A stretch of DNA of 64,000 nucleotides from Vallitaleaceae bacterium 9-2. Lineage in GTDB: Bacteria > Bacillota > Clostridia > Lachnospirales > Vallitaleaceae. Below, one piece after another: positions 1 to 64,000 of this stretch. How positions within the stretch are numbered: the stretch's first letter is position 1; each line of letters begins with the position of its first letter. The notes below the pieces were generated by a model that was not told the origin of the DNA, did no database searches, and saw only the letters and a program-made list of their open reading frames with translations. The position numbers were made by a program, and so were the translations under genes. The stretch lies in contig CP121691.1 of the NCBI GenBank assembly GCA_038396585.1, positions 1,054,001 through 1,118,000 on the forward strand, read 5' to 3'.

Positions 1-114
1 GTATTAGCAAGCTTGGCACTAATGTTTACGGCGTTCAATGTCAACACAGCGTGTATGTTATTTGTACATCAGCCAAAGTTGCCAGATAATGCTAAGAGAT
101 TACGCAGTTTTTAA
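1..114 (+). CDS. agrD: AgrD-type cyclic lactone autoinducer precursor, 3' end only
   Basis: Reading frame 1 is open from the left edge to a TAA at 112-114 and gives 37 residues of a small peptide precursor; its start lies outside the window. The visible part has a hydrophobic stretch (LASLALMFTAFNVN), then TACMLFVHQPKLP, then a charged tail. This is the layout of AgrD-family precursors: an amphipathic leader, a cysteine-containing core that becomes a thiolactone ring, and a C-terminal recognition tail with a conserved QPxxP segment. The likely ring cysteine is in ACMLF. An agrB gene lies just beyond on the opposite strand, which supports the call. The family is recognised by pattern only; the product's actual ring is inferred. 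Confidence 0.72.
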   Translation, partial: VLASLALMFTAFNVNTACMLFVHQPKLPDNAKRLRSF

Positions 115-202
115 GAGGGGTTCTAATATACTGAAATCTTTGCATCAAAGTAACAAAATGCAACAAAACATAATGAGTGGAGATATTTTAAATATATCGC
201 AT

Positions 203-236
203 AAAATAGGATAACAGCATACTGTTATCCTATTTT
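203..236. terminator. Bidirectional terminator between agrD and agrB
   Basis: A perfect 15-bp inverted repeat (203-217 and 222-236) with a 4-base loop is flanked by A and T runs, so it can stop transcription from both sides. The agrB stop codon (230-232) sits inside its right arm. Confidence 0.85.
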
Positions 237-799
237 CGTGTATGGACAAGCTGTCCAAGAACAACCATAAAACCGACACAAATGAGGGAAATACTTAGAC
301 AATATGTCAAGCTGTCCAACCCTAAAAACAAGAATATCCCGGTTAGCAAAAGCAAAAAGGATAAAATAATTCGAGAACGTTTTTTATAGACCTGCTTTTC
401 TAATCCATCTAAAGGCTTATTAGCATCCTCAACAGGTGCAAGGATGAAGATGAAAAGGGAAGCGAGGCCAACAAGGGGTAAAAAAATCCAAGGGATCCAT
501 GGAACATACGATAAAAAACTAAGGACAACGATGATCATAGCAATAGAAAAAATATAGCAGTTTCGCTGTGTACGTGCATGATATCCGCCGGCAACAATTC
601 GAAGCAAGCCATAAGCTGTGGTGAAGACAAGTGCTTGCCAGAGCATCCTAAACAAGAGACCGACAACGACAACGGATAAAAGGTTACCTATAAAAATAGT
701 ACCTTGCCAAAAGCCGTAAGTATATAGGTCCTTGTCTTCGCTTTTAATGATTTCCCATTCGATGAGTTTGTTGGTAAAGCGTTCGGCTAATTGATGCAT
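230..799 (-). CDS. agrB: AgrB-like membrane endopeptidase that processes the autoinducer peptide
   Basis: Polytopic membrane protein of 189 residues, the usual AgrB length. AgrB cuts the AgrD C-terminal tail and closes the thiolactone ring at the cell membrane. The family signature is visible: R67, then GGYHARTQRNC with catalytic His74 and Cys81 spaced as in AgrB proteins. At least four hydrophobic segments follow. The start is set by GGGAGG about nine bases upstream on the minus strand. It converges on the agrD-like frame at the left edge and shares its terminator. Most agr loci have agrB and agrD on one strand, so this arrangement is unusual. No agrC or agrA is seen here; they may lie to the left. 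Confidence 0.9.
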   Translation of the reverse strand: MHQLAERFTNKLIEWEIIKSEDKDLYTYGFWQGTIFIGNLLSVVVVGLLFRMLWQALVFTTAYGLLRIVAGGYHARTQRNCYIFSIAMIIVVLSFLSYVPWIPWIFLPLVGLASLFIFILAPVEDANKPLDGLEKQVYKKRSRIILSFLLLLTGIFLFLGLDSLTYCLSISLICVGFMVVLGQLVHTRK

Positions 800-853
800 C
801 TTTATTTTTCCTCCCAGTTTATAATAGAATAATTATATCATAAATTTTAACAC

Positions 854-882
854 TTGACATTATTACTAATTAGTAATATAAT
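854..882 (+). promoter_or_regulatory. Promoter of the MarR gene with operator in its spacer
   Basis: A consensus sigma-A promoter, TTGACA (854-859), 17-bp spacer, TATAAT (877-882). A perfect 18-bp palindrome with core TTACTAATTAGTAA (861-878) fills the spacer and enters the -10 box, a position where a bound dimer would block RNA polymerase. A near copy lies upstream of the next gene at 1362-1375, so the MarR protein probably represses both. Confidence 0.82.
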
Positions 883-888
883 AAGCCT

Positions 889-1338
889 ATGAAAAAGAAT
901 AATAGCTATGGAGAACATAATGATTTAAATTTGAAAACCCTGATTGCATTATCCAGAAGTTTTCAATCCGTTCGCAAGCGTGAAGTCACAACGATTCGAA
1001 AGGGAGGCTTGACCATTGCCCAATTTGCAGTTCTTGAAATCCTCTATCACAAGGGGGCGTTAAGAATTGCAGAGATTATTGACGGAACGCTTTCAACCGG
1101 AGGCAACATGACAGTAGTTGTTGAAAACCTTAGAAAAGAAGGGTTTGTCACCCGAAAAAAAGACCCTGATGACGGAAGAGCTTGTTTGGTCGAGATTACG
1201 AAAAAAGGAGAGCAATACATTGAAGCCATTTTTCCAGAGCACGTCAAAAATATTAGTCAGATTTTTGATGCCTTATCGACACAAGAAAAGCAACAGCTGA
1301 TTCAATTACTAAAAAAATTAAGTGATGGCGCAAATTAA
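889..1338 (+). CDS. MarR-family transcriptional repressor
   Basis: A 149-residue winged-helix regulator. The segment from about residue 38 to 105 holds the helix-turn-helix (IAQFAVLEILYHKGALRIAE) and the wing with the DPDDGRACLVEIT motif typical of MarR. Such proteins usually sense quinones, phenolics or oxidants and repress a nearby detoxification gene; here the next gene is a WrbA-like flavoprotein with a matching operator. The expected transcription start coincides with the ATG, leaving no room for a ribosome site, so the mRNA may be leaderless. A TTG at 931 is the only alternative start near a GGAG, with poor spacing. The effector is unknown. Confidence 0.9.
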   Translation: MKKNNSYGEHNDLNLKTLIALSRSFQSVRKREVTTIRKGGLTIAQFAVLEILYHKGALRIAEIIDGTLSTGGNMTVVVENLRKEGFVTRKKDPDDGRACLVEITKKGEQYIEAIFPEHVKNISQIFDALSTQEKQQLIQLLKKLSDGAN

Positions 1339-1350
1339 GCGCCATTATTT
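1324..1350 (+). terminator. Terminator after the MarR gene
   Basis: GC-rich stem (1324-1331 with 1339-1346, core GGCGC/GCGCC) followed by a T-rich stretch; it overlaps the MarR stop codon. Confidence 0.7.
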
Positions 1351-1361
1351 CAAAATATATA

Positions 1362-1375
1362 TTACTAACTAGTAA
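1362..1375 (+). promoter_or_regulatory. Second MarR operator copy, upstream of the wrbA-like gene
   Basis: TTACTAACTAGTAA has the same TTACTA/TAGTAA arms as the palindrome in the MarR promoter. It lies 44 bases before the flavoprotein start, consistent with joint control by the MarR protein. A clear -35/-10 pair for this gene was not resolved. Confidence 0.72.
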
Positions 1376-1419
1376 CAAAAAACAACAAAAAAACAACACA
1401 AAATTAAGGAGTGTAATCT

Positions 1420-2022
1420 ATGAAAAATGTAAAATTAGCAATTGTTTATTATACGATGAGTGGTTCAAATGATCAATTGGCACGATGGGCCAAAGAAGCT
1501 GGCATTGAAGCAGGGGCACAAGTGAGAATGGTTAAAGTTCCAGAACTTGCACCACAAGAAGTTATTGAGGCGAATCCAGCATGGAAAGCTACGGTGGAAG
1601 CGACCAAAGAGGTGCCGATTGCTTCTCTAGAAGACCTTGAGTGGGCAGACGCAATTATCTTTAGTACACCGACCCGCTTTGGTGTCATGGCAGCCCAGAT
1701 GAAACAGTTTTTAGACACAACCGGCGGACTATGGGCCGAAGGGAAAACGGTTAATAAAGTTGTGAGCGCCATGTCATCTGCAATGAATCCACACGGCGGT
1801 CAAGAAGCAACAATATTATCGTTATATACAATGATGTATCATTGGGGAGCTATTGTTGTGGCACCGGGATATACAGATCCTGTTATCTATGGAGCCGGAG
1901 GCAACCCTTATGGAACATCGGTTTCAGTTAATCAAGATGGACAAATGGTTGAAGATGTTGAAGCGGCAGTGAAGCATCAGACAAGACGTACATTGGACAT
2001 TGCATCCAAAATTGTCGGATAA
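1420..2022 (+). CDS. wrbA: WrbA/flavodoxin-like NAD(P)H:quinone oxidoreductase
   Basis: A 200-residue flavodoxin-fold protein. The N-terminal phosphate-binding loop (YTMSGSNDQLA) and the STPTRFGVMAAQMKQFLD segment are typical of WrbA, which binds FMN and reduces quinones by two electrons, avoiding semiquinone radicals. The PHGGQEATILSLYTMMYHWG segment matches the WrbA substrate region. AAGGAG lies just upstream of the ATG. It stands behind an operator shared with the MarR gene, so it is probably induced by quinone-type or oxidative stress. Its stop is only 11 bases from the end of the convergent ABC permease gene. A neighbouring operon has quinone-type genes, but a functional link is only a guess. 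Confidence 0.88.
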   Translation: MKNVKLAIVYYTMSGSNDQLARWAKEAGIEAGAQVRMVKVPELAPQEVIEANPAWKATVEATKEVPIASLEDLEWADAIIFSTPTRFGVMAAQMKQFLDTTGGLWAEGKTVNKVVSAMSSAMNPHGGQEATILSLYTMMYHWGAIVVAPGYTDPVIYGAGGNPYGTSVSVNQDGQMVEDVEAAVKHQTRRTLDIASKIVG

Positions 2023-2033
2023 TTCTAGAATTA

Positions 2034-2774
2034 TTACTCGTCCTTCCAAGGACACAGGCGTTTTTCAAGATAATCCACAAGTAAAAACAGAACAATGCCC
2101 ATGGAACTGATAATAATAATACCTGCGAACATTCCACTATACTGCATTTTTAACCATTGATCCATGATAAAATATCCTATTCCATACTTGGTGGCGTAAT
2201 TTTCAGCAAAAAACAGAACAGAAATAGCTGTTCCAATGCTAATACGCAATGTGGTAAATACATCAGGTAATATAGCAGGTAAGATTACATGACGATAGAC
2301 ATCCCTTTTATTAGCACCTAATGACTTAATGGATAGGTAGTAAAGAGGATGAATATGATGGACGCTATCGCGTACAGACAAAGTAATCTGAAAAAATAAA
2401 ATAAGGTAGATCAAGATAACTTTTGACGTATTGCCTAATCCAAAAATCAGCATAATAATTGGTAAAAATGCTATTTTAGGAACTGGATAAAAGGCGTATA
2501 CCAAAGGAGTAATCCAATGATCTGCCTTTTTATTTATTGCAATAATGATGCCTGTTAGGCCACCTAAAAAAACCGCAATGAGAATACTTGAAAAAACTCG
2601 GAGTAAACTGACACTAAGATGGGAGAGCAATAATTTAAAGTGGGACCCAATAAAGAGTAAGGTTTTAAGTGGAGACGGTATAAAAGGCCATGGAGACACA
2701 AAATATAAAAAACTCCAAAAAAGTAAAATAACAACTGAGCTATATAAAAAGGGATGGCGTCGAATGGGTGTCAT
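2034..2774 (-). CDS. ABC transporter permease, SsuC/TauC/ThiX type
   Basis: About 246 residues with some six membrane segments and the EAA loop (GANKRDVYRHVILPAILPDV) that docks onto the ATPase. This belongs to the nitrate/sulfonate/taurine/pyrimidine-precursor import family. The start is the second of two adjacent ATGs, five bases after AGGAGG; the first would be only two bases away. It overlaps the ATPase gene by 35 bases and is the last gene of the five-gene minus-strand operon with UbiX, UbiA and UbiD. No binding protein is in this operon; the lipoprotein at 9058-9993 is a candidate partner. The substrate cannot be read from the permease. Confidence 0.88.
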   Translation of the reverse strand: MTPIRRHPFLYSSVVILLFWSFLYFVSPWPFIPSPLKTLLFIGSHFKLLLSHLSVSLLRVFSSILIAVFLGGLTGIIIAINKKADHWITPLVYAFYPVPKIAFLPIIMLIFGLGNTSKVILIYLILFFQITLSVRDSVHHIHPLYYLSIKSLGANKRDVYRHVILPAILPDVFTTLRISIGTAISVLFFAENYATKYGIGYFIMDQWLKMQYSGMFAGIIIISSMGIVLFLLVDYLEKRLCPWKDE

Positions 2775-3537
2775 CATGTCCTCCTTTTAAAAACTTTCGA
2801 ATGTGCTTAATACGCTTAAAGTAGGCATCAGCTTCTCGCCAGTGTAAAGCTGTACATTCAGGGTTGTCAATTGTATGGGCAATAGTTCCATCCGGATGCA
2901 TAATAAAAATGGTTTGCGCCAAAAAAACAGCCTCTTCAATGCTGTGAGTAACTAAAAAAAGAGAAAAATCCGATTGGCACAAGGTAGCTTTTAACTGATC
3001 TTGTAAATCTTCTCGGGTTAAAGCATCAAGTGACGAAAAAGGCTCATCCAAAAGAAGCAGGTCCGGCGCAAAAAGTCCGGCTCTTGCAATTGCAACGCGT
3101 TGTTTTTGACCGCCACTTAATGCTTTGGGGTAGTGATGAATATGTTCGCCTAAGCCAAGCTGCTTAAGAAGTGTTCGTGTCTTTGATTCGATATCGTGTT
3201 TGTTTTTTGGGGTAAGGCTATTTGGATTTAACTGTAATGGAAGAATGGTATTTTCAAAAACGGTTTTCCATGGAAATAGACCATATTCTTGTAATACAGT
3301 ACTAATCTTTAAATCAGGCTTAAGATTTTTTTCGCCAATAGTTTGCGCCCCATTAGGTAATAAATTGGCAATAGCATATAAGAGGCTGGTTTTTCCACAA
3401 CCTGAAGGACCGAGTAAGGCATAAGAGGTTCGAGGCATTAAGTCGAGACTTAGATTTGAAAAAACAGACGTCTGTGGATAGCTAAGACCATAATTTTTCA
3501 AAGACACTAGAGGTAATGGGTTGCTTGGGTTACTCAT
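2740..3537 (-). CDS. ABC transporter ATPase, SsuB/TauB type
   Basis: Complete nucleotide-binding protein: Walker A (GPSGCGKTS), signature LSGGQKQRVAIARA, Walker B (LLLLDEPFSSLDA) and H-loop (VTHS). It powers the adjacent permease. I place the start at 3537, where GGGGTGA precedes an ATG by six bases; longer versions from 3573 lack a good ribosome site. The start overlaps the end of ubiX by eight bases, so translation is probably coupled. Co-transcription of a transporter with a UbiD-UbiA-UbiX set suggests that the imported compound feeds, or is related to, the aromatic substrate of those enzymes. That is inference from context. Confidence 0.92.
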   Translation of the reverse strand: MSNPSNPLPLVSLKNYGLSYPQTSVFSNLSLDLMPRTSYALLGPSGCGKTSLLYAIANLLPNGAQTIGEKNLKPDLKISTVLQEYGLFPWKTVFENTILPLQLNPNSLTPKNKHDIESKTRTLLKQLGLGEHIHHYPKALSGGQKQRVAIARAGLFAPDLLLLDEPFSSLDALTREDLQDQLKATLCQSDFSLFLVTHSIEEAVFLAQTIFIMHPDGTIAHTIDNPECTALHWREADAYFKRIKHIRKFLKGGHDDTHSTPSLFI

Positions 3538-4105
3538 GATGCTCACCCCATGCGACATAACTTGGATGAGCAATATCGATTAAAGAGAGGATGCGTGCAA
3601 CAGTTTGATCAATAACAGCGTCTAACGATTCGGGATGGGTATAAAAGGCCGGAACAGGTGGGAAAATAGTACAACCTGCTTGGCTAACTTTTAGCATATT
3701 TTCCAAATGAATGGAAGACAGTGGTGTCTCACGGGTAACCATCACGAGAGGACGACGTTCTTTGATACAGACATCTGCAACGCGAGTCAAGAGACTATCA
3801 GAGATGCCATAGGCAATCTTTCCTAATGTGCCCATTGAACAAGGGGCAATAATCATGGCATCGGTTTTAAAAGAACCGCTAGCAATTGAAGAAAAAAGAT
3901 CATCATTGTCATGGTAGATTAAAGCATCGTTACGATAATGTGTTAAAAGTTGCTCTAATGGTTCAAGCTCATATTCAATCACTTTTTTGCCTTGAGAAGA
4001 AATGACAAGATGTACTTGATGATGAGCTTGGAGCAGAGCATCAAGGAGTTTGATCCCGTAGATGCTTCCACTGGCTCCGGTAATAGCTAAGATTATTCTT
4101 TTCAT
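3530..4105 (-). CDS. ubiX: UbiX-like flavin prenyltransferase
   Basis: A 191-residue protein of the UbiX/Pad1 family, which joins dimethylallyl phosphate to FMN to make prenylated FMN, the cofactor of UbiD decarboxylases. The start ITGASGSIYGIKLLD is the FMN-binding loop. The middle contains PCSMGTLGKIAYGISDSLLTRVADV and the RRPLVMVTRETPLS segment that binds phosphate and flavin. Length is normal. AGGAGG lies six bases before the ATG. It sits between ubiA and the ABC ATPase and presumably serves the UbiD two genes upstream. Confidence 0.93.
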   Translation of the reverse strand: MKRIILAITGASGSIYGIKLLDALLQAHHQVHLVISSQGKKVIEYELEPLEQLLTHYRNDALIYHDNDDLFSSIASGSFKTDAMIIAPCSMGTLGKIAYGISDSLLTRVADVCIKERRPLVMVTRETPLSSIHLENMLKVSQAGCTIFPPVPAFYTHPESLDAVIDQTVARILSLIDIAHPSYVAWGEHHE

Positions 4106-4113
4106 AAGTCCTC

Positions 4114-5001
4114 CTAGAAAAATATATCCATGGAAGCGCTAAATAGTAAGACCATAGATATGATTTGATTCAAATGATACGACACAAAGTTCATTTTTTT
4201 TCTGTTGTCAGAGTCAACAAAGGCATGTTCCATAATCAATAAAACACCGCTAACAACAACACCAACAAAGTAGATATAGGACAATGGAGTCATCAATATC
4301 AATGATAATAATGTTAGCCACATCAGAAGATGTAGACCTCGGGCAATCCATAAACTATTACGCAGACCAAAGCGTGCGGGGATAGAAAATAAGCCCGCCT
4401 TCGTGTCAAAGGCAATGTCTTGGGTTCCATAGATAATATCAAAGCCGGCAACCCACATCGTGACAACTGCGCCAAGGGCAATAGCCGGCAAATCCAACTG
4501 ACCCTTAATCGCGATCCATGCACCAACAGGGGCGCCTGCACAGGTGATTCCAAGGATTATATGACATAACCAAGTAAAACGTTTGGTATAAGAGTACAAT
4601 GTGAATAAAATCAGTGCAACAGGGGATAAATATAGACACAAAGGATTAATCTGTGCTGCTGCAACAACAAATAGTAGATAACATGCAAGGGTAATATAGA
4701 GAGCTTCTTGGCGTCGAACTTTTCCGGCAGGAATATGTCGTGATGCTGTTCGAGGATTTTTTTGATCAATCTCGGCATCCACATAACGGTTTAGTGCATT
4801 GGCTCCATTACGCCCGGCAAAAAGAGCCAGCATAATCCAAAAAAACACACGCAGTTCAGGAAAACCGTCAGCCGCTAAAAATAGTGCAATGAGGGCGAAG
4901 GGCAACGAAAAAAGTGTATGTGAGAACATCACCAATTCGCCATAATCATGAAGTTTTTTTCGTATTGTTTGAAGGATAGGTGCTTTTTTAGTCGATTCCA
5001 T
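4114..5001 (-). CDS. UbiA-family polyprenyltransferase (MqnP/UbiA type)
   Basis: Integral membrane prenyltransferase of about 295 residues with eight or nine hydrophobic helices. The first Asp-rich motif is NRYVDAEIDQKNPRT and the second is DIIYGTQDIAFDTKAG; they bind Mg-diphosphate of the isoprenoid donor. The family attaches a polyprenyl chain to 4-hydroxybenzoate, 1,4-dihydroxy-2-naphthoate or 1,4-dihydroxy-6-naphthoate. With UbiD and UbiX next to it, the set resembles the late steps assigned to MqnP, MqnL and MqnM in the futalosine menaquinone route; no mqnABCDE genes are in this window. I prefer the ATG at 5001, inside the end of ubiD (14-base overlap), over the longer frame that starts at 5106. 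Confidence 0.88.
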   Translation of the reverse strand: MESTKKAPILQTIRKKLHDYGELVMFSHTLFSLPFALIALFLAADGFPELRVFFWIMLALFAGRNGANALNRYVDAEIDQKNPRTASRHIPAGKVRRQEALYITLACYLLFVVAAAQINPLCLYLSPVALILFTLYSYTKRFTWLCHIILGITCAGAPVGAWIAIKGQLDLPAIALGAVVTMWVAGFDIIYGTQDIAFDTKAGLFSIPARFGLRNSLWIARGLHLLMWLTLLSLILMTPLSYIYFVGVVVSGVLLIMEHAFVDSDNRKKMNFVSYHLNQIISMVLLFSASMDIFF

Positions 5002-6691
5002 ATAGATTCCATTTCTTTGTAACGCGTTGTTTAATAGGTTCAGACATTTCAATATCATCAGGCCACGGACGTTTGAGTCCATCGCTATCTCCTTTTTTGG
5101 TTGCATTGATGATTAGACAGATACTACCGTCTTCACATGTATGATAAGTAATGTCTCGGTTTGCATCAATATTATTAAAAACCTTCCAACTTACCGTGCT
5201 ATAATCATCAAGCGCAATATTATCATCAACCAGGATACGGTAGCGGCAATTATAAGGCTCTGCGTAAGCTTTTGGGTCACTTATATGCAGCACTTGAATT
5301 AGCGAACTTAAGCTTTGGGTGGAGAGAGGTGCAGCCATGCTTTGCTCAAGTGGAAGTTTTTTTGTGGCATCGATACCTAGACGATACCCTTGAAAAGCTC
5401 GGTTGGATGCGTGATCTAAGGCGTCAAGCGGGCCTTCACTCACAACGTAGTGACTTCTTATATTGGCATGATATACCATGGCTTTGATAACCGCTTGATA
5501 ATCATGAACATCGACAGTCTCGTCAACGATAATCAACATTTTGGTATACATCATCTGCCCAAGTCCCCATAGTGCATACATAGCTTTATTGGCGTGAAGA
5601 GGAAACGCTTTTTTTATGGAGATAATAGCGCAGTTATGGAACACACCTTCTAATGGAAAATCAATATCAACAATCTCAGGACATTGAATCTTCATGAGAG
5701 GAAGGAAAATACGCTCCGTTGCTTTGCCAAGATAGCAATCCTCCATCGGTGGCTTGCCAACAATGGTTGTAGGATAGATGGGGTGTTTTTTGCGTGTGAT
5801 TTTTGTTAAATGAAATACGGGATACATATCAGCTAGGGAATAGTATCCCGTATGGTCGCCAAAGGGACCTTCAAGGCGTTCTTCTTCTAGGTCAACATAA
5901 CCTTCTAAAATAAATTCTGCATGGGCAGGTACTTTAATGTCGCAAGTAGTCGCTTTGACTAATTCAATAGGACGTTTTTTTAGATAGCCTGCAAACAAAA
6001 CTTCATCAATCATTTTAGGTAAAGGAGCTGTTGACGCATAAATCGTTGCAGGGTCACAGCCAAGTGCAACGCAAACAGGCATCCGTTTACCTGCCTTGCG
6101 ATACTTTTCATAGATTTCCTTGCCATCTTTATGCAAGTGCCAATGCATGCCAGTTGTTTTTTTGTCATAGACTTGCATTCGATACATTCCCACATTTTGT
6201 TGACCGTTTTCCGGGTCTTTTGTAAAGACTAGGGGTAAGGTGATGTACTTACCACCATCCTGAGGCCAACACTTTATAATAGGAAGTTGTTCTAGATCCG
6301 GCTCTTCAATGACCTCCTGGCAAGGGGCTGATTTTACCGTTCTTGGAAAAATAAATGGGAGTGGCGCAAGCTTGGGAATGGCTTTAATCTTTCCGACGAG
6401 GGAAGCATAAGCACTCAAATTCATAAAATCTTCAATCTGTGATGCGATATCATTGAGATTATTAACACCCAAGCCCATCGACAAACGTTCATAGGTACCT
6501 AATGTATTGATGATTAATGGATAGTTTGATCCTTTAACATTAGTAAAAAGAAGAGCTTTACCATATGCTTTTGAGACTCTGTCGGCGATTTCGGTAATTT
6601 CTAAATCAGGATCCACAGGGGTATCAATGGTTACAAGCTGGTTGTTCTCCTTTAACGCATGGATAAATTGGGGTAAATCTTTATAGGTCAT
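4988..6691 (-). CDS. UbiD-family prenyl-FMN-dependent decarboxylase
   Basis: About 567 residues, normal for UbiD/MqnL-type aromatic acid decarboxylases. It removes the ring carboxylate using the prenylated FMN made by UbiX. Family features include the N-terminal domain with PDLEITEIADRVSKAYGKALLF, the cofactor and metal region around VGMYRMQVYDKKTTGMHWHLHKDG, and EGPFGDHTGYYS with the catalytic Glu. The start at 6691 has GGAGG nine bases upstream; the frame could begin at 6712 but that lacks a site. It is the first gene of the operon behind a near-consensus promoter. Whether the substrate is a menaquinone precursor or another aromatic acid is not shown by sequence. Confidence 0.9.
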   Translation of the reverse strand: MTYKDLPQFIHALKENNQLVTIDTPVDPDLEITEIADRVSKAYGKALLFTNVKGSNYPLIINTLGTYERLSMGLGVNNLNDIASQIEDFMNLSAYASLVGKIKAIPKLAPLPFIFPRTVKSAPCQEVIEEPDLEQLPIIKCWPQDGGKYITLPLVFTKDPENGQQNVGMYRMQVYDKKTTGMHWHLHKDGKEIYEKYRKAGKRMPVCVALGCDPATIYASTAPLPKMIDEVLFAGYLKKRPIELVKATTCDIKVPAHAEFILEGYVDLEEERLEGPFGDHTGYYSLADMYPVFHLTKITRKKHPIYPTTIVGKPPMEDCYLGKATERIFLPLMKIQCPEIVDIDFPLEGVFHNCAIISIKKAFPLHANKAMYALWGLGQMMYTKMLIIVDETVDVHDYQAVIKAMVYHANIRSHYVVSEGPLDALDHASNRAFQGYRLGIDATKKLPLEQSMAAPLSTQSLSSLIQVLHISDPKAYAEPYNCRYRILVDDNIALDDYSTVSWKVFNNIDANRDITYHTCEDGSICLIINATKKGDSDGLKRPWPDDIEMSEPIKQRVTKKWNLYGID

Positions 6692-6741
6692 CGTAAAATC
6701 CTCCGTAAACATCGGTTTGGCTTTTTGCCATAATTGTAATC

Positions 6742-6770
6742 ATTGTATCTGAAATCTAGAGCACTGTCAA
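6742..6770 (-). promoter_or_regulatory. Promoter of the UbiD-UbiA-UbiX-ABC operon
   Basis: On the minus strand, TTGACA (6765-6770), a 17-bp spacer and TACAAT (6742-6747) form a near-consensus promoter about 50 bases before the UbiD start. The 260-bp gap to the divergent chemoreceptor also holds TAGACG (6858-6863), 17 bp and TATGAT (6881-6886) on the plus strand, with TGATAATCA in the spacer; this is a weaker candidate for the chemoreceptor. Confidence 0.8.
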
Positions 6771-6951
6771 CGCGGCTAAAAGCATCGATTTGGTTTTCAT
6801 GAGGGGTATGCAAAGTGTTAATAAAATGTTAATATTGCCCATTTGCGCAGAAAAAAATAGACGTGATAATCATCGCGTGGTATGATTAACAACGGTAAAA
6901 AATCAGGGGATGTATGGAGTTACATGAAATACGAAGTGAAAGGAAGGCAAT

Positions 6952-8919
6952 ATGGAAAAAGTGAAGTTCTCAATTGGCAAAAAAATTAGTTTGATTGTTA
7001 TGCTGCTTATGGTACTTTTAATCACAGTAGTAACCCTGTTTTTTAGGTATACAACAGTCGAGCTTGCAACAGCTCTATCATTAAAAAATGCCCAGGATGT
7101 TGGGCAACAAACTGCCCTAGGCATTGACTATTATCTAAAAGGATATGAAAACATTGTCAAATCATTAGCATCGCAAGAGTCCATCCAAAATGGAAACCGC
7201 CAAGAGGTTGAAAAAATCTTAACAACATTTATGGCATCTGACAGTGATATAAAATATCTATATGTCGGGTACGAAAATGGAGATTTTATGTCAGGCAGTG
7301 GTGAAGATAATACAGGATATGATCCTAGAAAAATGCACTGGTATCAAGAAGGAAAAGAGACATTGCATTATTCGGATGAATACTTTGAAGATGGAGAGGA
7401 ACTTATCACCATCACGTATCCGCTTTTAAATGCTCAAGGAAATTTTATTGGGGTGGTTGGAGTAGACCTAGATATGGATACATTTTCAAAAACGGTAGCT
7501 ACAATTAAAGTCGGAAAAAAAGGATATCCCATTATCGTCGACGGTAACGGAATTATACTGGGACATTATGACAGTGAATCCCTTGGAAGTTCCATCGAAC
7601 AGTCGCCATTAATGCAAGCCATGCTTAATGAACAAAAAGAGTTGGATTATCGTGTAGAAGAAGACGGACAGCAAGTCAATAAATATGCATCTTTTAGCCA
7701 TCTAAATCAGGTTGAGTGGACCGTTATAACAACCTATTATTATGATGAAGTCGACAGTATTGTTACACAGATTATGACATTTGTTGCAACCGTTGCCTTC
7801 ATTGTCTTTATCATTGCTCTCATCATTATTTTCTTATTTTCTAAAAAAATATCCAATAATATCGGAAAATTAATAAGTGTCATGGAAGGGGTTAGTAAAG
7901 GGGACTTAAGCCAACAAGCTACAGTATCTTCCAAAGATGAAATTGAAGTGTTAAGTTATCATTTTAATACCACAATTAAGGAGCTTTCTTCCTTGGTAAG
8001 TCGTATTATTAATGTCTCAGAAGAACTTAGTGGAACTTCACAGATGCTTGCATCAACCAGTGAAGAAGTAAGTGCATCGGCAGAGGAAGTATCAAAAACT
8101 GTGGAAGAGATTGCGCAAGGAGCCACAAGTCAAGCAGAAGATGCGGAAAATGGTGTTCAAATGATTCATCAACTGGCTCAAAAGATGGAAGAGCTTGGAG
8201 AAAATACTGTTCAAATGATTGATTCGGTTAACGAAAGTAATCAAGCTTATGAGGTTGGCGTCGTGTCGGTTGAAACATTAATTGAAAAAAACACCCAATC
8301 ACGTGAATCGAGAGAATCCATCGAAAAAGTCATTACCTCGCTTAATCAGCACACATCAGACATTGATATGATATTAACAGCTATATCATCGATTGCAAGC
8401 CAGACAAATCTATTGGCGCTTAACGCATCTATTGAGGCCGCACGTGCAGGAGAACATGGCAAAGGATTTGCTGTGGTTGCAGATGAAATCAGAAAACTAG
8501 CAGAAGAATCTTCTAAATCCTCAGATGAAATTCGAGAGATTATGCAATTGATTCAAACCGATAGCAATACCTCAATTAAGACCATGGATATATTAAATGA
8601 AAATTCAAAAGATCAGGTGTTAGCAGTTGATTCTGTCGTTAGTTCTTTTAAGTCCATTAAAGAAGTCTATAACCAAGTGACAGAAAAAATCAATACGATG
8701 AGCCAATCAGTAACGACAATCATTGCGGATAAGGATGCCATGACGTCCAGTATTGAAAATATTTCTGCAGTATCGCAAGAAACAGCAGCAGCGTCTGAAG
8801 AAGTAACGGCAACAATGACGCAACAGTCAGAAGCTGTTGATTCAGTAGCGATATCAGCACAAAAATTAAATGGGATTGCAATAGAACTCCATGATGAAAT
8901 TACAAAATTTAGTGTTTAG
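6952..8919 (+). CDS. Methyl-accepting chemotaxis protein with extracellular Cache-type sensor
   Basis: A 655-residue chemoreceptor. A membrane helix lies near residues 12-32, followed by an extracellular region of about 240 residues with a double-Cache pattern ([19 protein letters not shown], then [20 protein letters not shown]). A second membrane helix is near 272-297. HAMP and the long cytoplasmic coiled coil follow, with the signalling hairpin [24 protein letters not shown]. It senses small molecules and signals to CheA. A GAAAGGAAGG ribosome site precedes the ATG. It lies between the UbiDAX-ABC operon and a binding-protein gene, so it may sense the same ligand; this is only positional. 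Confidence 0.94.
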
Positions 8920-8992
8920 TGCACATGGTAGTCACTTCAAAAAAACATACATAGACGTAATAGCAGATCATGTGGTAAAATAATTTTTGGAT

Positions 8993-9032
8993 GGTTCAGT
9001 GGATTGTCATAAGTATGGGGATTCACTGGACC
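8993..9032 (+). promoter_or_regulatory. Stable hairpin in the leader of the binding-protein gene
   Basis: A 9-bp stem (8993-9001 with 9024-9032, one G-U pair) encloses 22 bases with a possible small inner stem. It has no T run, so it is not an ordinary terminator. It ends 12 bases before the ribosome site of the lipoprotein gene and could control translation or stabilise the downstream mRNA. No known riboswitch class was recognised. Confidence 0.45.
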
Positions 9033-9057
9033 AGAACTAAAATTGGAGGAAAATGAA

Positions 9058-9993
9058 GTGAAAAAAAGAAATGTAGTTCAAAAAATGATGATGTTGATGA
9101 TGGTAGCGGTATTGCTTATGGGATGCAGCAGTGCAGAAAATAAGACCTTAAATATTGGAGTGATGTCGGATTTAGGGGCTGTACCCATTCTCATCGCGCA
9201 AGAAAAAGGCTTTTTTGAAGAAGAAAATATTGATGTGAATCTTGAAGTATTTCGAAGTGCAGTTGACCGGGATAGTGCTTTACAAACAGGAAACCTAGAT
9301 GGGGCAATGGCGGATATGCTGACAATTTTCTTTTACCAAGAAGCTGGGTATGATATGAAAATGACCTCAAACACATATGGGAATTATAAACTTGTCTCTG
9401 CGCCGGGAGTGACAGCTGATACATTTATGGATATCGAAAGCAAGCAAATTGGACTCTCAAGTAATACAGTTATTGAATTTGCTACAACAGTCATTGCAGA
9501 TGAGATGGGATTTTATGACAGTCTGGAAAAAGTGGCGATTCCACAAATGCCTGTTCGATTAGAGATGCTTAGCACGAATGAATTAAGTGGGGCTACCTTA
9601 CCGGAACCATTAGCAACAAATGCGGTAATGGATGGGGGAACAGTCATCGGAGATACACAAAGCCAAGGATTATATCCGGCGATTATGATTTTCTCAGAAG
9701 CGGCTGTTACTGATAAGACAAAAGCCCTAGAAAAGTTCTACGTAGCATATAATAAAGCAATAGATTATTTGAATGCTACAGATAAAGCAGAATATTATGG
9801 ATTGTTGGTTGAACATTTAGGTTTTTCACAAGCACTACAAGATACATTTGAGATTCCGGCATTTGAACATATTGCAGTGCCAGATGAATACACGTTTGAT
9901 GTAACACAAACATGGATGAAAGAAGCAGGATTAATTGAAAATAGTTATAATTATGAACAAGTAAGTAACTTAAATCTATTACCCAATCGTTAA
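9058..9993 (+). CDS. ABC transporter substrate-binding lipoprotein, SsuA/NMT1-THI5-like
   Basis: A 311-residue lipoprotein: a Lys/Arg N-terminus, a hydrophobic core and the lipobox LLMGCSS. The mature part begins LNIGVMSDLGAVPILIAQEKGFFEEENIDV, the hallmark of NMT1/THI5/SsuA-like binding proteins. I chose the GTG at 9058, eight bases after GGAGG; the frame extends upstream to 9043 but then overlaps the ribosome site. No permease or ATPase gene is next to it. The SsuB/SsuC-type pair at 2034-3537 lacks a binding protein and lies across one chemoreceptor gene, so the three may form one importer. The ligand is unknown. Confidence 0.88.
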   Translation: MKKRNVVQKMMMLMMVAVLLMGCSSAENKTLNIGVMSDLGAVPILIAQEKGFFEEENIDVNLEVFRSAVDRDSALQTGNLDGAMADMLTIFFYQEAGYDMKMTSNTYGNYKLVSAPGVTADTFMDIESKQIGLSSNTVIEFATTVIADEMGFYDSLEKVAIPQMPVRLEMLSTNELSGATLPEPLATNAVMDGGTVIGDTQSQGLYPAIMIFSEAAVTDKTKALEKFYVAYNKAIDYLNATDKAEYYGLLVEHLGFSQALQDTFEIPAFEHIAVPDEYTFDVTQTWMKEAGLIENSYNYEQVSNLNLLPNR

Positions 9994-10008
9994 ATTGGAG
10001 GCGCATAT

Positions 10009-10977
10009 ATGAATATATCAGGAACAAAAGTAGCCATTATTGGAACGGGCAATGTTGGAGCAACGACAGCATATAGTTTAACAGTTCAAGGTGTTTGTTC
10101 AGAGCTTGTACTTATTGATCGAAATCAAGAAAAAGCTATGGGGGAAGTTTTAGACTTGCAGCATAGTATAGAATATCTTAATCGTAATGTACGTGTAAGC
10201 ACAGGAGATTATTCACAGTGCCAAGATGCACATATCGTTGTGATCACGGCGAGTGGAAGTATGGACGGCGTCCACTCGCGATTAGATCTATTAGACAAGA
10301 ATATTCCGATTATGAAGGAAATTGTGGATCAAGTGATGGCAAGCGGATTTAATGGATACATTATTGTTGTATCTAATCCTGTAGATGTACTTAGCTATTA
10401 TGTCTACAAAAGATCGGGATTATCAAAATCCCAGGTTATCGGAACGGGAACATCTATTGAGACGGCAAGATTAAAGCAAATCATTGGAGAACGCATGCGT
10501 GTTGATCCGCGAAGTGTGGATGCTTTTGCTATGGGTGAGCATGGAGACTCTCAAGTTGTTCCATGGTCCCATGTAAGGGTTGGAGGAAAAAGTTTTGACG
10601 ATATACTTGAAGACAATAGTCATCGATTCCAAGAGGTCGATAAAGAAAAAATTGTTGAGATGACCCGTATGGCAGGCAGTGAAGTGCTTCGACGCAAAGG
10701 CAATACTGAATATGGAATTGCAAGTGCAACAACAGGAATTATAAAATCAATTCTGAGGGACGAAAATCAGATTATTACAGTGTCAACGCTTTTAGAAGGA
10801 GAATACGGAGAATATGACGTCTATTGTGGTGTGCCGGTGATTCTTGGTAAAGAAGGTGTTATAGAAATCGGAGAGTATCGGTTAACGGCAGATGAGAAGG
10901 AAAAGTTTCATGCGAGCTGTGAAATTATACGCGAGCATATTAATAAACTTTCTCTTGATAAAACAGATAAAAGATGA
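10009..10977 (+). CDS. L-lactate / L-2-hydroxyacid dehydrogenase
   Basis: A 322-residue member of the NAD-dependent LDH/MDH family, which reduces a 2-oxoacid to an L-2-hydroxyacid. The Rossmann motif GTGNVGATTAYSL, the active-site Arg (R91 in HSRLDLL), VSNPVDVLSYY and the catalytic His in GEHGDSQ are all present. At the position that is Gln in true lactate dehydrogenases and Arg in malate dehydrogenases, this protein has Met85. That suggests a preference for a larger or more hydrophobic 2-oxoacid, as in L-2-hydroxyisocaproate dehydrogenases. GGAGG precedes the ATG, 15 bases after the lipoprotein stop, so the two are probably co-transcribed. Pyruvate activity remains possible. Confidence 0.85.
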   Translation: MNISGTKVAIIGTGNVGATTAYSLTVQGVCSELVLIDRNQEKAMGEVLDLQHSIEYLNRNVRVSTGDYSQCQDAHIVVITASGSMDGVHSRLDLLDKNIPIMKEIVDQVMASGFNGYIIVVSNPVDVLSYYVYKRSGLSKSQVIGTGTSIETARLKQIIGERMRVDPRSVDAFAMGEHGDSQVVPWSHVRVGGKSFDDILEDNSHRFQEVDKEKIVEMTRMAGSEVLRRKGNTEYGIASATTGIIKSILRDENQIITVSTLLEGEYGEYDVYCGVPVILGKEGVIEIGEYRLTADEKEKFHASCEIIREHINKLSLDKTDKR

Positions 10978-10995
10978 TAAAGTATATATGGTCTA

Positions 10996-11069
10996 GGGAG
11001 TATAGCTCAGTTGGTTAGAGTGCTTGCTTGACATGCAAGAGGTCGCTGGTTCGAATCCAGTTACGCCCA
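10996..11069 (+). tRNA. tRNA-Val(GAC) with an A4-G69 acceptor mismatch
   Basis: A complete 74-base cloverleaf with anticodon GAC in loop TTGACAT, a D-stem GCTC/GAGT, anticodon stem CTTGC/GCAAG and T-stem GCTGG/CCAGT with loop TTCGAAT. The discriminator is A and CCA is not encoded. The acceptor stem pairs at six of seven positions; position 4-69 is A against G, where a U would be expected. A normal clostridial valine tRNA would end TACTCCCA. The mismatch could reduce function or mark a decaying copy. Confidence 0.88.
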
Positions 11070-11070
11070 T

Positions 11071-11116
11071 AAAAAGCCTGTTTTGTACATGAATTTGTAT
11101 AGAACAGGCTTTTTTA
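11071..11116 (+). terminator. Terminator after tRNA-Val
   Basis: AAGCCTGTT pairs with AACAGGCTT around a 20-base loop and is followed by a run of T. Confidence 0.85.
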
Positions 11117-11191
11117 CTTTGCTTTTTGTTTTAAGATGTTATAATACAAAGAGAGTATTTATAAAAATGTAGTATACAAGGAGTGACATAG

Positions 11192-12172
11192 ATGAAAAAA
11201 GAGTTGGAAAAACGTTGTCAACAGTTTATCGAGAACAGAGATAAAATCAAAGAGGCTTTTGTGTGGAATGGAGGATTGATTCACCTTGCATGTGCCGCAA
11301 TCTTTACTGCGAACAATAAAACTGCCGATATTCAGCTTCTTTTTTCAAGCAAGCAAATGTTAAAACAGCAAGTGGGTCCGTTTTCAAACTTTAGAAATAC
11401 TGCACAGGCTGCCATCATATCTATGCTTGCCGTAAGCGATTATCCGGGAGAGTATTTAGAAGAAGGACTTGATGTATATGCAGCACTAAAAAAACGCTTT
11501 TGGAGTTCGACCCATCTTGCATTGGCTGCAATGGTTATCGCTCAATTGACAGATAAGACAGAATATATGGGTATTGTAGAACGTACCCGAAGTATTTATG
11601 ACCTGATGAAGTCGGAGCATCCTTTTTTGACAGGCAGTGATGATAGTGCATATTGTGCGTTAATGGCCTTATCTGATAAATCAGATGATGCATTACTAGA
11701 GGATGCACAAATAATCTATACCACGTTAAAGGAACATTTTTTTTCGGCGAATGCAGTACAGTCGCTTAGTCATGTTCTTGCACTAGCAGAAGGTGAGATT
11801 GAAAAAAAGGTAGAGCGCACGATTGAATTATACAGACAGCTTAAGTTGAGAGGATATAAATATGGGACTTCATATGAATTGCCAACACTTGGTGTCTTAG
11901 CCTTAGGACAACAAAATATTACGGAATTAGTCGAAGCGATGATAGAGGTTGACACATGGTTGTCCAAGCAAAAAGGGTTTGGCTTTTTTAGTGGAGTCAC
12001 CAATAAACAGCGCCTTATGTACGCAGGGATGCTAGTGGGGTATCAAGAGGATAACGATAAAATGTTGCAGACAGCAACGCTTAACAGCACAGTATCTATT
12101 ATTATTGCACAGCAGGCGGCGATGATGGCGGCAATTGCTGCCGGTTCAGCATCTGCAGCTGCCTCAAATTGA
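11192..12172 (+). CDS. DUF4003 family protein
   Basis: A 326-residue soluble, mostly helical protein. Its opening (QQFIENRDKIKEAFVWNGGLIHLACAAIFT) and the repeated helical pattern resemble DUF4003, a Firmicutes family of unknown function. No catalytic motif or signal peptide is evident. The C-terminus is a run of small residues rich in Ala and Ser (IAAGSASAAAS), likely flexible. AGGAG is about seven bases before the ATG. It is followed closely by a HAD phosphatase, probably in one transcript. No function is proposed. Confidence 0.72.
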   Translation: MKKELEKRCQQFIENRDKIKEAFVWNGGLIHLACAAIFTANNKTADIQLLFSSKQMLKQQVGPFSNFRNTAQAAIISMLAVSDYPGEYLEEGLDVYAALKKRFWSSTHLALAAMVIAQLTDKTEYMGIVERTRSIYDLMKSEHPFLTGSDDSAYCALMALSDKSDDALLEDAQIIYTTLKEHFFSANAVQSLSHVLALAEGEIEKKVERTIELYRQLKLRGYKYGTSYELPTLGVLALGQQNITELVEAMIEVDTWLSKQKGFGFFSGVTNKQRLMYAGMLVGYQEDNDKMLQTATLNSTVSIIIAQQAAMMAAIAAGSASAAASN

Positions 12173-12192
12173 TTAAAAAGGAGACTATATAC

Positions 12193-13032
12193 ATGCAGAA
12201 GATTATTTTTTTTGATGTTGATGGAACATTAGTGGATTTTAACGGAGATATGCCGAAGTCTAACCTTCATGCTTTGGAACAGCTTAAGCGAAAAGGACAT
12301 AAGATATATATATGCACAGGCAGAAGTCGTTTTAGTCTGACGCAAAAACTATTGGATGCGAATTTTGATGGAATTATTGGCGCATCGGGAGCCTATGTTG
12401 AATGTGAAGGTCAAGAGATATATCAACACATTATGAATCCAGATGATGTACATAATATCCTTGAGTTGGCCCAAAGAGAAGACTGGATCTATAGTTGCCA
12501 GACAAAAGACCAGATTTTGATGCCGGACAGATCCAAAGAGAGAATGTTGGATTATTTTAAAGAGCAAAAAGGCTTGACGGAAGAACAAATCAAAGAAAAT
12601 CCGCTTTTTGTTAATTTCTTAAAGAAGGGAATTTCGTCAGAAATTGAAAAAAATATTGATAAGATTGAAAAGATTGTCTATAGAGAAAGTCCCTCTCCCA
12701 TACATAAAGTCAAAGAAGTGCTGGGAGAAAATATCGAGGTGACAATGTTAAGCTTTGAAGGTGCAAATGAAGGAAGTGGTGAAATATCTACAGTAGGTAT
12801 TCACAAAGCATTTGGCATCCAAAAAGTTCTTGATTATTATGGAATGGACCGATCCGAAAGTATTGCCTTCGGTGATGGACCCAATGATATTGAGATGATG
12901 CAATATGTTGGTCTAAGTGTTGCCATGGGTAATGCAACAGATGCAGTTAAAGAAGTTGCCGATATGGTGACAGACGCAGTGCATGAAGATGGGATTATCC
13001 ATGCTTTAGAAAAATTAAAATTGATAGAATAA
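12193..13032 (+). CDS. Cof-type HAD-superfamily sugar-phosphate phosphatase
   Basis: A 279-residue HAD hydrolase. The nucleophile motif is FFDVDGTLVDF, motif II is the CTGRS region, and motif IV is FGDGPNDIEMMQYVG followed by VAMGNATDAVKEVAD, as in the Cof/YidA group with an alpha/beta cap. These enzymes dephosphorylate sugar phosphates, nucleotides or flavin phosphates; specificity cannot be set here. The start at 12193 has AAGGAG nine bases upstream. A longer frame from 12169 would overlap the previous gene and lacks a site. Confidence 0.9.
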   Translation: MQKIIFFDVDGTLVDFNGDMPKSNLHALEQLKRKGHKIYICTGRSRFSLTQKLLDANFDGIIGASGAYVECEGQEIYQHIMNPDDVHNILELAQREDWIYSCQTKDQILMPDRSKERMLDYFKEQKGLTEEQIKENPLFVNFLKKGISSEIEKNIDKIEKIVYRESPSPIHKVKEVLGENIEVTMLSFEGANEGSGEISTVGIHKAFGIQKVLDYYGMDRSESIAFGDGPNDIEMMQYVGLSVAMGNATDAVKEVADMVTDAVHEDGIIHALEKLKLIE

Positions 13033-13104
13033 TATGGTATAATATAAAAATATAGATATGTGTACTAAGGGATATTATATAAATGAACGGAAAGAGAAGA
13101 TGCC

Positions 13105-14070
13105 ATGAAAAAAATATTTTTTACAGTCATGAGTGTACTTATTATGATTTCATTTTCTTATCAAAGCCAAGGGTCTGTCATTAAAGACAAAAGCGAGAAT
13201 GTACTTTATACGTATATTGATTCTTCACAATTTATGGCTTCAATATATTGGGAAGATGCCTGGTCCGATTTGGAAGGTGGAGACTTCGAATTAGTCGTTG
13301 TGGCAGATAATCATCTGGATGAACCCTTATATAGTGACAAAGTACAGGGGAAATCCATTGTGTTTTCTTATCCTGAACAAACAAAAAAGTTGAACATACA
13401 GCTATATTATCAGACGGGTGAAGAGGAACGGTTGCTTCAGGAAAAAGACATAGAGCTTATGGATGGAGAGTTCTTACGAGGTAATCAAGTAAGTGAAAAA
13501 AAGTCTCCTCAACTTAACTTAGCCTATTATTCGCTGGAAGAATCGACTCTATATATTGAAGTTAATGATAATAGACAACAACAGGTAATCTATGGGGAAG
13601 GTACGATTGCGATTGATTTAGAATCAGGTAATAATCGCTATGAAGTTTTTTTTGAAGGACAAGAGCATATTATTTATGGTGTGAGTGGTGAAGTGTTTTA
13701 TAATACGGTTCCGCCAAGCATTCAAATTTATGATGAAACGTATGTGATTAATCAAGAGACAGAACGAGCCAGTATTCAGGGAAAGGTTGAGAATGGATCG
13801 TATCTTATGATTAACCAGCGCGAGGTTATACTTGATAACAATGGTGAATTTGAATATGATATAGAGTTGAATGAAGGTAAGAACCGAATTACTCTTTTTG
13901 CAAAAAGTGAAGCAGGTGTTAGTAGCTTTCGTAGCATTGTCATTGACTATCAACGAGAAAAAGCCACGCAAAAAAGCAATGTATGGAAGATTGTTTTTGG
14001 GAGTGTAGCAGGGGGATGTGCAGTTTTAGTTTTAGCTTTGTATTTAGTAAAAAAACGTAAGAAAAATTAG
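13105..14070 (+). CDS. Secreted, membrane-anchored protein with Ig-like C-terminal domain
   Basis: A 321-residue surface protein. An N-terminal signal peptide (IFFTVMSVLIMISFS) is followed by about 260 extracellular residues of beta-rich sequence, a membrane helix near 294-315 and a basic KKRKKN tail, so it is a type I membrane protein. Residues 215-280 (ASIQGKVENGSYLMINQREV to NRITLFAKSEAG) look like a glucodextranase-B/Ig-like fold common in cell-surface proteins. No enzyme motif is visible. The rest is not recognised. A terminator at 14101 isolates it from the next gene. Confidence 0.7.
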   Translation: MKKIFFTVMSVLIMISFSYQSQGSVIKDKSENVLYTYIDSSQFMASIYWEDAWSDLEGGDFELVVVADNHLDEPLYSDKVQGKSIVFSYPEQTKKLNIQLYYQTGEEERLLQEKDIELMDGEFLRGNQVSEKKSPQLNLAYYSLEESTLYIEVNDNRQQQVIYGEGTIAIDLESGNNRYEVFFEGQEHIIYGVSGEVFYNTVPPSIQIYDETYVINQETERASIQGKVENGSYLMINQREVILDNNGEFEYDIELNEGKNRITLFAKSEAGVSSFRSIVIDYQREKATQKSNVWKIVFGSVAGGCAVLVLALYLVKKRKKN

Positions 14071-14100
14071 TTTTATAATGGAATAAAGGTTCATAAGTAG

Positions 14101-14145
14101 AGGATGGATGTACTTGATTGGTTGTGCTTGTACCCATCCTTTTTT
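14101..14145 (+). terminator. Terminator after the surface-protein gene
   Basis: AGGATGG at 14101-14107 pairs with CCATCCT at 14133-14139, helped by a GTAC/GTAC inner stem, and is followed by a T run. Confidence 0.8.
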
Positions 14146-14158
14146 GATGCATTATTTT

Positions 14159-14187
14159 TTGACGCTAGCAATGATTTGGAGTAAAAT
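14159..14187 (+). promoter_or_regulatory. Promoter of the HD-GYP gene
   Basis: TTGACG (14159-14164), 17-bp spacer and TAAAAT (14182-14187), about 48 bases before the start codon. It likely drives the HD-GYP, binding-protein and chemoreceptor genes together. Confidence 0.7.
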
Positions 14188-14234
14188 ATAAATTAAGCAC
14201 ATGTAATGTAAAAAAGACTCCAAAGGAGATAAAT

Positions 14235-15608
14235 ATGAAAAGGTTTAAGTTTAAATCTATTGTCAGTAGACTCGCATTTCATGTATCCGTTGCGGTGTTT
14301 TTGGTCTCGATTGCCTTTAGCACATTAAACTACTTTGGAGAAAAAAAGGACATTGAAGAGAGGATGAGTGCAAAACTCGGATATATTCTTGATACCGCAT
14401 CGTCAAGTCTTACACTCCCGGTATGGAGAATTGATTATCCTGCGATGGAAGGTATTATAAAAAGTTTTGCCAGAAAGTCGGAGGTTGTATCTATAGAATT
14501 GTTTGACTTAGATTATCAACCTATCTATAGTGCAACTAAAAGTGACAAATCCTATGAAGAATATATGACATATACGGATGAAGTTGATATCTTTTATAAT
14601 GGAGAAATCTTAGCAAGTGTCAAGATATCGATAACCGACTATTACGAAGTGAAATTCTTCCAAAAAACGGTATCGAAAAACATGCTTCTATTAGCCTTTC
14701 AGATTATCATTATACTCTTTATGATTCGATTTTTAACGACAAGAGAGCTTCAACCTTTATCCAGAATTAATCAAGCGGCTAAACGTATTGCAGAAGGAGA
14801 TTTTGAACATTTTATTACGGAAATTGGTGATAATGAAATAGGTGCTCTTGGGACAACGATTAACAATATGCAAGGCAAGCTTAATATACAAAAAAAACAA
14901 ATCTTACATAACATGAACAAAATACGCCTTCAAAATGAAAAGCTCGTAAATGCCAATATGGAAATAGAAGCCCTTTATGGTCAGACCAAAGCATACAGCC
15001 AACAGCTTGAAGCATCAATTGAGATGAATCGGCTGGCGTATTTTGAGACCGTAAAAGCCCTTGCGAAAGCGATAGAGGCCAAAGATCATTATACAGCAGG
15101 ACATTGTGAGAGAGTTGCAAGTCTATCTGTAGAGATTGGACGCCATCTTAAGCTAGAGGAACAGGATTTAGAGACATTACACTTAGCGGCTACCCTACAT
15201 GATATCGGGAAAATTGGTATATCATCGGAGGTCTTAAATAAAGAAGGAAAGCTGACGAGAGAGGAGTACAATTACATCAAGCAGCATCCTAGAATCGGGT
15301 ATGATATTCTTTGTGATATCTCGTCATTAAAAAAAGCGGCTAAAATTGTACTTCAACATCATGAACGCTGGGATGGAAAAGGTTATTCGTGTGAGCTAAA
15401 AGCTACAGAAACATCTCTTGAAGCAAGGATAATAGGAATAGTAGATGCGTTTGATGCTATGACAAGTAGTCGCCCATATAGAAAACAAGCACTATCAATA
15501 GAAGAAGCAATGCGTGAAATTCTAAACGGAAAAGGTAAACAATTTGATGAAGAGATTGCCGAGATTCTTCTCAAAATCATCGTCTTAGAAGGTGAAGCTT
15601 ATGAATAA
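14235..15608 (+). CDS. Membrane HD-GYP-family c-di-GMP phosphodiesterase with HAMP
   Basis: A 457-residue signalling protein. One N-terminal membrane helix, an extracellular stretch of about 120 residues, a second helix near 150-170, HAMP (about 170-222), a coiled coil, then the HD-GYP domain. Metal-binding signatures HCERVA, HDIGKIG, the HPRIGYDIL helix and HHERWDGKGY are intact, so c-di-GMP hydrolysis is plausible. The signature GYP tripeptide is GYS here. AAAGGAG precedes the ATG. The stop overlaps the next gene by eight bases. It probably couples an outside signal to c-di-GMP level and motility, given the adjacent chemoreceptor. Confidence 0.9.
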   Translation: MKRFKFKSIVSRLAFHVSVAVFLVSIAFSTLNYFGEKKDIEERMSAKLGYILDTASSSLTLPVWRIDYPAMEGIIKSFARKSEVVSIELFDLDYQPIYSATKSDKSYEEYMTYTDEVDIFYNGEILASVKISITDYYEVKFFQKTVSKNMLLLAFQIIIILFMIRFLTTRELQPLSRINQAAKRIAEGDFEHFITEIGDNEIGALGTTINNMQGKLNIQKKQILHNMNKIRLQNEKLVNANMEIEALYGQTKAYSQQLEASIEMNRLAYFETVKALAKAIEAKDHYTAGHCERVASLSVEIGRHLKLEEQDLETLHLAATLHDIGKIGISSEVLNKEGKLTREEYNYIKQHPRIGYDILCDISSLKKAAKIVLQHHERWDGKGYSCELKATETSLEARIIGIVDAFDAMTSSRPYRKQALSIEEAMREILNGKGKQFDEEIAEILLKIIVLEGEAYE

Positions 15609-16485
15609 AAATAACAAGGCTCCTTATATTCCGATGTATTTTCGCTATGTACTGTTAGCTTTATTTTTGGCGTTTTTTCTACCGATTTATTTTAAGGATT
15701 TTCAAAGGCTTCAAACAACATCTGAAGAGATAACACTCATGAGCGAATATGAAACGGTGTTTAATATAGAAAATCTCCAGACAGAACCTATTATTTTAGT
15801 GACCAACAATTATGAACCATATATCTATAATGACCCAGACCGCTTTAGCTTTGTGGAAGAAGTTGTAGAAGCGGCGCTTTTGGCAGCAGAAGTTGATTAC
15901 GTAATCGAAAGATATCCTTGGGAAAGGTGCCTAGAAATGGTTCAAACGGGCAGAGCATTTGGAACCTTCCCTTATATTGAAACCAAAGAGCGTAAAAGCA
16001 GATATATATTTTCATCCAGTATTATGGATACAATGGATGACTTTACGGTACTTTTTTATAATCGTCAGATACGTGAGTTGGAGGGGGTGCATATTGATAA
16101 TATGCAGCAATTGAGTACATATCGTATAGGCGTGATGAGTAATTTTTATTATTTGCCGATAATTTCAAATTACAACTTGAAAACAGAGACAGCATATGAT
16201 CAGGTATATCTTTTTCATGAACTTGCAGCGGGAAGGTTGGATATTGTTGTATCCGATTATTATGTTGGAGAATACATAGTGGAAGAAAACTTACCAGAAC
16301 AAGCAAAAGATATTGGGGTATTAGATTATGAGTGGCCCGTGCATTATGATTATTATAAAGTCATGATGGACAAAGAAAATCCCCAAGCTAAGTGGTTTAT
16401 ACAAGCTTTTGATGAAGGCATGCAGATTATACAAAATAATGGACAATATGATGACTTATATAAGAAGTTTCAAGATGAGTTTTAA
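15601..16485 (+). CDS. Membrane-anchored family 3 solute-binding protein
   Basis: About 294 residues. The N-terminus carries one hydrophobic segment (YVLLALFLAFFLPIYF) without a lipobox, so the protein is probably tethered by an uncleaved anchor. The rest is a periplasmic-binding-protein fold of the amino-acid type (FVEEVVEAALLAAEVDYVIERYPWERCLEMVQTG and GTFPYIETKERK). The ATG at 15601 has AAGGTG six bases before it; a GTG at 15592 is less likely. No transporter genes follow. Lying between an HD-GYP enzyme and a chemoreceptor, it may act as a ligand sensor rather than an importer. The ligand is unknown. Confidence 0.82.
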   Translation: MNKNNKAPYIPMYFRYVLLALFLAFFLPIYFKDFQRLQTTSEEITLMSEYETVFNIENLQTEPIILVTNNYEPYIYNDPDRFSFVEEVVEAALLAAEVDYVIERYPWERCLEMVQTGRAFGTFPYIETKERKSRYIFSSSIMDTMDDFTVLFYNRQIRELEGVHIDNMQQLSTYRIGVMSNFYYLPIISNYNLKTETAYDQVYLFHELAAGRLDIVVSDYYVGEYIVEENLPEQAKDIGVLDYEWPVHYDYYKVMMDKENPQAKWFIQAFDEGMQIIQNNGQYDDLYKKFQDEF

Positions 16486-16533
16486 CGTTAACCGTAGGTT
16501 CAATTTTTGTGAACATGTATTGGAGGGAATGCC

Positions 16534-18630
16534 ATGAATAAAAACCGTAAAAAATCAAAGGTATCGTTTAGCATTTCATTAAAAATCACATTAGCAATCA
16601 TTGTAGCGAATTTAGTTATTGTATCGGCTATTGGTATTATGGTAGGTCTTATAGTCGATAAAAATGTAGGAGAACAAACCAAGCAATATGCAATGGAGCA
16701 ATTAAACGGACATCTAAATCAAGTGCATCATGTCTTTAGCGAGATTGAGATTGCGACAAAAGTCCTTGAATCCGAATTAGCGACTATGGTTGATGTTCAA
16801 AAACTTAAAAATGATATAAATTATGAAAAACAATTCAATGAAGAAATTACCAAGATGGTAGGTAATTTTGACGAGAACCTTGATATCACACGAAGCATAT
16901 ATATTTATTTCGATTATGAACGCTTTGGGAGAGAAATAGATATGTGGTATAATGATGCGAACGATGGTAACGGGTTTGTTCAGCAGGCTTCTATGGGAGG
17001 CGCAGAATTTTATGTGGATGGATATCATGCATGGTATCATGAGCCCATTAAGGGTAATGCAATATGGACTGAGCCCTATATGTCTACAGCAGGAGCACCC
17101 ATCACGTCTTATGTTATGCCATTAGAAGTTGATGGTGAAGTGGTTGGCATGGTCGGCATGGATTTATATTTAGGTGATATACAAGAGCAAATCAATGAAT
17201 TGGTTTTATTTGAAAGTGGCTATATTTATTTGATTCATGAAAATGGAGATTTGATTGTCCACAAGGATCATGGATGGGTTGATGGAAAGGCGCAAAGTCT
17301 ACTTGATTTAGATAATGGCCAAGAATTTTTGAATGCGATGAAACAATCACCGACAGGGATTTTAAACACAGTCGATGCATCAGGTAATAAGATGTTTTCA
17401 GCTTATGGTCACCTTTCCAATGGCTGGATATTAGGCTCAAGTATTCCTGAAAGTGAGATGACGGCTGTCTTTCGTAATATTATCATGTTTTTAATTATAA
17501 TTGCCTTGATTGGATTAAGTATTGCGATTGCCGTTGCATTTTTTATTGGCAGAACTATCAGCAAACCTATCTATACCATTGTTGAGGCGACAGAAAAAAT
17601 CAGTGAAGGTGACTTAACAGTTCAAGTTCAACTCAAAAGCAATGATGAGACGTCATTACTCGCATCAGCTCTTAACAAAATGAGTGGGGAGATTAAGACA
17701 CTGATTAAAGAGGCAAAAAATGTTGGAGAGCAAATGATTTTTACTGCAACGGATTTGGCTGCGATGTCAGAAGAAACGAATGCAACGGTTGAAGAAGTCG
17801 CAACGACCATTGATGAGATAGCAAAAGGAACAAATGAAACAGCAGCAGAAGCAGAGAGTGGTGCAACAATAGCAGGAATCATCGACAAAAAATTTGATAT
17901 TTTGATTGAGAAAAGCAAGATGATGGGAAAAAATGCAACAGAAGTCATCAGTGTAAATGAAACAGGCCTTAGCACCCTGGGCATATTAAAAGATAAATCT
18001 AAAATTGTAGAAGCGTCCAATGCGAATGTTGTGAAAAGCGTTGGAAGTTTAGAAAAAAGAATTCAAGAAGTAACAGATATTATTAATGCCATATCTACGA
18101 TTGCAGATCAAACCAATCTATTGGCTTTGAATGCATCGATTGAAGCGGCAAGGGCAGGAGAAGCTGGACGGGGATTTGCTGTCGTCGCGGAAGAAATACG
18201 AAAGTTAGCTGAAAGTTCCAGTGCTGCAACAGATAAAATTAGCACCATCGTCAGTGCAATCCAAAAAGAAAGTACGGACACGGTGTTGGTTATGGAAAAA
18301 TTAAATATTATAACCAATGAGCAAAATCAAGCCGTTGGTGAAGTCAGTGGGTCCTTTGCAACGATTTATGCATCAGTGAATAGAATTACCCAAGATATTG
18401 ATATGGTTATATCTGAGTTGAATGCTTTGTACGCAAGTAAAGACGAACTGATTCGTTCATCGAATAATATATCTGCTGTGTCAGAAGAGACGGCAGCGGC
18501 AACACAAGAGGTAAATGCATCAATGAATGAACAAACCAAAGCAGTAGAAGAGGTTGCAACGAGTGCAGAAAAACTCAATGTATTGTCACTAAAGCTTAAA
18601 GAGCATATTGATGTGTTTAAGGTACAATAA
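16534..18630 (+). CDS. Methyl-accepting chemotaxis protein with double-Cache sensor
   Basis: A 698-residue chemoreceptor. The first membrane helix is near residues 13-40. A roughly 270-residue extracellular domain follows with Cache signatures (WYNDANDGNGFVQQ, YHAWYHEPIKGNAIWTEPY, VVGMVGMDLYLG). The second helix is near 308-333, then HAMP and the coiled coil with [24 protein letters not shown]. The WYxxA and YxEP-type motifs resemble Cache domains that bind small metabolites, but ligand assignment is not safe. GGAGG lies upstream of the ATG. It starts 49 bases after the binding-protein gene and is likely co-transcribed with it. Confidence 0.94.
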   Translation: MNKNRKKSKVSFSISLKITLAIIVANLVIVSAIGIMVGLIVDKNVGEQTKQYAMEQLNGHLNQVHHVFSEIEIATKVLESELATMVDVQKLKNDINYEKQFNEEITKMVGNFDENLDITRSIYIYFDYERFGREIDMWYNDANDGNGFVQQASMGGAEFYVDGYHAWYHEPIKGNAIWTEPYMSTAGAPITSYVMPLEVDGEVVGMVGMDLYLGDIQEQINELVLFESGYIYLIHENGDLIVHKDHGWVDGKAQSLLDLDNGQEFLNAMKQSPTGILNTVDASGNKMFSAYGHLSNGWILGSSIPESEMTAVFRNIIMFLIIIALIGLSIAIAVAFFIGRTISKPIYTIVEATEKISEGDLTVQVQLKSNDETSLLASALNKMSGEIKTLIKEAKNVGEQMIFTATDLAAMSEETNATVEEVATTIDEIAKGTNETAAEAESGATIAGIIDKKFDILIEKSKMMGKNATEVISVNETGLSTLGILKDKSKIVEASNANVVKSVGSLEKRIQEVTDIINAISTIADQTNLLALNASIEAARAGEAGRGFAVVAEEIRKLAESSSAATDKISTIVSAIQKESTDTVLVMEKLNIITNEQNQAVGEVSGSFATIYASVNRITQDIDMVISELNALYASKDELIRSSNNISAVSEETAAATQEVNASMNEQTKAVEEVATSAEKLNVLSLKLKEHIDVFKVQ

Positions 18631-18648
18631 AAAAAAGGAGTTACGCAT

Positions 18649-20619
18649 ATGACAGAGCAAAATACAACGTATAATCAACTTAAAAATGAAACATCGCCAT
18701 ATTTACTCGCGCATGCCAACAACCCAGTCAATTGGTATCCCTGGGGTGAAGAAGCATTAGAAAAAGCGCGTAGAGAAAATAAAGTGATTTTTTTAAGCAT
18801 TGGATATCATGCTTGCCATTGGTGTCATGTTATGGAAGAAGAAGCTTTTAAAAATAAAGCGGTAGCAGCATATCTTAATCAATACTTTATTAGCATAAAA
18901 ATTGACCGAGAGGAACGACCAGACCTTGATCATCAGTATATGACTATTGTCAATCAAATCGCCGGACAAGGCGGTTGGCCATTACATGTTTGGCTAACGC
19001 CATCGTTGACGCCGATTTATGGAGGAACATATTTTCCGCCTCAAGATCATGTCGCTAAACCTGGATTTATGACGGTGCTTGAACATATTGTCAACAAATG
19101 GGAAGAGGGACCAGAAGCAATAGAAAAAAGTGGCACAGAATTTATTGAGCAGATGCAGCGACTAGAAGCTGTTGAGCCGCTTCCGATAGAGGGCAATATT
19201 TGCCAAGAAAGCGCCCAAGCGATTATGAAGCGATTTGACCCACCGTATGGAGGGTTTAGCCAAGCACCTAAATTTCCAGCACCCCATCAATTATTATATT
19301 TGATGGGATATGACCTGGAACATTCAGATGTGCAGCTACAACATATGGTTAATACGACCCTTATTGGCATGGCTGCAGGTGGGCTACATGACCATGTAGG
19401 TGGAGGGTTTGCAAGGTATAGCGTTGATGAACGCTGGGAGATTCCTCATTTTGAGAAGATGCTGTATGATAATTTGTTGCTTTTAAAAAGCTATAATGTT
19501 GCTTATGCACAATATAAGAATCCAGTCTATAAAACGATAGCCTATCGAATCGTTAGTTTTTTACGTCGAGAACTTTTGAGTTTAAAAGGTGGGTTTTATA
19601 CAGCGCTTGATGCGGATACACAAGGCGTTGAAGGCGGATTTTATACCTTTAGCATTGATGAAGTCCAGTCCGTTCTTGGAAAAGAGGGCGATGGCTTTGT
19701 CAAGGCATATCAGATGACCCAGGAAGGTAACTTTGAAGGAAAGAATCACTTACACATTAGGATGGAACAATTAACCCAGGAGCATTTTAACCAATGGGAA
19801 AAGGCTTTAGAACGCCTGCTTACATATAGAGAAAAACGCAAGCATCCGGCACTTGACTATAAGATCTTAACATGGCAAAATGGTCTTGCTATATCTGTGC
19901 TTTCGCATATGGCAAGACTTTATGGAGACCCGCAAATCTTAACATTGGCAAAAGAAGCCAAAGATTTTGTGGTATGGGACTTAAGAAAGCAAGATAGGCT
20001 TGTTAGTCATATAACAAGTAAACAACAGGGGAAGCATGTGTTTGTTGATGACTATGCTTATTACATTGATGGTCTTATTGAGTTATATATGACTATGTTT
20101 GAACCAGCATATTTAGTGGAAGCCAAAGCAATGATGGAAGAAGCGCTCGAGCTATTTTGGGATGATAATCAAGGAGGTTTTTTCTTAGCAACGCGTGACA
20201 ATCAAGAAGTGACCATACGACAAAAACAGTTTTTGGATACGGCGACTCCATCAGGTAACAGCGTTATGGGACATAATTTATATCGCTTATATGTGCTTAC
20301 CCAAGACAAACGCTATGAACAGATGTTTCGACAATTACTAGAGGCCTATGGACACTATTTAAAAAAAGTACCGGGGTATTGTTCCTACGGACTGCTTCCA
20401 TTACTTCAAGAAGAACGCGGAAGTCGTCTTTTGAAAATTGCTATTACAAAAGAAGATAATTGGCAGGAGTTATATCAAAAAATCGGAGATAAAATGATGG
20501 ATTATGACGTGGTTTGTCTTGTGGATAATCCCGAAATATATCCGATTATTAATGGAAAAACAACATATTATCGTTGTGAAGGTTTTGTCTGTAAAGAACC
20601 TAGCAATGTGTTGATTTAG
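18649..20619 (+). CDS. yyaL: YyaL/SSP411-family thioredoxin-domain protein
   Basis: A 656-residue protein of the DUF255 family. Residues 8-170 form a thioredoxin-like domain with [13 protein letters not shown] and the CHWC motif ([13 protein letters not shown]). The remainder is an alpha/alpha-barrel similar to sugar epimerases/GH-like folds ([29 protein letters not shown]). The family is widespread and its reaction is not established. AAAGGAG precedes the ATG. It begins 19 bases after the chemoreceptor stop and is followed seven bases later by the YkgJ frame, so the three may share a transcript. Confidence 0.92.
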
Positions 20620-20631
20620 GAGATATTGAGA

Positions 20632-21273
20632 ATGAAAAGAAACGTTAGCTTAGAGGAAATAACCGATGGTAAAATATATACCATTAACGATATGGTGCGT
20701 GCAGATACAGGAGGCTGTCAAGGTTGTCACGTGTGCTGCACGGGAATGGGAGAATCTATAACCTTAGATCCATATGATGTGTATCGCTTGACCCAAGGCT
20801 TAGCATGTTCCTTCGATGAATTAAATCAAAGCAAGCTAAGTTGGCATCGTGAAGATATGCTGATGTTACCAAACTTAAAAGTGGAAGGGAAAAACGAGCG
20901 TTGTATTTTTCTTGATGAAAATGGACGGTGTACAATACATGTATATCGTCCAAGCGTATGTCGCTTGTTTCCCCTTGGGCGATATTATCATGAAGACCAA
21001 TTTAGCTATATATTGCAAGTACACGAATGTGTAAAACCCAATCGGTCGAAAATAAAAGTGAAAAAATGGATAAATAATCCCGACGGAAAAGCCTATGACG
21101 ATTTTATCATGGCATGGAGACGATTTAAGAAAAACACTCAGGCATATATGGAACAAGTGCAGGATAAAAAGCAGATTGAAGCAATGAATCAGTTGGTGCT
21201 ACATAGATTTTTTAAGACGCCCTATGATAATGAGCGAAGCTTTTATGAACAGTTTTATGAGCGTTTAGGTTAA
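20632..21273 (+). CDS. YkgJ-family cysteine-cluster protein
   Basis: A 213-residue protein with the putative metal-chelating YkgJ domain. Cysteines cluster as GGCQGCHVCC, CIF, CTIH, and SVCRLFPLGRY, with a further HECVKPN; this pattern is thought to bind zinc or an iron cluster. The function is unknown, though some members act near flagellar or Fe-S proteins. I chose the ATG at 20632, ten bases after AGGAG; a TTG at 20626 is also possible. It follows yyaL directly. Confidence 0.85.
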   Translation: MKRNVSLEEITDGKIYTINDMVRADTGGCQGCHVCCTGMGESITLDPYDVYRLTQGLACSFDELNQSKLSWHREDMLMLPNLKVEGKNERCIFLDENGRCTIHVYRPSVCRLFPLGRYYHEDQFSYILQVHECVKPNRSKIKVKKWINNPDGKAYDDFIMAWRRFKKNTQAYMEQVQDKKQIEAMNQLVLHRFFKTPYDNERSFYEQFYERLG

Positions 21274-21286
21274 CTTGAAGAAAGGC

Positions 21287-21317
21287 TTGACTTCGAGTAT
21301 ACTATAAGGGATAAGAT
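21287..21317 (+). promoter_or_regulatory. MerR-type promoter with 19-bp spacer and dyad operator
   Basis: TTGACT (21287-21292), a 19-bp spacer and TAAGAT (21312-21317). The long spacer is the mark of MerR-activated promoters. A dyad CTTcgAGTATACTatAAG (21291-21308) is centred in it, similar to operators of AdhR/NmlR regulators. It probably autoregulates the MerR gene and the overlapping alcohol dehydrogenase. Confidence 0.8.
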
Positions 21318-21348
21318 GATAGAGTAACGAATAAGGAGAGGATACATA

Positions 21349-21753
21349 ATGATGCTAAGTATTAAAGAGGCTGCAATAAAGGTTGAGCTGACACCACATA
21401 CATTAAGGTACTATGAATCGGAGGGGTTGATTCCTTTTCTTCAGCGCGATGAACAAGGGCACCGAGTATATCGAAAAAAAGATATCGAATGGATACAGTT
21501 TATCTTATGCCTGCGCAACACCGGAATGTCTATACGAGAGATGAAAAGTTTTGTAAAATTGTACAAAGGCGGAGAAGAGACAATACCTGATCGGATGGAG
21601 ATTTTATATGAACATAAAAAACTCATTGAAGATCAACTAAGAGAGACTAAATGGTACCTGAACAATATTAACAACAAGATAGCATATTATGAATCGATTA
21701 ACAAGGAGTATCTAAATTCAAAGGAAGAAAGGAAGACATTATCCCATGAATAA
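21349..21753 (+). CDS. MerR-family regulator, AdhR-like
   Basis: A 134-residue MerR regulator. The N-terminal winged helix reads AAIKVELTPHTLRYYESEGLIPF; a coiled coil for dimerisation occupies the C-terminal half. Cys54 in ILCLRNTGMSI matches the conserved thiol of AdhR/NmlR proteins, which respond to aldehydes. AAGGAG is upstream. The stop overlaps the following alcohol dehydrogenase by eight bases. By analogy with Bacillus adhR-adhA, it should activate the operon on exposure to reactive carbonyls. This role is inferred from sequence and promoter layout. Confidence 0.87.
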   Translation: MMLSIKEAAIKVELTPHTLRYYESEGLIPFLQRDEQGHRVYRKKDIEWIQFILCLRNTGMSIREMKSFVKLYKGGEETIPDRMEILYEHKKLIEDQLRETKWYLNNINNKIAYYESINKEYLNSKEERKTLSHE

Positions 21754-22930
21754 TTTTGTGTTTAAAAACTCGACAGAACTTGTTTTTGGAAAAAACGTTG
21801 AAGACCAAACGGGCATCTATACTGCCAAACATGGTTCAAAAGTACTTTTACATTATGGTGGTGGAAGTATAAAAAGAACAGGATTGTATGATCGGATTAT
21901 AAAAAGTTTAGAGGAGAATAATGTTGATTATATTGAATTAGGCAATGTTCAAGCCAATCCTAGATTATCTCTTGTTCAAGAAGGTATTCGACTGTGTAAA
22001 GAACAGCAAGTTGATTTTATTTTAGCTGTTGGTGGCGGAAGTGTTATTGATTCGGCAAAAACCATTGCGGTTGGAGCAAAATATGAAGGGGATATTTGGG
22101 AGTGTTTTGTCGGTGAGGCAAATGTGACAGATGCTCTAGGCTTAGGCGTTGTCTTAACGATACCTGCAGCCGGAAGTGAGACAAGTATGGGAGCGGTTAT
22201 TACTAATGAAGAGGGATGGTTAAAACGACCATTAGGTCATCCGTTGATGCGTCCGACGTTTGCACTTTTAAATCCGGAATTAACCTATACATTACCGGAT
22301 TATCAAACAGCATGTGGCGTCTCAGATATGCTTGCCCATACGATGGAACGGTATTTTACAAATACGACAAATGTGGACTTAACGGATCGGCTGTGCGAAG
22401 CGACGATGCGTACTATTATAGAAGAAGGACCTAAAGTTCTTGAAAATCCAACAGATTATGCGGCAAGAGCAGAGATTATGTTGGCAGGGACTGTCGCACA
22501 TAATGATTCCTTAGATCTAGGTCGGGAGACGGACTGGGCGTCTCATGATATTGAACATGAACTTAGTGGAATTTATGATATTGCTCATGGTGCTGGGTTA
22601 AGTATTGTTTTCCCTGCATGGATGAAGTATGTATACAAAGAGAACAAGCCACGATTTGAACAATTTGCATATCGTGTCTTTGGCATTGAGCCTCAGTTTG
22701 ATGATTCAGATGCCAGTATAGTGAAAGCGATAAAGGCACTTGAAGATTTCTATGTAAAAATGGGATTGCCAATTCGTTTGGAAGATGAAAATATAACCGA
22801 TGATCGTTATAGTGAAATGGCAAAAAAAGCAACAAATAACGACACAAGAACACTTGGGCATTTTAAAGCTTTAAATTCTCATGATATTCATGAAATTTAT
22901 AAATTATGTGCAATGCCGAAAAAATGGTAA
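21746..22930 (+). CDS. Iron-containing alcohol dehydrogenase, BdhA/YqhD-like
   Basis: A 394-residue type III alcohol dehydrogenase. The NAD(P) motif is AVGGGSVIDSAK, and metal ligands are supplied by DMLAHTMERYF and the H-rich AHGAGLSIVFPAWM region. The overall sequence (FKNSTELVFGKN at the start) matches the butanol dehydrogenase/YqhD group, which is usually NADPH-dependent and reduces aldehydes. It is translationally coupled to the AdhR-like MerR gene, which points to aldehyde detoxification rather than bulk fermentation. Confidence 0.92.
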   Translation: MNNFVFKNSTELVFGKNVEDQTGIYTAKHGSKVLLHYGGGSIKRTGLYDRIIKSLEENNVDYIELGNVQANPRLSLVQEGIRLCKEQQVDFILAVGGGSVIDSAKTIAVGAKYEGDIWECFVGEANVTDALGLGVVLTIPAAGSETSMGAVITNEEGWLKRPLGHPLMRPTFALLNPELTYTLPDYQTACGVSDMLAHTMERYFTNTTNVDLTDRLCEATMRTIIEEGPKVLENPTDYAARAEIMLAGTVAHNDSLDLGRETDWASHDIEHELSGIYDIAHGAGLSIVFPAWMKYVYKENKPRFEQFAYRVFGIEPQFDDSDASIVKAIKALEDFYVKMGLPIRLEDENITDDRYSEMAKKATNNDTRTLGHFKALNSHDIHEIYKLCAMPKKW

Positions 22931-22934
22931 TTAT

Positions 22935-23681
22935 ATGAAAAAACAGTATGAAGATTTTGCATTTGTTTATGATGAACTAATGTCAGAGGTTCCCTATGAA
23001 CAATGGATAGCATTTATAAAAAGTGTTTTTGATCAATCGGAGACAAATATACAATTAGTAGCTGATCTTGGCTGTGGCACAGGGAATGTAACAATTCCCC
23101 TGGCCCAGTCCGGATATGATATGATTGGGATTGATTTATCAGAAAACATGTTGATGATCAGTCGTCAAAAAGCCGAAGAGGCTGGAGTCAATCCTTTGTT
23201 TTTATTACAAGACATAACGGAATTTGAACTATATGGAACGGTTGATGGCGTGATAGCCGCTTGTGATAGCTTGAATTACTTGTCTTCAAAAGAAAAAATA
23301 TTGGATGTTTTTTTGCTGGTTAAGAATTATTTGAATGAAGGTGGTATCTTTATCTTTGATGTCAATACGGAATACGTTTTTGAGAAGGTGTATGGAAATC
23401 AGACATTTACCTATCGCGATGATGATGTAGCCTACATTTGGGAAAACACATACGACAAAAAGAAGAAATCCAACACCTATGATATTAGTTTTTTTGTTCG
23501 GGACGATGAGGAAAACTATGTACGTTTTGATGAATATCATAATGAATATGCCTATGGGCAAGCGACACTTGAAGCTTTAATTTTAGAGGCTGGCTTGACA
23601 TTGCAGGCGGTTTATGATAATTATAGTTGGAAACTACCGCAAGAAAACACAGAGCGATTAACATTTATAGTCAAAAAATAG
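22935..23681 (+). CDS. Class I SAM-dependent methyltransferase
   Basis: A 248-residue Rossmann methyltransferase. Motif I is VADLGCGTGNVTIPLAQSG and the acidic residue follows in MIGIDLSENML. The C-terminal part (VRFDEYHNEYAYGQATLEALILEAGL) resembles YqeM-like small-molecule or tRNA-associated enzymes. The target is unknown. The ATG at 22935 follows the dehydrogenase stop by four bases and lacks a strong ribosome site, so translation is probably coupled; a frame extension back to 22881 lies inside the upstream gene. Confidence 0.88.
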   Translation: MKKQYEDFAFVYDELMSEVPYEQWIAFIKSVFDQSETNIQLVADLGCGTGNVTIPLAQSGYDMIGIDLSENMLMISRQKAEEAGVNPLFLLQDITEFELYGTVDGVIAACDSLNYLSSKEKILDVFLLVKNYLNEGGIFIFDVNTEYVFEKVYGNQTFTYRDDDVAYIWENTYDKKKKSNTYDISFFVRDDEENYVRFDEYHNEYAYGQATLEALILEAGLTLQAVYDNYSWKLPQENTERLTFIVKK

Positions 23682-23693
23682 GAAAGAGAATAT

Positions 23694-24560
23694 ATGGATA
23701 AATTATTAAGAGCTACAACAACAAATGGTGAGATACGTGCTTTTGCAGCCAATACGAAAGAACTTGTTAATATTGCCAGAACATATCATCAGACATCCCC
23801 TGTTGCTAGTGCAGCCCTTGGGCGCTTATTGACAGCTGGGGTGATGATGGGATCAATGTTAAAAAGTGAAAAAGAGTTATTGACTTTGAATATTCGTGGT
23901 GAAGGTCCAATTGGGGGCGTGCTCGTTACAGCTAATGGAACGGGACAGGTCAAAGGATATGTCAATAATGCATTAGTTGATTTGCCTTTAAAGCCTAACG
24001 GAAAACTGGATGTATCCGGAGCTATCGGACCGGGGACATTAACCGTAATTAAGGATCTAGGAATGAAAGAACCTTATGTGGGACAAGTAGAGCTAGTCTC
24101 AGGTGAGATTGCAGAAGATATCACCTATTATTTTGCAAGCTCAGAACAAACGCCATCAGTAGTTGCGTTAGGCGTATTGGTTGATACGAACTATTCAATC
24201 AGACAAAGCGGAGGCTTTATAGTTCAATTGCTTCCTCAAGCCAGTGAAGCAACAATTACCCAGCTAGAAAAAAATATTCAAAACTTACCAAGTGTGACAA
24301 CAATGTATGAAAATGGTCTAGATGAAAAAGGCATGTTAGAGAAAGTTTTGGAAGGGTTTGAGATTCGAATTAATGACACTTCCCATCCAAAGTATTACTG
24401 CAATTGTAGCCGAGAACGTGTTGAAAAAGCGCTGATTAGTATTGGAAAAGAAGAGATGGATTCCATCATTCAAGATGGAGAGCCAATTGAAATGGCGTGC
24501 CACTTTTGTGATAAAAAATATCGCTTTGATATTGAGCAACTAAAAAACATGCATATATAA
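23694..24560 (+). CDS. hslO: Redox-regulated chaperone Hsp33
   Basis: A 288-residue Hsp33. The N-terminal substrate-binding domain carries the family pattern (RGEGPIGGVLVTANGTGQVKGYV). The C-terminal zinc switch has CNC and CHFC, giving the four cysteines that bind zinc when reduced and form disulfides under oxidative stress, which activates holdase function. Located in the cytoplasm. It follows the methyltransferase by 12 bases and ends before a clear terminator. Confidence 0.95.
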   Translation: MDKLLRATTTNGEIRAFAANTKELVNIARTYHQTSPVASAALGRLLTAGVMMGSMLKSEKELLTLNIRGEGPIGGVLVTANGTGQVKGYVNNALVDLPLKPNGKLDVSGAIGPGTLTVIKDLGMKEPYVGQVELVSGEIAEDITYYFASSEQTPSVVALGVLVDTNYSIRQSGGFIVQLLPQASEATITQLEKNIQNLPSVTTMYENGLDEKGMLEKVLEGFEIRINDTSHPKYYCNCSRERVEKALISIGKEEMDSIIQDGEPIEMACHFCDKKYRFDIEQLKNMHI

Positions 24561-24566
24561 GATATT

Positions 24567-24593
24567 AAATCCTCAGATAATGAGGATTTTTTT
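24567..24593 (+). terminator. Terminator after hslO
   Basis: AAATCCTCA pairs with TGAGGATTT over a five-base loop, followed by T residues. Confidence 0.85.
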
Positions 24594-24608
24594 ATTTCCA
24601 AAAGCTAC

Positions 24609-24663
24609 TTGACAAAGGTTCTCATTTGTTGTAGTATAAAACCGTACCCCCCATAGGGGGGTG
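24609..24663 (+). promoter_or_regulatory. copA promoter and CsoR operator
   Basis: TTGACA (24609-24614), 17-bp spacer and TAGTAT (24632-24637). Just downstream, CCCCCC-ATA-GGGGGG (24647-24661, extended to 24645-24663) is a GC-rich dyad standing out in AT-rich DNA, and matches the type of site bound by CsoR copper repressors. The csoR gene is the last of the operon. Confidence 0.85.
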
Positions 24664-24677
24664 GAAGGTGGTGCGAA

Positions 24678-27281
24678 ATGAAAAAAAATTATGAAGTCGA
24701 TGGGATGACGTGTACAGCATGTGCGCTCGCCATCGAAAAAAAGTTATCCAAAGTTGATGGAATCGATAAGGTCAATGTCAACTATGCAAATGAACGCATG
24801 GTTGTTGAATTTGATGAAGATAAAGTCGATGAAGCACTTTTAGCAGATCAGGTTAAAGATATTGGGTACCGATTGAAGTTAGATCAGGCAAATACTCAGC
24901 ATAGTGGACTTGAATCTCCTGTTGAAGAACATCTACGCGATATGAAGAGGCGCTTAATCGGTTCGCTGATTTTTACAGTTCCCGTGTTTTATATAGCAAT
25001 GGGACCGATGGTAGGGCTGCCTATCCCATCGTTTTTATCCGGGATGCAAAACCTATTAATTATGGCATTAGTACAGATGTTGTTGACGATTCCGGTGATG
25101 ATTTTGAATCAGGAGTTTTATATTGTAGGATTTAAGACCCTTTATAAAAAAGCGCCGAATATGGATTCTTTGATTGCAGTAGGTACGACGGCTGGGTTTA
25201 TCTATGGATTATATGTTGTTTTTCAAGTAGCATATGGATTTTCCTATAATGACATGGATAGGGTACATCAATTTTCCCATGATTTGTATTTTGAATCAGT
25301 TGTGGTTATCTTGACACTCATTACACTTGGTAAGTTTTTTGAGATTCGAGCAAAAGGCAAGACACTAAAAGCCATTGAAGCCTTGATGGAATTGGCACCG
25401 GAAGTTGGCTTAGTTGAACGTAATGGCGAACAATTTATGGTACCTGTTAAGGAGATCGTACATGGCGATATTTTAATCATAAAAGCTGGAAATAAAGTTC
25501 CTCTTGATGGGGATTTGGTTGAAGGACGCTTACTTATGGATGAATCCATGCTAACAGGCGAAAGTCTACCTATTCAAAAAGAAGAGGCAGCGACAATATT
25601 TGCAGGAACATATTGTCAAACAGGGTTTGGAAAAATCAAAGTGACAAAGCTTCGTGAAGAAACCGCTTTGTTTGGGATTATAAAATTAGTTGAAGATGCT
25701 CAAAGTACCAAAGCGCCTATCGCAAAATTGGCAGATACTATTAGTGGGTATTTTGTTCCTGTAGTTCTTGGGATATCCCTTGTCACATTTATCGTGTGGA
25801 TGGCGCTGGGATATGGACTTGAATTTGCGTTTGTCATGGCAGTATCAGTTTTAGTCATATCTTGCCCATGTGCTCTTGGGTTGGCGACACCAACGGCTAT
25901 TATGGTTGGAACAGGTAAAGGTGCTTCCTATGGAACGCTGATTAAGGGTGGAGAAGCCTTAGAGCAACTACATAAGATTGAAGCCATTGTTTTTGACAAA
26001 ACAGGAACACTGACACGTGGAGAACCACACGTAACACAAATCCGCTATGTCGATTCCAAGGTTTCAGAAAAAACGACACTGGAATATCTTGTTAGTATAG
26101 AATCTAGGTCGGAGCATCCATATGCACAGGCAATCAATCATTATGGACAAGAACATCAAGTTCAATTGCTAGAGACACAAGAATATGATACGATTCCAGG
26201 ACATGGAGTAAAAGCGAAAATTAATGGTCAAGAGATATTAGTTGGAAATAAAAAACTGATGAATGATCATAACATAGGTTTAGCAGAGGTAAAAGATGAG
26301 CTAGGCAGTATAGCAGAAGAAGGCAAGACACCTCTATTAATGGCAATCCAAGGCAAAATTGCAGCTTATATTGTTGTTGAAGATGTCATTAAAGAAGAAG
26401 CACCGGAAGTTATTGAAAAGATTAAACAACTTGGTATTGAAGCTATTATGCTCACAGGTGATCATAAAAAAACAGCACATGCGATTGCCAAAAAAGTAGG
26501 CATTGACCAAGTATATGCTGAAGTATTGCCAGATGGTAAAGCTGACATTATAGATCAGATTAAGGCACAAGGTAAATCTGTTGCCATGGTCGGTGACGGT
26601 ATTAATGATGCAGTTGCATTAACCAAAGCAGATGTCGGCTTAGCCATTGGTAGTGGAACTGATGTTGCTATTGAGTCGGCAGATGTAGTATTAATGAAAG
26701 ACCATCTTTCCGATGTACTTACAGCCATAGAGCTAAGTAAAGCAACCATTCGCAATATTAAGCAAAATCTATTCTGGGCATTTTTCTACAACGTGGTCGG
26801 TATTCCTATTGCAGCAGGTTTATTATATACGAGTTTAGGCATTCGTCTAAATCCAATGTTTGCAGCAGCAGCAATGAGCTTTAGTTCTGTGTCTGTTGTA
26901 ACCAATGCCTTACGTTTAAAACGTTTTAAACCAACATTTTCAAATGCTGGATCGAAAGGCGTAAGAACACAACAAGTAAAGAATAAACCAACAAGTGAAA
27001 ACCAGACAAATGCAGTGAATACAAATGAAGTAAATACAAATAAAGTGCAACAAGAAAGGACGATGATTATGAAAAAATTAATGATTGAAGGAATGACCTG
27101 CATGCATTGTGTAGGACGTGTTGAAGAAGCGTTAAAGGCAGTTAATGGGGTATCTAGTGTTATGATCGACTTAGAGACAAAAACCGCTGTTGTTAATGTG
27201 GAGTCCGGTGTTGAAGAAAGCGTGTTGTCCGAAGCTGTTGCAGAAGCTGGCTATACGGTAACAAGTATTTCAGGTATATAG
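24678..27281 (+). CDS. copA: Copper-exporting P1B-type ATPase with N- and C-terminal HMA domains
   Basis: An 867-residue Cu(I) pump. Residues 1-70 are a heavy-metal-associated domain (GMTCTAC). Eight membrane helices carry the CPC motif (ISCPCALGLATP). The phosphorylation site is DKTGTLT, the actuator TGES is in MLTGESLPI, and the hinge is MVGDGINDAVAL. After the last helices comes a hydrophilic linker (about 745-795) rich in Asn, Thr and Glu, then a second metal-binding domain at about 798-867 with GMTCMHC. A C-terminal HMA is unusual for bacterial CopA and resembles the free chaperone CopZ. The internal ATG at its start has its own ribosome-site-like sequence. Controlled by the upstream CsoR-type operator. 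Confidence 0.95.
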   Translation: MKKNYEVDGMTCTACALAIEKKLSKVDGIDKVNVNYANERMVVEFDEDKVDEALLADQVKDIGYRLKLDQANTQHSGLESPVEEHLRDMKRRLIGSLIFTVPVFYIAMGPMVGLPIPSFLSGMQNLLIMALVQMLLTIPVMILNQEFYIVGFKTLYKKAPNMDSLIAVGTTAGFIYGLYVVFQVAYGFSYNDMDRVHQFSHDLYFESVVVILTLITLGKFFEIRAKGKTLKAIEALMELAPEVGLVERNGEQFMVPVKEIVHGDILIIKAGNKVPLDGDLVEGRLLMDESMLTGESLPIQKEEAATIFAGTYCQTGFGKIKVTKLREETALFGIIKLVEDAQSTKAPIAKLADTISGYFVPVVLGISLVTFIVWMALGYGLEFAFVMAVSVLVISCPCALGLATPTAIMVGTGKGASYGTLIKGGEALEQLHKIEAIVFDKTGTLTRGEPHVTQIRYVDSKVSEKTTLEYLVSIESRSEHPYAQAINHYGQEHQVQLLETQEYDTIPGHGVKAKINGQEILVGNKKLMNDHNIGLAEVKDELGSIAEEGKTPLLMAIQGKIAAYIVVEDVIKEEAPEVIEKIKQLGIEAIMLTGDHKKTAHAIAKKVGIDQVYAEVLPDGKADIIDQIKAQGKSVAMVGDGINDAVALTKADVGLAIGSGTDVAIESADVVLMKDHLSDVLTAIELSKATIRNIKQNLFWAFFYNVVGIPIAAGLLYTSLGIRLNPMFAAAAMSFSSVSVVTNALRLKRFKPTFSNAGSKGVRTQQVKNKPTSENQTNAVNTNEVNTNKVQQERTMIMKKLMIEGMTCMHCVGRVEEALKAVNGVSSVMIDLETKTAVVNVESGVEESVLSEAVAEAGYTVTSISGI
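27069..27281 (+). CDS. Possible internal start producing a free CopZ-like copper chaperone
   Basis: In frame within copA, AAAGGA (27055-27060) lies eight bases before the ATG at 27069. Initiation there would give a 70-residue protein, MKKLMIEGMTCMHCVGRVEE onward, which is the complete length of a CopZ chaperone. The operon has no separate copZ. Either copZ became fused to copA and kept its ribosome site, or the site still works and both products are made. This is a proposal, not a confirmed gene. Confidence 0.4.
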   Translation: MKKLMIEGMTCMHCVGRVEEALKAVNGVSSVMIDLETKTAVVNVESGVEESVLSEAVAEAGYTVTSISGI

Positions 27282-27283
27282 GT

Positions 27284-27553
27284 ATGAATGAAGAACGTAA
27301 AAAAGCAATGAAAATATTAAAAACAGCTCGAGGGCAGGTAGATAGCGTCATTACGATGATTGAAGATGACCGCTATTGCATTGATATCGCTAATCAGATT
27401 TTGGCGGTGAATGGTCTGCTTAAACGTGCAAACCTGGAAATCCTTAAGCAACATATTAATCACTGTGTAAAAGAAGCCTTTGAAGAAGATGCAGGAGAAG
27501 AAAAAGTCGATGAGGTCATTAAAGTCATCGGGCGATTAATTGATACAAAATAA
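27284..27553 (+). CDS. csoR: CsoR-family copper-sensing repressor
   Basis: An 89-residue all-helical repressor of the DUF156 family. Cys32, His57 and Cys61 keep the C-x24-H-x3-C copper-binding spacing of CsoR. Copper binding releases the operator. It starts two bases after copA stops, so it is in the copper operon and should control the GC-rich dyad at 24645-24663. Length is typical. Confidence 0.93.
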   Translation: MNEERKKAMKILKTARGQVDSVITMIEDDRYCIDIANQILAVNGLLKRANLEILKQHINHCVKEAFEEDAGEEKVDEVIKVIGRLIDTK

Positions 27554-27681
27554 GGCTTTGAACATCAAAGCATAATCCATTATAGTATTTTCAGATTTTT
27601 GAATTGAAACTACAATATGCTTATAAGTTACAAATATTCCGACAATTTTAATGAAAAATGCAAAAACATCTGATAATATAC

Positions 27682-27710
27682 TTGCATTTTCAATAAACAC
27701 GGTGTATAAT
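27682..27710 (+). promoter_or_regulatory. Promoter of a structured RNA transcript
   Basis: TTGCAT (27682-27687), 17-bp spacer and a perfect TATAAT (27705-27710). Predicted start near 27717. The DNA between csoR and this promoter (27554-27681) is AT-rich and shows nothing else. Confidence 0.75.
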
Positions 27711-27797
27711 ATAGACAAAGGTTGAATCCGGAATCACCTTATAAACTTATAAATCGTAAGCTTACACAGTATTTAGATGACAAAAGGAGTGATAGGT

Positions 27798-27845
27798 ATG
27801 ATTGAAAAGCTCCAAATGGTAGGATTTATACGAGCAGTAAAATAA
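27798..27845 (+). CDS. Small ORF, 15 residues, inside the structured RNA
   Basis: AAAGGAG ends eight bases before an ATG that opens MIEKLQMVGFIRAVK and stops at TAA. The ribosome site is as good as those of the large genes here, which is why it is listed. It may be a leader peptide, or its translation may shape the downstream RNA fold. No homologue is recognised. Confidence 0.45.
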   Translation: MIEKLQMVGFIRAVK

Positions 27846-28081
27846 GGCCCCATGCGTTGCGAGGGGCGTGTAACAACATATGTTTATCAAATGACGTAAA
27901 GAAGTCGTTGATAATAGGTGGATATGTTTGACATGTAATTATTATAATGAAATATTATAGTGGTCACAACTAGCACCTAAGCAATCACATGTGTTGTGAG
28001 GTTGATTATCACGTAACTGACGGTCGAAGAGAAAGGCCGAACAAGTAAACAATTAAGTAGTACAAGTATATATGCAGTAAT

Positions 28082-28111
28082 AAAAGAGACCAAGGAAACT
28101 TGGTCTCTTTT
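28082..28111. terminator. Terminator of the structured RNA
   Basis: A perfect 13-bp stem, AAAAGAGACCAAG with its complement, around a GAAA tetraloop; ends in TTTT. Confidence 0.92.
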
Positions 28112-28119
28112 ATGTTGGT

Positions 28120-28148
28120 ATGACGAAAAGTAGGAAATGTGATATAAT
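28120..28148 (+). promoter_or_regulatory. mutY promoter, probably giving a leaderless mRNA
   Basis: ATGACG (28120-28125), 17-bp spacer and TATAAT (28143-28148). The expected start of transcription is at or next to the mutY ATG (28155), and no ribosome site fits between. Confidence 0.62.
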
Positions 28149-28154
28149 CATCAT

Positions 28155-29291
28155 ATGAAAAAGTCAAAGAATAATTATAAAATAGATGAAAAATTTTCAA
28201 AACAATTAGTGGAGTGGTTTGAAAAAGAGCAGCGGATACTTCCATGGAGACAGACAGATAATCCTTATCATATTCTGGTCTCAGAAGTCATGTTGCAACA
28301 AACACAAGTGAATACAGTCATCGCATATTACTTCCGGTTTTTGGAAGAACTTCCGACACTAGAAGCGTTGGCTCAGGCATCGGATGAACAATTGCATCGC
28401 CTTTGGGAAGGATTAGGATATTATTCACGTGTATTTCGCTTGCGTCAGTTTGCGGTGGAAGTATGTAGCAAGTATGATGGAAGCATTCCACAGCAAAAAG
28501 AACAATTACTGTTACTTCCTGGGATTGGTCCGTATACATGTGGCGCATTGTTGAGCTTTGCATTCCATATAAAAGAACCGGCAATTGATGGCAATGTTAA
28601 ACGTGTGTTGGCAAGACTTACAAATGATTCGAGAGATATCTCCAAGGCGAGTACACTAAAAGATATGCAGGAGACAGTTTGTGAATTGATGCCAAAAGAT
28701 CCTTATGCGTTTAATCAAGGGTTGATTGAGTTGGGAGCTACGCATTGCCGACCGCGACAGCCTAGATGTGACCTATGTCCAGTAAAACAATTTTGTCATG
28801 GGTATCAACAAGGTACCTTAGAATTCCTGCCGAACAAACCAAAAAAGAAAAAGCAAAAGGAAATGACCGTGCCTGTGTTTTTGTTTCACGACAACCAGGA
28901 GGTGCTTTTTGTAAAGCGCCAATCCGAAGGACTACTTGCGTCCATGTGGAGTTTGCCCATAGTCGAAGTCGATTTATCCCATGTAATTAAAGAAAAAAAA
29001 TCAATGAAAGCTAAGGAGATTATAGAATTAGCTACCGTACAAGATTTTTTTAGTGAGAACTTTGGACAAATGTTAAACCCAAGTACGATGACCATCGTCG
29101 GACCTATTAAGCATGTTTTTTCACATATCATTTGGAATATGCATGTGGTCATTGTCAAGGACCAAGCTTTTTGGAATCATGTAGATAAAATTGAATCACC
29201 CGAAATCATCAAAACGACAATAGAAGAGATTTCATTGCCAACGGCTTTTAAAAAGTGTGTTGAGTTCATTCAAAAAAAGGAGCTTATATGA
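28155..29291 (+). CDS. mutY: A/G-specific adenine DNA glycosylase MutY
   Basis: A 378-residue MutY that removes adenine mispaired with 8-oxoguanine. The HhH-GPD domain shows VSEVMLQQTQV, the helix-hairpin-helix LPGIGPYTCGALL and catalytic Asp in IDGNVKRVLARL. The iron-sulfur loop is C-x6-C-x2-C-x5-C (HCRPRQPRCDLCPVKQFC). A C-terminal NUDIX-like MutT domain follows and reads 8-oxoG. Full length. It precedes a GlpA-like gene whose ATG overlaps the mutY stop. Confidence 0.95.
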   Translation: MKKSKNNYKIDEKFSKQLVEWFEKEQRILPWRQTDNPYHILVSEVMLQQTQVNTVIAYYFRFLEELPTLEALAQASDEQLHRLWEGLGYYSRVFRLRQFAVEVCSKYDGSIPQQKEQLLLLPGIGPYTCGALLSFAFHIKEPAIDGNVKRVLARLTNDSRDISKASTLKDMQETVCELMPKDPYAFNQGLIELGATHCRPRQPRCDLCPVKQFCHGYQQGTLEFLPNKPKKKKQKEMTVPVFLFHDNQEVLFVKRQSEGLLASMWSLPIVEVDLSHVIKEKKSMKAKEIIELATVQDFFSENFGQMLNPSTMTIVGPIKHVFSHIIWNMHVVIVKDQAFWNHVDKIESPEIIKTTIEEISLPTAFKKCVEFIQKKELI

Positions 29292-30724
29292 AAAAATATG
29301 ATGTAATCATAGTAGGCGCAGGAGTGATTGGATGTGCCATTGCAAGAGAGCTTAGCCGCTATCAATTACAGGTAGCGGTTTTAGAAAAAGAAAATGATGT
29401 GAGCTGTGGTGCATCTAAGGCCAATAGTGGGATTGTTCATGGAGGCTTTGATGCAAAAGCAGGAACAAATAAAGGATATTTTTCTCGCCGAGGCAATCGC
29501 ATGTATGCAAAATTAAATGAAGAACTGAACTTTGGGTACTTAGAGTGTGGATCTTTAGTTTTGGCTTATGATGATAAAGAGTATGAGACGCTGCTTCGCT
29601 TAAAGGAAAATGGAGAAAAAAACGGAGTCGATGATCTTCAGATTCTTGACCATGAAGCGGTTATTGCGATGGAACCACATGTGTCTACAAAGGTAAAGTA
29701 TGCCTTGTATTGTCCTTCATCAGGAGTGACATCACCCTATGAATTGACCATTGCTCTTTGTGACAATGCGATTGAAAATGGTGTGGATGTTTTTTTGAAT
29801 ACAGAGGTAACAGATATTACCCTGAATCCATCAACGCAAGCAAGACCACGATTTGATGTGATAACAAAGGAAGACGTTTATCAAGGCGACTATATTATCA
29901 ATGCAGCCGGTGTGTTTAGTGACCGTATTGCACAGATGGTTGGAATCACTGATTTTACAATTATTCCACGCAAAGGTGAATATATTTTATTGGATAAAAA
30001 GCAAGGGCATTTGGCAAAGCATGTTCTTTTTCAGACACCCACAGCAAAAGGCAAGGGAATTTTGGTTACACGGACATTTCACGGGAACTTGATGCTAGGA
30101 CCTAATGCTCAAGAAGTTGCAACGCGTGATGCTATTGGTACGAATGAAGAGGTGCTAACTTATATTGTGGATACTGCTAGAAAGTCAATTCCTGATTTTG
30201 ATATGCGGTTTATGTTGACATCTTTTGCCGGATTGCGTGCAACAAGTTCAACCCATGACTTTATTGTCGGACGTAGTCAAGTGGATGGATTTATACAAGC
30301 TGCAGGTATTGAATCGCCAGGACTAACTTCCGCACCAGCGATTGCACAATTTGTTGCTAAAACATTAGAAGAATCAGGCTTAGCTCTTGAAAAAGATCCG
30401 ACGTTTAATCCGAATCGCCCGCCCATTATTCAAAAACAGGACGAGGACATTATTTGTTTGTGTGAACACGTGTCAAAAAAAGAGATTATCGATGCACTTA
30501 GTCGAGGATTATATATTGACCATATAGATGGCGTCAAACGACGAACACGTGCCACTATGGGGTCTTGCCAAGGACATCGTTGCAGGCAAAAAGTGGCAAA
30601 AATTATTGCTCAATATCATGGTATTGAGCAAGAGCAGGTAACGCTTCGAGGCAAGGAATCCTTTGAGCTTCCTCCAAGAGAAGACCGAATGTTTTGGAAA
30701 AAATTAAATCAAAGTGAGGATTAA
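29288..30724 (+). CDS. FAD-dependent oxidoreductase with BFD-like [2Fe-2S] domain (GlpA/LhgO type)
   Basis: A 478-residue flavoprotein. The FAD-binding motif is VIIGCAI-type (IVGAGVIGCAIARELSRY). The DAO domain spans about 1-360. The C-terminal region (about 390-455) has a bacterioferritin-associated-ferredoxin-like cluster domain with CLC and C-x4-C (GSCQGHRC). Related proteins include anaerobic glycerol-3-phosphate dehydrogenase GlpA and L-2-hydroxyglutarate oxidase. In Firmicutes operons such proteins often sit with a second NAD-dependent flavoprotein and a DUF1667 protein; neither is here. The ATG overlaps the mutY stop by four bases. The substrate is not fixed by sequence. Confidence 0.85.
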   Translation: MKKYDVIIVGAGVIGCAIARELSRYQLQVAVLEKENDVSCGASKANSGIVHGGFDAKAGTNKGYFSRRGNRMYAKLNEELNFGYLECGSLVLAYDDKEYETLLRLKENGEKNGVDDLQILDHEAVIAMEPHVSTKVKYALYCPSSGVTSPYELTIALCDNAIENGVDVFLNTEVTDITLNPSTQARPRFDVITKEDVYQGDYIINAAGVFSDRIAQMVGITDFTIIPRKGEYILLDKKQGHLAKHVLFQTPTAKGKGILVTRTFHGNLMLGPNAQEVATRDAIGTNEEVLTYIVDTARKSIPDFDMRFMLTSFAGLRATSSTHDFIVGRSQVDGFIQAAGIESPGLTSAPAIAQFVAKTLEESGLALEKDPTFNPNRPPIIQKQDEDIICLCEHVSKKEIIDALSRGLYIDHIDGVKRRTRATMGSCQGHRCRQKVAKIIAQYHGIEQEQVTLRGKESFELPPREDRMFWKKLNQSED

Positions 30725-30728
30725 CGAA

Positions 30729-31646
30729 ATGAAGACAAAAGTTGGACATCTCTTGGCGGCATTTGTTGCGTTTGTATGGGGCGTAACGTTTGTATCAAGT
30801 AAGATACTTCTAAAAGACTACACACCGATAGAAATTATGTATATGCGATTTGTGTTGGCATATATCGGCCTTTGGATTATCCATCCCAAGCACCATCCAT
30901 ATAAAAATTTTCGTGAAGAGCTGAATTTTTTGATTGCAGGTATTACTGGTGTTTTCGGGTACTTTATGTTGGAAAACTCTGCAATGATATATACATCTGT
31001 TTCAAACACAGGGTTGATTTTAGCGGCGGCACCTTTATTTGTATCGATTATTTTGCATGTATTTAAACAAGATGAACGCTTTGAGCTTAAGATACTCATC
31101 GGCTTTATTTTTGCTATGCTTGGTGTTGGAATAATTGTCTTTAATGGACAAGTGGTGTTGCAAGTCAATGGATTTGGTGATTTTTTAGCGATTATGGCGG
31201 CGATTATTTGGGGATTCTATTCGTTATCCTTAAAGAAAATGGACCAAACACTATCGTCTATTATCTTAACACGTCGTACATTTTTTTATGGTATCCTATC
31301 GGCAACTCCTTTTGTGTTCACACGTGGACATGGCATCGATTTAATGCCCTTATTTGAAGGATATGGCTGGCTGCACCTTGTTTTTCTAGGTATTGTTGCA
31401 TCAGGTATTTGTTATGTGTTTTGGAATTTATCCATTCGCTATATCGGTGCTGTTAAAGCCAGTAATTATATATATTTGATGCCGTTATATACAATGGCAG
31501 CATCAGCGATTGTGCTAAAAGAAGACATTACCCCATTGATGTATCTCGGATGTGGACTTATCTTATGCGGTGTATATGTTTCAGAGCGAGGAATGAAACC
31601 TTGGAATGCAAAAAAAAGTATAAAAGTGTTACCGGATTCAAAATAA
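30729..31646 (+). CDS. EamA/DMT-family membrane transporter
   Basis: About 305 residues with ten hydrophobic helices in two EamA repeats. The first repeat contains WGVTFVSSKILLKDYTPIEIMYMRF, the second IMAAIIWGFYSLSLKK. The family exports metabolites such as amino acids; the substrate is unknown. The ATG at 30729 has GAGG nine bases upstream; a GTG at 30714 lies inside the previous gene. Confidence 0.9.
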   Translation: MKTKVGHLLAAFVAFVWGVTFVSSKILLKDYTPIEIMYMRFVLAYIGLWIIHPKHHPYKNFREELNFLIAGITGVFGYFMLENSAMIYTSVSNTGLILAAAPLFVSIILHVFKQDERFELKILIGFIFAMLGVGIIVFNGQVVLQVNGFGDFLAIMAAIIWGFYSLSLKKMDQTLSSIILTRRTFFYGILSATPFVFTRGHGIDLMPLFEGYGWLHLVFLGIVASGICYVFWNLSIRYIGAVKASNYIYLMPLYTMAASAIVLKEDITPLMYLGCGLILCGVYVSERGMKPWNAKKSIKVLPDSK

Positions 31647-31658
31647 GGAGGCGTGTTT

Positions 31659-33047
31659 ATGATTGAACAAGGGCGGATAGAAGTTCATTGTGTTAGCGAA
31701 AAGAAAAAAGATGCAGCATATGTATTATATTGGATGCAGCAGTCACAGCGTGTTTCATATAATCATGCCCTTAATTATGCGATTGAACAGGCCAATGCAT
31801 ATGATGTTCCGCTATTAGTGGTTTTTTGTATTACCCCGGACTATGTGGATGCTAACGCACGACACTATCAATTTATGCTGGAAGGCTTAAATGAAGTGGC
31901 AAGGCGACTTTCAAATCTACGCATTGGATTTGTGTTAGAAACAAGTCATCCGGTCAGTGGTATTCAAAAATATATGGAAAAGACAGAACTACTTGTAATG
32001 GATAAAGGTTATTTACACATACAACGAAAATGGAGGGAAGAAGTCCTACAAGCCAGTCGCAAGTGTAGAGATATTTCTGTTGTCGAAGTGGATACAGATT
32101 TAATTGTACCTGTTGAAAGTGCTTCAGATAAGGCAGAACATGCGGCAAGAACGATTCGACCCAAATTATGGCGCCAATATCCAAATTTTGATCATACACC
32201 TGGCAGTTATATAGTGAATAAACCTTGGGAGAATAGGTTGCTTCAAGGCTTAAGGATATGCAACCAAACCCAGTTATTAATGGAACAAGAGTATGACCAG
32301 TTAATGCAAAGCCTTGGAGTGGATTTTTCGATTGCACCTTCCAAGCTTTATCATGGAGGATATACTCAGGCAGTTCGCGTTATAGAAGAATTTTTTGAGA
32401 ACCGATTAAATGCATATAAGGATCCATCGCCAGTTGCAAGAAATACATCGCGTATCGGTATGTATTTACACTTTGGACAGATAAGTTCCCTTGAAGTACT
32501 TAAACGCCTTTATGCTTATGTATCCATTCAAAAACAAAAGAAGAATGCGTTGGATCAAGAATCTGTTGATGGGTTTATAGAGCAAATCTTTATTCGACGG
32601 GAGCTTGCATATAATTATGTGTTTTATACTCAAGGCTATGATCAGTTTGAGGCCATGACGGACCCTTGGGCATATCAGACAATGGCGCAACATATCCATG
32701 ATGCGCGTGAGTATATCTATACTTTAGATGAACTTATTGCATGTCAAACCCATGATGTCTACTGGAATGATGCTATGCGTGAAATGGTTGAAACAGGTTA
32801 TATGCATAACTATATGCGCATGTATTGGTGCAAAAAAATTCTTGAATGGTCCCCATCGTATGCACAAGCATATGCCAATGCTATATATTTAAATAACCGC
32901 TATTTTATTGATGGTCGGGACCCTAATGGATATGCCGGAGTTGCTTGGTGCTTTGGAAAACATGATCATGGGTGGAAAGAACGTCCGGTTTTTGGTAAAC
33001 TACGTTATATGAATGCCAATGGGCTAAAGCGCAAGTTTAAAATGTAA
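31659..33047 (+). CDS. phr: Class II deoxyribodipyrimidine photolyase
   Basis: About 462 residues. It splits cyclobutane pyrimidine dimers with light using FAD. The N-terminal antenna domain begins KKDAAYVLYWMQQSQRVSYNHAL; the C-terminal FAD domain has YLHFGQISSLEVLKR and ends in DGRDPNGYAGVAWCFGKHDH, characteristic of class II enzymes. The ATG at 31659 has AAGGAGG seven bases before it. A photolyase in an anaerobe hints at a habitat with some light exposure. It sits with mutY and exonuclease III, a small DNA-repair cluster. Confidence 0.94.
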   Translation: MIEQGRIEVHCVSEKKKDAAYVLYWMQQSQRVSYNHALNYAIEQANAYDVPLLVVFCITPDYVDANARHYQFMLEGLNEVARRLSNLRIGFVLETSHPVSGIQKYMEKTELLVMDKGYLHIQRKWREEVLQASRKCRDISVVEVDTDLIVPVESASDKAEHAARTIRPKLWRQYPNFDHTPGSYIVNKPWENRLLQGLRICNQTQLLMEQEYDQLMQSLGVDFSIAPSKLYHGGYTQAVRVIEEFFENRLNAYKDPSPVARNTSRIGMYLHFGQISSLEVLKRLYAYVSIQKQKKNALDQESVDGFIEQIFIRRELAYNYVFYTQGYDQFEAMTDPWAYQTMAQHIHDAREYIYTLDELIACQTHDVYWNDAMREMVETGYMHNYMRMYWCKKILEWSPSYAQAYANAIYLNNRYFIDGRDPNGYAGVAWCFGKHDHGWKERPVFGKLRYMNANGLKRKFKM

Positions 33048-33093
33048 TAGATACTAAGTGAATGAAGGATAGACAGATAAAAAAGGAGAGCTT

Positions 33094-33861
33094 ATGAACC
33101 AACAATTAAAACTTATATCATGGAATGTTAATGGGATACGTGCAGCAGTAAAAAAGGGCTTTATGGATACGTTCCATAGCTTAGATGCAGATATGTTTTG
33201 TCTGCAAGAGACCAAGCTTCAAGAAGGTCAGATTGAATTGGAACTTGATGGATATTATCAATATTGGAATTATGCAGAAAAAAAAGGATATTCAGGAACA
33301 GCAATTTTTACTAAAATCAAACCGTTAAATGTGACGTATGATTTAGGGATTGAACATCATGACAAGGAAGGACGCATTATAACGGCAGAATATTCGGAGT
33401 TTTATCTGGTCACTTGCTATACACCAAATTCCAAACGCGGTCTAGAACGCTTAGAGGATCGTATGGATTGGGAAGATGAAGTTAGAGCGTATTTGAAAGG
33501 TTTAAATGAAAAAAAACCTGTGGTATATTGTGGGGACCTTAACGTTGCCCATGAAGAAATTGACCTGAAAAATTGGAAGACTAATCGTATGAGCGCTGGA
33601 TTTACTGATCAAGAGCGAGAGAAGATGTCACAATTATTGGCGACGGGATTTGTCGATACATTTAGATATTTTTATCCGGAGGCAACCCAAATGTATAGCT
33701 GGTGGTCTTATATGGGTAAAGCGCGGGAAAATAATACAGGATGGAGAATTGACTATTTTATCACATCCAAGGATTTTGAAAAAAATCTAGTTGATGCAAA
33801 GATACACATGGATGTATTTGGAAGCGATCACTGTCCGGTAGAGCTTGAGATAAAATTATAG
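33094..33861 (+). CDS. xth: Exodeoxyribonuclease III (AP endonuclease)
   Basis: A 255-residue enzyme that cuts DNA at abasic sites. The start LISWNVNGIRAAVKKGF, FCLQETKLQ with catalytic Glu, CYTPNSKRGLERL, GDLNVAHEEIDL and the final SDHCPVELEI are the exonuclease-endonuclease-phosphatase motifs. It follows the photolyase by about 45 bases with AAAGGAG and can process abasic sites made by MutY. Confidence 0.96.
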   Translation: MNQQLKLISWNVNGIRAAVKKGFMDTFHSLDADMFCLQETKLQEGQIELELDGYYQYWNYAEKKGYSGTAIFTKIKPLNVTYDLGIEHHDKEGRIITAEYSEFYLVTCYTPNSKRGLERLEDRMDWEDEVRAYLKGLNEKKPVVYCGDLNVAHEEIDLKNWKTNRMSAGFTDQEREKMSQLLATGFVDTFRYFYPEATQMYSWWSYMGKARENNTGWRIDYFITSKDFEKNLVDAKIHMDVFGSDHCPVELEIKL

Positions 33862-33876
33862 ATATAACTAGAGATA

Positions 33877-33916
33877 AAAAAACAGTACGGATAAGTTAAT
33901 ATCCGTACTGTTTTTT
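33877..33916. terminator. Bidirectional terminator between xth and korB
   Basis: A perfect 16-bp stem (33877-33892 with 33901-33916) with A and T runs on each side serves both convergent genes. Confidence 0.92.
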
Positions 33917-33924
33917 GGATTTGT

Positions 33925-34779
33925 TTAAAAGGCTTTTAATAGAGCTTGAACGTCCTTAATATTACGTGTACGTTTAATAATTGGGGTTTTATCCTCTTCA
34001 TAGACATGCAGTTGATTTTCAAAGGATGCATCGCCTTCTTTTTGATAGAGAACGCCAAGGGCATATTTTTCAATATCTAAAGCTTTGTCCAAGGCTTGTT
34101 TTACATTACTTCGATCATAGTCTTCATCTAAGTAGTAAGTATTGTCTTTGAACCACTTAAAATTATTGATTTTATTAAAGGTAACACATGGATGGAAAAT
34201 ATCAACAAGTGCATATCCATCGTGTTCAATAGCCTGCTTAATGATTTTTGTCGTTTGTTCAGGGTCGCCAGAGAATGCCCTAGCCACAAAAGTGGCACCT
34301 AGACTAATAGCGACGGCTAAAGGATTAAAGGGTTTGTTGCGTACACCATTAACCTGTACAGGCGTAATAAAATCCAGTTGGCTGGTTGGAGACGCCTGAC
34401 CCTTGGTTAGTCCATAGACCATATTATTATGAACAATGTGAACAATGTTTGGATTACGACGGATGTTGTGGATAAAGTGATTACCACCTTCACCATACAT
34501 ATCCCCATCACCACCCTCGGCAATGACGGTTAACTCAGGATTGGCTGATTTGACAGCGACCGCAACAGGCATACCGCGACCATGCAATCCATTAAAATAG
34601 TTGGTATTGATATATTGAGGCATTTTTGCAGCCTGTCCAATTCCTGACGATAAGACAAGGTTCGTAGGATCAATCTCCAATTCTCTTAAGGCATTAACGA
34701 TGGAGTTTCTAATTTGAAAGTTACCACATCCTGGACACCAGGCAATGTCTAATTCATAGTCAAATTCATAAGGTTTCAT
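33925..34779 (-). CDS. korB: 2-oxoacid:ferredoxin oxidoreductase, beta subunit
   Basis: A 284-residue thiamine-diphosphate subunit. CPGCGN near the N-terminus supplies two cluster cysteines, with a third in FHPCVTFN. The TPP site is GGDGDMYGEGGNHFIHN. With the alpha-gamma subunit it oxidises a 2-oxoacid (2-oxoglutarate or pyruvate) plus CoA to an acyl-CoA, reducing ferredoxin; in reverse it fixes CO2. It overlaps the upstream subunit by one base. Substrate choice is not certain, so korB is a family-level symbol. Confidence 0.9.
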   Translation of the reverse strand: MKPYEFDYELDIAWCPGCGNFQIRNSIVNALRELEIDPTNLVLSSGIGQAAKMPQYINTNYFNGLHGRGMPVAVAVKSANPELTVIAEGGDGDMYGEGGNHFIHNIRRNPNIVHIVHNNMVYGLTKGQASPTSQLDFITPVQVNGVRNKPFNPLAVAISLGATFVARAFSGDPEQTTKIIKQAIEHDGYALVDIFHPCVTFNKINNFKWFKDNTYYLDEDYDRSNVKQALDKALDIEKYALGVLYQKEGDASFENQLHVYEEDKTPIIKRTRNIKDVQALLKAF

Positions 34780-36470
34780 TAGAACACCTCCTTAATCTTT
34801 GCATCGATTTCTTCAATGCTAAACGGGGTACCGTTATATTTTACAATACGATTTTGAATATCGCGATCAAGGTGTAGCTTGATAAGATTTGCCAACTGGC
34901 TTGTAGCATTGATCTCAAATATAGCGACAGAGTCTGCTTGATCAATATAGTCACGAATCATCGTATGTAATGGGAAGACTTCCTTGATATGTAGATAAGC
35001 AAGATCTTTTTGATCCGTACTTTGAACAGCTTCCTTAAGGACACCATAAGTTGAACCCCAACTGATGATGAGCTTTTTATAGTCCTTAGGACCGATGAGT
35101 TCAGGTTCAATATATTCTTCAAGGATGCGATCTTCTTTGCTTAGACGCTTGTCATTCATAGTAACACGAACATTAAAGTCTTCAGTAATACTTCCACGTT
35201 CATCGTGTTCATCACTATCGACCTTCACAAGTCCTTGACCAAAGCCTGGAATACCACGTGGACTAAGTCCGTTGTCGGTTACTTTATAACGTAAGTAATC
35301 CGATGTGGTCTCGACAATAAAAGATTCCAAATACTTCTCGGAAAGTTCGAGGGGAGGAATGGAAAAATTACTGTCAACATAATATTGGTCAGTTAAGACA
35401 AAGACCGGAACTTGATATTTATCGGCTAGATAAAACGCTTTTTGTGTGAGTAAAACACCATCCTCAACGGATCCGGGAGCTAGGACAATACGTGGGAATT
35501 CACCATGACCGGAATAGACGACCAAGTTAAGATCAGCCTGTTCTGTTCGTGTGGGGAGTCCTGTACCAGGACCGGGACGTTGAGCAATATGTATAACGCT
35601 TGGTGATTCTGTAATTCCTGCAAGACTTACGCCTTCTTCCATTAATGCAAAACCACCGCCTGAAGTCGTCACTAACGACCTAGCACCAGCATACCAAGCA
35701 CCGATGCTCATGTTGATGGCAGCGATTTCATCCTCGGCTTGTTCAACGATAACATCAAAATCATTGCCTTTTTGGGCAAGATATTGTAAGACGCCTGTAC
35801 CAGGAGACATAGGATAAGATGCGATATAATTAACGCCACCGGCAAGGGCGCCGATACCTATGGCCTCTGTACCACTAATAATCCGATGATCTCTTATGAT
35901 ATCCGTTTTTTCAATAGAGATTTTTCGCTCATATGCTTTTCCAAGTTGATAGCCTTTGTGAAAAGCGTTGATGTTGTTTTCAATAATTTTTTCGGATTTT
36001 GATTGGAATTTTTTACGAATGGGTGCTTCTCCGGCTTCGGTATCAAGGTCAAGTAGACCGCTGATAAATCCGAATAATACAGTGTTACTGTATAAAACAC
36101 TACCGGCTTCGGAAGCCAAATCATTTAACTTAAGTTCTGAAAATCTTGAACCTGCTTTTTCCAACACATCCTCATCGATAAAAGCTCGCTCACCAAAAAT
36201 AACAGTGTCTTCATTAATGCGATCATGTAAACGATAAAAAGAATGGTCATTAAGGAGAAAGAGCATATCAATAGTATGTTTGTAAGCGTCAACAGGTTGT
36301 GATGAGACACGGATCTCTACGGTATTATTTCCGCCTCGAACACGGCTCATAACTTCTTGTGTACTAAAGACATAGTAGTCATTTTTAATGGCTTGACTAA
36401 GAAGTTTTTCAATTGTCGCAAGACCTTGTCCGGCTTGGCCGGATAATACAAATGTCAATGATTGTAACAT
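34779..36470 (-). CDS. korA: 2-oxoacid:ferredoxin oxidoreductase, fused gamma-alpha subunit
   Basis: A 563-residue fusion. The gamma domain is about residues 1-190 (SGQAGQGLATIEKLLSQA, STQEVMSRVRGG) and the alpha domain follows (ISGTEAIGIGALAGGVNYIASYPMSPGT, TSGGGFALMEEGVSLAGITE). Such fused subunits pair with a beta subunit of about 285 residues, which is the next gene. Cytoplasmic, ferredoxin-linked. AGGAGG precedes the ATG. The promoter region contains a Fur-like box at the predicted transcription start, so expression may depend on iron. Confidence 0.92.
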   Translation of the reverse strand: MLQSLTFVLSGQAGQGLATIEKLLSQAIKNDYYVFSTQEVMSRVRGGNNTVEIRVSSQPVDAYKHTIDMLFLLNDHSFYRLHDRINEDTVIFGERAFIDEDVLEKAGSRFSELKLNDLASEAGSVLYSNTVLFGFISGLLDLDTEAGEAPIRKKFQSKSEKIIENNINAFHKGYQLGKAYERKISIEKTDIIRDHRIISGTEAIGIGALAGGVNYIASYPMSPGTGVLQYLAQKGNDFDVIVEQAEDEIAAINMSIGAWYAGARSLVTTSGGGFALMEEGVSLAGITESPSVIHIAQRPGPGTGLPTRTEQADLNLVVYSGHGEFPRIVLAPGSVEDGVLLTQKAFYLADKYQVPVFVLTDQYYVDSNFSIPPLELSEKYLESFIVETTSDYLRYKVTDNGLSPRGIPGFGQGLVKVDSDEHDERGSITEDFNVRVTMNDKRLSKEDRILEEYIEPELIGPKDYKKLIISWGSTYGVLKEAVQSTDQKDLAYLHIKEVFPLHTMIRDYIDQADSVAIFEINATSQLANLIKLHLDRDIQNRIVKYNGTPFSIEEIDAKIKEVF

Positions 36471-36578
36471 AAATTACCTCCTTCTGAAATATATGTGGAA
36501 ATTTGCATAGATTCTTGTTATATTAAGTATAACGTAATACGAGTAAATGTACAAACATAAGAAAGAATCAAATGCAAA

Positions 36579-36627
36579 TGATAGTCAATATCAATTAACA
36601 TTATACACGAAATATTTGGAAGGTCAA
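36579..36627 (-). promoter_or_regulatory. korA promoter with Fur-like box at the start site
   Basis: Minus-strand TTGACC (36622-36627), 16-bp spacer and TATAAT (36600-36605). TGATAGTCAATATCA (plus strand, 36579-36593) matches the TGATAAT-N-ATTATCA Fur 7-1-7 pattern at 12 of 14 positions and lies on the predicted start site. A second possible promoter, TTGTAC (36549-36554) with TATACT (36526-36531), lies nearer the gene. Confidence 0.66.
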
Positions 36628-36669
36628 TAGAAGAAGGCGATTGTATAAATAAAATACAATAATGCAAAT

Positions 36670-36699
36670 AAAAAAGGCGAGTACATTGTACCCACCTTT
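36670..36699 (-). terminator. Terminator of the hypothetical gene at 36733-37341
   Basis: On the minus strand, a 12-bp stem with two wobble pairs and a three-base loop ends in a T run. Confidence 0.72.
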
Positions 36700-36732
36700 A
36701 ACTATCCATAGAGTATGGACAAGCCTTTGTGC

Positions 36733-37341
36733 TTATTCCGTTGCGTTTGCTTCATTTGCCCATTGATCAAACTTATCCATGGTTAAATCATAGGTTTCGT
36801 AGGAAATATCAGGAAGTGTGCCACCAAACATTTCTTCGATTTCTCTAAAACCTTGTTCAAAAGCATCTTTGAGCATTCCTGCTTTTTCAGGATCGCCACC
36901 AGATAAAGCTTTTGCGAATTCAACTAATCGGTTTGAAGTTTCATCAGCGCTCCAATAACCACCAGGAGCGATATCTTCTTGAGCTTGCTTAACATCTTCA
37001 GCACTATATTCGATGGAGAGCTCATCCGTAAGTTTCAAAGTCATAATAGAAGCATCTTGACGAGCCCCAGAGACTTGTTTTTTTGTTGTTTGGCTAGCTG
37101 TTCGTTTGAACAGTTCAAGCATACGTAAATCGGCTTCTTCTTTCATTGCACGAACTTTATCCATATCAACGGTATAGGTTTTTTTCTCCGCAGTTTGTGT
37201 TTTTTTGGATTCATAAGAAGCCGCAGGGGCTTTATCTTCAGTTGTTTTATTTGATTGTTTTGCTGTTGATTTATGTAGGGCAGATTGTGATGACGCATTG
37301 ATTTGCGCCTGCTGGTTTGGGTTCACATTAAAATTTAACAT
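36733..37341 (-). CDS. Conserved hypothetical protein, unknown function
   Basis: About 202 residues. The N-terminal 60 or so are low-complexity and polar (rich in Gln, Ser, Lys, Thr). The C-terminal part is predicted globular, with a segment GGYWSADETSNRLVEFAKAL and GTLPDISYETYDLTMDKFDQW that I recognise as a pattern in other Clostridia proteins without a safe family name. There is no signal peptide or membrane helix. AAGGAGG precedes the ATG at 37341; a longer frame from 37407 lacks such a site. Flanked by its own terminator. No function is proposed. Confidence 0.75.
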   Translation of the reverse strand: MLNFNVNPNQQAQINASSQSALHKSTAKQSNKTTEDKAPAASYESKKTQTAEKKTYTVDMDKVRAMKEEADLRMLELFKRTASQTTKKQVSGARQDASIMTLKLTDELSIEYSAEDVKQAQEDIAPGGYWSADETSNRLVEFAKALSGGDPEKAGMLKDAFEQGFREIEEMFGGTLPDISYETYDLTMDKFDQWANEANATE

Positions 37342-37473
37342 GCATCTTCCTCCTTGAATAAGTGTATGCCGTCCAATGGCATGGTGTCTATTATATATAT
37401 CGGACAAAGGTGTGAAAATGTTTAGTCAGAATTAGCATTCATTTAATATAGAAATATATGAAAGGAAAACAAC

Positions 37474-38145
37474 ATGAGTATAGATAAAATGAAACAATTG
37501 CTTCAGAGTGAAAAACAACAAGAACGTATTATTACGGAAGATCAAATGTTTGAATCAGCTGTACTTATACCGATTGTTCGATATAAAAATAGGGAATATA
37601 TTTTGTTTGAAAAGAGAAGCCAGTTTGTCAGTCAACCAGGTGAGATGTCTTTTCCCGGAGGGCGCAAAGATGTTCAGGACATAACCCTTGAAGCCACGGC
37701 TATTCGAGAGACGATAGAAGAATTAGGGGTTGTTCAAGAAGATATACATATTCTAGGAAAACTAGGTGTCATGGTGCATCAACATCGTTCGGTGATTCAC
37801 TGCTATGTAGCTGAGATCAGCTGGCAAGAGGCATACTTTTCAGCCTTTAATCCAACAGAAGTAGAAGAAATTATTCTGTCACCTTTTGAAGATATTATTC
37901 ATCAGAAGCCGTTAGAGTATCGTATTAAATTAAAGGCATATGATCATGAATACAGTCCCAATGGAATAAGAAAACAATTGTTTCCGGCGAAGCAACTAAG
38001 CTTGCCCGGGATCTATCAAGATGAATGGGAGCTTGGATATCGAAAAATATTTGTATATCCGTTGGAAAGTGTAACCGTTTGGGGAATTACCGGGCGTTTT
38101 CTACTGGAATTGCAACATTTATATTTGGAAGCGAACACGAAGTAG
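37474..38145 (+). CDS. NUDIX hydrolase, CoA pyrophosphatase-like (NudL family)
   Basis: A 223-residue NUDIX protein. The upstream motif LFEKRSQFVSQPGEMSFPGG is the NudL/UPF0035 signature for CoA diphosphatases, and the NUDIX box is GGRKDVQD to RETIEELGV. The first acidic residue of the box is Asp with one extra residue, normal for this subgroup. It likely cleaves CoA derivatives to 4'-phosphopantetheine and adenosine 3',5'-bisphosphate. Its stop codon is part of a 14-bp palindrome discussed with the next operon. Confidence 0.88.
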   Translation: MSIDKMKQLLQSEKQQERIITEDQMFESAVLIPIVRYKNREYILFEKRSQFVSQPGEMSFPGGRKDVQDITLEATAIRETIEELGVVQEDIHILGKLGVMVHQHRSVIHCYVAEISWQEAYFSAFNPTEVEEIILSPFEDIIHQKPLEYRIKLKAYDHEYSPNGIRKQLFPAKQLSLPGIYQDEWELGYRKIFVYPLESVTVWGITGRFLLELQHLYLEANTK

Positions 38146-38233
38146 CTATAGCTACATAATGAACGCTTTTTTTTTGATATACTGTGTGCATGTTAATCGT
38201 AGATATCAGAAAGGAGTTATAGCTAAGCTATAA
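38142..38233 (+). promoter_or_regulatory. Promoter region with paired palindromes before the cytosolic ABC-like operon
   Basis: An extended -10 (TG-A-TATACT, 38175-38183) is flanked by two palindromes that share the heptamer TATAGCT: GTAGCTATAGCTAC (38142-38155) and TTATAGCTAAGCTATAA (38217-38233). The second forms a 7-bp hairpin between the ribosome site AAAGGAG (38210-38216) and the ATG at 38239. If that hairpin forms, the effective spacing is five bases. The pair could be operators or a translation switch. Confidence 0.5.
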
Positions 38234-38238
38234 ATATA

Positions 38239-39468
38239 ATGATGATAATGATAAAAAATACAGACACGCTTTATAATACAGTTACAAAATATCCAGAGGT
38301 TAAAGACTTTCTTGTCAATCAAGGATTGACACAAGTTCAGGATAAAACCATACTCGAGCAAATAGGGAAAACATTAACTTTAGAAATGGTGGCAAAGTCA
38401 AAAAAAATAAGTTTGGACTTATTTTTAGATGAATTGTCGGCGATCATTAAGGAACATCGACAGGCAACGGATACCACATTGGTTGAAAGAGAGCGAAACC
38501 AAGAAGCCAGTCTTGATATTCAAGGTATTCTTCCTTGTCCGGTACGCATCCCACTACTAGAAGGGTTTGAGACTTGGCTTGAGCAACAAGAAGAAGCATA
38601 TAGTCAAGATATCAATTATGAATTAAAAGCAGCTTCAATGGGCGTTGATTGGATTAAGGAAATTATTGAAAACAGTTCTAGCGAAGAAGTACTGGCAGAT
38701 GTTTTCTTATCAGCCGGGTTTGACTTATTCTTTGATAAAAAACTTATGGGGCACTACAAAGCAGAAAAAGTATTTGAAGATATGACCAACTGGTCAGGCT
38801 ACAATCATGATTTTGATAATGAAGTTTTTTGCTTAAAAGATCCAGAGGGTGACTACTCTATTCTTGGAGTCGTTCCGGCCATTTTCTTAATTAATACAGA
38901 TGTATTAGGGAATCGAAAGATGCCGACCACGTGGGAGGAACTTCTTAGCGGTGATTATGACAATCAAGTCAGTTTGCCTGTTGGAGACTTTGATTTATTT
39001 AATGCAATCATCCTTAATATTTATAAGGGCTATGGTTTGGATGGTGTAGAAAAATTAGGCAAGACGTTGATGCGAAGTATGCATCCGGCAGAGATGGTCA
39101 AGTCTAATACAAAAAATGAGCAGCCACTGGTAACGATTATGCCGTATTTCTTTACAAAAATGGTTCATGAGCGAAGCCCAATGAAGGCGATTTGGCCTAA
39201 AGATGGAGCTATTATCAGTCCGATTTTTATGTTAAGTAAACGTTCCAAAAAAGACAAGTTACAACCGATTGTAGATTTTTTTGCTTCAAAGCAAGTAGGA
39301 GAGATTTTAAGTCATAATGGCCGTTTTCCAAGTGTACATCCTGAGGTGGATAATCACATTGTACCGGAAAATACCTATCAATGGCTTGGTTGGGACTTTA
39401 TAAAAGCACATGATATCGGGCAATTAATCGATGAATGTATGCAGGCATTTAATGGAGGGAATAAATAA
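38239..39468 (+). CDS. Cytosolic periplasmic-binding-protein-like protein with N-terminal DUF1858 domain
   Basis: A 409-residue protein with no signal peptide or lipobox. Residues about 5-70 fit DUF1858, a small domain found in hybrid-cluster and redox proteins (TVTKYPEVKDFLVNQGL, IGKTLTLEMVAKSKKISLDLFLDEL). The rest has the fold pattern of type 2 binding proteins of the iron/putrescine group (PTTWEELLSGDYDNQVSLPVG, GLDGVEKLGKTLMRSMHPAEM). Normal members work outside the membrane; this one should be in the cytoplasm. Its stop and the next ATG overlap in TAATG. The partner genes are a HypB-like GTPase and a soluble ABC ATPase with no permease. A role in metal or cofactor handling is inferred. 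Confidence 0.75.
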   Translation: MMIMIKNTDTLYNTVTKYPEVKDFLVNQGLTQVQDKTILEQIGKTLTLEMVAKSKKISLDLFLDELSAIIKEHRQATDTTLVERERNQEASLDIQGILPCPVRIPLLEGFETWLEQQEEAYSQDINYELKAASMGVDWIKEIIENSSSEEVLADVFLSAGFDLFFDKKLMGHYKAEKVFEDMTNWSGYNHDFDNEVFCLKDPEGDYSILGVVPAIFLINTDVLGNRKMPTTWEELLSGDYDNQVSLPVGDFDLFNAIILNIYKGYGLDGVEKLGKTLMRSMHPAEMVKSNTKNEQPLVTIMPYFFTKMVHERSPMKAIWPKDGAIISPIFMLSKRSKKDKLQPIVDFFASKQVGEILSHNGRFPSVHPEVDNHIVPENTYQWLGWDFIKAHDIGQLIDECMQAFNGGNK

Positions 39469-40160
39469 TGAATCTAGTTACAATATCGGGGCCTCCGTCT
39501 TCGGGTAAGACCTCAGTTATTATAAAAACAATCGCTGCGTTACAGCAACGCAATCTTCAAGTCGGAGTCGTGAAGTTTGACTGCTTATATACCGATGATG
39601 ATGTCTTATATGAAAAGTTAGGTGTACCGGTTAAAAAGGGATTATCTGGCGCCTTATGTCCAGACCACTATTTTGTCTCAAATATTGAAGAGGTGGTTCA
39701 ATGGGGATTAGAACAAGAAGTGGATGTGCTTATTACAGAAAGTGCAGGTCTATGTAACCGATGTTCGCCATATATCAAAGAAATTCAAGCTATTTGTGTG
39801 ATTGACAACCTTTCAGGAATCAATACGCCAAAGAAAATTGGTCCGATGTTAAAGGCGGCAGACATTGTAGTTATTACAAAAGGCGACATTGTCTCCCAGG
39901 CGGAGCGGGAAGTCTTTGCCTCACGGGTACGCTCTGTGAATCCGAAGGCAATGACGATGAATATCAATGGCTTGACTGGACAGGGTGCATATGAGTTAAG
40001 CACATTGATTTTTGATGAAACAGCACATGTGGATACGGTTAAGGGGAAGGAACTACGTTTTTCGATGCCATCTGCATTATGCTCGTATTGCTTAGGAGAA
40101 CGGCGCATTGGAGAAGACTATCAAATGGGAAATGTTAGAAAGATGGATTTAGGTGATTAG
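39468..40160 (+). CDS. HypB/CobW-like P-loop GTPase with cysteine pairs
   Basis: A 230-residue GTPase. The P-loop is SGPPSSGKTS, the Walker B region is DVLITESAGLC and the base-recognition motif is TKGD. Extra cysteines, NRCSPY after GLC and SALCSYCLGE near the C-terminus, form CxxC pairs suited to metal or an iron-sulfur cluster. SIMIBI GTPases of this kind, such as HypB, CooC or UreG, deliver nickel or other cofactors to enzymes. It is translationally coupled to the binding-like protein upstream and lies two bases before the ABC ATPase. The client enzyme is unknown. Confidence 0.8.
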   Translation: MNLVTISGPPSSGKTSVIIKTIAALQQRNLQVGVVKFDCLYTDDDVLYEKLGVPVKKGLSGALCPDHYFVSNIEEVVQWGLEQEVDVLITESAGLCNRCSPYIKEIQAICVIDNLSGINTPKKIGPMLKAADIVVITKGDIVSQAEREVFASRVRSVNPKAMTMNINGLTGQGAYELSTLIFDETAHVDTVKGKELRFSMPSALCSYCLGERRIGEDYQMGNVRKMDLGD

Positions 40161-40162
40161 TC

Positions 40163-41170
40163 ATGGATAGAGAACAGTTTTTACAGTTAAAAATTAAAGA
40201 GGTCATTGAACGTTACCCATTTATGGAAAGCTATTTTGAAGAACATAGCGATCGCTATGTTGATATAAATATTAGTGTTGTAGAAACCTATGAAAACATC
40301 AGTGAAGAAGAACGAGAAGATTTTGCCATTGATGTTGAACAAAGCATAGAAGCTTACTATACGTATGTACAGCAGATGTTTGAATTTTTAGGAATTAAAG
40401 AAGAAGATAAGGTGCGTTCATTAACTTTATTACCGGGGACGAATAAATTCAAAGAGCCTGAACAGTATGAAAAGCTACATATCCAGCAAGGAGAGATTGT
40501 TGCCATTGTGGGACCGACCGGATCAGGAAAAAGCCGGTTACTTGCAGATATTGAATGGACAGCAGATAAAGATACACCGACTTCCAGAAGTGTGTTAGTC
40601 AATGAGAAGACGCCGGATAAAAAATGGCGCTTTTCATCAGGTAATAAATTAGTGGCTCAATTGTCTCAGAACATGAATTTTGTTATGGACTTGACGGTTC
40701 AAGAATTCTTGGAGCTACATGCTGCAAGTCGTATGATTGAAGACATCAAAGGAGCCATTGAAAAAATAATTGCAGCGGCAAATGCTTTAGCTGGTGAAGC
40801 TTTTGATTTAGATACACCGATTACAAGTTTATCGGGAGGGCAGTCTAGAGCGCTTATGATAGCCGATACAGCAATCTTAAGTGAGTCGCCGATTGTGTTA
40901 ATTGATGAGATTGAAAATGCAGGTATTGATCGTAAAAAAGCACTTAAGCTTTTGGTCAAAGAAGAAAAAATTGTATTAATAGCAACCCACGATCCGATTT
41001 TAGCACTTATGGCAGATCGTAGAATTATTATCCGCCACGGAGGAATATCTGATATAATTGAGACGACTGATGAAGAAAAGCAGATGCTTGTTGAGCTTGA
41101 AAAGCTTGATAGTTATATGATGGAGCAACGTACGCTTTTACGTCAGGGACAGAGGCTTAAATTAAATTAG
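40163..41170 (+). CDS. Soluble ABC-type ATPase without a permease partner
   Basis: A 335-residue ATPase. The first 90 residues are a separate acidic region (VIERYPFMESYFEEHS, recalling DUF1858-type sequence). The ABC core has Walker A GPTGSGKSR, signature SLSGGQSRALMIAD, Walker B IVLIDEIENAGID and H-loop ATHDP. No membrane gene is in the operon, so this is not a normal importer. Soluble ABC ATPases work in repair, translation or enzyme activation, for example component A2 of methyl-CoM reductase. With the GTPase and cytosolic binding protein it probably forms a maturation or activation complex; this is inference. Confidence 0.85.
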   Translation: MDREQFLQLKIKEVIERYPFMESYFEEHSDRYVDINISVVETYENISEEEREDFAIDVEQSIEAYYTYVQQMFEFLGIKEEDKVRSLTLLPGTNKFKEPEQYEKLHIQQGEIVAIVGPTGSGKSRLLADIEWTADKDTPTSRSVLVNEKTPDKKWRFSSGNKLVAQLSQNMNFVMDLTVQEFLELHAASRMIEDIKGAIEKIIAAANALAGEAFDLDTPITSLSGGQSRALMIADTAILSESPIVLIDEIENAGIDRKKALKLLVKEEKIVLIATHDPILALMADRRIIIRHGGISDIIETTDEEKQMLVELEKLDSYMMEQRTLLRQGQRLKLN

Positions 41171-41181
41171 AGGAGGCTACA

Positions 41182-42183
41182 ATGCAGTTAACCTATGAAC
41201 AAATCTACGAAAAGCTTTATGACATTTTATGTAAAAAAGGCGTCGCTAAGGCAAAAGCAAAGCAGTTAGCAGAGACGATTACCAATAGTACACTCGATGG
41301 AGTGGTTTCCCACGGAATCAATCGATTTATGACTGTTTTAGAACTTTTAGATGGAGGATATATTGACAAAGACGCACAGCCCACATGTGAAGCATCCTTT
41401 GGAGCGTTGGAACAATGGGATGGACATCAGGGATTTGGGGTGACTAATGCCCATCAATGTATGGCACGTGCACTTGAATTGGCCAATGAATTTGGTATCG
41501 GGCTGGTTGCCTTAAGAAATACTAATCATTGGCTTCGTGGAGGAACCTATGGTTGGCAAGCAGCAGATGCAGGATGTATAGGAATATGCTGGACGAATAC
41601 GCTGCCTAATATGCCGGCGTGGGGAGCTAAAGATTGTCGGTTAGGTAACAATCCTATGGTTATTGCCATTCCTAGAGACAATATGGAACATGTGGTTGTG
41701 GACATGGCAATGGCACAATTTAGCTATGGAAATCTAACGACAGCAAGTTTGGAAAAGCGTCAATTATCTATTGATGGTGGATTTAACAAAGATGGGAAGT
41801 TAACAAAAGACCCGAATGAAATTTTAGAGACATCGCGAGTTCTTCAGATGGGATTTTGGAAAGGATCGGGGTTATCACTGGTTTTAGACTTGCTAGCCAG
41901 CGTCTTGTCAGGCGGCAACAGTGTTAAAGATATTGGTACCCTAGAAAAAGAAACATCTATAAGTCAAGTGTTTATTGCGGTTGATCCTAAAAAAGTCAGT
42001 CAAACAAAAGCCATCGAAGAAACCATCAATCAAACACTTGAATATATTAAAGCTTCAGATATTGCAACGGAAGGCAGTCACGTGCGATATCCGGGAGAAC
42101 GTGCGTATGCAACGCGGATAAATCAAAAAGAACATGGCATCCAAGTCCATGAAGAGATTTGGAAAGCGATTAATACTTATTAA
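41182..42183 (+). CDS. dlgD: DlgD/YiaK-like 2,3-diketo-L-gulonate reductase (LDH2/MDH2 family)
   Basis: A 333-residue NAD(P)-dependent dehydrogenase of the LDH2/MDH2 fold, unrelated to ordinary LDH. The stretch GIGLVALRNTNHWLRGGTYGWQAAD to NTLPNMPAWGAKDCRLGNNP is very close to E. coli YiaK as I recall it, which reduces 2,3-diketo-L-gulonate. The catalytic His is in SHGINRF and the NHW segment. GAGGAGG lies before the ATG, 11 bases after the ABC ATPase, so it is in the same operon. It is a sole sugar-acid gene here. Its end overlaps the convergent AraC gene by 14 bases. Confidence 0.86.
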   Translation: MQLTYEQIYEKLYDILCKKGVAKAKAKQLAETITNSTLDGVVSHGINRFMTVLELLDGGYIDKDAQPTCEASFGALEQWDGHQGFGVTNAHQCMARALELANEFGIGLVALRNTNHWLRGGTYGWQAADAGCIGICWTNTLPNMPAWGAKDCRLGNNPMVIAIPRDNMEHVVVDMAMAQFSYGNLTTASLEKRQLSIDGGFNKDGKLTKDPNEILETSRVLQMGFWKGSGLSLVLDLLASVLSGGNSVKDIGTLEKETSISQVFIAVDPKKVSQTKAIEETINQTLEYIKASDIATEGSHVRYPGERAYATRINQKEHGIQVHEEIWKAINTY

Positions 42184-43003
42184 GTTGGTATTGCTTTGGT
42201 GTCATTCCAAACTCGCGTTTGAACAATTGAATAAAATAGGAAGGGTTTTCATATCCTAGGCTAAAAGCTGCATCGGTTACCGATGTGGCTTTTAATAGTT
42301 CAAGGGATTTTTTGAGCTTTCGCAAATGAATATATTTTTGCGGCGACATGTTGGCATGTTTTTTAAATGCGTGAGAAAAATTGGATTCACTCATATGTAA
42401 AGCACTGGCAACATCTTTTACCGCGATAGTATCATAGATATGGGTTTCAATCCATTTTTTGGCTTGATCCATAGGTGTTTGGCATTGTTGCATAATCACA
42501 GAAGAAGCTTGATCAAACTCTAATAGATCATAGATTAGTTTTTGGGCATACAAATCAATTAAAAAAGGATCTTGTTCTTTTTTAAAGCGACTTTTTTGAA
42601 TAAGCAAAGCGACATCGTCTTTTATATTTCGATGCAAATTATTCACTAAAACTTCCTGAATATTACCATGACGGCTTTGAGGGAGTTCTTTTGACGTCTT
42701 TTTTATAACCGATTGAATCAATTCATCATTAAGCTCAAAAACCAGTGCTTGAGTAGGTTCTTCGATAGTCATCTCAACTTTTGAGTGGGCAGGCAAGAGT
42801 AGGGATTCAGAAGTCGAATAACTAAATATTTTGTTTTTGACCTGTATTTTCTTTTCACCATTTAAAATCGTGCAAAACCTTGCATAATGATGGGTTTTAT
42901 ATATGTCCGAAAAATTCTGTGGTAAATCATAGTAGAGAATTTTGACATAATCTGTCTCAAAGCCATGGAGTTTTTCTAATTCGTGATTAAATGAACTTAA
43001 CAT
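42170..43003 (-). CDS. AraC-family transcriptional regulator
   Basis: A 277-residue regulator with an N-terminal cupin-like sensing domain (HYARFCTILNGEKKIQV) and a C-terminal double helix-turn-helix (IAVKDVASALHMSESNFSHAFKKH and DAAFSLGYENPSYFIQLFKREFGMTPKQY). It converges on dlgD, whose 3' end it overlaps, and is divergent from nfnA. It may control the dlgD operon or nfnAB; the effector is unknown. AGGAG lies upstream on the minus strand. Confidence 0.92.
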   Translation of the reverse strand: MLSSFNHELEKLHGFETDYVKILYYDLPQNFSDIYKTHHYARFCTILNGEKKIQVKNKIFSYSTSESLLLPAHSKVEMTIEEPTQALVFELNDELIQSVIKKTSKELPQSRHGNIQEVLVNNLHRNIKDDVALLIQKSRFKKEQDPFLIDLYAQKLIYDLLEFDQASSVIMQQCQTPMDQAKKWIETHIYDTIAVKDVASALHMSESNFSHAFKKHANMSPQKYIHLRKLKKSLELLKATSVTDAAFSLGYENPSYFIQLFKREFGMTPKQYQLNKY

Positions 43004-43199
43004 GATGTCTCCTTACACCTCTAATTGTTAAAAAAATATCATTATTATTCAAAAATGTTATGTTTTTTCAAAAGTGAGTGAGTTTTTATTCGATTTATGA
43101 TGTAAAATCGTTTTTGTAATTCAATAATAATGAAAAGATAGAAGAAAGTCAAGAGAATTGGATTAAAATAGTTATTTTTTTAACAAGAAAGGTATCGAT

Positions 43200-44027
43200 A
43201 TGAATACGATTATTCAAAGAAAACACTGGAATGAGGTTGTATTCTCATTAGAAGTCAAAGCACCTCATGTTGCCATGAATGCAAAACCCGGACAATTTGT
43301 TATTGTAATTATTGAAGAAGACGGAGAACGGGTACCCCTAACGATTGCAGGAATCAACCCGGAACAAGAGACAATTACACTGGTCATCCAAGCGGTAGGG
43401 TATTCAACAAAAAAATTAGCGCAATTTAATGTAGGGGATAATATTCCTCATATTTTAGGACCTTTAGGAGAACCAGCCCCTCTTGAAGGATACAAGAAAG
43501 TACTTGTTGTTGGCGGTGGTGTTGGAATTGCACCATTATATCCACAAGCAAAGTATTTAAAAGAAAATGGAGCAACCATATATAGTGTCCTAGGAGGACG
43601 AAGTGAAGAATATATTATCTTTAGAGAAGCCTTTGAAGAGATTAGTGATGAATATGCCTATGCGACCAATGACGGAAGTTTAGGTGTTGAAGGATTTGTT
43701 ACAGATGTCATTGAAAAAGAACTTGCCAAAGATTCAAGCTATGATTTGGTCATTGCTATTGGACCACTGGTGATGATGAAGGCTGTATGTGAGGTGACAC
43801 GTCGTTACAATATCAAAACAAATGTCAGCTTGAATCCGATTATGGTTGATGGTACAGGAATGTGCGGTGGATGTCGTGTAACCGTTGGTGATCAGACGCG
43901 CTTTGCATGTGTGCATGGTCCTGACTTTGACGGACATCTTGTGGACTTTGATGAGGCGATTATGCGTCAAGGTATTTATAAAAAAGAGGAAAACCATCAT
44001 TGTCGATTGGAGGGAATTACAGAATGA
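43200..44027 (+). CDS. nfnA: NADH-dependent ferredoxin:NADP oxidoreductase, NfnA-like FAD subunit
   Basis: A 275-residue protein of the dihydroorotate/sulfide dehydrogenase electron-transfer family. The FAD-binding barrel is N-terminal, the NAD-binding motif is VVGGGVGIAPLYPQAKYL, and the [2Fe-2S] cysteines lie in GTGMCGGCRVTVGDQTRFACVHG. NfnA with NfnB bifurcates electrons: NADPH reduces NAD and ferredoxin together, or the reverse. It is followed by nfnB, overlapping by four bases. GAAAGG precedes the ATG. Confidence 0.93.
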   Translation: MNTIIQRKHWNEVVFSLEVKAPHVAMNAKPGQFVIVIIEEDGERVPLTIAGINPEQETITLVIQAVGYSTKKLAQFNVGDNIPHILGPLGEPAPLEGYKKVLVVGGGVGIAPLYPQAKYLKENGATIYSVLGGRSEEYIIFREAFEEISDEYAYATNDGSLGVEGFVTDVIEKELAKDSSYDLVIAIGPLVMMKAVCEVTRRYNIKTNVSLNPIMVDGTGMCGGCRVTVGDQTRFACVHGPDFDGHLVDFDEAIMRQGIYKKEENHHCRLEGITE

Positions 44028-45412
44028 GTAGTTTAGTTAAAACACCAATTCACGAATTAGACCCTTTGGTACGTAATCAAACCTTTGATGAAGTGGTGAC
44101 AGGATATACACTTGAAGAGGCGATGAAAGAGGCAAATCGTTGCCTTGAATGTAAGCATGCACCATGTATGAAAGGATGTCCGGTAAATGTACGTATTCCT
44201 GAATTCATACATGAAGTTAAAGAAGGAAATATTCAAAAAGCTTATGAGATTTTGGTTTCAGAAAACCGATTACCTGCAATTTGTGGTCGTGTCTGTCCAC
44301 AGGAAAATCAATGTGAAGGTAAGTGCGTTCGAGGTATTAAAGGTGAACCGGTTGCCATTGGCCGTCTTGAACGGTTTGTTGCAGATACTGTTGAAGGAAA
44401 GGCGCAAGTACTTGATGCAAAGTCGTTAAAAAAGACATTGCCATATAAGGTTGCAGTTATCGGTTCGGGTCCAGCGGGCTTGACTTGTGCGGCAGAGCTT
44501 GCTCAAGAAGGAATCCAAGTGACATTATATGAAGCTTTGCACAAAATTGGTGGGGTATTAACGTATGGAATTCCAGAGTTTAGATTACCCAAGGCTTTGA
44601 TTGAAAAAGAAAAGGACAAATTGGTACAACTAGGTGTTGAGATTAAGACAGATACACTAATAGGACGTTCATATACAATAGATCAATTAAAAGAAATGGG
44701 ATTTGATGCAGTCTTTATTGGTAGTGGTGCAGGATTGCCTAGATTCATGAATATTCCAGGAGAGAGCCTTAATGGTGTATACTCTGCCAATGAATATTTG
44801 ACACGCGTGAATTTGATGAAAGCCTACGAAGAAGATGCTAGAACACCGATCAAAAAAAGTGGGAATGTTGTCGTCATCGGTGGTGGTAACGTTGCGATGG
44901 ATGCGGCAAGAACAGCCAAGCGCTTAGGGGCAGACCAAGTAAGTGTTGTCTATCGTAGATCGTTAGAAGAACTTCCAGCAAGAGCAGAAGAAATTCATCA
45001 TGCAATGGAAGAAGAAATCGAATTTAACACTTTATGGAATCCGGTTGAAATTATTGGTGATGGTATAAATGTTACCGCAATACAATGTCAAAAGATGGAA
45101 CTTGGAGAAGCGGATGCATCAGGACGCCGACGACCTGTTCCGGTTGAAAATTCATATAAAGAAATACCTTGTGACACGGTCATTATTGCGATTGGACAAA
45201 CCCCCAATCCTTTAATAAAAATGTCAACACCAGGAATTGAAACCTATGATTTTGGTGGAATAAAAGTGAATGAGGAAACAATGGAAACCAATATGCCTTT
45301 AATTTATGCAGGAGGCGATGCGGTAACTGGAGCTGCAACGGTTATTAAAGCGATGGGTGCCGGAAAAGTTGCATCAAAAGAAATATTAAAACAGTTCATT
45401 CAAAAAAATTAA
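44024..45412 (+). CDS. nfnB: NfnB-like FAD/iron-sulfur subunit (homotetrameric GltA family)
   Basis: A 462-residue protein. The N-terminal domain has two [4Fe-4S] patterns (CLECKHAPCMKGCP and CGRVCPQENQCEGKC). Two dinucleotide-binding domains follow (VIGSGPAGLTCAAELA and VVIGGGNVAMDAARTA). It carries NADPH and the bifurcating FAD. Annotators often call this family NADPH-dependent glutamate synthase small subunit; pairing with NfnA makes the Nfn reading more likely. The ATG at 44024 has GGAGGG nine bases before it and overlaps the nfnA stop; a longer frame from 44000 is less likely. Confidence 0.93.
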   Translation: MSSLVKTPIHELDPLVRNQTFDEVVTGYTLEEAMKEANRCLECKHAPCMKGCPVNVRIPEFIHEVKEGNIQKAYEILVSENRLPAICGRVCPQENQCEGKCVRGIKGEPVAIGRLERFVADTVEGKAQVLDAKSLKKTLPYKVAVIGSGPAGLTCAAELAQEGIQVTLYEALHKIGGVLTYGIPEFRLPKALIEKEKDKLVQLGVEIKTDTLIGRSYTIDQLKEMGFDAVFIGSGAGLPRFMNIPGESLNGVYSANEYLTRVNLMKAYEEDARTPIKKSGNVVVIGGGNVAMDAARTAKRLGADQVSVVYRRSLEELPARAEEIHHAMEEEIEFNTLWNPVEIIGDGINVTAIQCQKMELGEADASGRRRPVPVENSYKEIPCDTVIIAIGQTPNPLIKMSTPGIETYDFGGIKVNEETMETNMPLIYAGGDAVTGAATVIKAMGAGKVASKEILKQFIQKN

Positions 45413-45434
45413 AATATATTCAGGAGGAAGAGAC

Positions 45435-46592
45435 ATGAGTTTAAAATGGTTTAGAGTACCAAAGGATATTGTTTTTGGGGAAAATGCACTTGAGTATTTA
45501 TCAACATTGGAAGGAAAAAAAGCAACCCTTGTTACAGGTGGTAGCTCCATGAAGCGTTTTGGCTTTTTAGATGAAGCACAAAAACAATTAGAAAAAGCCG
45601 GAATGGAAGTATCTATTGTTGATGGCGTTGAACCTAACCCTTCAATTGAAACAGTTATCCGTGGCGGAAAAGAAATGGCAGAATTTGGACCGGATTGGAT
45701 TATTGCCATTGGTGGTGGTTCTGCATTAGATGCAGCTAAAATCATGTGGGTATATTATGAGTATCCAGAAACGAAATTCGAAGACCTTGTACAGATGAAG
45801 TTTCCAAAGCTTCGCACAAAAGCTAACTTTGTTGCAGTTCCATCAACAAGTGGTACAGCTTCAGAAATAACAGCTTTCTCTGTAATTACAGATACAGAAA
45901 ATCATATCAAATATCCTCTTGTATCCTATGAAATGACACCGGATATTGCTTTATTAGATGCGAATATTCCAGCAAAAATGCCACCACACATTACAGCAAA
46001 CACTGGAATGGATGTTATGGCACATGCAGTGGAAGCTTATGTATCATCTGCAGCGACAAGCTATACAGATCCATTAGCTTATGAAGCAATCCGTCTTGTC
46101 TTTGATCAATTGCCAACGGCTTTTGAAGATGGAAGCAATATCAAAGCAAGAGAAGATATGCATAATGCATCGGCACTTGCAGGTATGGCATTTACAAATG
46201 CTTCCCTTGGTTTAGTACATAGTCTAGCACATAAAATAGGTGGAGAATTCGGCATTACTCACGGTTTAGCCAATGCAATCTTGATGCCATACATCGTTGA
46301 TTACAACCGTAAAGGTACAGATAAAGTTGAAAAATTAGAAGACTTACTTCGCATCGATAATTTAACAGATGCATTACAAGCATTAAATAAAGAAGTTGAA
46401 ATTCCATTAACACTTCAAGAAGTTACAGAAGTTGAAATTACAGAAGAAAAATTCTTGGAAGTCCTTGATCGCATGAGTAAAAATGCATTTGAAGACCCAT
46501 GTACATTGACAAATCCAAGACAATCATCCGCTGAAGATGTACGTAAAATTTATGAATGTGCATTTTACGGAAAATCTGCATTAACGATCTAG
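45435..46592 (+). CDS. Iron-containing alcohol dehydrogenase, probably highly expressed
   Basis: A 385-residue type III dehydrogenase. NAD motif AIGGGSALDAAK; metal ligands Asp and His in TGMDVMAHAVEAYVSS, LVHSLAHKIGG and ITHGLANAILMPY. This subgroup includes fermentative ethanol and butanol dehydrogenases. AGGAGG is strong, and codons look more restricted than in its neighbours (many GAA, GCA, CCA), suggesting abundant expression. It lies 22 bases after nfnB and ends at a terminator. It differs from the AdhR-controlled enzyme at 21746. Confidence 0.93.
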   Translation: MSLKWFRVPKDIVFGENALEYLSTLEGKKATLVTGGSSMKRFGFLDEAQKQLEKAGMEVSIVDGVEPNPSIETVIRGGKEMAEFGPDWIIAIGGGSALDAAKIMWVYYEYPETKFEDLVQMKFPKLRTKANFVAVPSTSGTASEITAFSVITDTENHIKYPLVSYEMTPDIALLDANIPAKMPPHITANTGMDVMAHAVEAYVSSAATSYTDPLAYEAIRLVFDQLPTAFEDGSNIKAREDMHNASALAGMAFTNASLGLVHSLAHKIGGEFGITHGLANAILMPYIVDYNRKGTDKVEKLEDLLRIDNLTDALQALNKEVEIPLTLQEVTEVEITEEKFLEVLDRMSKNAFEDPCTLTNPRQSSAEDVRKIYECAFYGKSALTI

Positions 46593-46621
46593 TCGGTTTA
46601 GCAGCCATGACATAGATAGAT

Positions 46622-46655
46622 AAGCGTCTGCATACTATACAATGCAGGCGTTTTC
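46622..46655 (+). terminator. Terminator after the alcohol dehydrogenase
   Basis: AAGCGTCTGCAT pairs with ATGCAGGCGTT (wobble included), eight-base loop, then TTTTC. Confidence 0.8.
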
Positions 46656-46694
46656 TTATTTGATTTTTACACGATAGATTTTTTATGTTGGTTC

Positions 46695-46722
46695 TTGCAA
46701 AAATAAAAAAATTATGTATAAT
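46695..46722 (+). promoter_or_regulatory. pnuC promoter
   Basis: TTGCAA (46695-46700), 16-bp spacer, TATAAT (46717-46722). It would give a leader of about 135 bases before pnuC. Confidence 0.7.
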
Positions 46723-46770
46723 ATAAAGAAGTTATAAAATTTGTTTTGAATATAAATCTAAATACAACAC

Positions 46771-46843
46771 TGCCACCGGGTAGATAAAATGCTTTAAGCA
46801 TTCGTTGCATATCGTTAGGTCTTAGAAGATATGTTACGGGTGC
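46771..46843 (+). ncRNA. Structured pnuC leader, candidate riboswitch or attenuator
   Basis: The leader folds by hand into a three-way junction. An outer stem joins GCCACCG (46772-46778) to CGGGTGC (46837-46843) with bulges. AATGC/GCATT (46788-46792/46798-46802) forms one arm and CATATC/GATATG (46808-46813/46828-46833) another with a 14-base loop GTTAGGTCTTAGAA. A run of seven Ts follows, then the pnuC ribosome site GGAGG. No riboswitch class was recognised; a vitamin or NAD-related ligand would fit the gene. Confidence 0.5.
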
Positions 46844-46865
46844 TTTTTTTGGAGGTAAAATAAAC

Positions 46866-47561
46866 ATGAACATTTATGCATCAATAAAAAACTTAACATC
46901 TTTTGAAAAAGGACTTTGGTTTTTGTCAACGGTATTGGTTTGGGGTTCTTATGCATTGGCAAATCAAAGTGATTATCTAACGCTCATAGCATCACTTGTT
47001 GGAGTTACAGCCCTTATTTTTGTTGCTAAAGGAGATGTGCTAGGGCAAGTGCTGACGATTGTTTTTGGAATTATATATGGCATTATATCCTATCGCTTTC
47101 GATATTATGGGGAAATCATTACGTATCTTGGAATGACCGCTCCCATAGCTTTATTATCTGTGATTACATGGCTTAAACATCCATATGCAAAACAGGAAGT
47201 CAAGATTAGTGAAGTGACAAAAAAACAAGGGATTATCCTTTTGGCAGTGACCCTCGTGGTGACCATTGCATTAGGTTATGTCTTAATTCAATTAGGTACG
47301 TCAAATATTGAATTTAGCATTATCTCCATTGCAACAAGCTTTTTGGCATCAAGCCTGATGATGCTTCGAAGCCATTATTATGCCTTAGCCTATGCTGCTA
47401 ATGATATTGTATTAATTGTTCTTTGGACATTAGCGAGTATGTCTGATGTGATGTATTTGCCTATGGTCATTTGCTTTGTTGTTTTTCTTATTAATGATCT
47501 TTATGGTTTCTTCAATTGGAAGCGTATGAAGCATTATCAGCAGGAGGCAGAAGCTGTATAA
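46866..47561 (+). CDS. pnuC: PnuC-family nicotinamide riboside (or related vitamin) transporter
   Basis: A 231-residue protein with seven or so membrane helices. The PnuC pattern appears in FGIIYGIISYRFRYYGEIIT and the C-terminal PMVICFVVFLINDLYGFFNWKRM. PnuC proteins let nicotinamide riboside enter by facilitated diffusion; close relatives move thiamine, riboflavin or nucleosides, so substrate is uncertain. GGAGG lies ten bases before the ATG behind a structured leader. Confidence 0.85.
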   Translation: MNIYASIKNLTSFEKGLWFLSTVLVWGSYALANQSDYLTLIASLVGVTALIFVAKGDVLGQVLTIVFGIIYGIISYRFRYYGEIITYLGMTAPIALLSVITWLKHPYAKQEVKISEVTKKQGIILLAVTLVVTIALGYVLIQLGTSNIEFSIISIATSFLASSLMMLRSHYYALAYAANDIVLIVLWTLASMSDVMYLPMVICFVVFLINDLYGFFNWKRMKHYQQEAEAV

Positions 47562-47581
47562 AAAGCATATGGGAGACACCC

Positions 47582-47632
47582 TTGACAAGCAGTAGAAAGT
47601 TTGATATGATACCTTGATGAGAATAATAATCA
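47582..47632 (+). promoter_or_regulatory. Promoter and Fur-family box upstream of the S4 gene
   Basis: TTGACA (47582-47587), 17-bp spacer, TATGAT (47605-47610). Immediately at the predicted start, TGAGAATAATAATCA (47618-47632) matches the Fur TGATAAT-N-ATTATCA 7-1-7 pattern at 12 of 14 positions. This placement is repressive and like that at korA. Confidence 0.7.
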
Positions 47633-47657
47633 AAATCATTTTAAGAGAGGTGTTATA

Positions 47658-48254
47658 TTGGCAAGAAACCGTGAACCAAGATTTAAAAAATGTCGGAGTC
47701 TGAATTTGAATGTATGTGGGCATCCGAAGGCTATGAAACGAAGTGTTCCATCTCAGGCACGTGACCGAAGAAAAATGTCACCATATGGCGAGCAGTTACT
47801 GGAAAAACAACGTCTTCGTGGCTATTATGAAGTTTTAGAAAAACAATTTCGAAATTATGTAGACAAAGCACTTGCAAGCCCGGAGCTTACAGGAGAAAAG
47901 TTGATAGCAGACTTAGAGTGTCGATTGGACAATATGGTCTATCGCATGAACTTCGGTGCGTCCATTCGACAAGCCAGACAGATTGTAACGCATGGTAATA
48001 TTTGGGTGAATGGAAAAAAAGTAGACCGGCCTTCTTATGCATTGTCCCCTGGTGATAGTGTTGAAATTCGAGATAAAGCAAAAGATATCGCTATATATAG
48101 ACATAATTTTTATGAAAAGGCAATTTATAATTTACCATATATTGAATATGATCAAGAAGGGTATAAAGCGATATTGCGTGAAAAGCCAATTCGCGAGCAG
48201 ATTCCTATTGAGATTCAAGACCAACTGGTCGTTGAGTATTACTCCAATAGATAA
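47658..48254 (+). CDS. rpsD: Ribosomal protein S4, alternative (zinc-free) paralogue type
   Basis: A 198-residue S4. The body is typical (LADLECRLDNMVYRM-like, IRQARQIVTHGNIWVNGKKV). The N-terminus is atypical: it lacks the usual YTGP start and the four-Cys zinc site, and reads RFKKCRSLNLNVCGHPKAMKRS, like the second S4 copy of some clostridia. The start is TTG at 47658, six bases after AGAGAGGTG. It stands alone, away from any S13-S11-rpoA group. With the Fur-family box upstream, it may replace the main S4 when zinc or iron is scarce. Whether a second rpsD exists cannot be seen here. Confidence 0.88.
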   Translation: MARNREPRFKKCRSLNLNVCGHPKAMKRSVPSQARDRRKMSPYGEQLLEKQRLRGYYEVLEKQFRNYVDKALASPELTGEKLIADLECRLDNMVYRMNFGASIRQARQIVTHGNIWVNGKKVDRPSYALSPGDSVEIRDKAKDIAIYRHNFYEKAIYNLPYIEYDQEGYKAILREKPIREQIPIEIQDQLVVEYYSNR

Positions 48255-48278
48255 ACTTCTTAAGTGGAGTATTTTTTA
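48241..48278 (+). terminator. Terminator of rpsD
   Basis: ACTCCA pairs with TGGAGT around an inner AAG-rich loop, then TTTTTT; overlaps the last codons of rpsD. Confidence 0.75.
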
Positions 48279-48287
48279 TAGTTATAT

Positions 48288-48327
48288 AACACATGGTTGA
48301 AAAGGTTAAACTTTTCAACCATGTGTT
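48288..48327. terminator. Bidirectional terminator between rpsD and the 2-hydroxyacid dehydrogenase
   Basis: A perfect 17-bp stem (48288-48304 with 48311-48327) around a six-base loop, ending in T on the plus side. Confidence 0.88.
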
Positions 48328-49253
48328 TTTAATATCTGATTTAAGGTATCTTCATAACGTACCTGACGTGAGCTTATTTCAGCTCCGCCATCATGTGGGG
48401 TCATGATTACATTATCAAATTGGTGCAAGTTGTATTTTGAAGGATATATGAGCGGCTCTTGCTTGGAAGGGTAATGGTACCACACGTCAGAACCAAAGCC
48501 ATAGAGACCGATATTTTTTAGACTGTCATAGAGAGCTTCTTCATCAATAACCAAGCCCCTTGCAACATTAACTAGAGTTTTTCCTTTCATTTCATGAAGC
48601 ACTTCTTGGTTTATGGAGCCATACGTTTTATCCGTTAGAGGCGCAGTAACGACCATGATGTCACACCACTGTGCTAGTGAAGGAAGGGATGAAAAACGTG
48701 TTGTATCATTATACTCTCTGTTTTTATAGGCTAAAACGCCTATAGAACAGCGAAAAGGCATTAACATTGTATGCAGATGCTGACCAATATGTCCATATCC
48801 ATAGATGGCTACTTTTTTATCAAATAAGCTATGCCAGAACTGTCCATAACCGCCTTGACCGTCACGTGACCAGTCTCTTTGTACTAATTTATGATGTGAA
48901 GGCAAGAGTTTACCTTGTAAAGCAAGTATAAATGCAAAAGCACGCTCCGCGATAAAAGGGGCATGTGCAGAAGTGTTATGTACATGGATACCTTCAGCCT
49001 TTAGAACATCAAGGTCTAAATCATCCAAACCTGTGTAGGGAACAAAAATATGTGTTAAATTTGAAAAGTGACGAAGGTCGTCTTTACCAAAACGTCCGGT
49101 AATCAGATGCGTTATTTGAGGATGGTTATTGGTATCGGTTCGCTCAAGTAGTGTCGGTAAAATCAAGTCGGCAATGTCTTTGTTTTCAGGTGTTGACAAT
49201 ATGTCTGTGATCAGAGAAAATTCATGTGAATTAAAAACACCAAGGTGAATCAT
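48315..49253 (-). CDS. D-isomer-specific 2-hydroxyacid dehydrogenase
   Basis: About 312 residues. The NAD motif is AIYGYGHIGQHLHTM, the active-site Arg is in VNVARGLVID, and the catalytic His is in MTPHDGGAE. The catalytic Glu region is less canonical than in phosphoglycerate dehydrogenase. It reduces a 2-oxoacid to the D-hydroxyacid; the substrate is unknown. The ATG at 49253 has AAGGAGG before it on the minus strand; an upstream frame to 49289 lacks a site. Confidence 0.88.
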   Translation of the reverse strand: MIHLGVFNSHEFSLITDILSTPENKDIADLILPTLLERTDTNNHPQITHLITGRFGKDDLRHFSNLTHIFVPYTGLDDLDLDVLKAEGIHVHNTSAHAPFIAERAFAFILALQGKLLPSHHKLVQRDWSRDGQGGYGQFWHSLFDKKVAIYGYGHIGQHLHTMLMPFRCSIGVLAYKNREYNDTTRFSSLPSLAQWCDIMVVTAPLTDKTYGSINQEVLHEMKGKTLVNVARGLVIDEEALYDSLKNIGLYGFGSDVWYHYPSKQEPLIYPSKYNLHQFDNVIMTPHDGGAEISSRQVRYEDTLNQILKTHG

Positions 49254-49367
49254 CGATAACCTCCTTATAAATGTAAATGTTATAGCCATTATACCATTAT
49301 TTTGTTACAATAAACATATGCTTTTAGGATTAAAAGCAATGAACAATACAAAAAAAGGGGAGTGAAT

Positions 49368-51746
49368 ATGGTAGCTTTTTTATATATTTTAGTGATTGGA
49401 TTGATTATATATGTTGTTATATTAGGAAACAAAGTGCATTGGCTTGAAAAAAAACTGGATGCGATGACACAGAAAAAGACACTTGAGGCAACGAAACCAG
49501 CACAAGTAAATCCTACGCCAGTAAATCCTACACCAGTAACGCCTACAGTTAAAGCGCCTGCTATTAAAGCGCCTGAACCCAAACGTCAGTATCAAGGGTT
49601 AAAAAGAATCGACAAGGTAGAGAAACCACTAAAAATCCAAGTGTCGATGGCTTCGGTTTTAAGTAAAATGGGAATCGGATTGGTGCTTATAGGTATTGGC
49701 TTTTTATTTAAGTGGGGATATGACCAAGGATTTATCACAGAATTTTTCACCATTGTTTTGGGGATACTCATCGGATGGGGACTCATCGCTTTTGGACGTA
49801 TTGCTTTTAACAAAGGACGCCTAGTTGTTAGCCAAATTGTCTATGGCGGAGGAATTGCAACGCTGTATATTACAGTATATGGAGCCTATGGCGCATATCA
49901 AATGCTCAATGATTTACTGGCGTTTTTATTTTTGATTCTTGTCAGTCTTATCGCTTTTTTTATTTCGCTGACACACCAAAAATTGTCCCTTTCAGTTACA
50001 GCGCTTTTGGGAAGTCTGATTATTCCACTATTGGTAGATGTCCAGTTTATAGGCTTTTTTGGTTTTGGTCTATATGTGATAGCCCTGGCCTTATTGAATG
50101 GAATGATTTTTTACTATAAAAGGTGGCGAAGTCTTCAGTTGCTTTCCATTGTTGGAATCTATCTGCTAATATTTATTGTGATTGCACAGGTCCAGTTATC
50201 TATGGAACAAAAATTTGAGCTGGGTATTTTGTTTTTTATTCTATATATTGTCTTTAATGGACAAGATATACTTATGTCCCTTAAAAAACGTACAAAACAA
50301 GACGAACTTTGGATAAGTAGCCTCTTGATTATAAGTATTCCCCTCTTTACAATTTTTGTGAATAAAAATCTTCTTGAGTGGTCGGTAAAAGGCTGGACGC
50401 TACTTTTTGGAGTTATAGCGATTGGGTATTTTAGTGGATCCTATGCATATTATAAGAAGAAAGGTGAGGACCTAATCAATAATTCGACACTTGTTTTGAT
50501 GGCGGTCTTTGCATATTTTGCTATCATTCAATTTTTTGAAGGACAGGTGGAGTGGATGATTCTTCTACTTATGGGACATGTCTTTTTTTACTTTTATCAC
50601 CGTCAAAAGGCAAACATCTTTCAATGGATCGGACATGGAGTTAGTGGAATTGCATGGATAACTATCCTTGGCAATAGCATTATCCAGTTTGAAGATTTTG
50701 CCTATACTTTTGAATATATTGGAACAACCATCCTTATCTATCTATTATTTATTGGACTGCTCTTTTGGCAAGGAACATGGAAAAAGCAAGTCTATGGAAG
50801 TATGATTTTCTTTGGCTATGGAACCCTTTTTAATGGGTATTATGCGTATCATGTGGTTCAACACGGATACCGTTTGTTCGGATTTTTGGTGTTAACCTTT
50901 TTATTAGGAGCTGTTTTGTGGATTCTTAGCCAACGCTATAAGTTATTATTTGCCTATACATTGCCAGCCTATGGATTTATCCTCTTTTTCATTCGAATAG
51001 GCATCTCTTGGGATGTTATAATTACTCAAGAAGTCCATTGGATATATACATTCATGGTGATAGGCAGCGTTATCTTTACAATTGGTTTGTATATGCGCCG
51101 ACAACAACAAAATGAAGGGTTGCTCTATCAGATTCTAGGCTCGATGATTTTATTATGGAGTGCATATTATGATGTACATGAGATAACTCAAGAATACATG
51201 TTTGGTCTATTAGCTGCAGGACTTTTGCTTGCACTCATGGAGTTGGCTATAAACCATGTGACTAAGAAAAAAGATATCAGTACGAATGTTTATCGTGGAA
51301 TTTTCTTTTTAATGTATGGATTTGGACTTATTGACCAATTGTTTTGGTATGAATTTAGGTGGACGCATTTCATAGTTGAGATCATTTTACTAGCTGTCTT
51401 TATCTGGCATCTTTACCATATATCCAAAAAACCTATTGTCAACTATTTGATTTTAACGGCGGTATTTTACCTATATACTTATGGCGCATTCCGTGAAGTA
51501 GCGACGGGGTTAGTGACGCTATTTTGGGCAGCCATGGGTGTGGGAGGACTTGTCTATGGAATATTAAAGCGCAATCAACGTTTTTCATATGTGGCATTAG
51601 GACTTGTTGTCTTTGTGGCAGGACGACTTGTTTTGATTGATTTGGCTTCGGTAGAAGTCTATTGGAAAGTGATTACTTCCATGGTTTTTGGTAGTGCACT
51701 TTTAGCGATTAGTTATTTTCTTCAGCCCTATTTTGACAAAGAATAG
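49368..51746 (+). CDS. DUF2339 multi-spanning membrane protein
   Basis: About 792 residues with some 20 or more hydrophobic helices. An N-terminal helix is followed by a charged and Pro/Thr linker whose DNA is a short imperfect repeat (49505-49575, AAYCCTACGCCAGT-like units). The first conserved block is SVLSKMGIGLVLIGIGFLFKWGYD, typical of DUF2339. Function is unknown; relatives are often linked to the cell envelope. The ATG at 49368 is six bases after GGGGAG; a GTG at 49362 touches that site and is unlikely. Confidence 0.82.
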   Translation: MVAFLYILVIGLIIYVVILGNKVHWLEKKLDAMTQKKTLEATKPAQVNPTPVNPTPVTPTVKAPAIKAPEPKRQYQGLKRIDKVEKPLKIQVSMASVLSKMGIGLVLIGIGFLFKWGYDQGFITEFFTIVLGILIGWGLIAFGRIAFNKGRLVVSQIVYGGGIATLYITVYGAYGAYQMLNDLLAFLFLILVSLIAFFISLTHQKLSLSVTALLGSLIIPLLVDVQFIGFFGFGLYVIALALLNGMIFYYKRWRSLQLLSIVGIYLLIFIVIAQVQLSMEQKFELGILFFILYIVFNGQDILMSLKKRTKQDELWISSLLIISIPLFTIFVNKNLLEWSVKGWTLLFGVIAIGYFSGSYAYYKKKGEDLINNSTLVLMAVFAYFAIIQFFEGQVEWMILLLMGHVFFYFYHRQKANIFQWIGHGVSGIAWITILGNSIIQFEDFAYTFEYIGTTILIYLLFIGLLFWQGTWKKQVYGSMIFFGYGTLFNGYYAYHVVQHGYRLFGFLVLTFLLGAVLWILSQRYKLLFAYTLPAYGFILFFIRIGISWDVIITQEVHWIYTFMVIGSVIFTIGLYMRRQQQNEGLLYQILGSMILLWSAYYDVHEITQEYMFGLLAAGLLLALMELAINHVTKKKDISTNVYRGIFFLMYGFGLIDQLFWYEFRWTHFIVEIILLAVFIWHLYHISKKPIVNYLILTAVFYLYTYGAFREVATGLVTLFWAAMGVGGLVYGILKRNQRFSYVALGLVVFVAGRLVLIDLASVEVYWKVITSMVFGSALLAISYFLQPYFDKE

Positions 51747-51815
51747 GAATGAATAATTTTCAGAGGATATATACGGAAAAATTGTTGAAATAGACAATAA
51801 ACTACATATTCATCA

Positions 51816-51865
51816 AAAAAAGTGCTTGAAAAGTGAACATAAACACTGTGTCAAGTGCTTTTTTA
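51816..51865 (+). terminator. Terminator after the DUF2339 gene
   Basis: AAAAAGTGCTTGA pairs with TCAAGTGCTTTTTT using two G-U pairs; the loop is about 20 bases. Confidence 0.65.
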
Positions 51866-51969
51866 TGTGGATATTCGACGAAAATGCGGGAATCGATTGT
51901 GCAAATTCAACGAAAGGCGTATAATGAGGTCTGGGTTGAAAAAAATAGGTAAAAATGGAGGCGAAACAA

Positions 51970-53166
51970 TTGAATGAAATGACAGGAATAGGCATTGCGA
52001 TTATTGCCGGTTATTTTATCGGAAAACTTATTAACAAACTTAATGTACCCTCGGTTGCCGGATACATTATTGCAGGATTAATTTTAGGGCAATCATTTTT
52101 AGGGATTTTCAGCGAAGCATTTGTTGAAAAAACCAGTTTGATTAGTGATATGGCACTTGCGCTAATTGCATTTACCATCGGCGGTGAATTGCTAAAAAGC
52201 AGTCTAAAGAAGATTGGAGCAAAAGTCTTTATCATTGCTTTCTTTGAGGGTTTTTTAGCATTCATCATCGTAACGATTGCTATGATGTTGATGAAACTAC
52301 CCTTTGAAACAGCGTTGCTTCTTGGTGCCGTTGCATCAGCTACAGCGCCTGCAGCAACACTTATGGTTATTAACGAGCTTCGAGCAAAGGGACCGCTTTC
52401 AGAGAGTCTAGTTGCTGTTGTAGCGATCGATGATGCCATATGTTTGATGATCTATGCGGTTGCATCATCAGTTGCAAAAGTGATGATCAAACATACAGGA
52501 ACGATTGAATGGTCCCATGTATTGGTTAAACCGCTCATTGAAATAGGTGCATCAATTTTACTTGGAGCAGTAATTGGTGGGTTGCTTGTTATTATATTGC
52601 ACTGGGTAAGTTATTCGAGAGAGGTTCTAGCTGTTGTACTTGCAGCGATTATGATTACTCTTGGGTTAGCCACAATTCTTAATCTATCAGCATTGCTTTG
52701 TAACATGACACTAGGAATTATGGTGACAAACCTAAGTTCAAATAAAACAAAAGCATTCTCAGTGATTGAGTCAATTACGGCCCCAATCTACACTGCCTTT
52801 TTCGTGTTGGCAGGTGCTAGATTACAGATTGGATTGTTGGCGCAAGTAGGACTTATCGGATTGGTCTATACAATTGCAAGAATGTTTGGTAAAATTGCAG
52901 GAGCATCTTTTGGAGCAACAATTGCAAAAGCAGATCCAGTAGTAAAAAAATATATCGGTTTTGGGTTATTATCTCAGATTGGGGTAGCTGTCGGATTAGC
53001 GATTGTCATCAGTCACGAGTTCGCCGGTACCGAGGCAGGTACGTTGATTATTACAGTATTACTCGCAACAACAGTCATTACCGAAATTGTCGGACCGTTG
53101 TCTACGCGGTATGCTATAATAAAATCAGGAGAAGCTGGCGGTATGGATGCGAAAGTAAATTCGTGA
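51970..53166 (+). CDS. Cation/proton antiporter, CPA2 Kef-type, without RCK domain
   Basis: About 398 residues with 12 to 13 membrane helices. The pattern matches CPA2 (VAGYIIAGLILGQSFLG, ALALIAFTIGGELLK, LLGAVASATAPAATLMVINELRAKGPLS, VVAIDDAICLMIYAV). It exchanges K or Na for protons. It lacks the cytoplasmic RCK/TrkA-N domain of KefB or KefC. A TTG at 51970 is eight bases after GGAGG and is the best start; the ATG at 51955 overlaps that site, and the ATG at 51979 is farther. Two PII-like genes follow directly and may take over the regulatory role. Confidence 0.9.
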   Translation: MNEMTGIGIAIIAGYFIGKLINKLNVPSVAGYIIAGLILGQSFLGIFSEAFVEKTSLISDMALALIAFTIGGELLKSSLKKIGAKVFIIAFFEGFLAFIIVTIAMMLMKLPFETALLLGAVASATAPAATLMVINELRAKGPLSESLVAVVAIDDAICLMIYAVASSVAKVMIKHTGTIEWSHVLVKPLIEIGASILLGAVIGGLLVIILHWVSYSREVLAVVLAAIMITLGLATILNLSALLCNMTLGIMVTNLSSNKTKAFSVIESITAPIYTAFFVLAGARLQIGLLAQVGLIGLVYTIARMFGKIAGASFGATIAKADPVVKKYIGFGLLSQIGVAVGLAIVISHEFAGTEAGTLIITVLLATTVITEIVGPLSTRYAIIKSGEAGGMDAKVNS

Positions 53167-53184
53167 TAGGAGAGTGAAAAACAG

Positions 53185-53589
53185 ATGTATGTGCTTTTTA
53201 TTGTATTAAATGAGATTGAGTATTTATCAGACATTATTACAAAAATGCGTGAGGTCGGTTTACGTGGAGCCACAGTACTTGAAAGTATGGGGTCACGTAA
53301 TGTTGTGGAAAATGAGTTGCAGACAGATTCTTTTCTGGCAAGTATTGTTAATACAGTTGAACGTCAGTCCAAGGCAAGTCGAGTTATTTTTTCACTGATT
53401 GAGCGAGAAGAGCAAGTGCAAAATGCGATGAAAGAAATACAGACATTGCTTGGAGGCGATCTTAAAAAGCCCCGTCTTGGTATGATGTTTGTTTTGCCAG
53501 TGACACATATGCGTGGTGGTGAATTGGAAAGACATATTGAAAGCAGGGATCGAAAACGCCGAGAACAACAACTTCATGAGGAGGAATAA
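53185..53589 (+). CDS. PII-like signalling protein, copy 1
   Basis: A 134-residue protein. The ferredoxin-like pattern VLFIVLNEIEYLSDIITKMREVGLRGATVLESMGS resembles PII-like families (P-II nitrogen regulators, SbtB). Residues about 35-85 would form the variable T-loop and second half. The end is charged (ESRDRKRREQQLHEEE). It has the same order of secondary elements as the next gene. AGGAGAG precedes the ATG and it starts 19 bases after the antiporter. Such proteins bind nucleotides; the ligand here is unknown. Confidence 0.72.
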   Translation: MYVLFIVLNEIEYLSDIITKMREVGLRGATVLESMGSRNVVENELQTDSFLASIVNTVERQSKASRVIFSLIEREEQVQNAMKEIQTLLGGDLKKPRLGMMFVLPVTHMRGGELERHIESRDRKRREQQLHEEE

Positions 53590-53591
53590 GT

Positions 53592-53969
53592 ATGTATGTT
53601 ATGGTTACCGTACTAAGCGAGACGCGTCGATTAAAAGCCATACTTAAAGCGTTATCCAATATGGGAATAAAAGGATCTGTAGTGATTGATTCCATGGGGA
53701 CCAATTCATTGCAAAACAGCTATTCAGACTATAAGCCGTTTTTGGAATCTTCCCTTATTGCTATCAGTGAAAAAACACGGTATAAAAAGACGATTATTTC
53801 TACAGTGACCGATGATGTCTTAGTAGAAAAAGCCATGGATAAGATTCAAGAAATTTTAGGGCAAGATCTAAAAAAACCGAATGTTGGAATTATGTTTACG
53901 ATTCCGATGCTTACCTTTGTTGAAGGTAGTGCGCTCAATGAATATACTTCTTTTACGTGGGACGAATAG
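53592..53969 (+). CDS. PII-like signalling protein, copy 2
   Basis: A 125-residue paralogue of the previous protein: VMVTVLSETRRLKAILKALSNMGIKGSVVIDSMGTNS aligns with it, and both have a Gly/Leu DLKKPxxGxMF segment (GQDLKKPNVGIMFTIP here). It begins two bases after its neighbour, with GAGGAATAAGT before the ATG, so the pair is coupled. The two copies may form a heteromer that controls the antiporter. That role is inferred from gene order. Confidence 0.72.
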   Translation: MYVMVTVLSETRRLKAILKALSNMGIKGSVVIDSMGTNSLQNSYSDYKPFLESSLIAISEKTRYKKTIISTVTDDVLVEKAMDKIQEILGQDLKKPNVGIMFTIPMLTFVEGSALNEYTSFTWDE

Positions 53970-54012
53970 AAATTTCTTGACGACGATAAAACTTTATGTT
54001 ACGCTTTATGCG

Positions 54013-54021
54013 TGTTACAAT
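54013..54021 (+). promoter_or_regulatory. Extended -10 promoter of the thiamine operon
   Basis: TG-T-TACAAT (54013-54021), no convincing -35. It would start transcription about 54028, just before the TPP riboswitch. Confidence 0.5.
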
Positions 54022-54035
54022 GAATTTCATAAGAA

Positions 54036-54125
54036 CGCTAGGGGGGCCGGAAATGCCGGCTGAGATAAAGACCAATTGTCTTTGACCCTTGACCTGATTC
54101 GGATCATGCCGACGTAGGAAAGCTT
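54036..54125 (+). promoter_or_regulatory. TPP riboswitch (THI box)
   Basis: The conserved elements are present in order: the GGGG run before GCCGGAAATGCCGGC, CTGAGAT, ACCCTTGACCTGAT, GGATCATGCC, then the GTAGGAAAGC closing strand. It binds thiamine pyrophosphate and controls the thi operon by premature termination, with a strong terminator directly downstream. Confidence 0.95.
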
Positions 54126-54139
54126 AAGTCAAATATAAG

Positions 54140-54175
54140 GCTATTATACAGGTTAAACATGTATAATAGCTTTTT
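54140..54175 (+). terminator. Terminator controlled by the TPP riboswitch
   Basis: A perfect 10-bp stem GCTATTATAC/GTATAATAGC with an 11-base loop and TTTTT; positioned as the expression platform. Confidence 0.85.
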
Positions 54176-54245
54176 CTTTGTTTAAACCCCTTAAAAAAAA
54201 CTGCATAATTCGAATCGCCAAATGATTGTAATGATGGAGGTAAGA

Positions 54246-54746
54246 ATGAAAAACGTATCATTGAAACTGTCAATTTCAGGACTATTGATTGCACTAGGCG
54301 TTGTCCTTAGTACATTTTACATTCCTTTTGGTGTATCTAAGTGCTTTCCGGTGCAGCATTTTATCAATGTGCTCGGTGCGGTCTTGTTGGGACCTGGGTA
54401 TGCGGTTATTAATGCATTTTTGATATCCCTTATCCGTAATATGCTGGGGATGGGATCCCTGCTGGCCTTTCCGGGAAGTATGTTTGGCGCCCTGCTTGCA
54501 GGTGTGTTTTATCGTTTGTATTCCCATCATCGATTAGCCTGCCTTGGAGAATTTATCGGGACGGCTCTTATTGGTGGTGTGGTTGCAGGTTTTATTGCAT
54601 CCCACGTTATGGGAAATCCCGTCGGATTGTTCTTTTTTGTGATTCCATTTGGTATCAGTACCTTTGTTGGAAGTATTTTCTCACTGCTACTGTTTGAGGT
54701 CACAGATTTGCTAAAAGTCACGAGAGGATGGAAGGAAAAAATATGA
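54246..54746 (+). CDS. thiW: ThiW, predicted thiazole-precursor transporter S component
   Basis: About 166 residues with five or six membrane helices, the size of an ECF transporter substrate subunit. SGLLIALGVVLSTFYIPFG and VQHFINVLGAVLLGPGYAVINAFLISLIRNMLG are typical of ThiW, found only in TPP-riboswitch operons and thought to import hydroxyethylthiazole. The ATG at 54246 has GGAGG eight bases before it. Its downstream kinase ThiM acts on the same precursor. Confidence 0.9.
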   Translation: MKNVSLKLSISGLLIALGVVLSTFYIPFGVSKCFPVQHFINVLGAVLLGPGYAVINAFLISLIRNMLGMGSLLAFPGSMFGALLAGVFYRLYSHHRLACLGEFIGTALIGGVVAGFIASHVMGNPVGLFFFVIPFGISTFVGSIFSLLLFEVTDLLKVTRGWKEKI

Positions 54747-55510
54747 AAAGTATTCTAACCATCGCAGGTTCTGACTCTTGCGCCGGTGCAGGGATCCAAG
54801 GGGACATAAAAACGATTGCATCTTATGGTCTTCATGGATTGAGTGCCATAACAGCAGTGACGGCACAAAATACCCGAAGGGTGCGCCATATTCAACCGAT
54901 TCAGGTGGAAGAACAGCTGCTTAGCATTGAGGAAGATTTTACATTAGCTGCAATCAAAATAGGTATGCTTTATACCAAACATAACATGCGCCAAGTTATT
55001 GACTGGACAAAGGCGCAGACCTGTCCGATCATTCTTGATCCTGTTCTTTGTTCGTCAACAGGACAGCAGTTAATCGAAACGGATGGGATAGATTTAATGA
55101 AAAAACTGATGAGACAAGTAACGTTGATTACACCAAATTGCGATGAAGCAAGCCTGTTGCTGGGTGAAAAAATCGTGACCTATGAAGCAATGGAAAAAGC
55201 CTGTAACGCCTTGTATGAGATGTTTGGTACCTCGGTCTTACTCAAAGGTGGACACTTCTTCTTAGAAGACAAGGCGATTGATTTTTTCTGTGATGGAAAA
55301 AGTGTACAAACCTATACCCAAGATCGACTTATAAGCACATGTACTCATGGAACAGGGTGTTGCCTATCGACGGCGATTGCCTGCGAGATGGCTTCAGGGC
55401 TGGTCTTGGCAGAGGCTATTAAAAATGCTAAGAAGAAAGTCTACGCGGCTATTCGTGATGGGTATAAAATCGGTCAAGGTGAAGGGACGGTGAACATCCT
55501 TGGAATATAA
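54743..55510 (+). CDS. thiD: Hydroxymethylpyrimidine (phosphate) kinase
   Basis: A 255-residue ribokinase-fold kinase that phosphorylates HMP and HMP-P. ILTIAGSDSCAGAGIQGDIKTI, the DPVLCSSTGQQLI region and the final GTGCCLSTAIA anion hole are conserved. The ATG at 54743 follows GGAAGGA and overlaps the thiW stop by four bases. Confidence 0.95.
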   Translation: MKSILTIAGSDSCAGAGIQGDIKTIASYGLHGLSAITAVTAQNTRRVRHIQPIQVEEQLLSIEEDFTLAAIKIGMLYTKHNMRQVIDWTKAQTCPIILDPVLCSSTGQQLIETDGIDLMKKLMRQVTLITPNCDEASLLLGEKIVTYEAMEKACNALYEMFGTSVLLKGGHFFLEDKAIDFFCDGKSVQTYTQDRLISTCTHGTGCCLSTAIACEMASGLVLAEAIKNAKKKVYAAIRDGYKIGQGEGTVNILGI

Positions 55511-55511
55511 G

Positions 55512-56894
55512 ATGCCACGCGTTCACTTTTTAACCAATGCTGTCACAATGAATGATGTTGCTAATATGTGCATTGCCTGTGGGGGATCGCCGATGATGGC
55601 GGAGGCTGTTGAAGAATTTGCAGAGATTATTCCCCGTATGGATGGGCTTGTCCTTAATACTGGAACGGCAGATAGTGCACGGTGGGAAAAAATAGTTCAT
55701 GCACATCGTATAGCTGTGACCAATGACAAACCGATTTTATTTGATCCCGTTGGATGCAGTGGGAGTACTTTTCGGTTAAAGCGTTGTCTAGATTTATTAA
55801 ATCGTGGGGGTGTGACGGTTCTTAAGTGTAATTACAATGAGGCAAAAGCATTGGTTCAAGAGCAGGTCAATGCGAATTTTTTTGGAGTGGATAGTGAACA
55901 GGCCAATTTGGATACTGTCCAAGAATGGGCAAAGCGCCTATGGGAAAAATATGCAAAACTCCACTTAGGACTTGTTGTCGTTATCACAGGCTCTACCGAT
56001 GTCATCGTATCTCAATATGGATGCGAGTGTGTTGAGGGAGGGGCGGTGCAGCAGCGATACATCACAGGTTCAGGATGTATGCTTGGGAGTCTTTTGATGA
56101 CAAAACTGTGTCGACACCGTCTGAATCCGGAGACGAAAACTGACGACCATTATGTTATAAAAAAAGGACTTGTATGTATGAAACGAAGCAGTATGATGGC
56201 AGCTGCATCTATTAAAGACCAAAGAGCTTTAGGAAACTACAAAGTGCATTTGCTTGATCACGTTGCAAAACGTCAAGGACCCATATATTTAATTACAACG
56301 GAGGCAAAAGATGCAGATGCTTTTTCTAAAGAATGCCTTCCAAAAACAAAAAAAGCGATTGAAGCAGGGGTGACCATGCTGCAATATCGGGTCAAACATA
56401 AGTCATGGGAAGAAAAACTTTTTGAAAGTCGGCAGTTGCAAAAGTTAGCAAGAGACCATGGAGTTACATTTATTATTAATGATGATTTGGAGTTGGCAAA
56501 AACCATTGGTGCGAATGGGATTCATCTAGGGCGTAACGACTGTTCGGTTGCTCGGGCAAGACAAATGTTAGGACCTTTAGCCGTTATTGGAGCAACGGCA
56601 AAAACAGTAGAACAAGCATGCAGGGCAATGGAACAGGGTGCAAGCTATCTAGGTGTAGGCGCTTTGTTTCCATCACCAACCAAACCGGATGCTCTGGCTA
56701 TGAATCTACATACCTTAGAGGAGATACATGCTCATGTACCCCTACCCTTATATGGGATTGGTGGCGTCACACAAGAAAAATTAAGCTCCCAATATACAGA
56801 ACTTTTAGATGGAGTGGCTATGGTTTCTGCAGTATATAAAGAAAACACAGAAAATATTTTTAATGTGATTAATGCATTTCAACAACTATTTTAG
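55512..56894 (+). CDS. thiM-thiE: Fused hydroxyethylthiazole kinase and thiamine-phosphate synthase (ThiM-ThiE)
   Basis: A 460-residue fusion. Residues about 1-240 are ThiM: HFLTNAVTMNDVANMCIACGGSPMM, FDPVGCSGS and the GSGCMLG catalytic loop. Residues about 255-460 are ThiE: LITTEAKD, LQYRVKH, FIINDDLELAKTIGANGIHLG, GVGALFPSPTKPDA and GIGGVT. It phosphorylates thiazole alcohol and joins it to HMP-PP to make thiamine phosphate. The ATG at 55512 starts one base after the thiD stop; the TTG at 55500 is a less likely start. The gene order ThiM then ThiE is the reverse of fungal Thi6. Confidence 0.94.
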   Translation: MPRVHFLTNAVTMNDVANMCIACGGSPMMAEAVEEFAEIIPRMDGLVLNTGTADSARWEKIVHAHRIAVTNDKPILFDPVGCSGSTFRLKRCLDLLNRGGVTVLKCNYNEAKALVQEQVNANFFGVDSEQANLDTVQEWAKRLWEKYAKLHLGLVVVITGSTDVIVSQYGCECVEGGAVQQRYITGSGCMLGSLLMTKLCRHRLNPETKTDDHYVIKKGLVCMKRSSMMAAASIKDQRALGNYKVHLLDHVAKRQGPIYLITTEAKDADAFSKECLPKTKKAIEAGVTMLQYRVKHKSWEEKLFESRQLQKLARDHGVTFIINDDLELAKTIGANGIHLGRNDCSVARARQMLGPLAVIGATAKTVEQACRAMEQGASYLGVGALFPSPTKPDALAMNLHTLEEIHAHVPLPLYGIGGVTQEKLSSQYTELLDGVAMVSAVYKENTENIFNVINAFQQLF

Positions 56895-56906
56895 GAGGAA
56901 AAGAAG

Positions 56907-58208
56907 ATGCAAGTAAATACAACACAAGAATATACAACACAAATGAATGCAGCAAAGCAAGGAATCATCACAGAGGCAATGAAAATCGTTGCACAAAAAG
57001 AAAACATAGATGTTGAGGTGATTCGTGAACGCGTGGCAAAAGGAACGATTGCAATTCCGGCTAACCGTAACCACCTGTCCTTAAATCCGGAAGGGGTAGG
57101 AGAAGGTCTGCGTACAAAAATGAATGTTAACCTAGGTATATCCAAAGATTGTAATGATATGGAGATGGAACTTGAAAAAGTACGTGTAGCCCTTGACATG
57201 GGGGTTGAAGCCATCATGGATTTGAGTAATTATGGTAAAACAGAAGCCTTTAGAAAAGATCTTATTGATATATCCGGTGCTATGATTGGAACCGTTCCAG
57301 TATATGATGTATTTGGATTTTATGAAAAAGAGTTGAAAGATGTTAAACCGGATGATTTTTTAGGCATGGTTCGAAAACATGGTGAAGATGGTGTGGATTT
57401 TGTTACTATTCATGCGGGAATGAACAAAGCGGCAGCAGATACATTTATCAAAAATCCACGGATGATGAATCTTGTATCACGTGGCGGTTCTCTTATGTTT
57501 GCATGGATGCGCTTAACAGGTCATGAGAACCCTTATTATGAGCGTTTTGATGAGTTGCTTGATATATGTGCAGAGTTTGATATTACGCTTAGTCTTGGTG
57601 ATGCATGTCGTCCGGGAGGACTGGCAGATTCAACAGATGCCAGCCAAATCCATGAATTGATTATGCTAGGAGAATTGACACGCCGAGCATGGGAAAAGGA
57701 TGTACAGGTTATTATTGAAGGACCTGGGCATATGTCCATGGACGAGATTGAAGCGAATGTCTTATTAGAGAAAAAACTCTGTCATGGAGCGCCGTTCTAT
57801 GTACTTGGACCTTTGGTTACGGATATTGCTCCGGGATATGATCATATTACCGGTGCAATTGGAGGAGCGATAGCAGCATCGGCAGGAGCGGACTTTTTGT
57901 GCTATGTAACTCCGGCAGAACATCTTCGTCTACCGACAGTGGATGATATGAAGGAAGGGATTATTGCGACAAAGATTGCAGCTCATGCAGCAGACATTGC
58001 AAAAAAAGTGCCAAAAGCCCGACAATGGGATAACAAGATGAGTCAGGCGCGAGTGGATTTAGATTGGCAACAAATGTTTGAATTGGCAATTGATCCGACA
58101 AAAGCGCGTGCTTATCGAGAAAATGCAGAATTGGAAGATGAGACGACATGTTCCATGTGTGGCAAGATGTGTGCTATTCGTAATGTCCACGAAGCGTTGA
58201 AAAAATAA
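56907..58208 (+). CDS. thiC: Phosphomethylpyrimidine synthase
   Basis: A 433-residue radical-SAM enzyme that rebuilds aminoimidazole ribotide into HMP-phosphate. Conserved blocks include [10 protein letters not shown]-type ([20 protein letters not shown]), [22 protein letters not shown] and [14 protein letters not shown]. The C-terminal cluster motif is CSMCGKMC, the short C-x2-C-x3-C form of clostridial ThiC. AGGAGG precedes it. It gives the pyrimidine half; no thiazole-synthesis genes (thiG, thiH, thiF, thiS) are in the operon. Confidence 0.96.
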
Positions 58209-58269
58209 AGTGGATAGGCTATACTTATAGAAGATTATCTGTACAGTTACTGATGAGGAGGAGATAATA

Positions 58270-59859
58270 ATGTCTATAATACCTAGGCCGCAAAAAATAG
58301 AATTTAAAAAAGGTTTTTGCAATCTACGCAGGAAACTATCCATTGACTGTGGTGAGTTTTATGAATTGCGTTCGGTGACAGAGCATTATCTTAAAAAAGA
58401 GCTGGATTTTGCCGACATAAAGGATGAAAAGCAAGGGGTCACCTTGGAATATAAAAAAGTGGCAAACCTTAAAAGTGAAGCATATATACTTCATGTGGAA
58501 ACAGATAGGATCCAAATAAGCGCATCAACAAAAAACGGGATATTTTATGGTCTGATGTCATGGATTCAATATAGCTTTGGCAAAGACCGCGTACGACAGG
58601 GCAAAATTGTAGATTGCCCGGATGTTGCCTATAGAGGGATGCATCTAGATGTGAGTCGGCGCTTTATACCCGTTGAGGAAGTCAAGCGCTTGGTGGATAT
58701 TGCCTCTCGCTTAAAGATTAATCATCTGCATTGGCACCTAAGTGATGATCATGGGTGGCGAATAGCCATGGATGCTTTTCCACGATTGTATGCGGATAAC
58801 AAACTAGAGACACAAGATGCAGAAGATGCAAAAGATGCGATTTGCCGCGGAAAGTACTTAACCAAAGGTATCTACTCCAAAGCCGAGATAAAAGAAGTTG
58901 TTGAATACTGTCGAGAACGTATGATAGAAGTCATTCCGGAAATTGATGTCCCGGGTCATGTCTTATCGGCATTGGTATCCTATCCTGAACTAGCATGTGA
59001 GCCTAAAGCATTTGACTATCCTAGGGGATCAATTATTGCGGAAGATGTACTATGCATAGGGAATAAGTCAGCATGGAAGTTTGTATATCAAGTGTTTGAT
59101 GAGATTGTTGAGTTGTTTCCCTATGATAAAGTGCATATTGGTGGAGATGAAGTGCCAAAAGTTCGTTGGATGGCATGTGAAAAATGTCGTGCCTATGCCA
59201 ATCAACATAATATTAAAAACGGTTATGGGATGCAACTGCACTTTATGCAGCGTATGATTGATTATCTTAATACCAAAGGTAAGACGGCGATTGTGTGGAA
59301 TGATATGCTCAAAGGTGCCCAGTTGCGTGGGGATGTTATCTGCCAATTTTGGATGGATACCCATGCATTAGATGTTAACGCCAAGCATTATGAACGGCGA
59401 TATCAGGTTATTGATTCGGATTTTTTCCATTTTTACTTTGATTATTCGAATGTTATGACACCGATGAAAAAAGTGTATACCTATGCGACAAAATTTGACG
59501 CTAGAAAAACCTCCAATCAAAAAAGAGGACTTTATGGAAAAGAATGTGCCTTATGGACCGAGTTTGTGGGCTCTAAGGAAGTGCTGAATCGCTTAATGTT
59601 TCCGCGAATGTTTGCATTTGCAGAAAATGCGTGGACGGCAAAAAAACGTTTAGACTACCCATCCTTTAAAAAGAGATTGAAGTGTTTGATGCCTTTGTTT
59701 GCCCAATGGGATGTAGGGCGCTTTGAACAGGTGCGGTGGGAATCATGTTCAGTGATGCAACGGTTGGCGATGTTAAAACGCTTTGTCTCGATAATGTCAT
59801 GGGACATGCTCAAACGTCAGCAACGTTCAAAAGAAGCGGACAAACAAGCGTTTCATTAA
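58270..59859 (+). CDS. GH20 beta-N-acetylhexosaminidase, cytoplasmic
   Basis: A 529-residue glycosidase. The N-terminal GH20b domain precedes the barrel with YRGMHLDVSRRF, HLHWHLSDDHGWRIAMDAFPRL and the catalytic pair in HIGGDEVPKVRW. There is no signal peptide, so it probably acts on imported oligosaccharides. It releases terminal GlcNAc or GalNAc. GAGGAGG lies before the ATG. It is convergent with the LacI gene, which controls the nearby sugar importer, so the two could serve one pathway. Confidence 0.93.
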   Translation: MSIIPRPQKIEFKKGFCNLRRKLSIDCGEFYELRSVTEHYLKKELDFADIKDEKQGVTLEYKKVANLKSEAYILHVETDRIQISASTKNGIFYGLMSWIQYSFGKDRVRQGKIVDCPDVAYRGMHLDVSRRFIPVEEVKRLVDIASRLKINHLHWHLSDDHGWRIAMDAFPRLYADNKLETQDAEDAKDAICRGKYLTKGIYSKAEIKEVVEYCRERMIEVIPEIDVPGHVLSALVSYPELACEPKAFDYPRGSIIAEDVLCIGNKSAWKFVYQVFDEIVELFPYDKVHIGGDEVPKVRWMACEKCRAYANQHNIKNGYGMQLHFMQRMIDYLNTKGKTAIVWNDMLKGAQLRGDVICQFWMDTHALDVNAKHYERRYQVIDSDFFHFYFDYSNVMTPMKKVYTYATKFDARKTSNQKRGLYGKECALWTEFVGSKEVLNRLMFPRMFAFAENAWTAKKRLDYPSFKKRLKCLMPLFAQWDVGRFEQVRWESCSVMQRLAMLKRFVSIMSWDMLKRQQRSKEADKQAFH

Positions 59860-59885
59860 AAGGAAGTTAATATAAAGTTGGTCGT

Positions 59886-59941
59886 AAAAAAAGTGGAATC
59901 TCCATACCTTTATTCGTAAAGGATTGAAGATTCCGCTTTTT
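59886..59941. terminator. Terminator between the hexosaminidase and lacI
   Basis: AAAAAGTGGAATCT pairs with AGATTCCGCTTTTT (one G-U) around a loop of about 25 bases; A and T runs let it serve both convergent genes. Confidence 0.8.
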
Positions 59942-59957
59942 TTGGCTAAAACATAGG

Positions 59958-60980
59958 TTATACATCTGTCTTTTTTGATTTTACAGTAGACCCTCTTTCG
60001 ATTAAGAGGGGGAGGGTGGAATACGACTGAACCTGTAGATTTGGATTTTTTATTTTTCTAAGTAAAGTCTTAGCTGCTTGGCAACCCATATCAAACACGT
60101 CGATATTGACTACGGATAACATAGGTTCGGTAATGCGTGAATAAGGATAATCGTCAAATGTAATTACTGAAATATCATCCGGTATTTGAAAATTATTGTG
60201 TTTTATTGCATCAACTACGCCAAGAGCGATGTTGTTATTGGCGCAAATTACGGTGTCAGGTAATGGTGATTCGTTTAATATTTGGTCCATTACTTCATAA
60301 CTCATTTTTTTAGAAGAATCCGTGTGCTTGTTATGTAGCAGGGAACTATGACTTCGGTTAATAATCGTTCTGGCGCCTTCTAAACGATGGGCTGATATTT
60401 GGTCATCCGGTGTCCCGCCGATAAAGGCAATCTTTTTGTAGCCCAACTCGATAACGTGTTTTGCTGTGATTTCTCCAGATAAATAATTGTTGATATCAAC
60501 CCAGCATAAGGCGCTATTATAATCAGGTTTGCCTATAAGCACATGGGGGAAATTAGAGGTTGTTATAACGTTTTCTATGGTAGGGTCAAAGGCTGAGGCG
60601 TGAATGATAATGCCGTCAGCACTTTTTTGATAGATTATTTTATCAATAAACTTAGCGATGTCTTCTTCAGAATTGGAATTTACAAGTGTAAGATTATAAT
60701 CTTTTTTTGAGAGTGCTTCTTGTATTCCGCACATAATTTCAAAAGAGTGAGGATTCGTAAAAGCTACGTTTTTTTCGATTTTCATCATATAGATGATGTT
60801 CTTTGTTGTCTGTCGAGCAAAATTCCTTGCTCTTGTATTGGGGTAATAGTGTAATTTTTTCATGACAGCTTCAACCTTCTCTGTTGTAGCGTTAGATATA
60901 GGTGAAGATTTATTAATAATTTTAGATACTGTAGAGATAGATACTCCGGCTTCTCGTGCTACATCTTTTATGGTTGCCAT
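59958..60980 (-). CDS. LacI-family sugar-responsive repressor
   Basis: A 340-residue LacI protein. The helix-turn-helix is TIKDVAREAGVSISTVSKIIN with hinge region before residue 60, and the C-terminal domain is a sugar-binding type. It is divergent from the sugar transporter starting at 61259, so it should repress that operon and itself. A GGAAAGCGCTTTCC palindrome lies between them. The inducer is unknown. Confidence 0.94.
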   Translation of the reverse strand: MATIKDVAREAGVSISTVSKIINKSSPISNATTEKVEAVMKKLHYYPNTRARNFARQTTKNIIYMMKIEKNVAFTNPHSFEIMCGIQEALSKKDYNLTLVNSNSEEDIAKFIDKIIYQKSADGIIIHASAFDPTIENVITTSNFPHVLIGKPDYNSALCWVDINNYLSGEITAKHVIELGYKKIAFIGGTPDDQISAHRLEGARTIINRSHSSLLHNKHTDSSKKMSYEVMDQILNESPLPDTVICANNNIALGVVDAIKHNNFQIPDDISVITFDDYPYSRITEPMLSVVNIDVFDMGCQAAKTLLRKIKNPNLQVQSYSTLPLLIERGSTVKSKKTDV

Positions 60981-61024
60981 ATGGTTAGTCCTTTCTGTAT
61001 TGGGAAAGTGTTATACCAAAATAG

Positions 61025-61158
61025 TACAACGTTTTCCTAAAAAAGTCAAGGTAAATATAGTGATTTTGTTGACTTTGATAATATATAAAGGTATAATTGG
61101 GGTAAATTTACCAATTAAAGTCTATTTATGTTCCAAGAATAAAGGGAAAGCGCTTTCC
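61025..61158. promoter_or_regulatory. LacI-type operators between lacI and the sugar transporter
   Basis: GGAAAGCGCTTTCC (61145-61158) is a perfect 14-bp palindrome with the central CG of LacI/CcpA-type operators. A second partial site, ACAACGTTTTCC (61025-61036), is nearer lacI. Two sites on this intergenic region could allow looping. No separate -35/-10 pair was firmly placed. Confidence 0.7.
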
Positions 61159-61258
61159 TTAGTTGGTAAAAAATTGTAAGTTATGCTATGTTATCGGAAT
61201 GAGGAAATGAAAAGGTTTCATTAAAACGTATGCAATTTAAAAAATAGGAGGAATTCGT

Positions 61259-62521
61259 ATGAAAAAAATGTTGTCTGTCTTACTAATTGCTGCACTGTGT
61301 TTAAGCGTTGTAGCGGGTTGTGGCAAAACAAATGGGGAAAATCAAGATGTGACTGTGGATTCAGAAGATGAAAGTGCTTCTGGAAATACGGTGCAGGAAG
61401 TTCAAGAGCCAACAAATATTATAATATGGTATGAAACGCAAGAAGCCATCGCCCAAGAGCTACAAAAAGAACTAGATAAGTTGGCTCCGGAGATTATTGT
61501 ATCTGTTGAAAGAAAAGATAAATTGACAGAAGCTTTAAAACTGGTTGGAAATGACCCGAGTAGTGCTCCTGATATGTATTTTTTTGCGCATGATAAGATT
61601 GGGATATATGCTGAGATGGGAATTTTGTCACCGATTACTAATTTTATTCCGGCGTCAACATTTGACGATTTTATTCCAATGACAGTCGATGCGGCTACAT
61701 ATAAAGAGCAAATCTATCAATTGCCTATTTATTTTGAGTCATTGTTGTTTATGTACAACAAAGAATTGATGCAAGAAGTTCCGACAACAACAGATGAGTT
61801 GCTTTTGTACATGGAGGCAAATACAATAGATGGAAACTATGGATTTGTTGAACAACATAGTACTGCTTATTTTTCTGTAGGATGGATTCATGCGTATGAT
61901 GGTTTTATTATTAATGACAAGGCGCAACCGGGGCTTGATCGCCAAGAAACCAAAGATGCTATTAAATATCATAAACAGTTTGTGAACTATATGCCAATAG
62001 ATGGTGACTACAATACAATGACGACACTGTTTAAAGAAGGGCGCGCGCATTCAACTATTGGCGGACCATGGTTAATTCCGGATCTTGTTGAAAATGGTAT
62101 TGATATAGGGATAGCTCCTATGCCTATTGTAAATGCAACATCAAAAGCGATTAGTCCCTTTGCCGGTATTCAGGGTATTTGTGTGTTAAAAGAGGCGGAA
62201 AACAAAAAGGAAGCAGTGACGAAAGTACTTGAGCAACTATCGAAGCCGGATATAGGTATCAATTTGGCAAAAACCATTGGTTCAGCACCTGTTAACAACA
62301 AATGCTACGACGATGATGCTGTTAAGAATAATGAAATTGTGATGACGCTTAAAGAAGCTTCTGCAACAGCTGTTCCAATGCCTAATGTGCCGGAAATGGA
62401 TGTTATGTGGGCGATAACTGAGAACTTGTTGTCCAGTGTAAACAAAGGGGATAAAGATCCGGTCATTGCTTCAGATGAAGCGCAGAAAAAGGCGTTGGAA
62501 CAGATTGAAGCCATGAAATAG
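61259..62521 (+). CDS. Sugar ABC transporter substrate-binding lipoprotein (MalE-type)
   Basis: A 420-residue lipoprotein. Signal peptide and lipobox VVAGCG; mature start is a Ser/Glu-rich linker. The fold is family 1, maltose-like (PDMYFFAHDKIGIYAEMGILSPI, YQLPIYFESLLFMYNKELM, GGPWLIPDLVENGIDIGIAPMP). It binds an oligosaccharide outside the membrane and feeds the MalF/MalG-type permeases. GGAGG precedes the ATG, and it is first in the operon repressed by the divergent LacI. Confidence 0.93.
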   Translation: MKKMLSVLLIAALCLSVVAGCGKTNGENQDVTVDSEDESASGNTVQEVQEPTNIIIWYETQEAIAQELQKELDKLAPEIIVSVERKDKLTEALKLVGNDPSSAPDMYFFAHDKIGIYAEMGILSPITNFIPASTFDDFIPMTVDAATYKEQIYQLPIYFESLLFMYNKELMQEVPTTTDELLLYMEANTIDGNYGFVEQHSTAYFSVGWIHAYDGFIINDKAQPGLDRQETKDAIKYHKQFVNYMPIDGDYNTMTTLFKEGRAHSTIGGPWLIPDLVENGIDIGIAPMPIVNATSKAISPFAGIQGICVLKEAENKKEAVTKVLEQLSKPDIGINLAKTIGSAPVNNKCYDDDAVKNNEIVMTLKEASATAVPMPNVPEMDVMWAITENLLSSVNKGDKDPVIASDEAQKKALEQIEAMK

Positions 62522-62527
62522 ACGACA

Positions 62528-62545
62528 GAAGGGGGAGTCCCCTTC
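62528..62545 (+). promoter_or_regulatory. Intergenic hairpin between binding protein and permease
   Basis: GAAGGGG (62528-62534) pairs with CCCCTTC (62539-62545) with a GAGT loop. No T run follows, so it more likely protects the binding-protein mRNA and lowers permease expression than ends transcription. Confidence 0.6.
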
Positions 62546-62593
62546 TTCTGTATAATAACTTGAGAAGAAGTGACGTTAAGGCAGGTGCACAAG

Positions 62594-63496
62594 ATGAAAA
62601 AAAGAGGTTATAAAAAATTCATTCCATATATATATTCTTTGCCTGGGTTGATATTTATAGGTTTAATGATTGTCTTTCCCATTCTTTATACAGGATATAT
62701 TTCTTTAACGAATATGAATGTGTATCATTGGTTTGATTTTCATATTATCGGGTTTCAAAATTATAAGAAGGCGCTTTTTGTGCTAGATACAGGATTTCTC
62801 GCAGCATTTGGTCGAACGATTGTATGGACGGCAGTCAATATGATGTTGCAGATGATTATTGCTTTTTTGATTGCGAGCTTGTTAAATGTAGAAGGTCTTA
62901 AATTAAAGGGAATGTATAAGACGATACTTATGTTTCCATGGGCGATGCCTGGATATATATCGATTCTTTTGTGGAAAATGGGAATGTTTAATACAGAATT
63001 TGGGTTGTTAAACAACTGGTTAAATCGTTTAGGGTTTTCGGATGTGCATTGGCTAAATAGCGACCATATAGCCTTTGGGTCTTCGGTTGTGGTTAATTTG
63101 TGGCTGGCGTTACCGTTTATGATTATGATTATTGATGGAGCGCTGCAAAGTATTGATAAAACATACTATGAGAGTGCAACTATCGAAGGTGCGGGATATT
63201 TTGTTCAAGTAAGGCAAATAACGCTTCCTTTGTTAAAGCCCATCATAGCGCCGGCGGTTATCATTACTATGTTTACTACGTTTAAACAGTTTGATATTAT
63301 CTATCTGCTAACACAACAGCAAGGTTCGAAGACGGGAGCGGATATTCATACAGTCATTACATATACATATGAAAAAGCTTTTGTTACTAACAATTATGGA
63401 TACAGTTCAGCCATATCCATCATTATCTTTATGATTTTGATTATATTTTCATTGGCTATTCGAGGTGGAAAAAAAGGAGGAGATGTAGATGCGTAG
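62594..63496 (+). CDS. Sugar ABC transporter permease, MalF type
   Basis: About 300 residues with six membrane helices. The EAA loop is YYESATIEGAGYFVQVRQITLPLLKP. It pairs with the MalG-type gene next. The ATG at 62594 fits GGCAGGTG; a longer frame from 62570 is unlikely. The stop overlaps the next ATG by eight bases. Confidence 0.93.
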   Translation: MKKRGYKKFIPYIYSLPGLIFIGLMIVFPILYTGYISLTNMNVYHWFDFHIIGFQNYKKALFVLDTGFLAAFGRTIVWTAVNMMLQMIIAFLIASLLNVEGLKLKGMYKTILMFPWAMPGYISILLWKMGMFNTEFGLLNNWLNRLGFSDVHWLNSDHIAFGSSVVVNLWLALPFMIMIIDGALQSIDKTYYESATIEGAGYFVQVRQITLPLLKPIIAPAVIITMFTTFKQFDIIYLLTQQQGSKTGADIHTVITYTYEKAFVTNNYGYSSAISIIIFMILIIFSLAIRGGKKGGDVDA

Positions 63497-64000
63497 AAGA
63501 ACAAAGCTTAAAGTCAAGTTGGGCTTACTTAATCTGTTTTTTGTTGTAGCCTGTTCGCTGTGCCTTATACCTATTCTTTATACTTTGTCTGTGTCCCTAA
63601 GTGGAACAAATAATATATTGAGTGGATCATTTTCTTTTATTCCCAAGACGTTTACATTGGACAATTATAAGGCGGTTATATTTAATGAACCCTATCTTTT
63701 GTGGTTAAAAAATACATTAATATTAGTTAGTGCAACGGTTACGTTATCTTTAGCTGTAGCTATTCCAGCGGCTTATGCGTTCTCTCGATTTAGATTTATT
63801 GGAAGAAAAACGATTTTGTATATATTGATTTTGTTAAATGCCTTTCCGTCAATTTTATCTATGTTTGCCATATATCGTATATTGATGCCAATCAAGTTGG
63901 TGAATTCTTATCTTGGATTAATCTTGATATATGTTGGAACGATGGCGATATTTGGTCTTTGGAATATGAAAGGGTATTTTGATACGATTCCTATAGAGAT
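63489..64000 (+). CDS. Sugar ABC transporter permease, MalG type, cut by window end
   Basis: The frame opens at ATG 63489 with AAGGAGGAG upstream and runs to the right edge, 170 codons seen. It begins with a basic N-terminus, then LGLLNLFFVVACSLCLIPILYTLSVSLSG, and continues through the MalG-like ANNYKAV-type region (FTLDNYKAV), NTLILVSATVT and PAAYAFSRFRF. It completes a binding protein, MalF and MalG set. The ATPase gene is not seen; many such importers share one MsmX-type ATPase. Confidence 0.9.
   Translation, partial: MRRRTKLKVKLGLLNLFFVVACSLCLIPILYTLSVSLSGTNNILSGSFSFIPKTFTLDNYKAVIFNEPYLLWLKNTLILVSATVTLSLAVAIPAAYAFSRFRFIGRKTILYILILLNAFPSILSMFAIYRILMPIKLVNSYLGLILIYVGTMAIFGLWNMKGYFDTIPIE

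Follow-up and report, generated by a model that had tools for sequence, protein, structure and literature searches.

A candidate lineage-restricted structured RNA family carrying a short, selected open reading frame in Vallitaleaceae

Background

RNAIII of Staphylococcus aureus is a structured RNA of about 0.5 kb with a short 5' ORF for a 26-amino-acid peptide, long-range helices and C-rich loops, while protein sponges of the CsrB type carry several copies of one binding hairpin. Dual-function sRNAs such as SR1 (PMC8501984) and VcdRP (PMC8672173) combine a base-pairing part and a small protein in one RNA; according to the available text of the two papers, VcdRP encodes 29 amino acids and SR1 has reported base-pairing targets. 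Among the arrest peptides of the SecM and RAPP-like type (PMC10951299, PMC10987492, PMC10951233; available text), SecM has invariant residues Ile162, Arg163 and Pro166, of which Arg163 binds a pocket of 23S rRNA (PMC10951299). The raiA motif RNA, or ModT, is a structured RNA of Bacillota (PMC11706538, available text).

The locus described here lies in a window (the whole stretch of DNA analysed, 64,000 nt) of a genome of 3.81 Mb on one contig, and is probably best explained as a member of a new, lineage-restricted RNA family that is both peptide-coding and structured, and probably a dual-function regulator. By description it is like RNAIII in its structured character, its 5'-proximal short ORF and its long-range helices, but its conserved loop is purine-rich and its peptide about half as long. 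It is like SR1 and VcdRP by make-up, although its predicted peptide has 13-15 codons. The likeness to raiA/ModT lies in being a structured RNA of Bacillota; unlike it, the present RNA has no Rfam match, holds an ORF that is coding, and turned up in a single family. Its short, selected peptide resembles SecM and the RAPP-like peptides in a C-terminal I-R-A, but there is no A-site proline, the ORF has 13-15 codons only and no sec or yidC gene lies downstream. Relative to RNAIII, SR1 and VcdRP, what appears to be new is a fixed C-terminal motif in a 13-15-codon peptide, a Shine-Dalgarno lock made by codons, and a core-closing helix over inserts of variable length.

Results and discussion

Locus and transcription signals

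The RNA gene is contained in a 600-base gap between a csoR-like ORF (27284-27553) and a mutY-like ORF (28155-29291), the names of neighbouring genes being read from their translations. The signals that delimit it, and its ORF, are as follows.

27682-27710, + strand: promoter, with -35 hexamer TTGCAT (27682-27687), a 17-nt spacer and -10 hexamer TATAAT (27705-27710)
27717-28112, + strand: RNA gene, 396 nt from predicted start to terminator end, the 6 nt between -10 and start being presumed
27798-27845, + strand: short ORF, MIEKLQMVGFIRAVK-stop, 15 codons, with GGAG at 27786-27789 and a spacing of 8 nt
28081-28112, + strand: terminator hairpin, 14 pairs, found by a looser custom scan

A reading made earlier from the letters of this locus (the sequence-only reading) had called the promoter near-consensus. 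The TATAAT and the 17-nt spacer stand, and a TTG-type hexamer was present 17 nt upstream of the -10 in 12/12 RNAs checked, the window's included (likewise, by eye, in G008); the -35 itself, however, matches the consensus at only 3/6 positions and was omitted by a generic promoter scan. In the g7 RNAs the -10 is TAATAT rather than TATAAT. The terminator was also recovered, by the custom scan; the standard scan did not list this hairpin, the T-run of which falls within the stem. Terminator-like hairpins were seen 0.39-0.87 kb past the start in 10 of the 12 RNAs scanned, with none in G007 or G018 (the contig of the latter ends early), and the end of the G008 RNA was placed by eye. Where an end could be placed, RNA length was thus 0.39-0.87 kb. 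The own genome holds one copy at E <= 0.001, the sole other match being the terminator palindrome on its own opposite strand. The promoter and terminator signals, together with the differing downstream genes described below, make an own gene likelier than a leader, and 27717-28112 looks like an independent transcription unit.

The short ORF and its peptide

The 15-codon ORF and its ribosome site were found as the sequence-only reading had given them, and an ORF of 13-15 codons with an ATG or GTG start 7-10 nt past GGAG was read in 12 RNAs and in G008; several RNAs hold further in-frame ATG or GTG codons nearby, among which the start at 7-10 nt was chosen. The ORF region of G059 is identical to that of the window. 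Where the window's peptide is MIEKLQMVGFIRAVK, those of the relatives are MIDMLQMVGFIRAVR, MIERLQMVGYIRAV, (V/M)KMLQTVGPIRAV, MKMILQLAGRIRAVK, MKMILQSVGRIRAV, VKSILQMVGFIRAVN, MKKLQTRYIRAVI (two RNAs) and MMKLQRRYIRAVI, giving the pattern LQ-x-x-G-x-IRAV near the stop codon (LQ-x-x-Y-IRAV in g7, where the ORF is shorter by exactly one codon, in frame). L-Q...I-R-A-V near the stop was present in 13/13 RNAs read, a count that is not independent of the search, because CTCCA and IRAV served the script to locate the block and were also part of the similarity by which the relatives had been recognized. The same CTCCA and IRAV columns appear in an 11-row alignment, and the codons for the motif vary (Arg as CGA, AGG or AGA; Ile as ATA, ATT or ATC).

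In a coding test on a 10-codon block (eight distinct rows, g7 left out), mean pairwise amino-acid identity was 0.82, compared with 0.57 in column shuffles, none of 5,000 of which reached 0.82. Over 27 nt, identity was 0.80 in the frame of the ORF and 0.50 and 0.58 in the two alternative frames. Variable columns numbered 6/10 at third codon positions and 3/10 at both first and second positions. The ORF region was among the best conserved parts of the RNA. As far as sequence comparison can tell, selection on the peptide itself is thus well supported.

Two further observations concern the ORF and its surroundings. The base just before CTC (27809, third position of ORF codon 4) and the third position of the conserved Arg codon (27833, codon 12) hold either G and A or A and G, respectively, in 13/13 RNAs, and vary within g1 and g7. 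A second helix between CUCC and the Arg-Ala codons was tried and fails as a simple helix, with 88.6% of cells pairing and no two-sided change. In the g7 RNAs (L075, L076 and L119) a second tiny ORF lies just before the terminator, at RNA positions of about 812, 759 and 776, with the peptides MKKLNMEI, MKKLNTVI and MKKLNTEI and a purine-rich site upstream.

Predicted RNA structure

The helices proposed for the window's RNA are listed in order of position.

27717-27741, + strand: P1, 5' hairpin AAGGT/ACCTT with UCCGGA in the loop, from comparison
27786-27813, + strand: P2, Shine-Dalgarno hairpin, in which GGAGU (27786-27790) can pair with GCUCC (27809-27813, ORF codons 4-6), the start codon lying in the loop
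27847-27867, + strand: P3, hairpin GCCCC/GGGGC, 1 nt past the stop codon
27873-27883, + strand: P4, long-range helix, 5' strand, from comparison
27884-27914, + strand: P5, hairpin with octaloop GUAAAGAA (loop 27896-27903), from comparison
27915-27920 and 27974-27979, + strand: helix TAGGTG/CACCTA, nested in P4, close relatives only
27987-27997, + strand: P4, long-range helix, 3' strand, from comparison
28021-28039, + strand: P6, hairpin CGGUC/GGCCG, genus g1 only (UUAGUC/GGCUAA in G002), pairing by eye

The CTC-CA bases of the ORF are invariant despite the availability of six Leu codons, and are complementary to the GGAG of the ribosome-binding site. GGAGU/RCUCC pairing (P2) is possible in 11/11 distinct rows, with U-G (six rows) or U-A (five) as the last pair; no two-sided change was seen among these 11 rows. 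In isolated regions of 53-59 nt, the predicted probability of pairing between CUCC and the Shine-Dalgarno sequence was at least 0.85 in 10/13 RNAs and 0.42 in three g8 RNAs, and the hairpin is longer in the g5 RNAs. Translation of the ORF is probably limited by this predicted hairpin. P1 and P2 are local predictions only, since both are absent from the minimum-energy fold of the window's whole RNA.

The P1 3' strand was placed by best pairing, and two-sided changes occurred at 3/6 pairs in five distinct forms; 133 of 5,000 column shuffles reached its score. Only 4/6 pairs form in G006 and G011. The loop is UCCGGA in 11/13 RNAs and the likewise self-complementary UCAUGA in G002 (G007 is without it), which would fit loop-loop dimers. 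P3, tested without g7, was present in 10/10 of the other RNAs; its single two-sided pair, in g5, did no better than shuffles (2,505/5,000).

P4 was placed in 10/13 RNAs (seven distinct; g7 left out), with 97% of cells pairing and a partner distance of 111-570 nt, its strands having been placed by seeking good pairing; it was not the top-scoring candidate in G009 and G011, and was not found in g7. Three of its pairs show two-sided changes, and among 5,000 column shuffles 20 reached the covariation score and 246 the two-sided count. In single RNAs an equally good helix was obtained in 0-40 of 500 shuffles, G009, G007 and G018 being the worst cases. The sequence-only reading had proposed that TAGGTG and CACCTA form a pseudoknot. 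Both strands lie within P4, so the helix is nested and the pseudoknot falls away; the helix is kept in G001 and G059, not in G002 or g8.

P5 carries the octaloop GUAAAGAA or its variants GCAAAGAA and GUAAAGGA (GUAAAUCA in G006). Two of its three inner pairs show two-sided changes, with one mismatch each in G002 and G007, and 36 of 5,000 column shuffles reached the covariation score and 490 the two-sided count. Occurrences of G(U/C)AAAG(A/G)A had a stem of at least six pairs (one flaw allowed) in 14/18 cases within the 13 RNAs, many of them near copies, and in 0/51 cases outside the RNAs (403,470 strand bases, from the window and 14 loci). Two such hairpins each were found in G011, G012 and G015, one in G000 (the own genome), G001, G002, G008 and four g8 RNAs, and none in G006 and G007; in g7 the octaloop sequence, or a near version of it, stands at the place of P5 without a stem.

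A first alignment (six rows, three helices tested) had 93% paired cells compared with 25-55% in slid versions, its covariation score being reached by 11 of 500 shuffles and its two two-sided pairs by 157 of 500. All column shuffles ignore relatedness, and only five genera were sampled. The check for covariation proposed with the sequence-only reading thus gave covarying pairs among homologues, in modest number. The RNA had also been described as highly structured. Its folding energy is ordinary without the terminator (z = -1.2, 15/100 shuffles as good; z = -4.5 and 0/100 with it), so the structural claim rests on comparison, that is, on the compensatory changes in the helices; these give modest support to a conserved RNA structure apart from the ORF (P4, P5 and P1).

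The 3' part is hardly conserved between genera. A+T-rich near-repeats of the types TTAACAAA, TTAGTTAAAAGATTATTTTGTAATA and GTAGTATATGT, differing between genera, were seen there, in the insert or tail (L025, L072, L078).

Distribution and genomic neighbourhood

The RNA was found in 14/22 genomes of the family, the own genome included, and in 5/8 genera; no copy was found in the other eight genomes (six of g3, one of g4, and one of g2 that is 89% complete). A DNA search of 59 related genomes gave a nearly full-length match of 84% identity in G001, a match over the first 231/421 bases in G002, and matches over the first half in G016, G018 and G009; other matches at E <= 1 were mostly chance-like. 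Three models were then used, each of which matches its own training sequences by construction. R1, a covariance model of the ORF region and hairpins (six training sequences), matched 13/22 family genomes at E <= 0.1, seven of them outside the training set, the weakest being G012 (6.7e-4) and G015 (0.02). R2, a wider model of 10 sequences, was searched with stricter filters at order and class level: in 392 genomes of the order it gave 11 matches, all in the family (0/370 outside), and in a class-level draw of 391 genomes it matched the own genome only; since it missed all three g7 genomes and the filters were stricter, divergent copies elsewhere could escape it too. R3, a sequence-only model of the ORF region (11 sequences), matched 14/22 family genomes at E <= 2e-11, the remainder being no better than 0.0086, and in 398 genomes of the phylum gave two matches, the own genome and G1047 (2.7e-5). 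The latter falls inside a 425-aa ORF and was rejected. G008, missed by R1 and R2, was found via its position behind hslO and the motif, and then added to R3.

Several other candidates were discarded. Six g3 genomes contain exact 18-nt matches to the beginning of the RNA, which precede another reading frame and come without the RNA. The 14-nt motif CTCCARAYGGTAGG occurred in 21/344 genomes, nine of the family and 12 outside, and a reversed control likewise gave 12 outside; 11 of the 12 off-family matches had a locus, and those 11 were without RNA context. Of the eight family genomes lacking a model match, G003 yielded no match to hslO; in the other seven, a motif search over about 9-10 kb behind this gene (to the contig end in G005) gave no copy, apart from one bare IRAV-stop motif in G020 that lies out of context on the other strand. 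A blastn search (E <= 0.01) of 72,556 plasmid and 50,697 phage records gave no match, and a phage or plasmid origin was likewise discarded.

In g5 and g8, hslO (Hsp33-like) immediately precedes the RNA. The distance between them is about 3 kb in G000, G059, G001 and G007, about 5 kb in G012 and about 8 kb in G008; G002 and G015 have them on separate contigs. The downstream neighbour of the RNA is mutY in G000, G059 and G001; G002 has a permease-like ORF there, G009, G013 and G016 a convergent typA-like ORF, G006 and G011 a nuclease-like ORF, and g6 and g7 yet other ORFs.

Comparison with known RNA families

The sequence-only reading had recognized no known RNA family, and the Rfam search that it proposed gave no strong hit: no family of Rfam 15 passed its gathering threshold in the whole window, in a permissive search of 27500-28200, or at eight loci with relatives. 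The four sub-threshold hits fell on the terminator hairpin (three) and upstream of the promoter (one), and at the eight loci only two T-box matches and one TPP match were returned, outside the RNA. For tmRNA, ARAGORN found none at 27500-28300, the genome's tmRNA being at 1605306-1605656. The only RF00013 (6S RNA) match of the genome is at 1576103-1576274. For RNase P, the sole class-B model match is a candidate likewise elsewhere in the genome (2058552-2058869), which scored 47.8 bits (E 8.4e-12) and so fell short of the cut-off of 97.

Two kinds of translated leader were also rejected. A leader-peptide attenuator or arrest uORF is at odds with the terminator hairpins and the differing downstream genes, there being no conserved regulated gene in the same transcript. 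A RAPP-like arrest peptide would have R-A-P/G-P with an A-site proline; here the position after V is taken by K, R, N, I or the stop codon, and in the absence of that proline the peptide is by definition not RAPP-like. No published description of the RNA was found in the literature consulted, which included the available text of PMC6429828 and few subscription journals, supplementary tables aside.

Proposed function and alternative explanations

A new RNA carrying a short ORF is well supported by the transcription signals, the selection on the peptide, the compensatory changes and the lack of an Rfam family. The sequence-only reading had suggested a new regulatory or dual-function RNA; the new RNA with its selected short ORF stands, and regulation or dual function is only the natural reading of it. 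Our preferred reading, to which we give a probability of roughly 0.45, is a chromosomal, vertically inherited dual-function RNA gene of about 0.4 kb (up to 0.87 kb) that would be switched by the ribosome and act in trans. Sequence comparison supports a core fold made up of the 5' hairpin, the hairpin after the stop codon, the octaloop hairpin, and the long-range helix enclosing a lineage-variable insert. The ORF would be translated at a low, self-limited level, its own CTC-CA bases masking the Shine-Dalgarno sequence. An entering ribosome would open P2 and, at the stop codon, also P3, which starts 0-4 nt further on; by opening both, ribosome occupancy would switch the fold of the remaining RNA. 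The latter may act in trans as a regulator via the octaloop hairpins as contact sites for protein or RNA, and the peptide could be a sensor (through slow release at IRAV-stop) or a second product.

As a rather unlikely alternative, the transcript could be a small mRNA for a peptide of 13-15 amino acids with a signalling, membrane-active or regulatory role, in which case the remaining RNA would be no more than a long 3' UTR, protecting or regulating the message. Both the good conservation of the ORF region and the repeat-like 3' part, variable in G002, g5 and g8, would suit such a message, but the two-sided changes in P4 and P5 and the recurrent octaloop hairpins of G011, G012 and G015, modest as these numbers are, would be needless for a passive UTR.

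Ribosome arrest is an unlikely explanation. IRAV would stall the ribosome, which would remodel the RNA; with no conserved downstream gene, such a sensor would have to work in trans or on the transcript that carries it. Against the missing A-site proline of RAPP-like motifs (V then K, R, N, I or stop) stand the I-R-A at the C-terminus in 13/13 RNAs (the search-dependent count given above), which in SecM is I-R-A-G before an A-site proline, and the NAP-stop and DGMK-stop arrest motifs known from PMC10987492 (available text). In the available text of PMC10951299 and PMC10987492, however, arrest peptides sit upstream of a controlled gene, of which there is none here. We also find it doubtful that the RNA is a free-standing translation-state sensor, with fold and trans activity switched by the ribosome on a self-masking, end-slowing IRAV ORF.

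A sponge or scaffold RNA, in which the octaloop hairpins bind an RNA-binding protein and the ORF is secondary, seems improbable: the G(U/C)AAAG(A/G)A hairpin does recur on changing stems, with two copies (stem of at least six pairs) each in G011, G012 and G015, but the window's RNA has a single copy, the G007 stem is mismatched beside the closing pair, and selection on the peptide is left unexplained. Regulation of mutY in cis as its leader, suggested by a co-oriented mutY gene that follows the RNA in the window, G059 and G001, is already disfavoured and very improbable, as a terminator hairpin and a separate TATAAT precede mutY and different genes lie downstream in other genera and in G002.

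Apart from adding a family absent from Rfam 15, the locus has one short stretch that seems constrained at once as peptide, as lock of the ribosome-binding site and as part of the fold. If the ribosome-switched reading is true, a stand-alone RNA would be able to apply leader-peptide logic in trans. As bait, the conserved octaloop could serve to find a putative RNA-binding partner in Clostridia.

Other observations in the window

At 28143-28157 (+ strand), 6 nt separate the end of a TATAAT from the first ATG of the mutY-like ORF, which would make mutY leaderless, or have it start further downstream or use another promoter. A TPP riboswitch (Rfam; 54030-54137, + strand) is ordinary. The CopA-like ORF at 24678-27281 (+ strand, 867 aa) runs on into a second heavy-metal (GMTCxxC) domain, ahead of which an internal AAAGGA followed by in-frame ATGs (27063, 27069) was seen by eye, so that a separate CopZ-like chaperone could come from the same gene.
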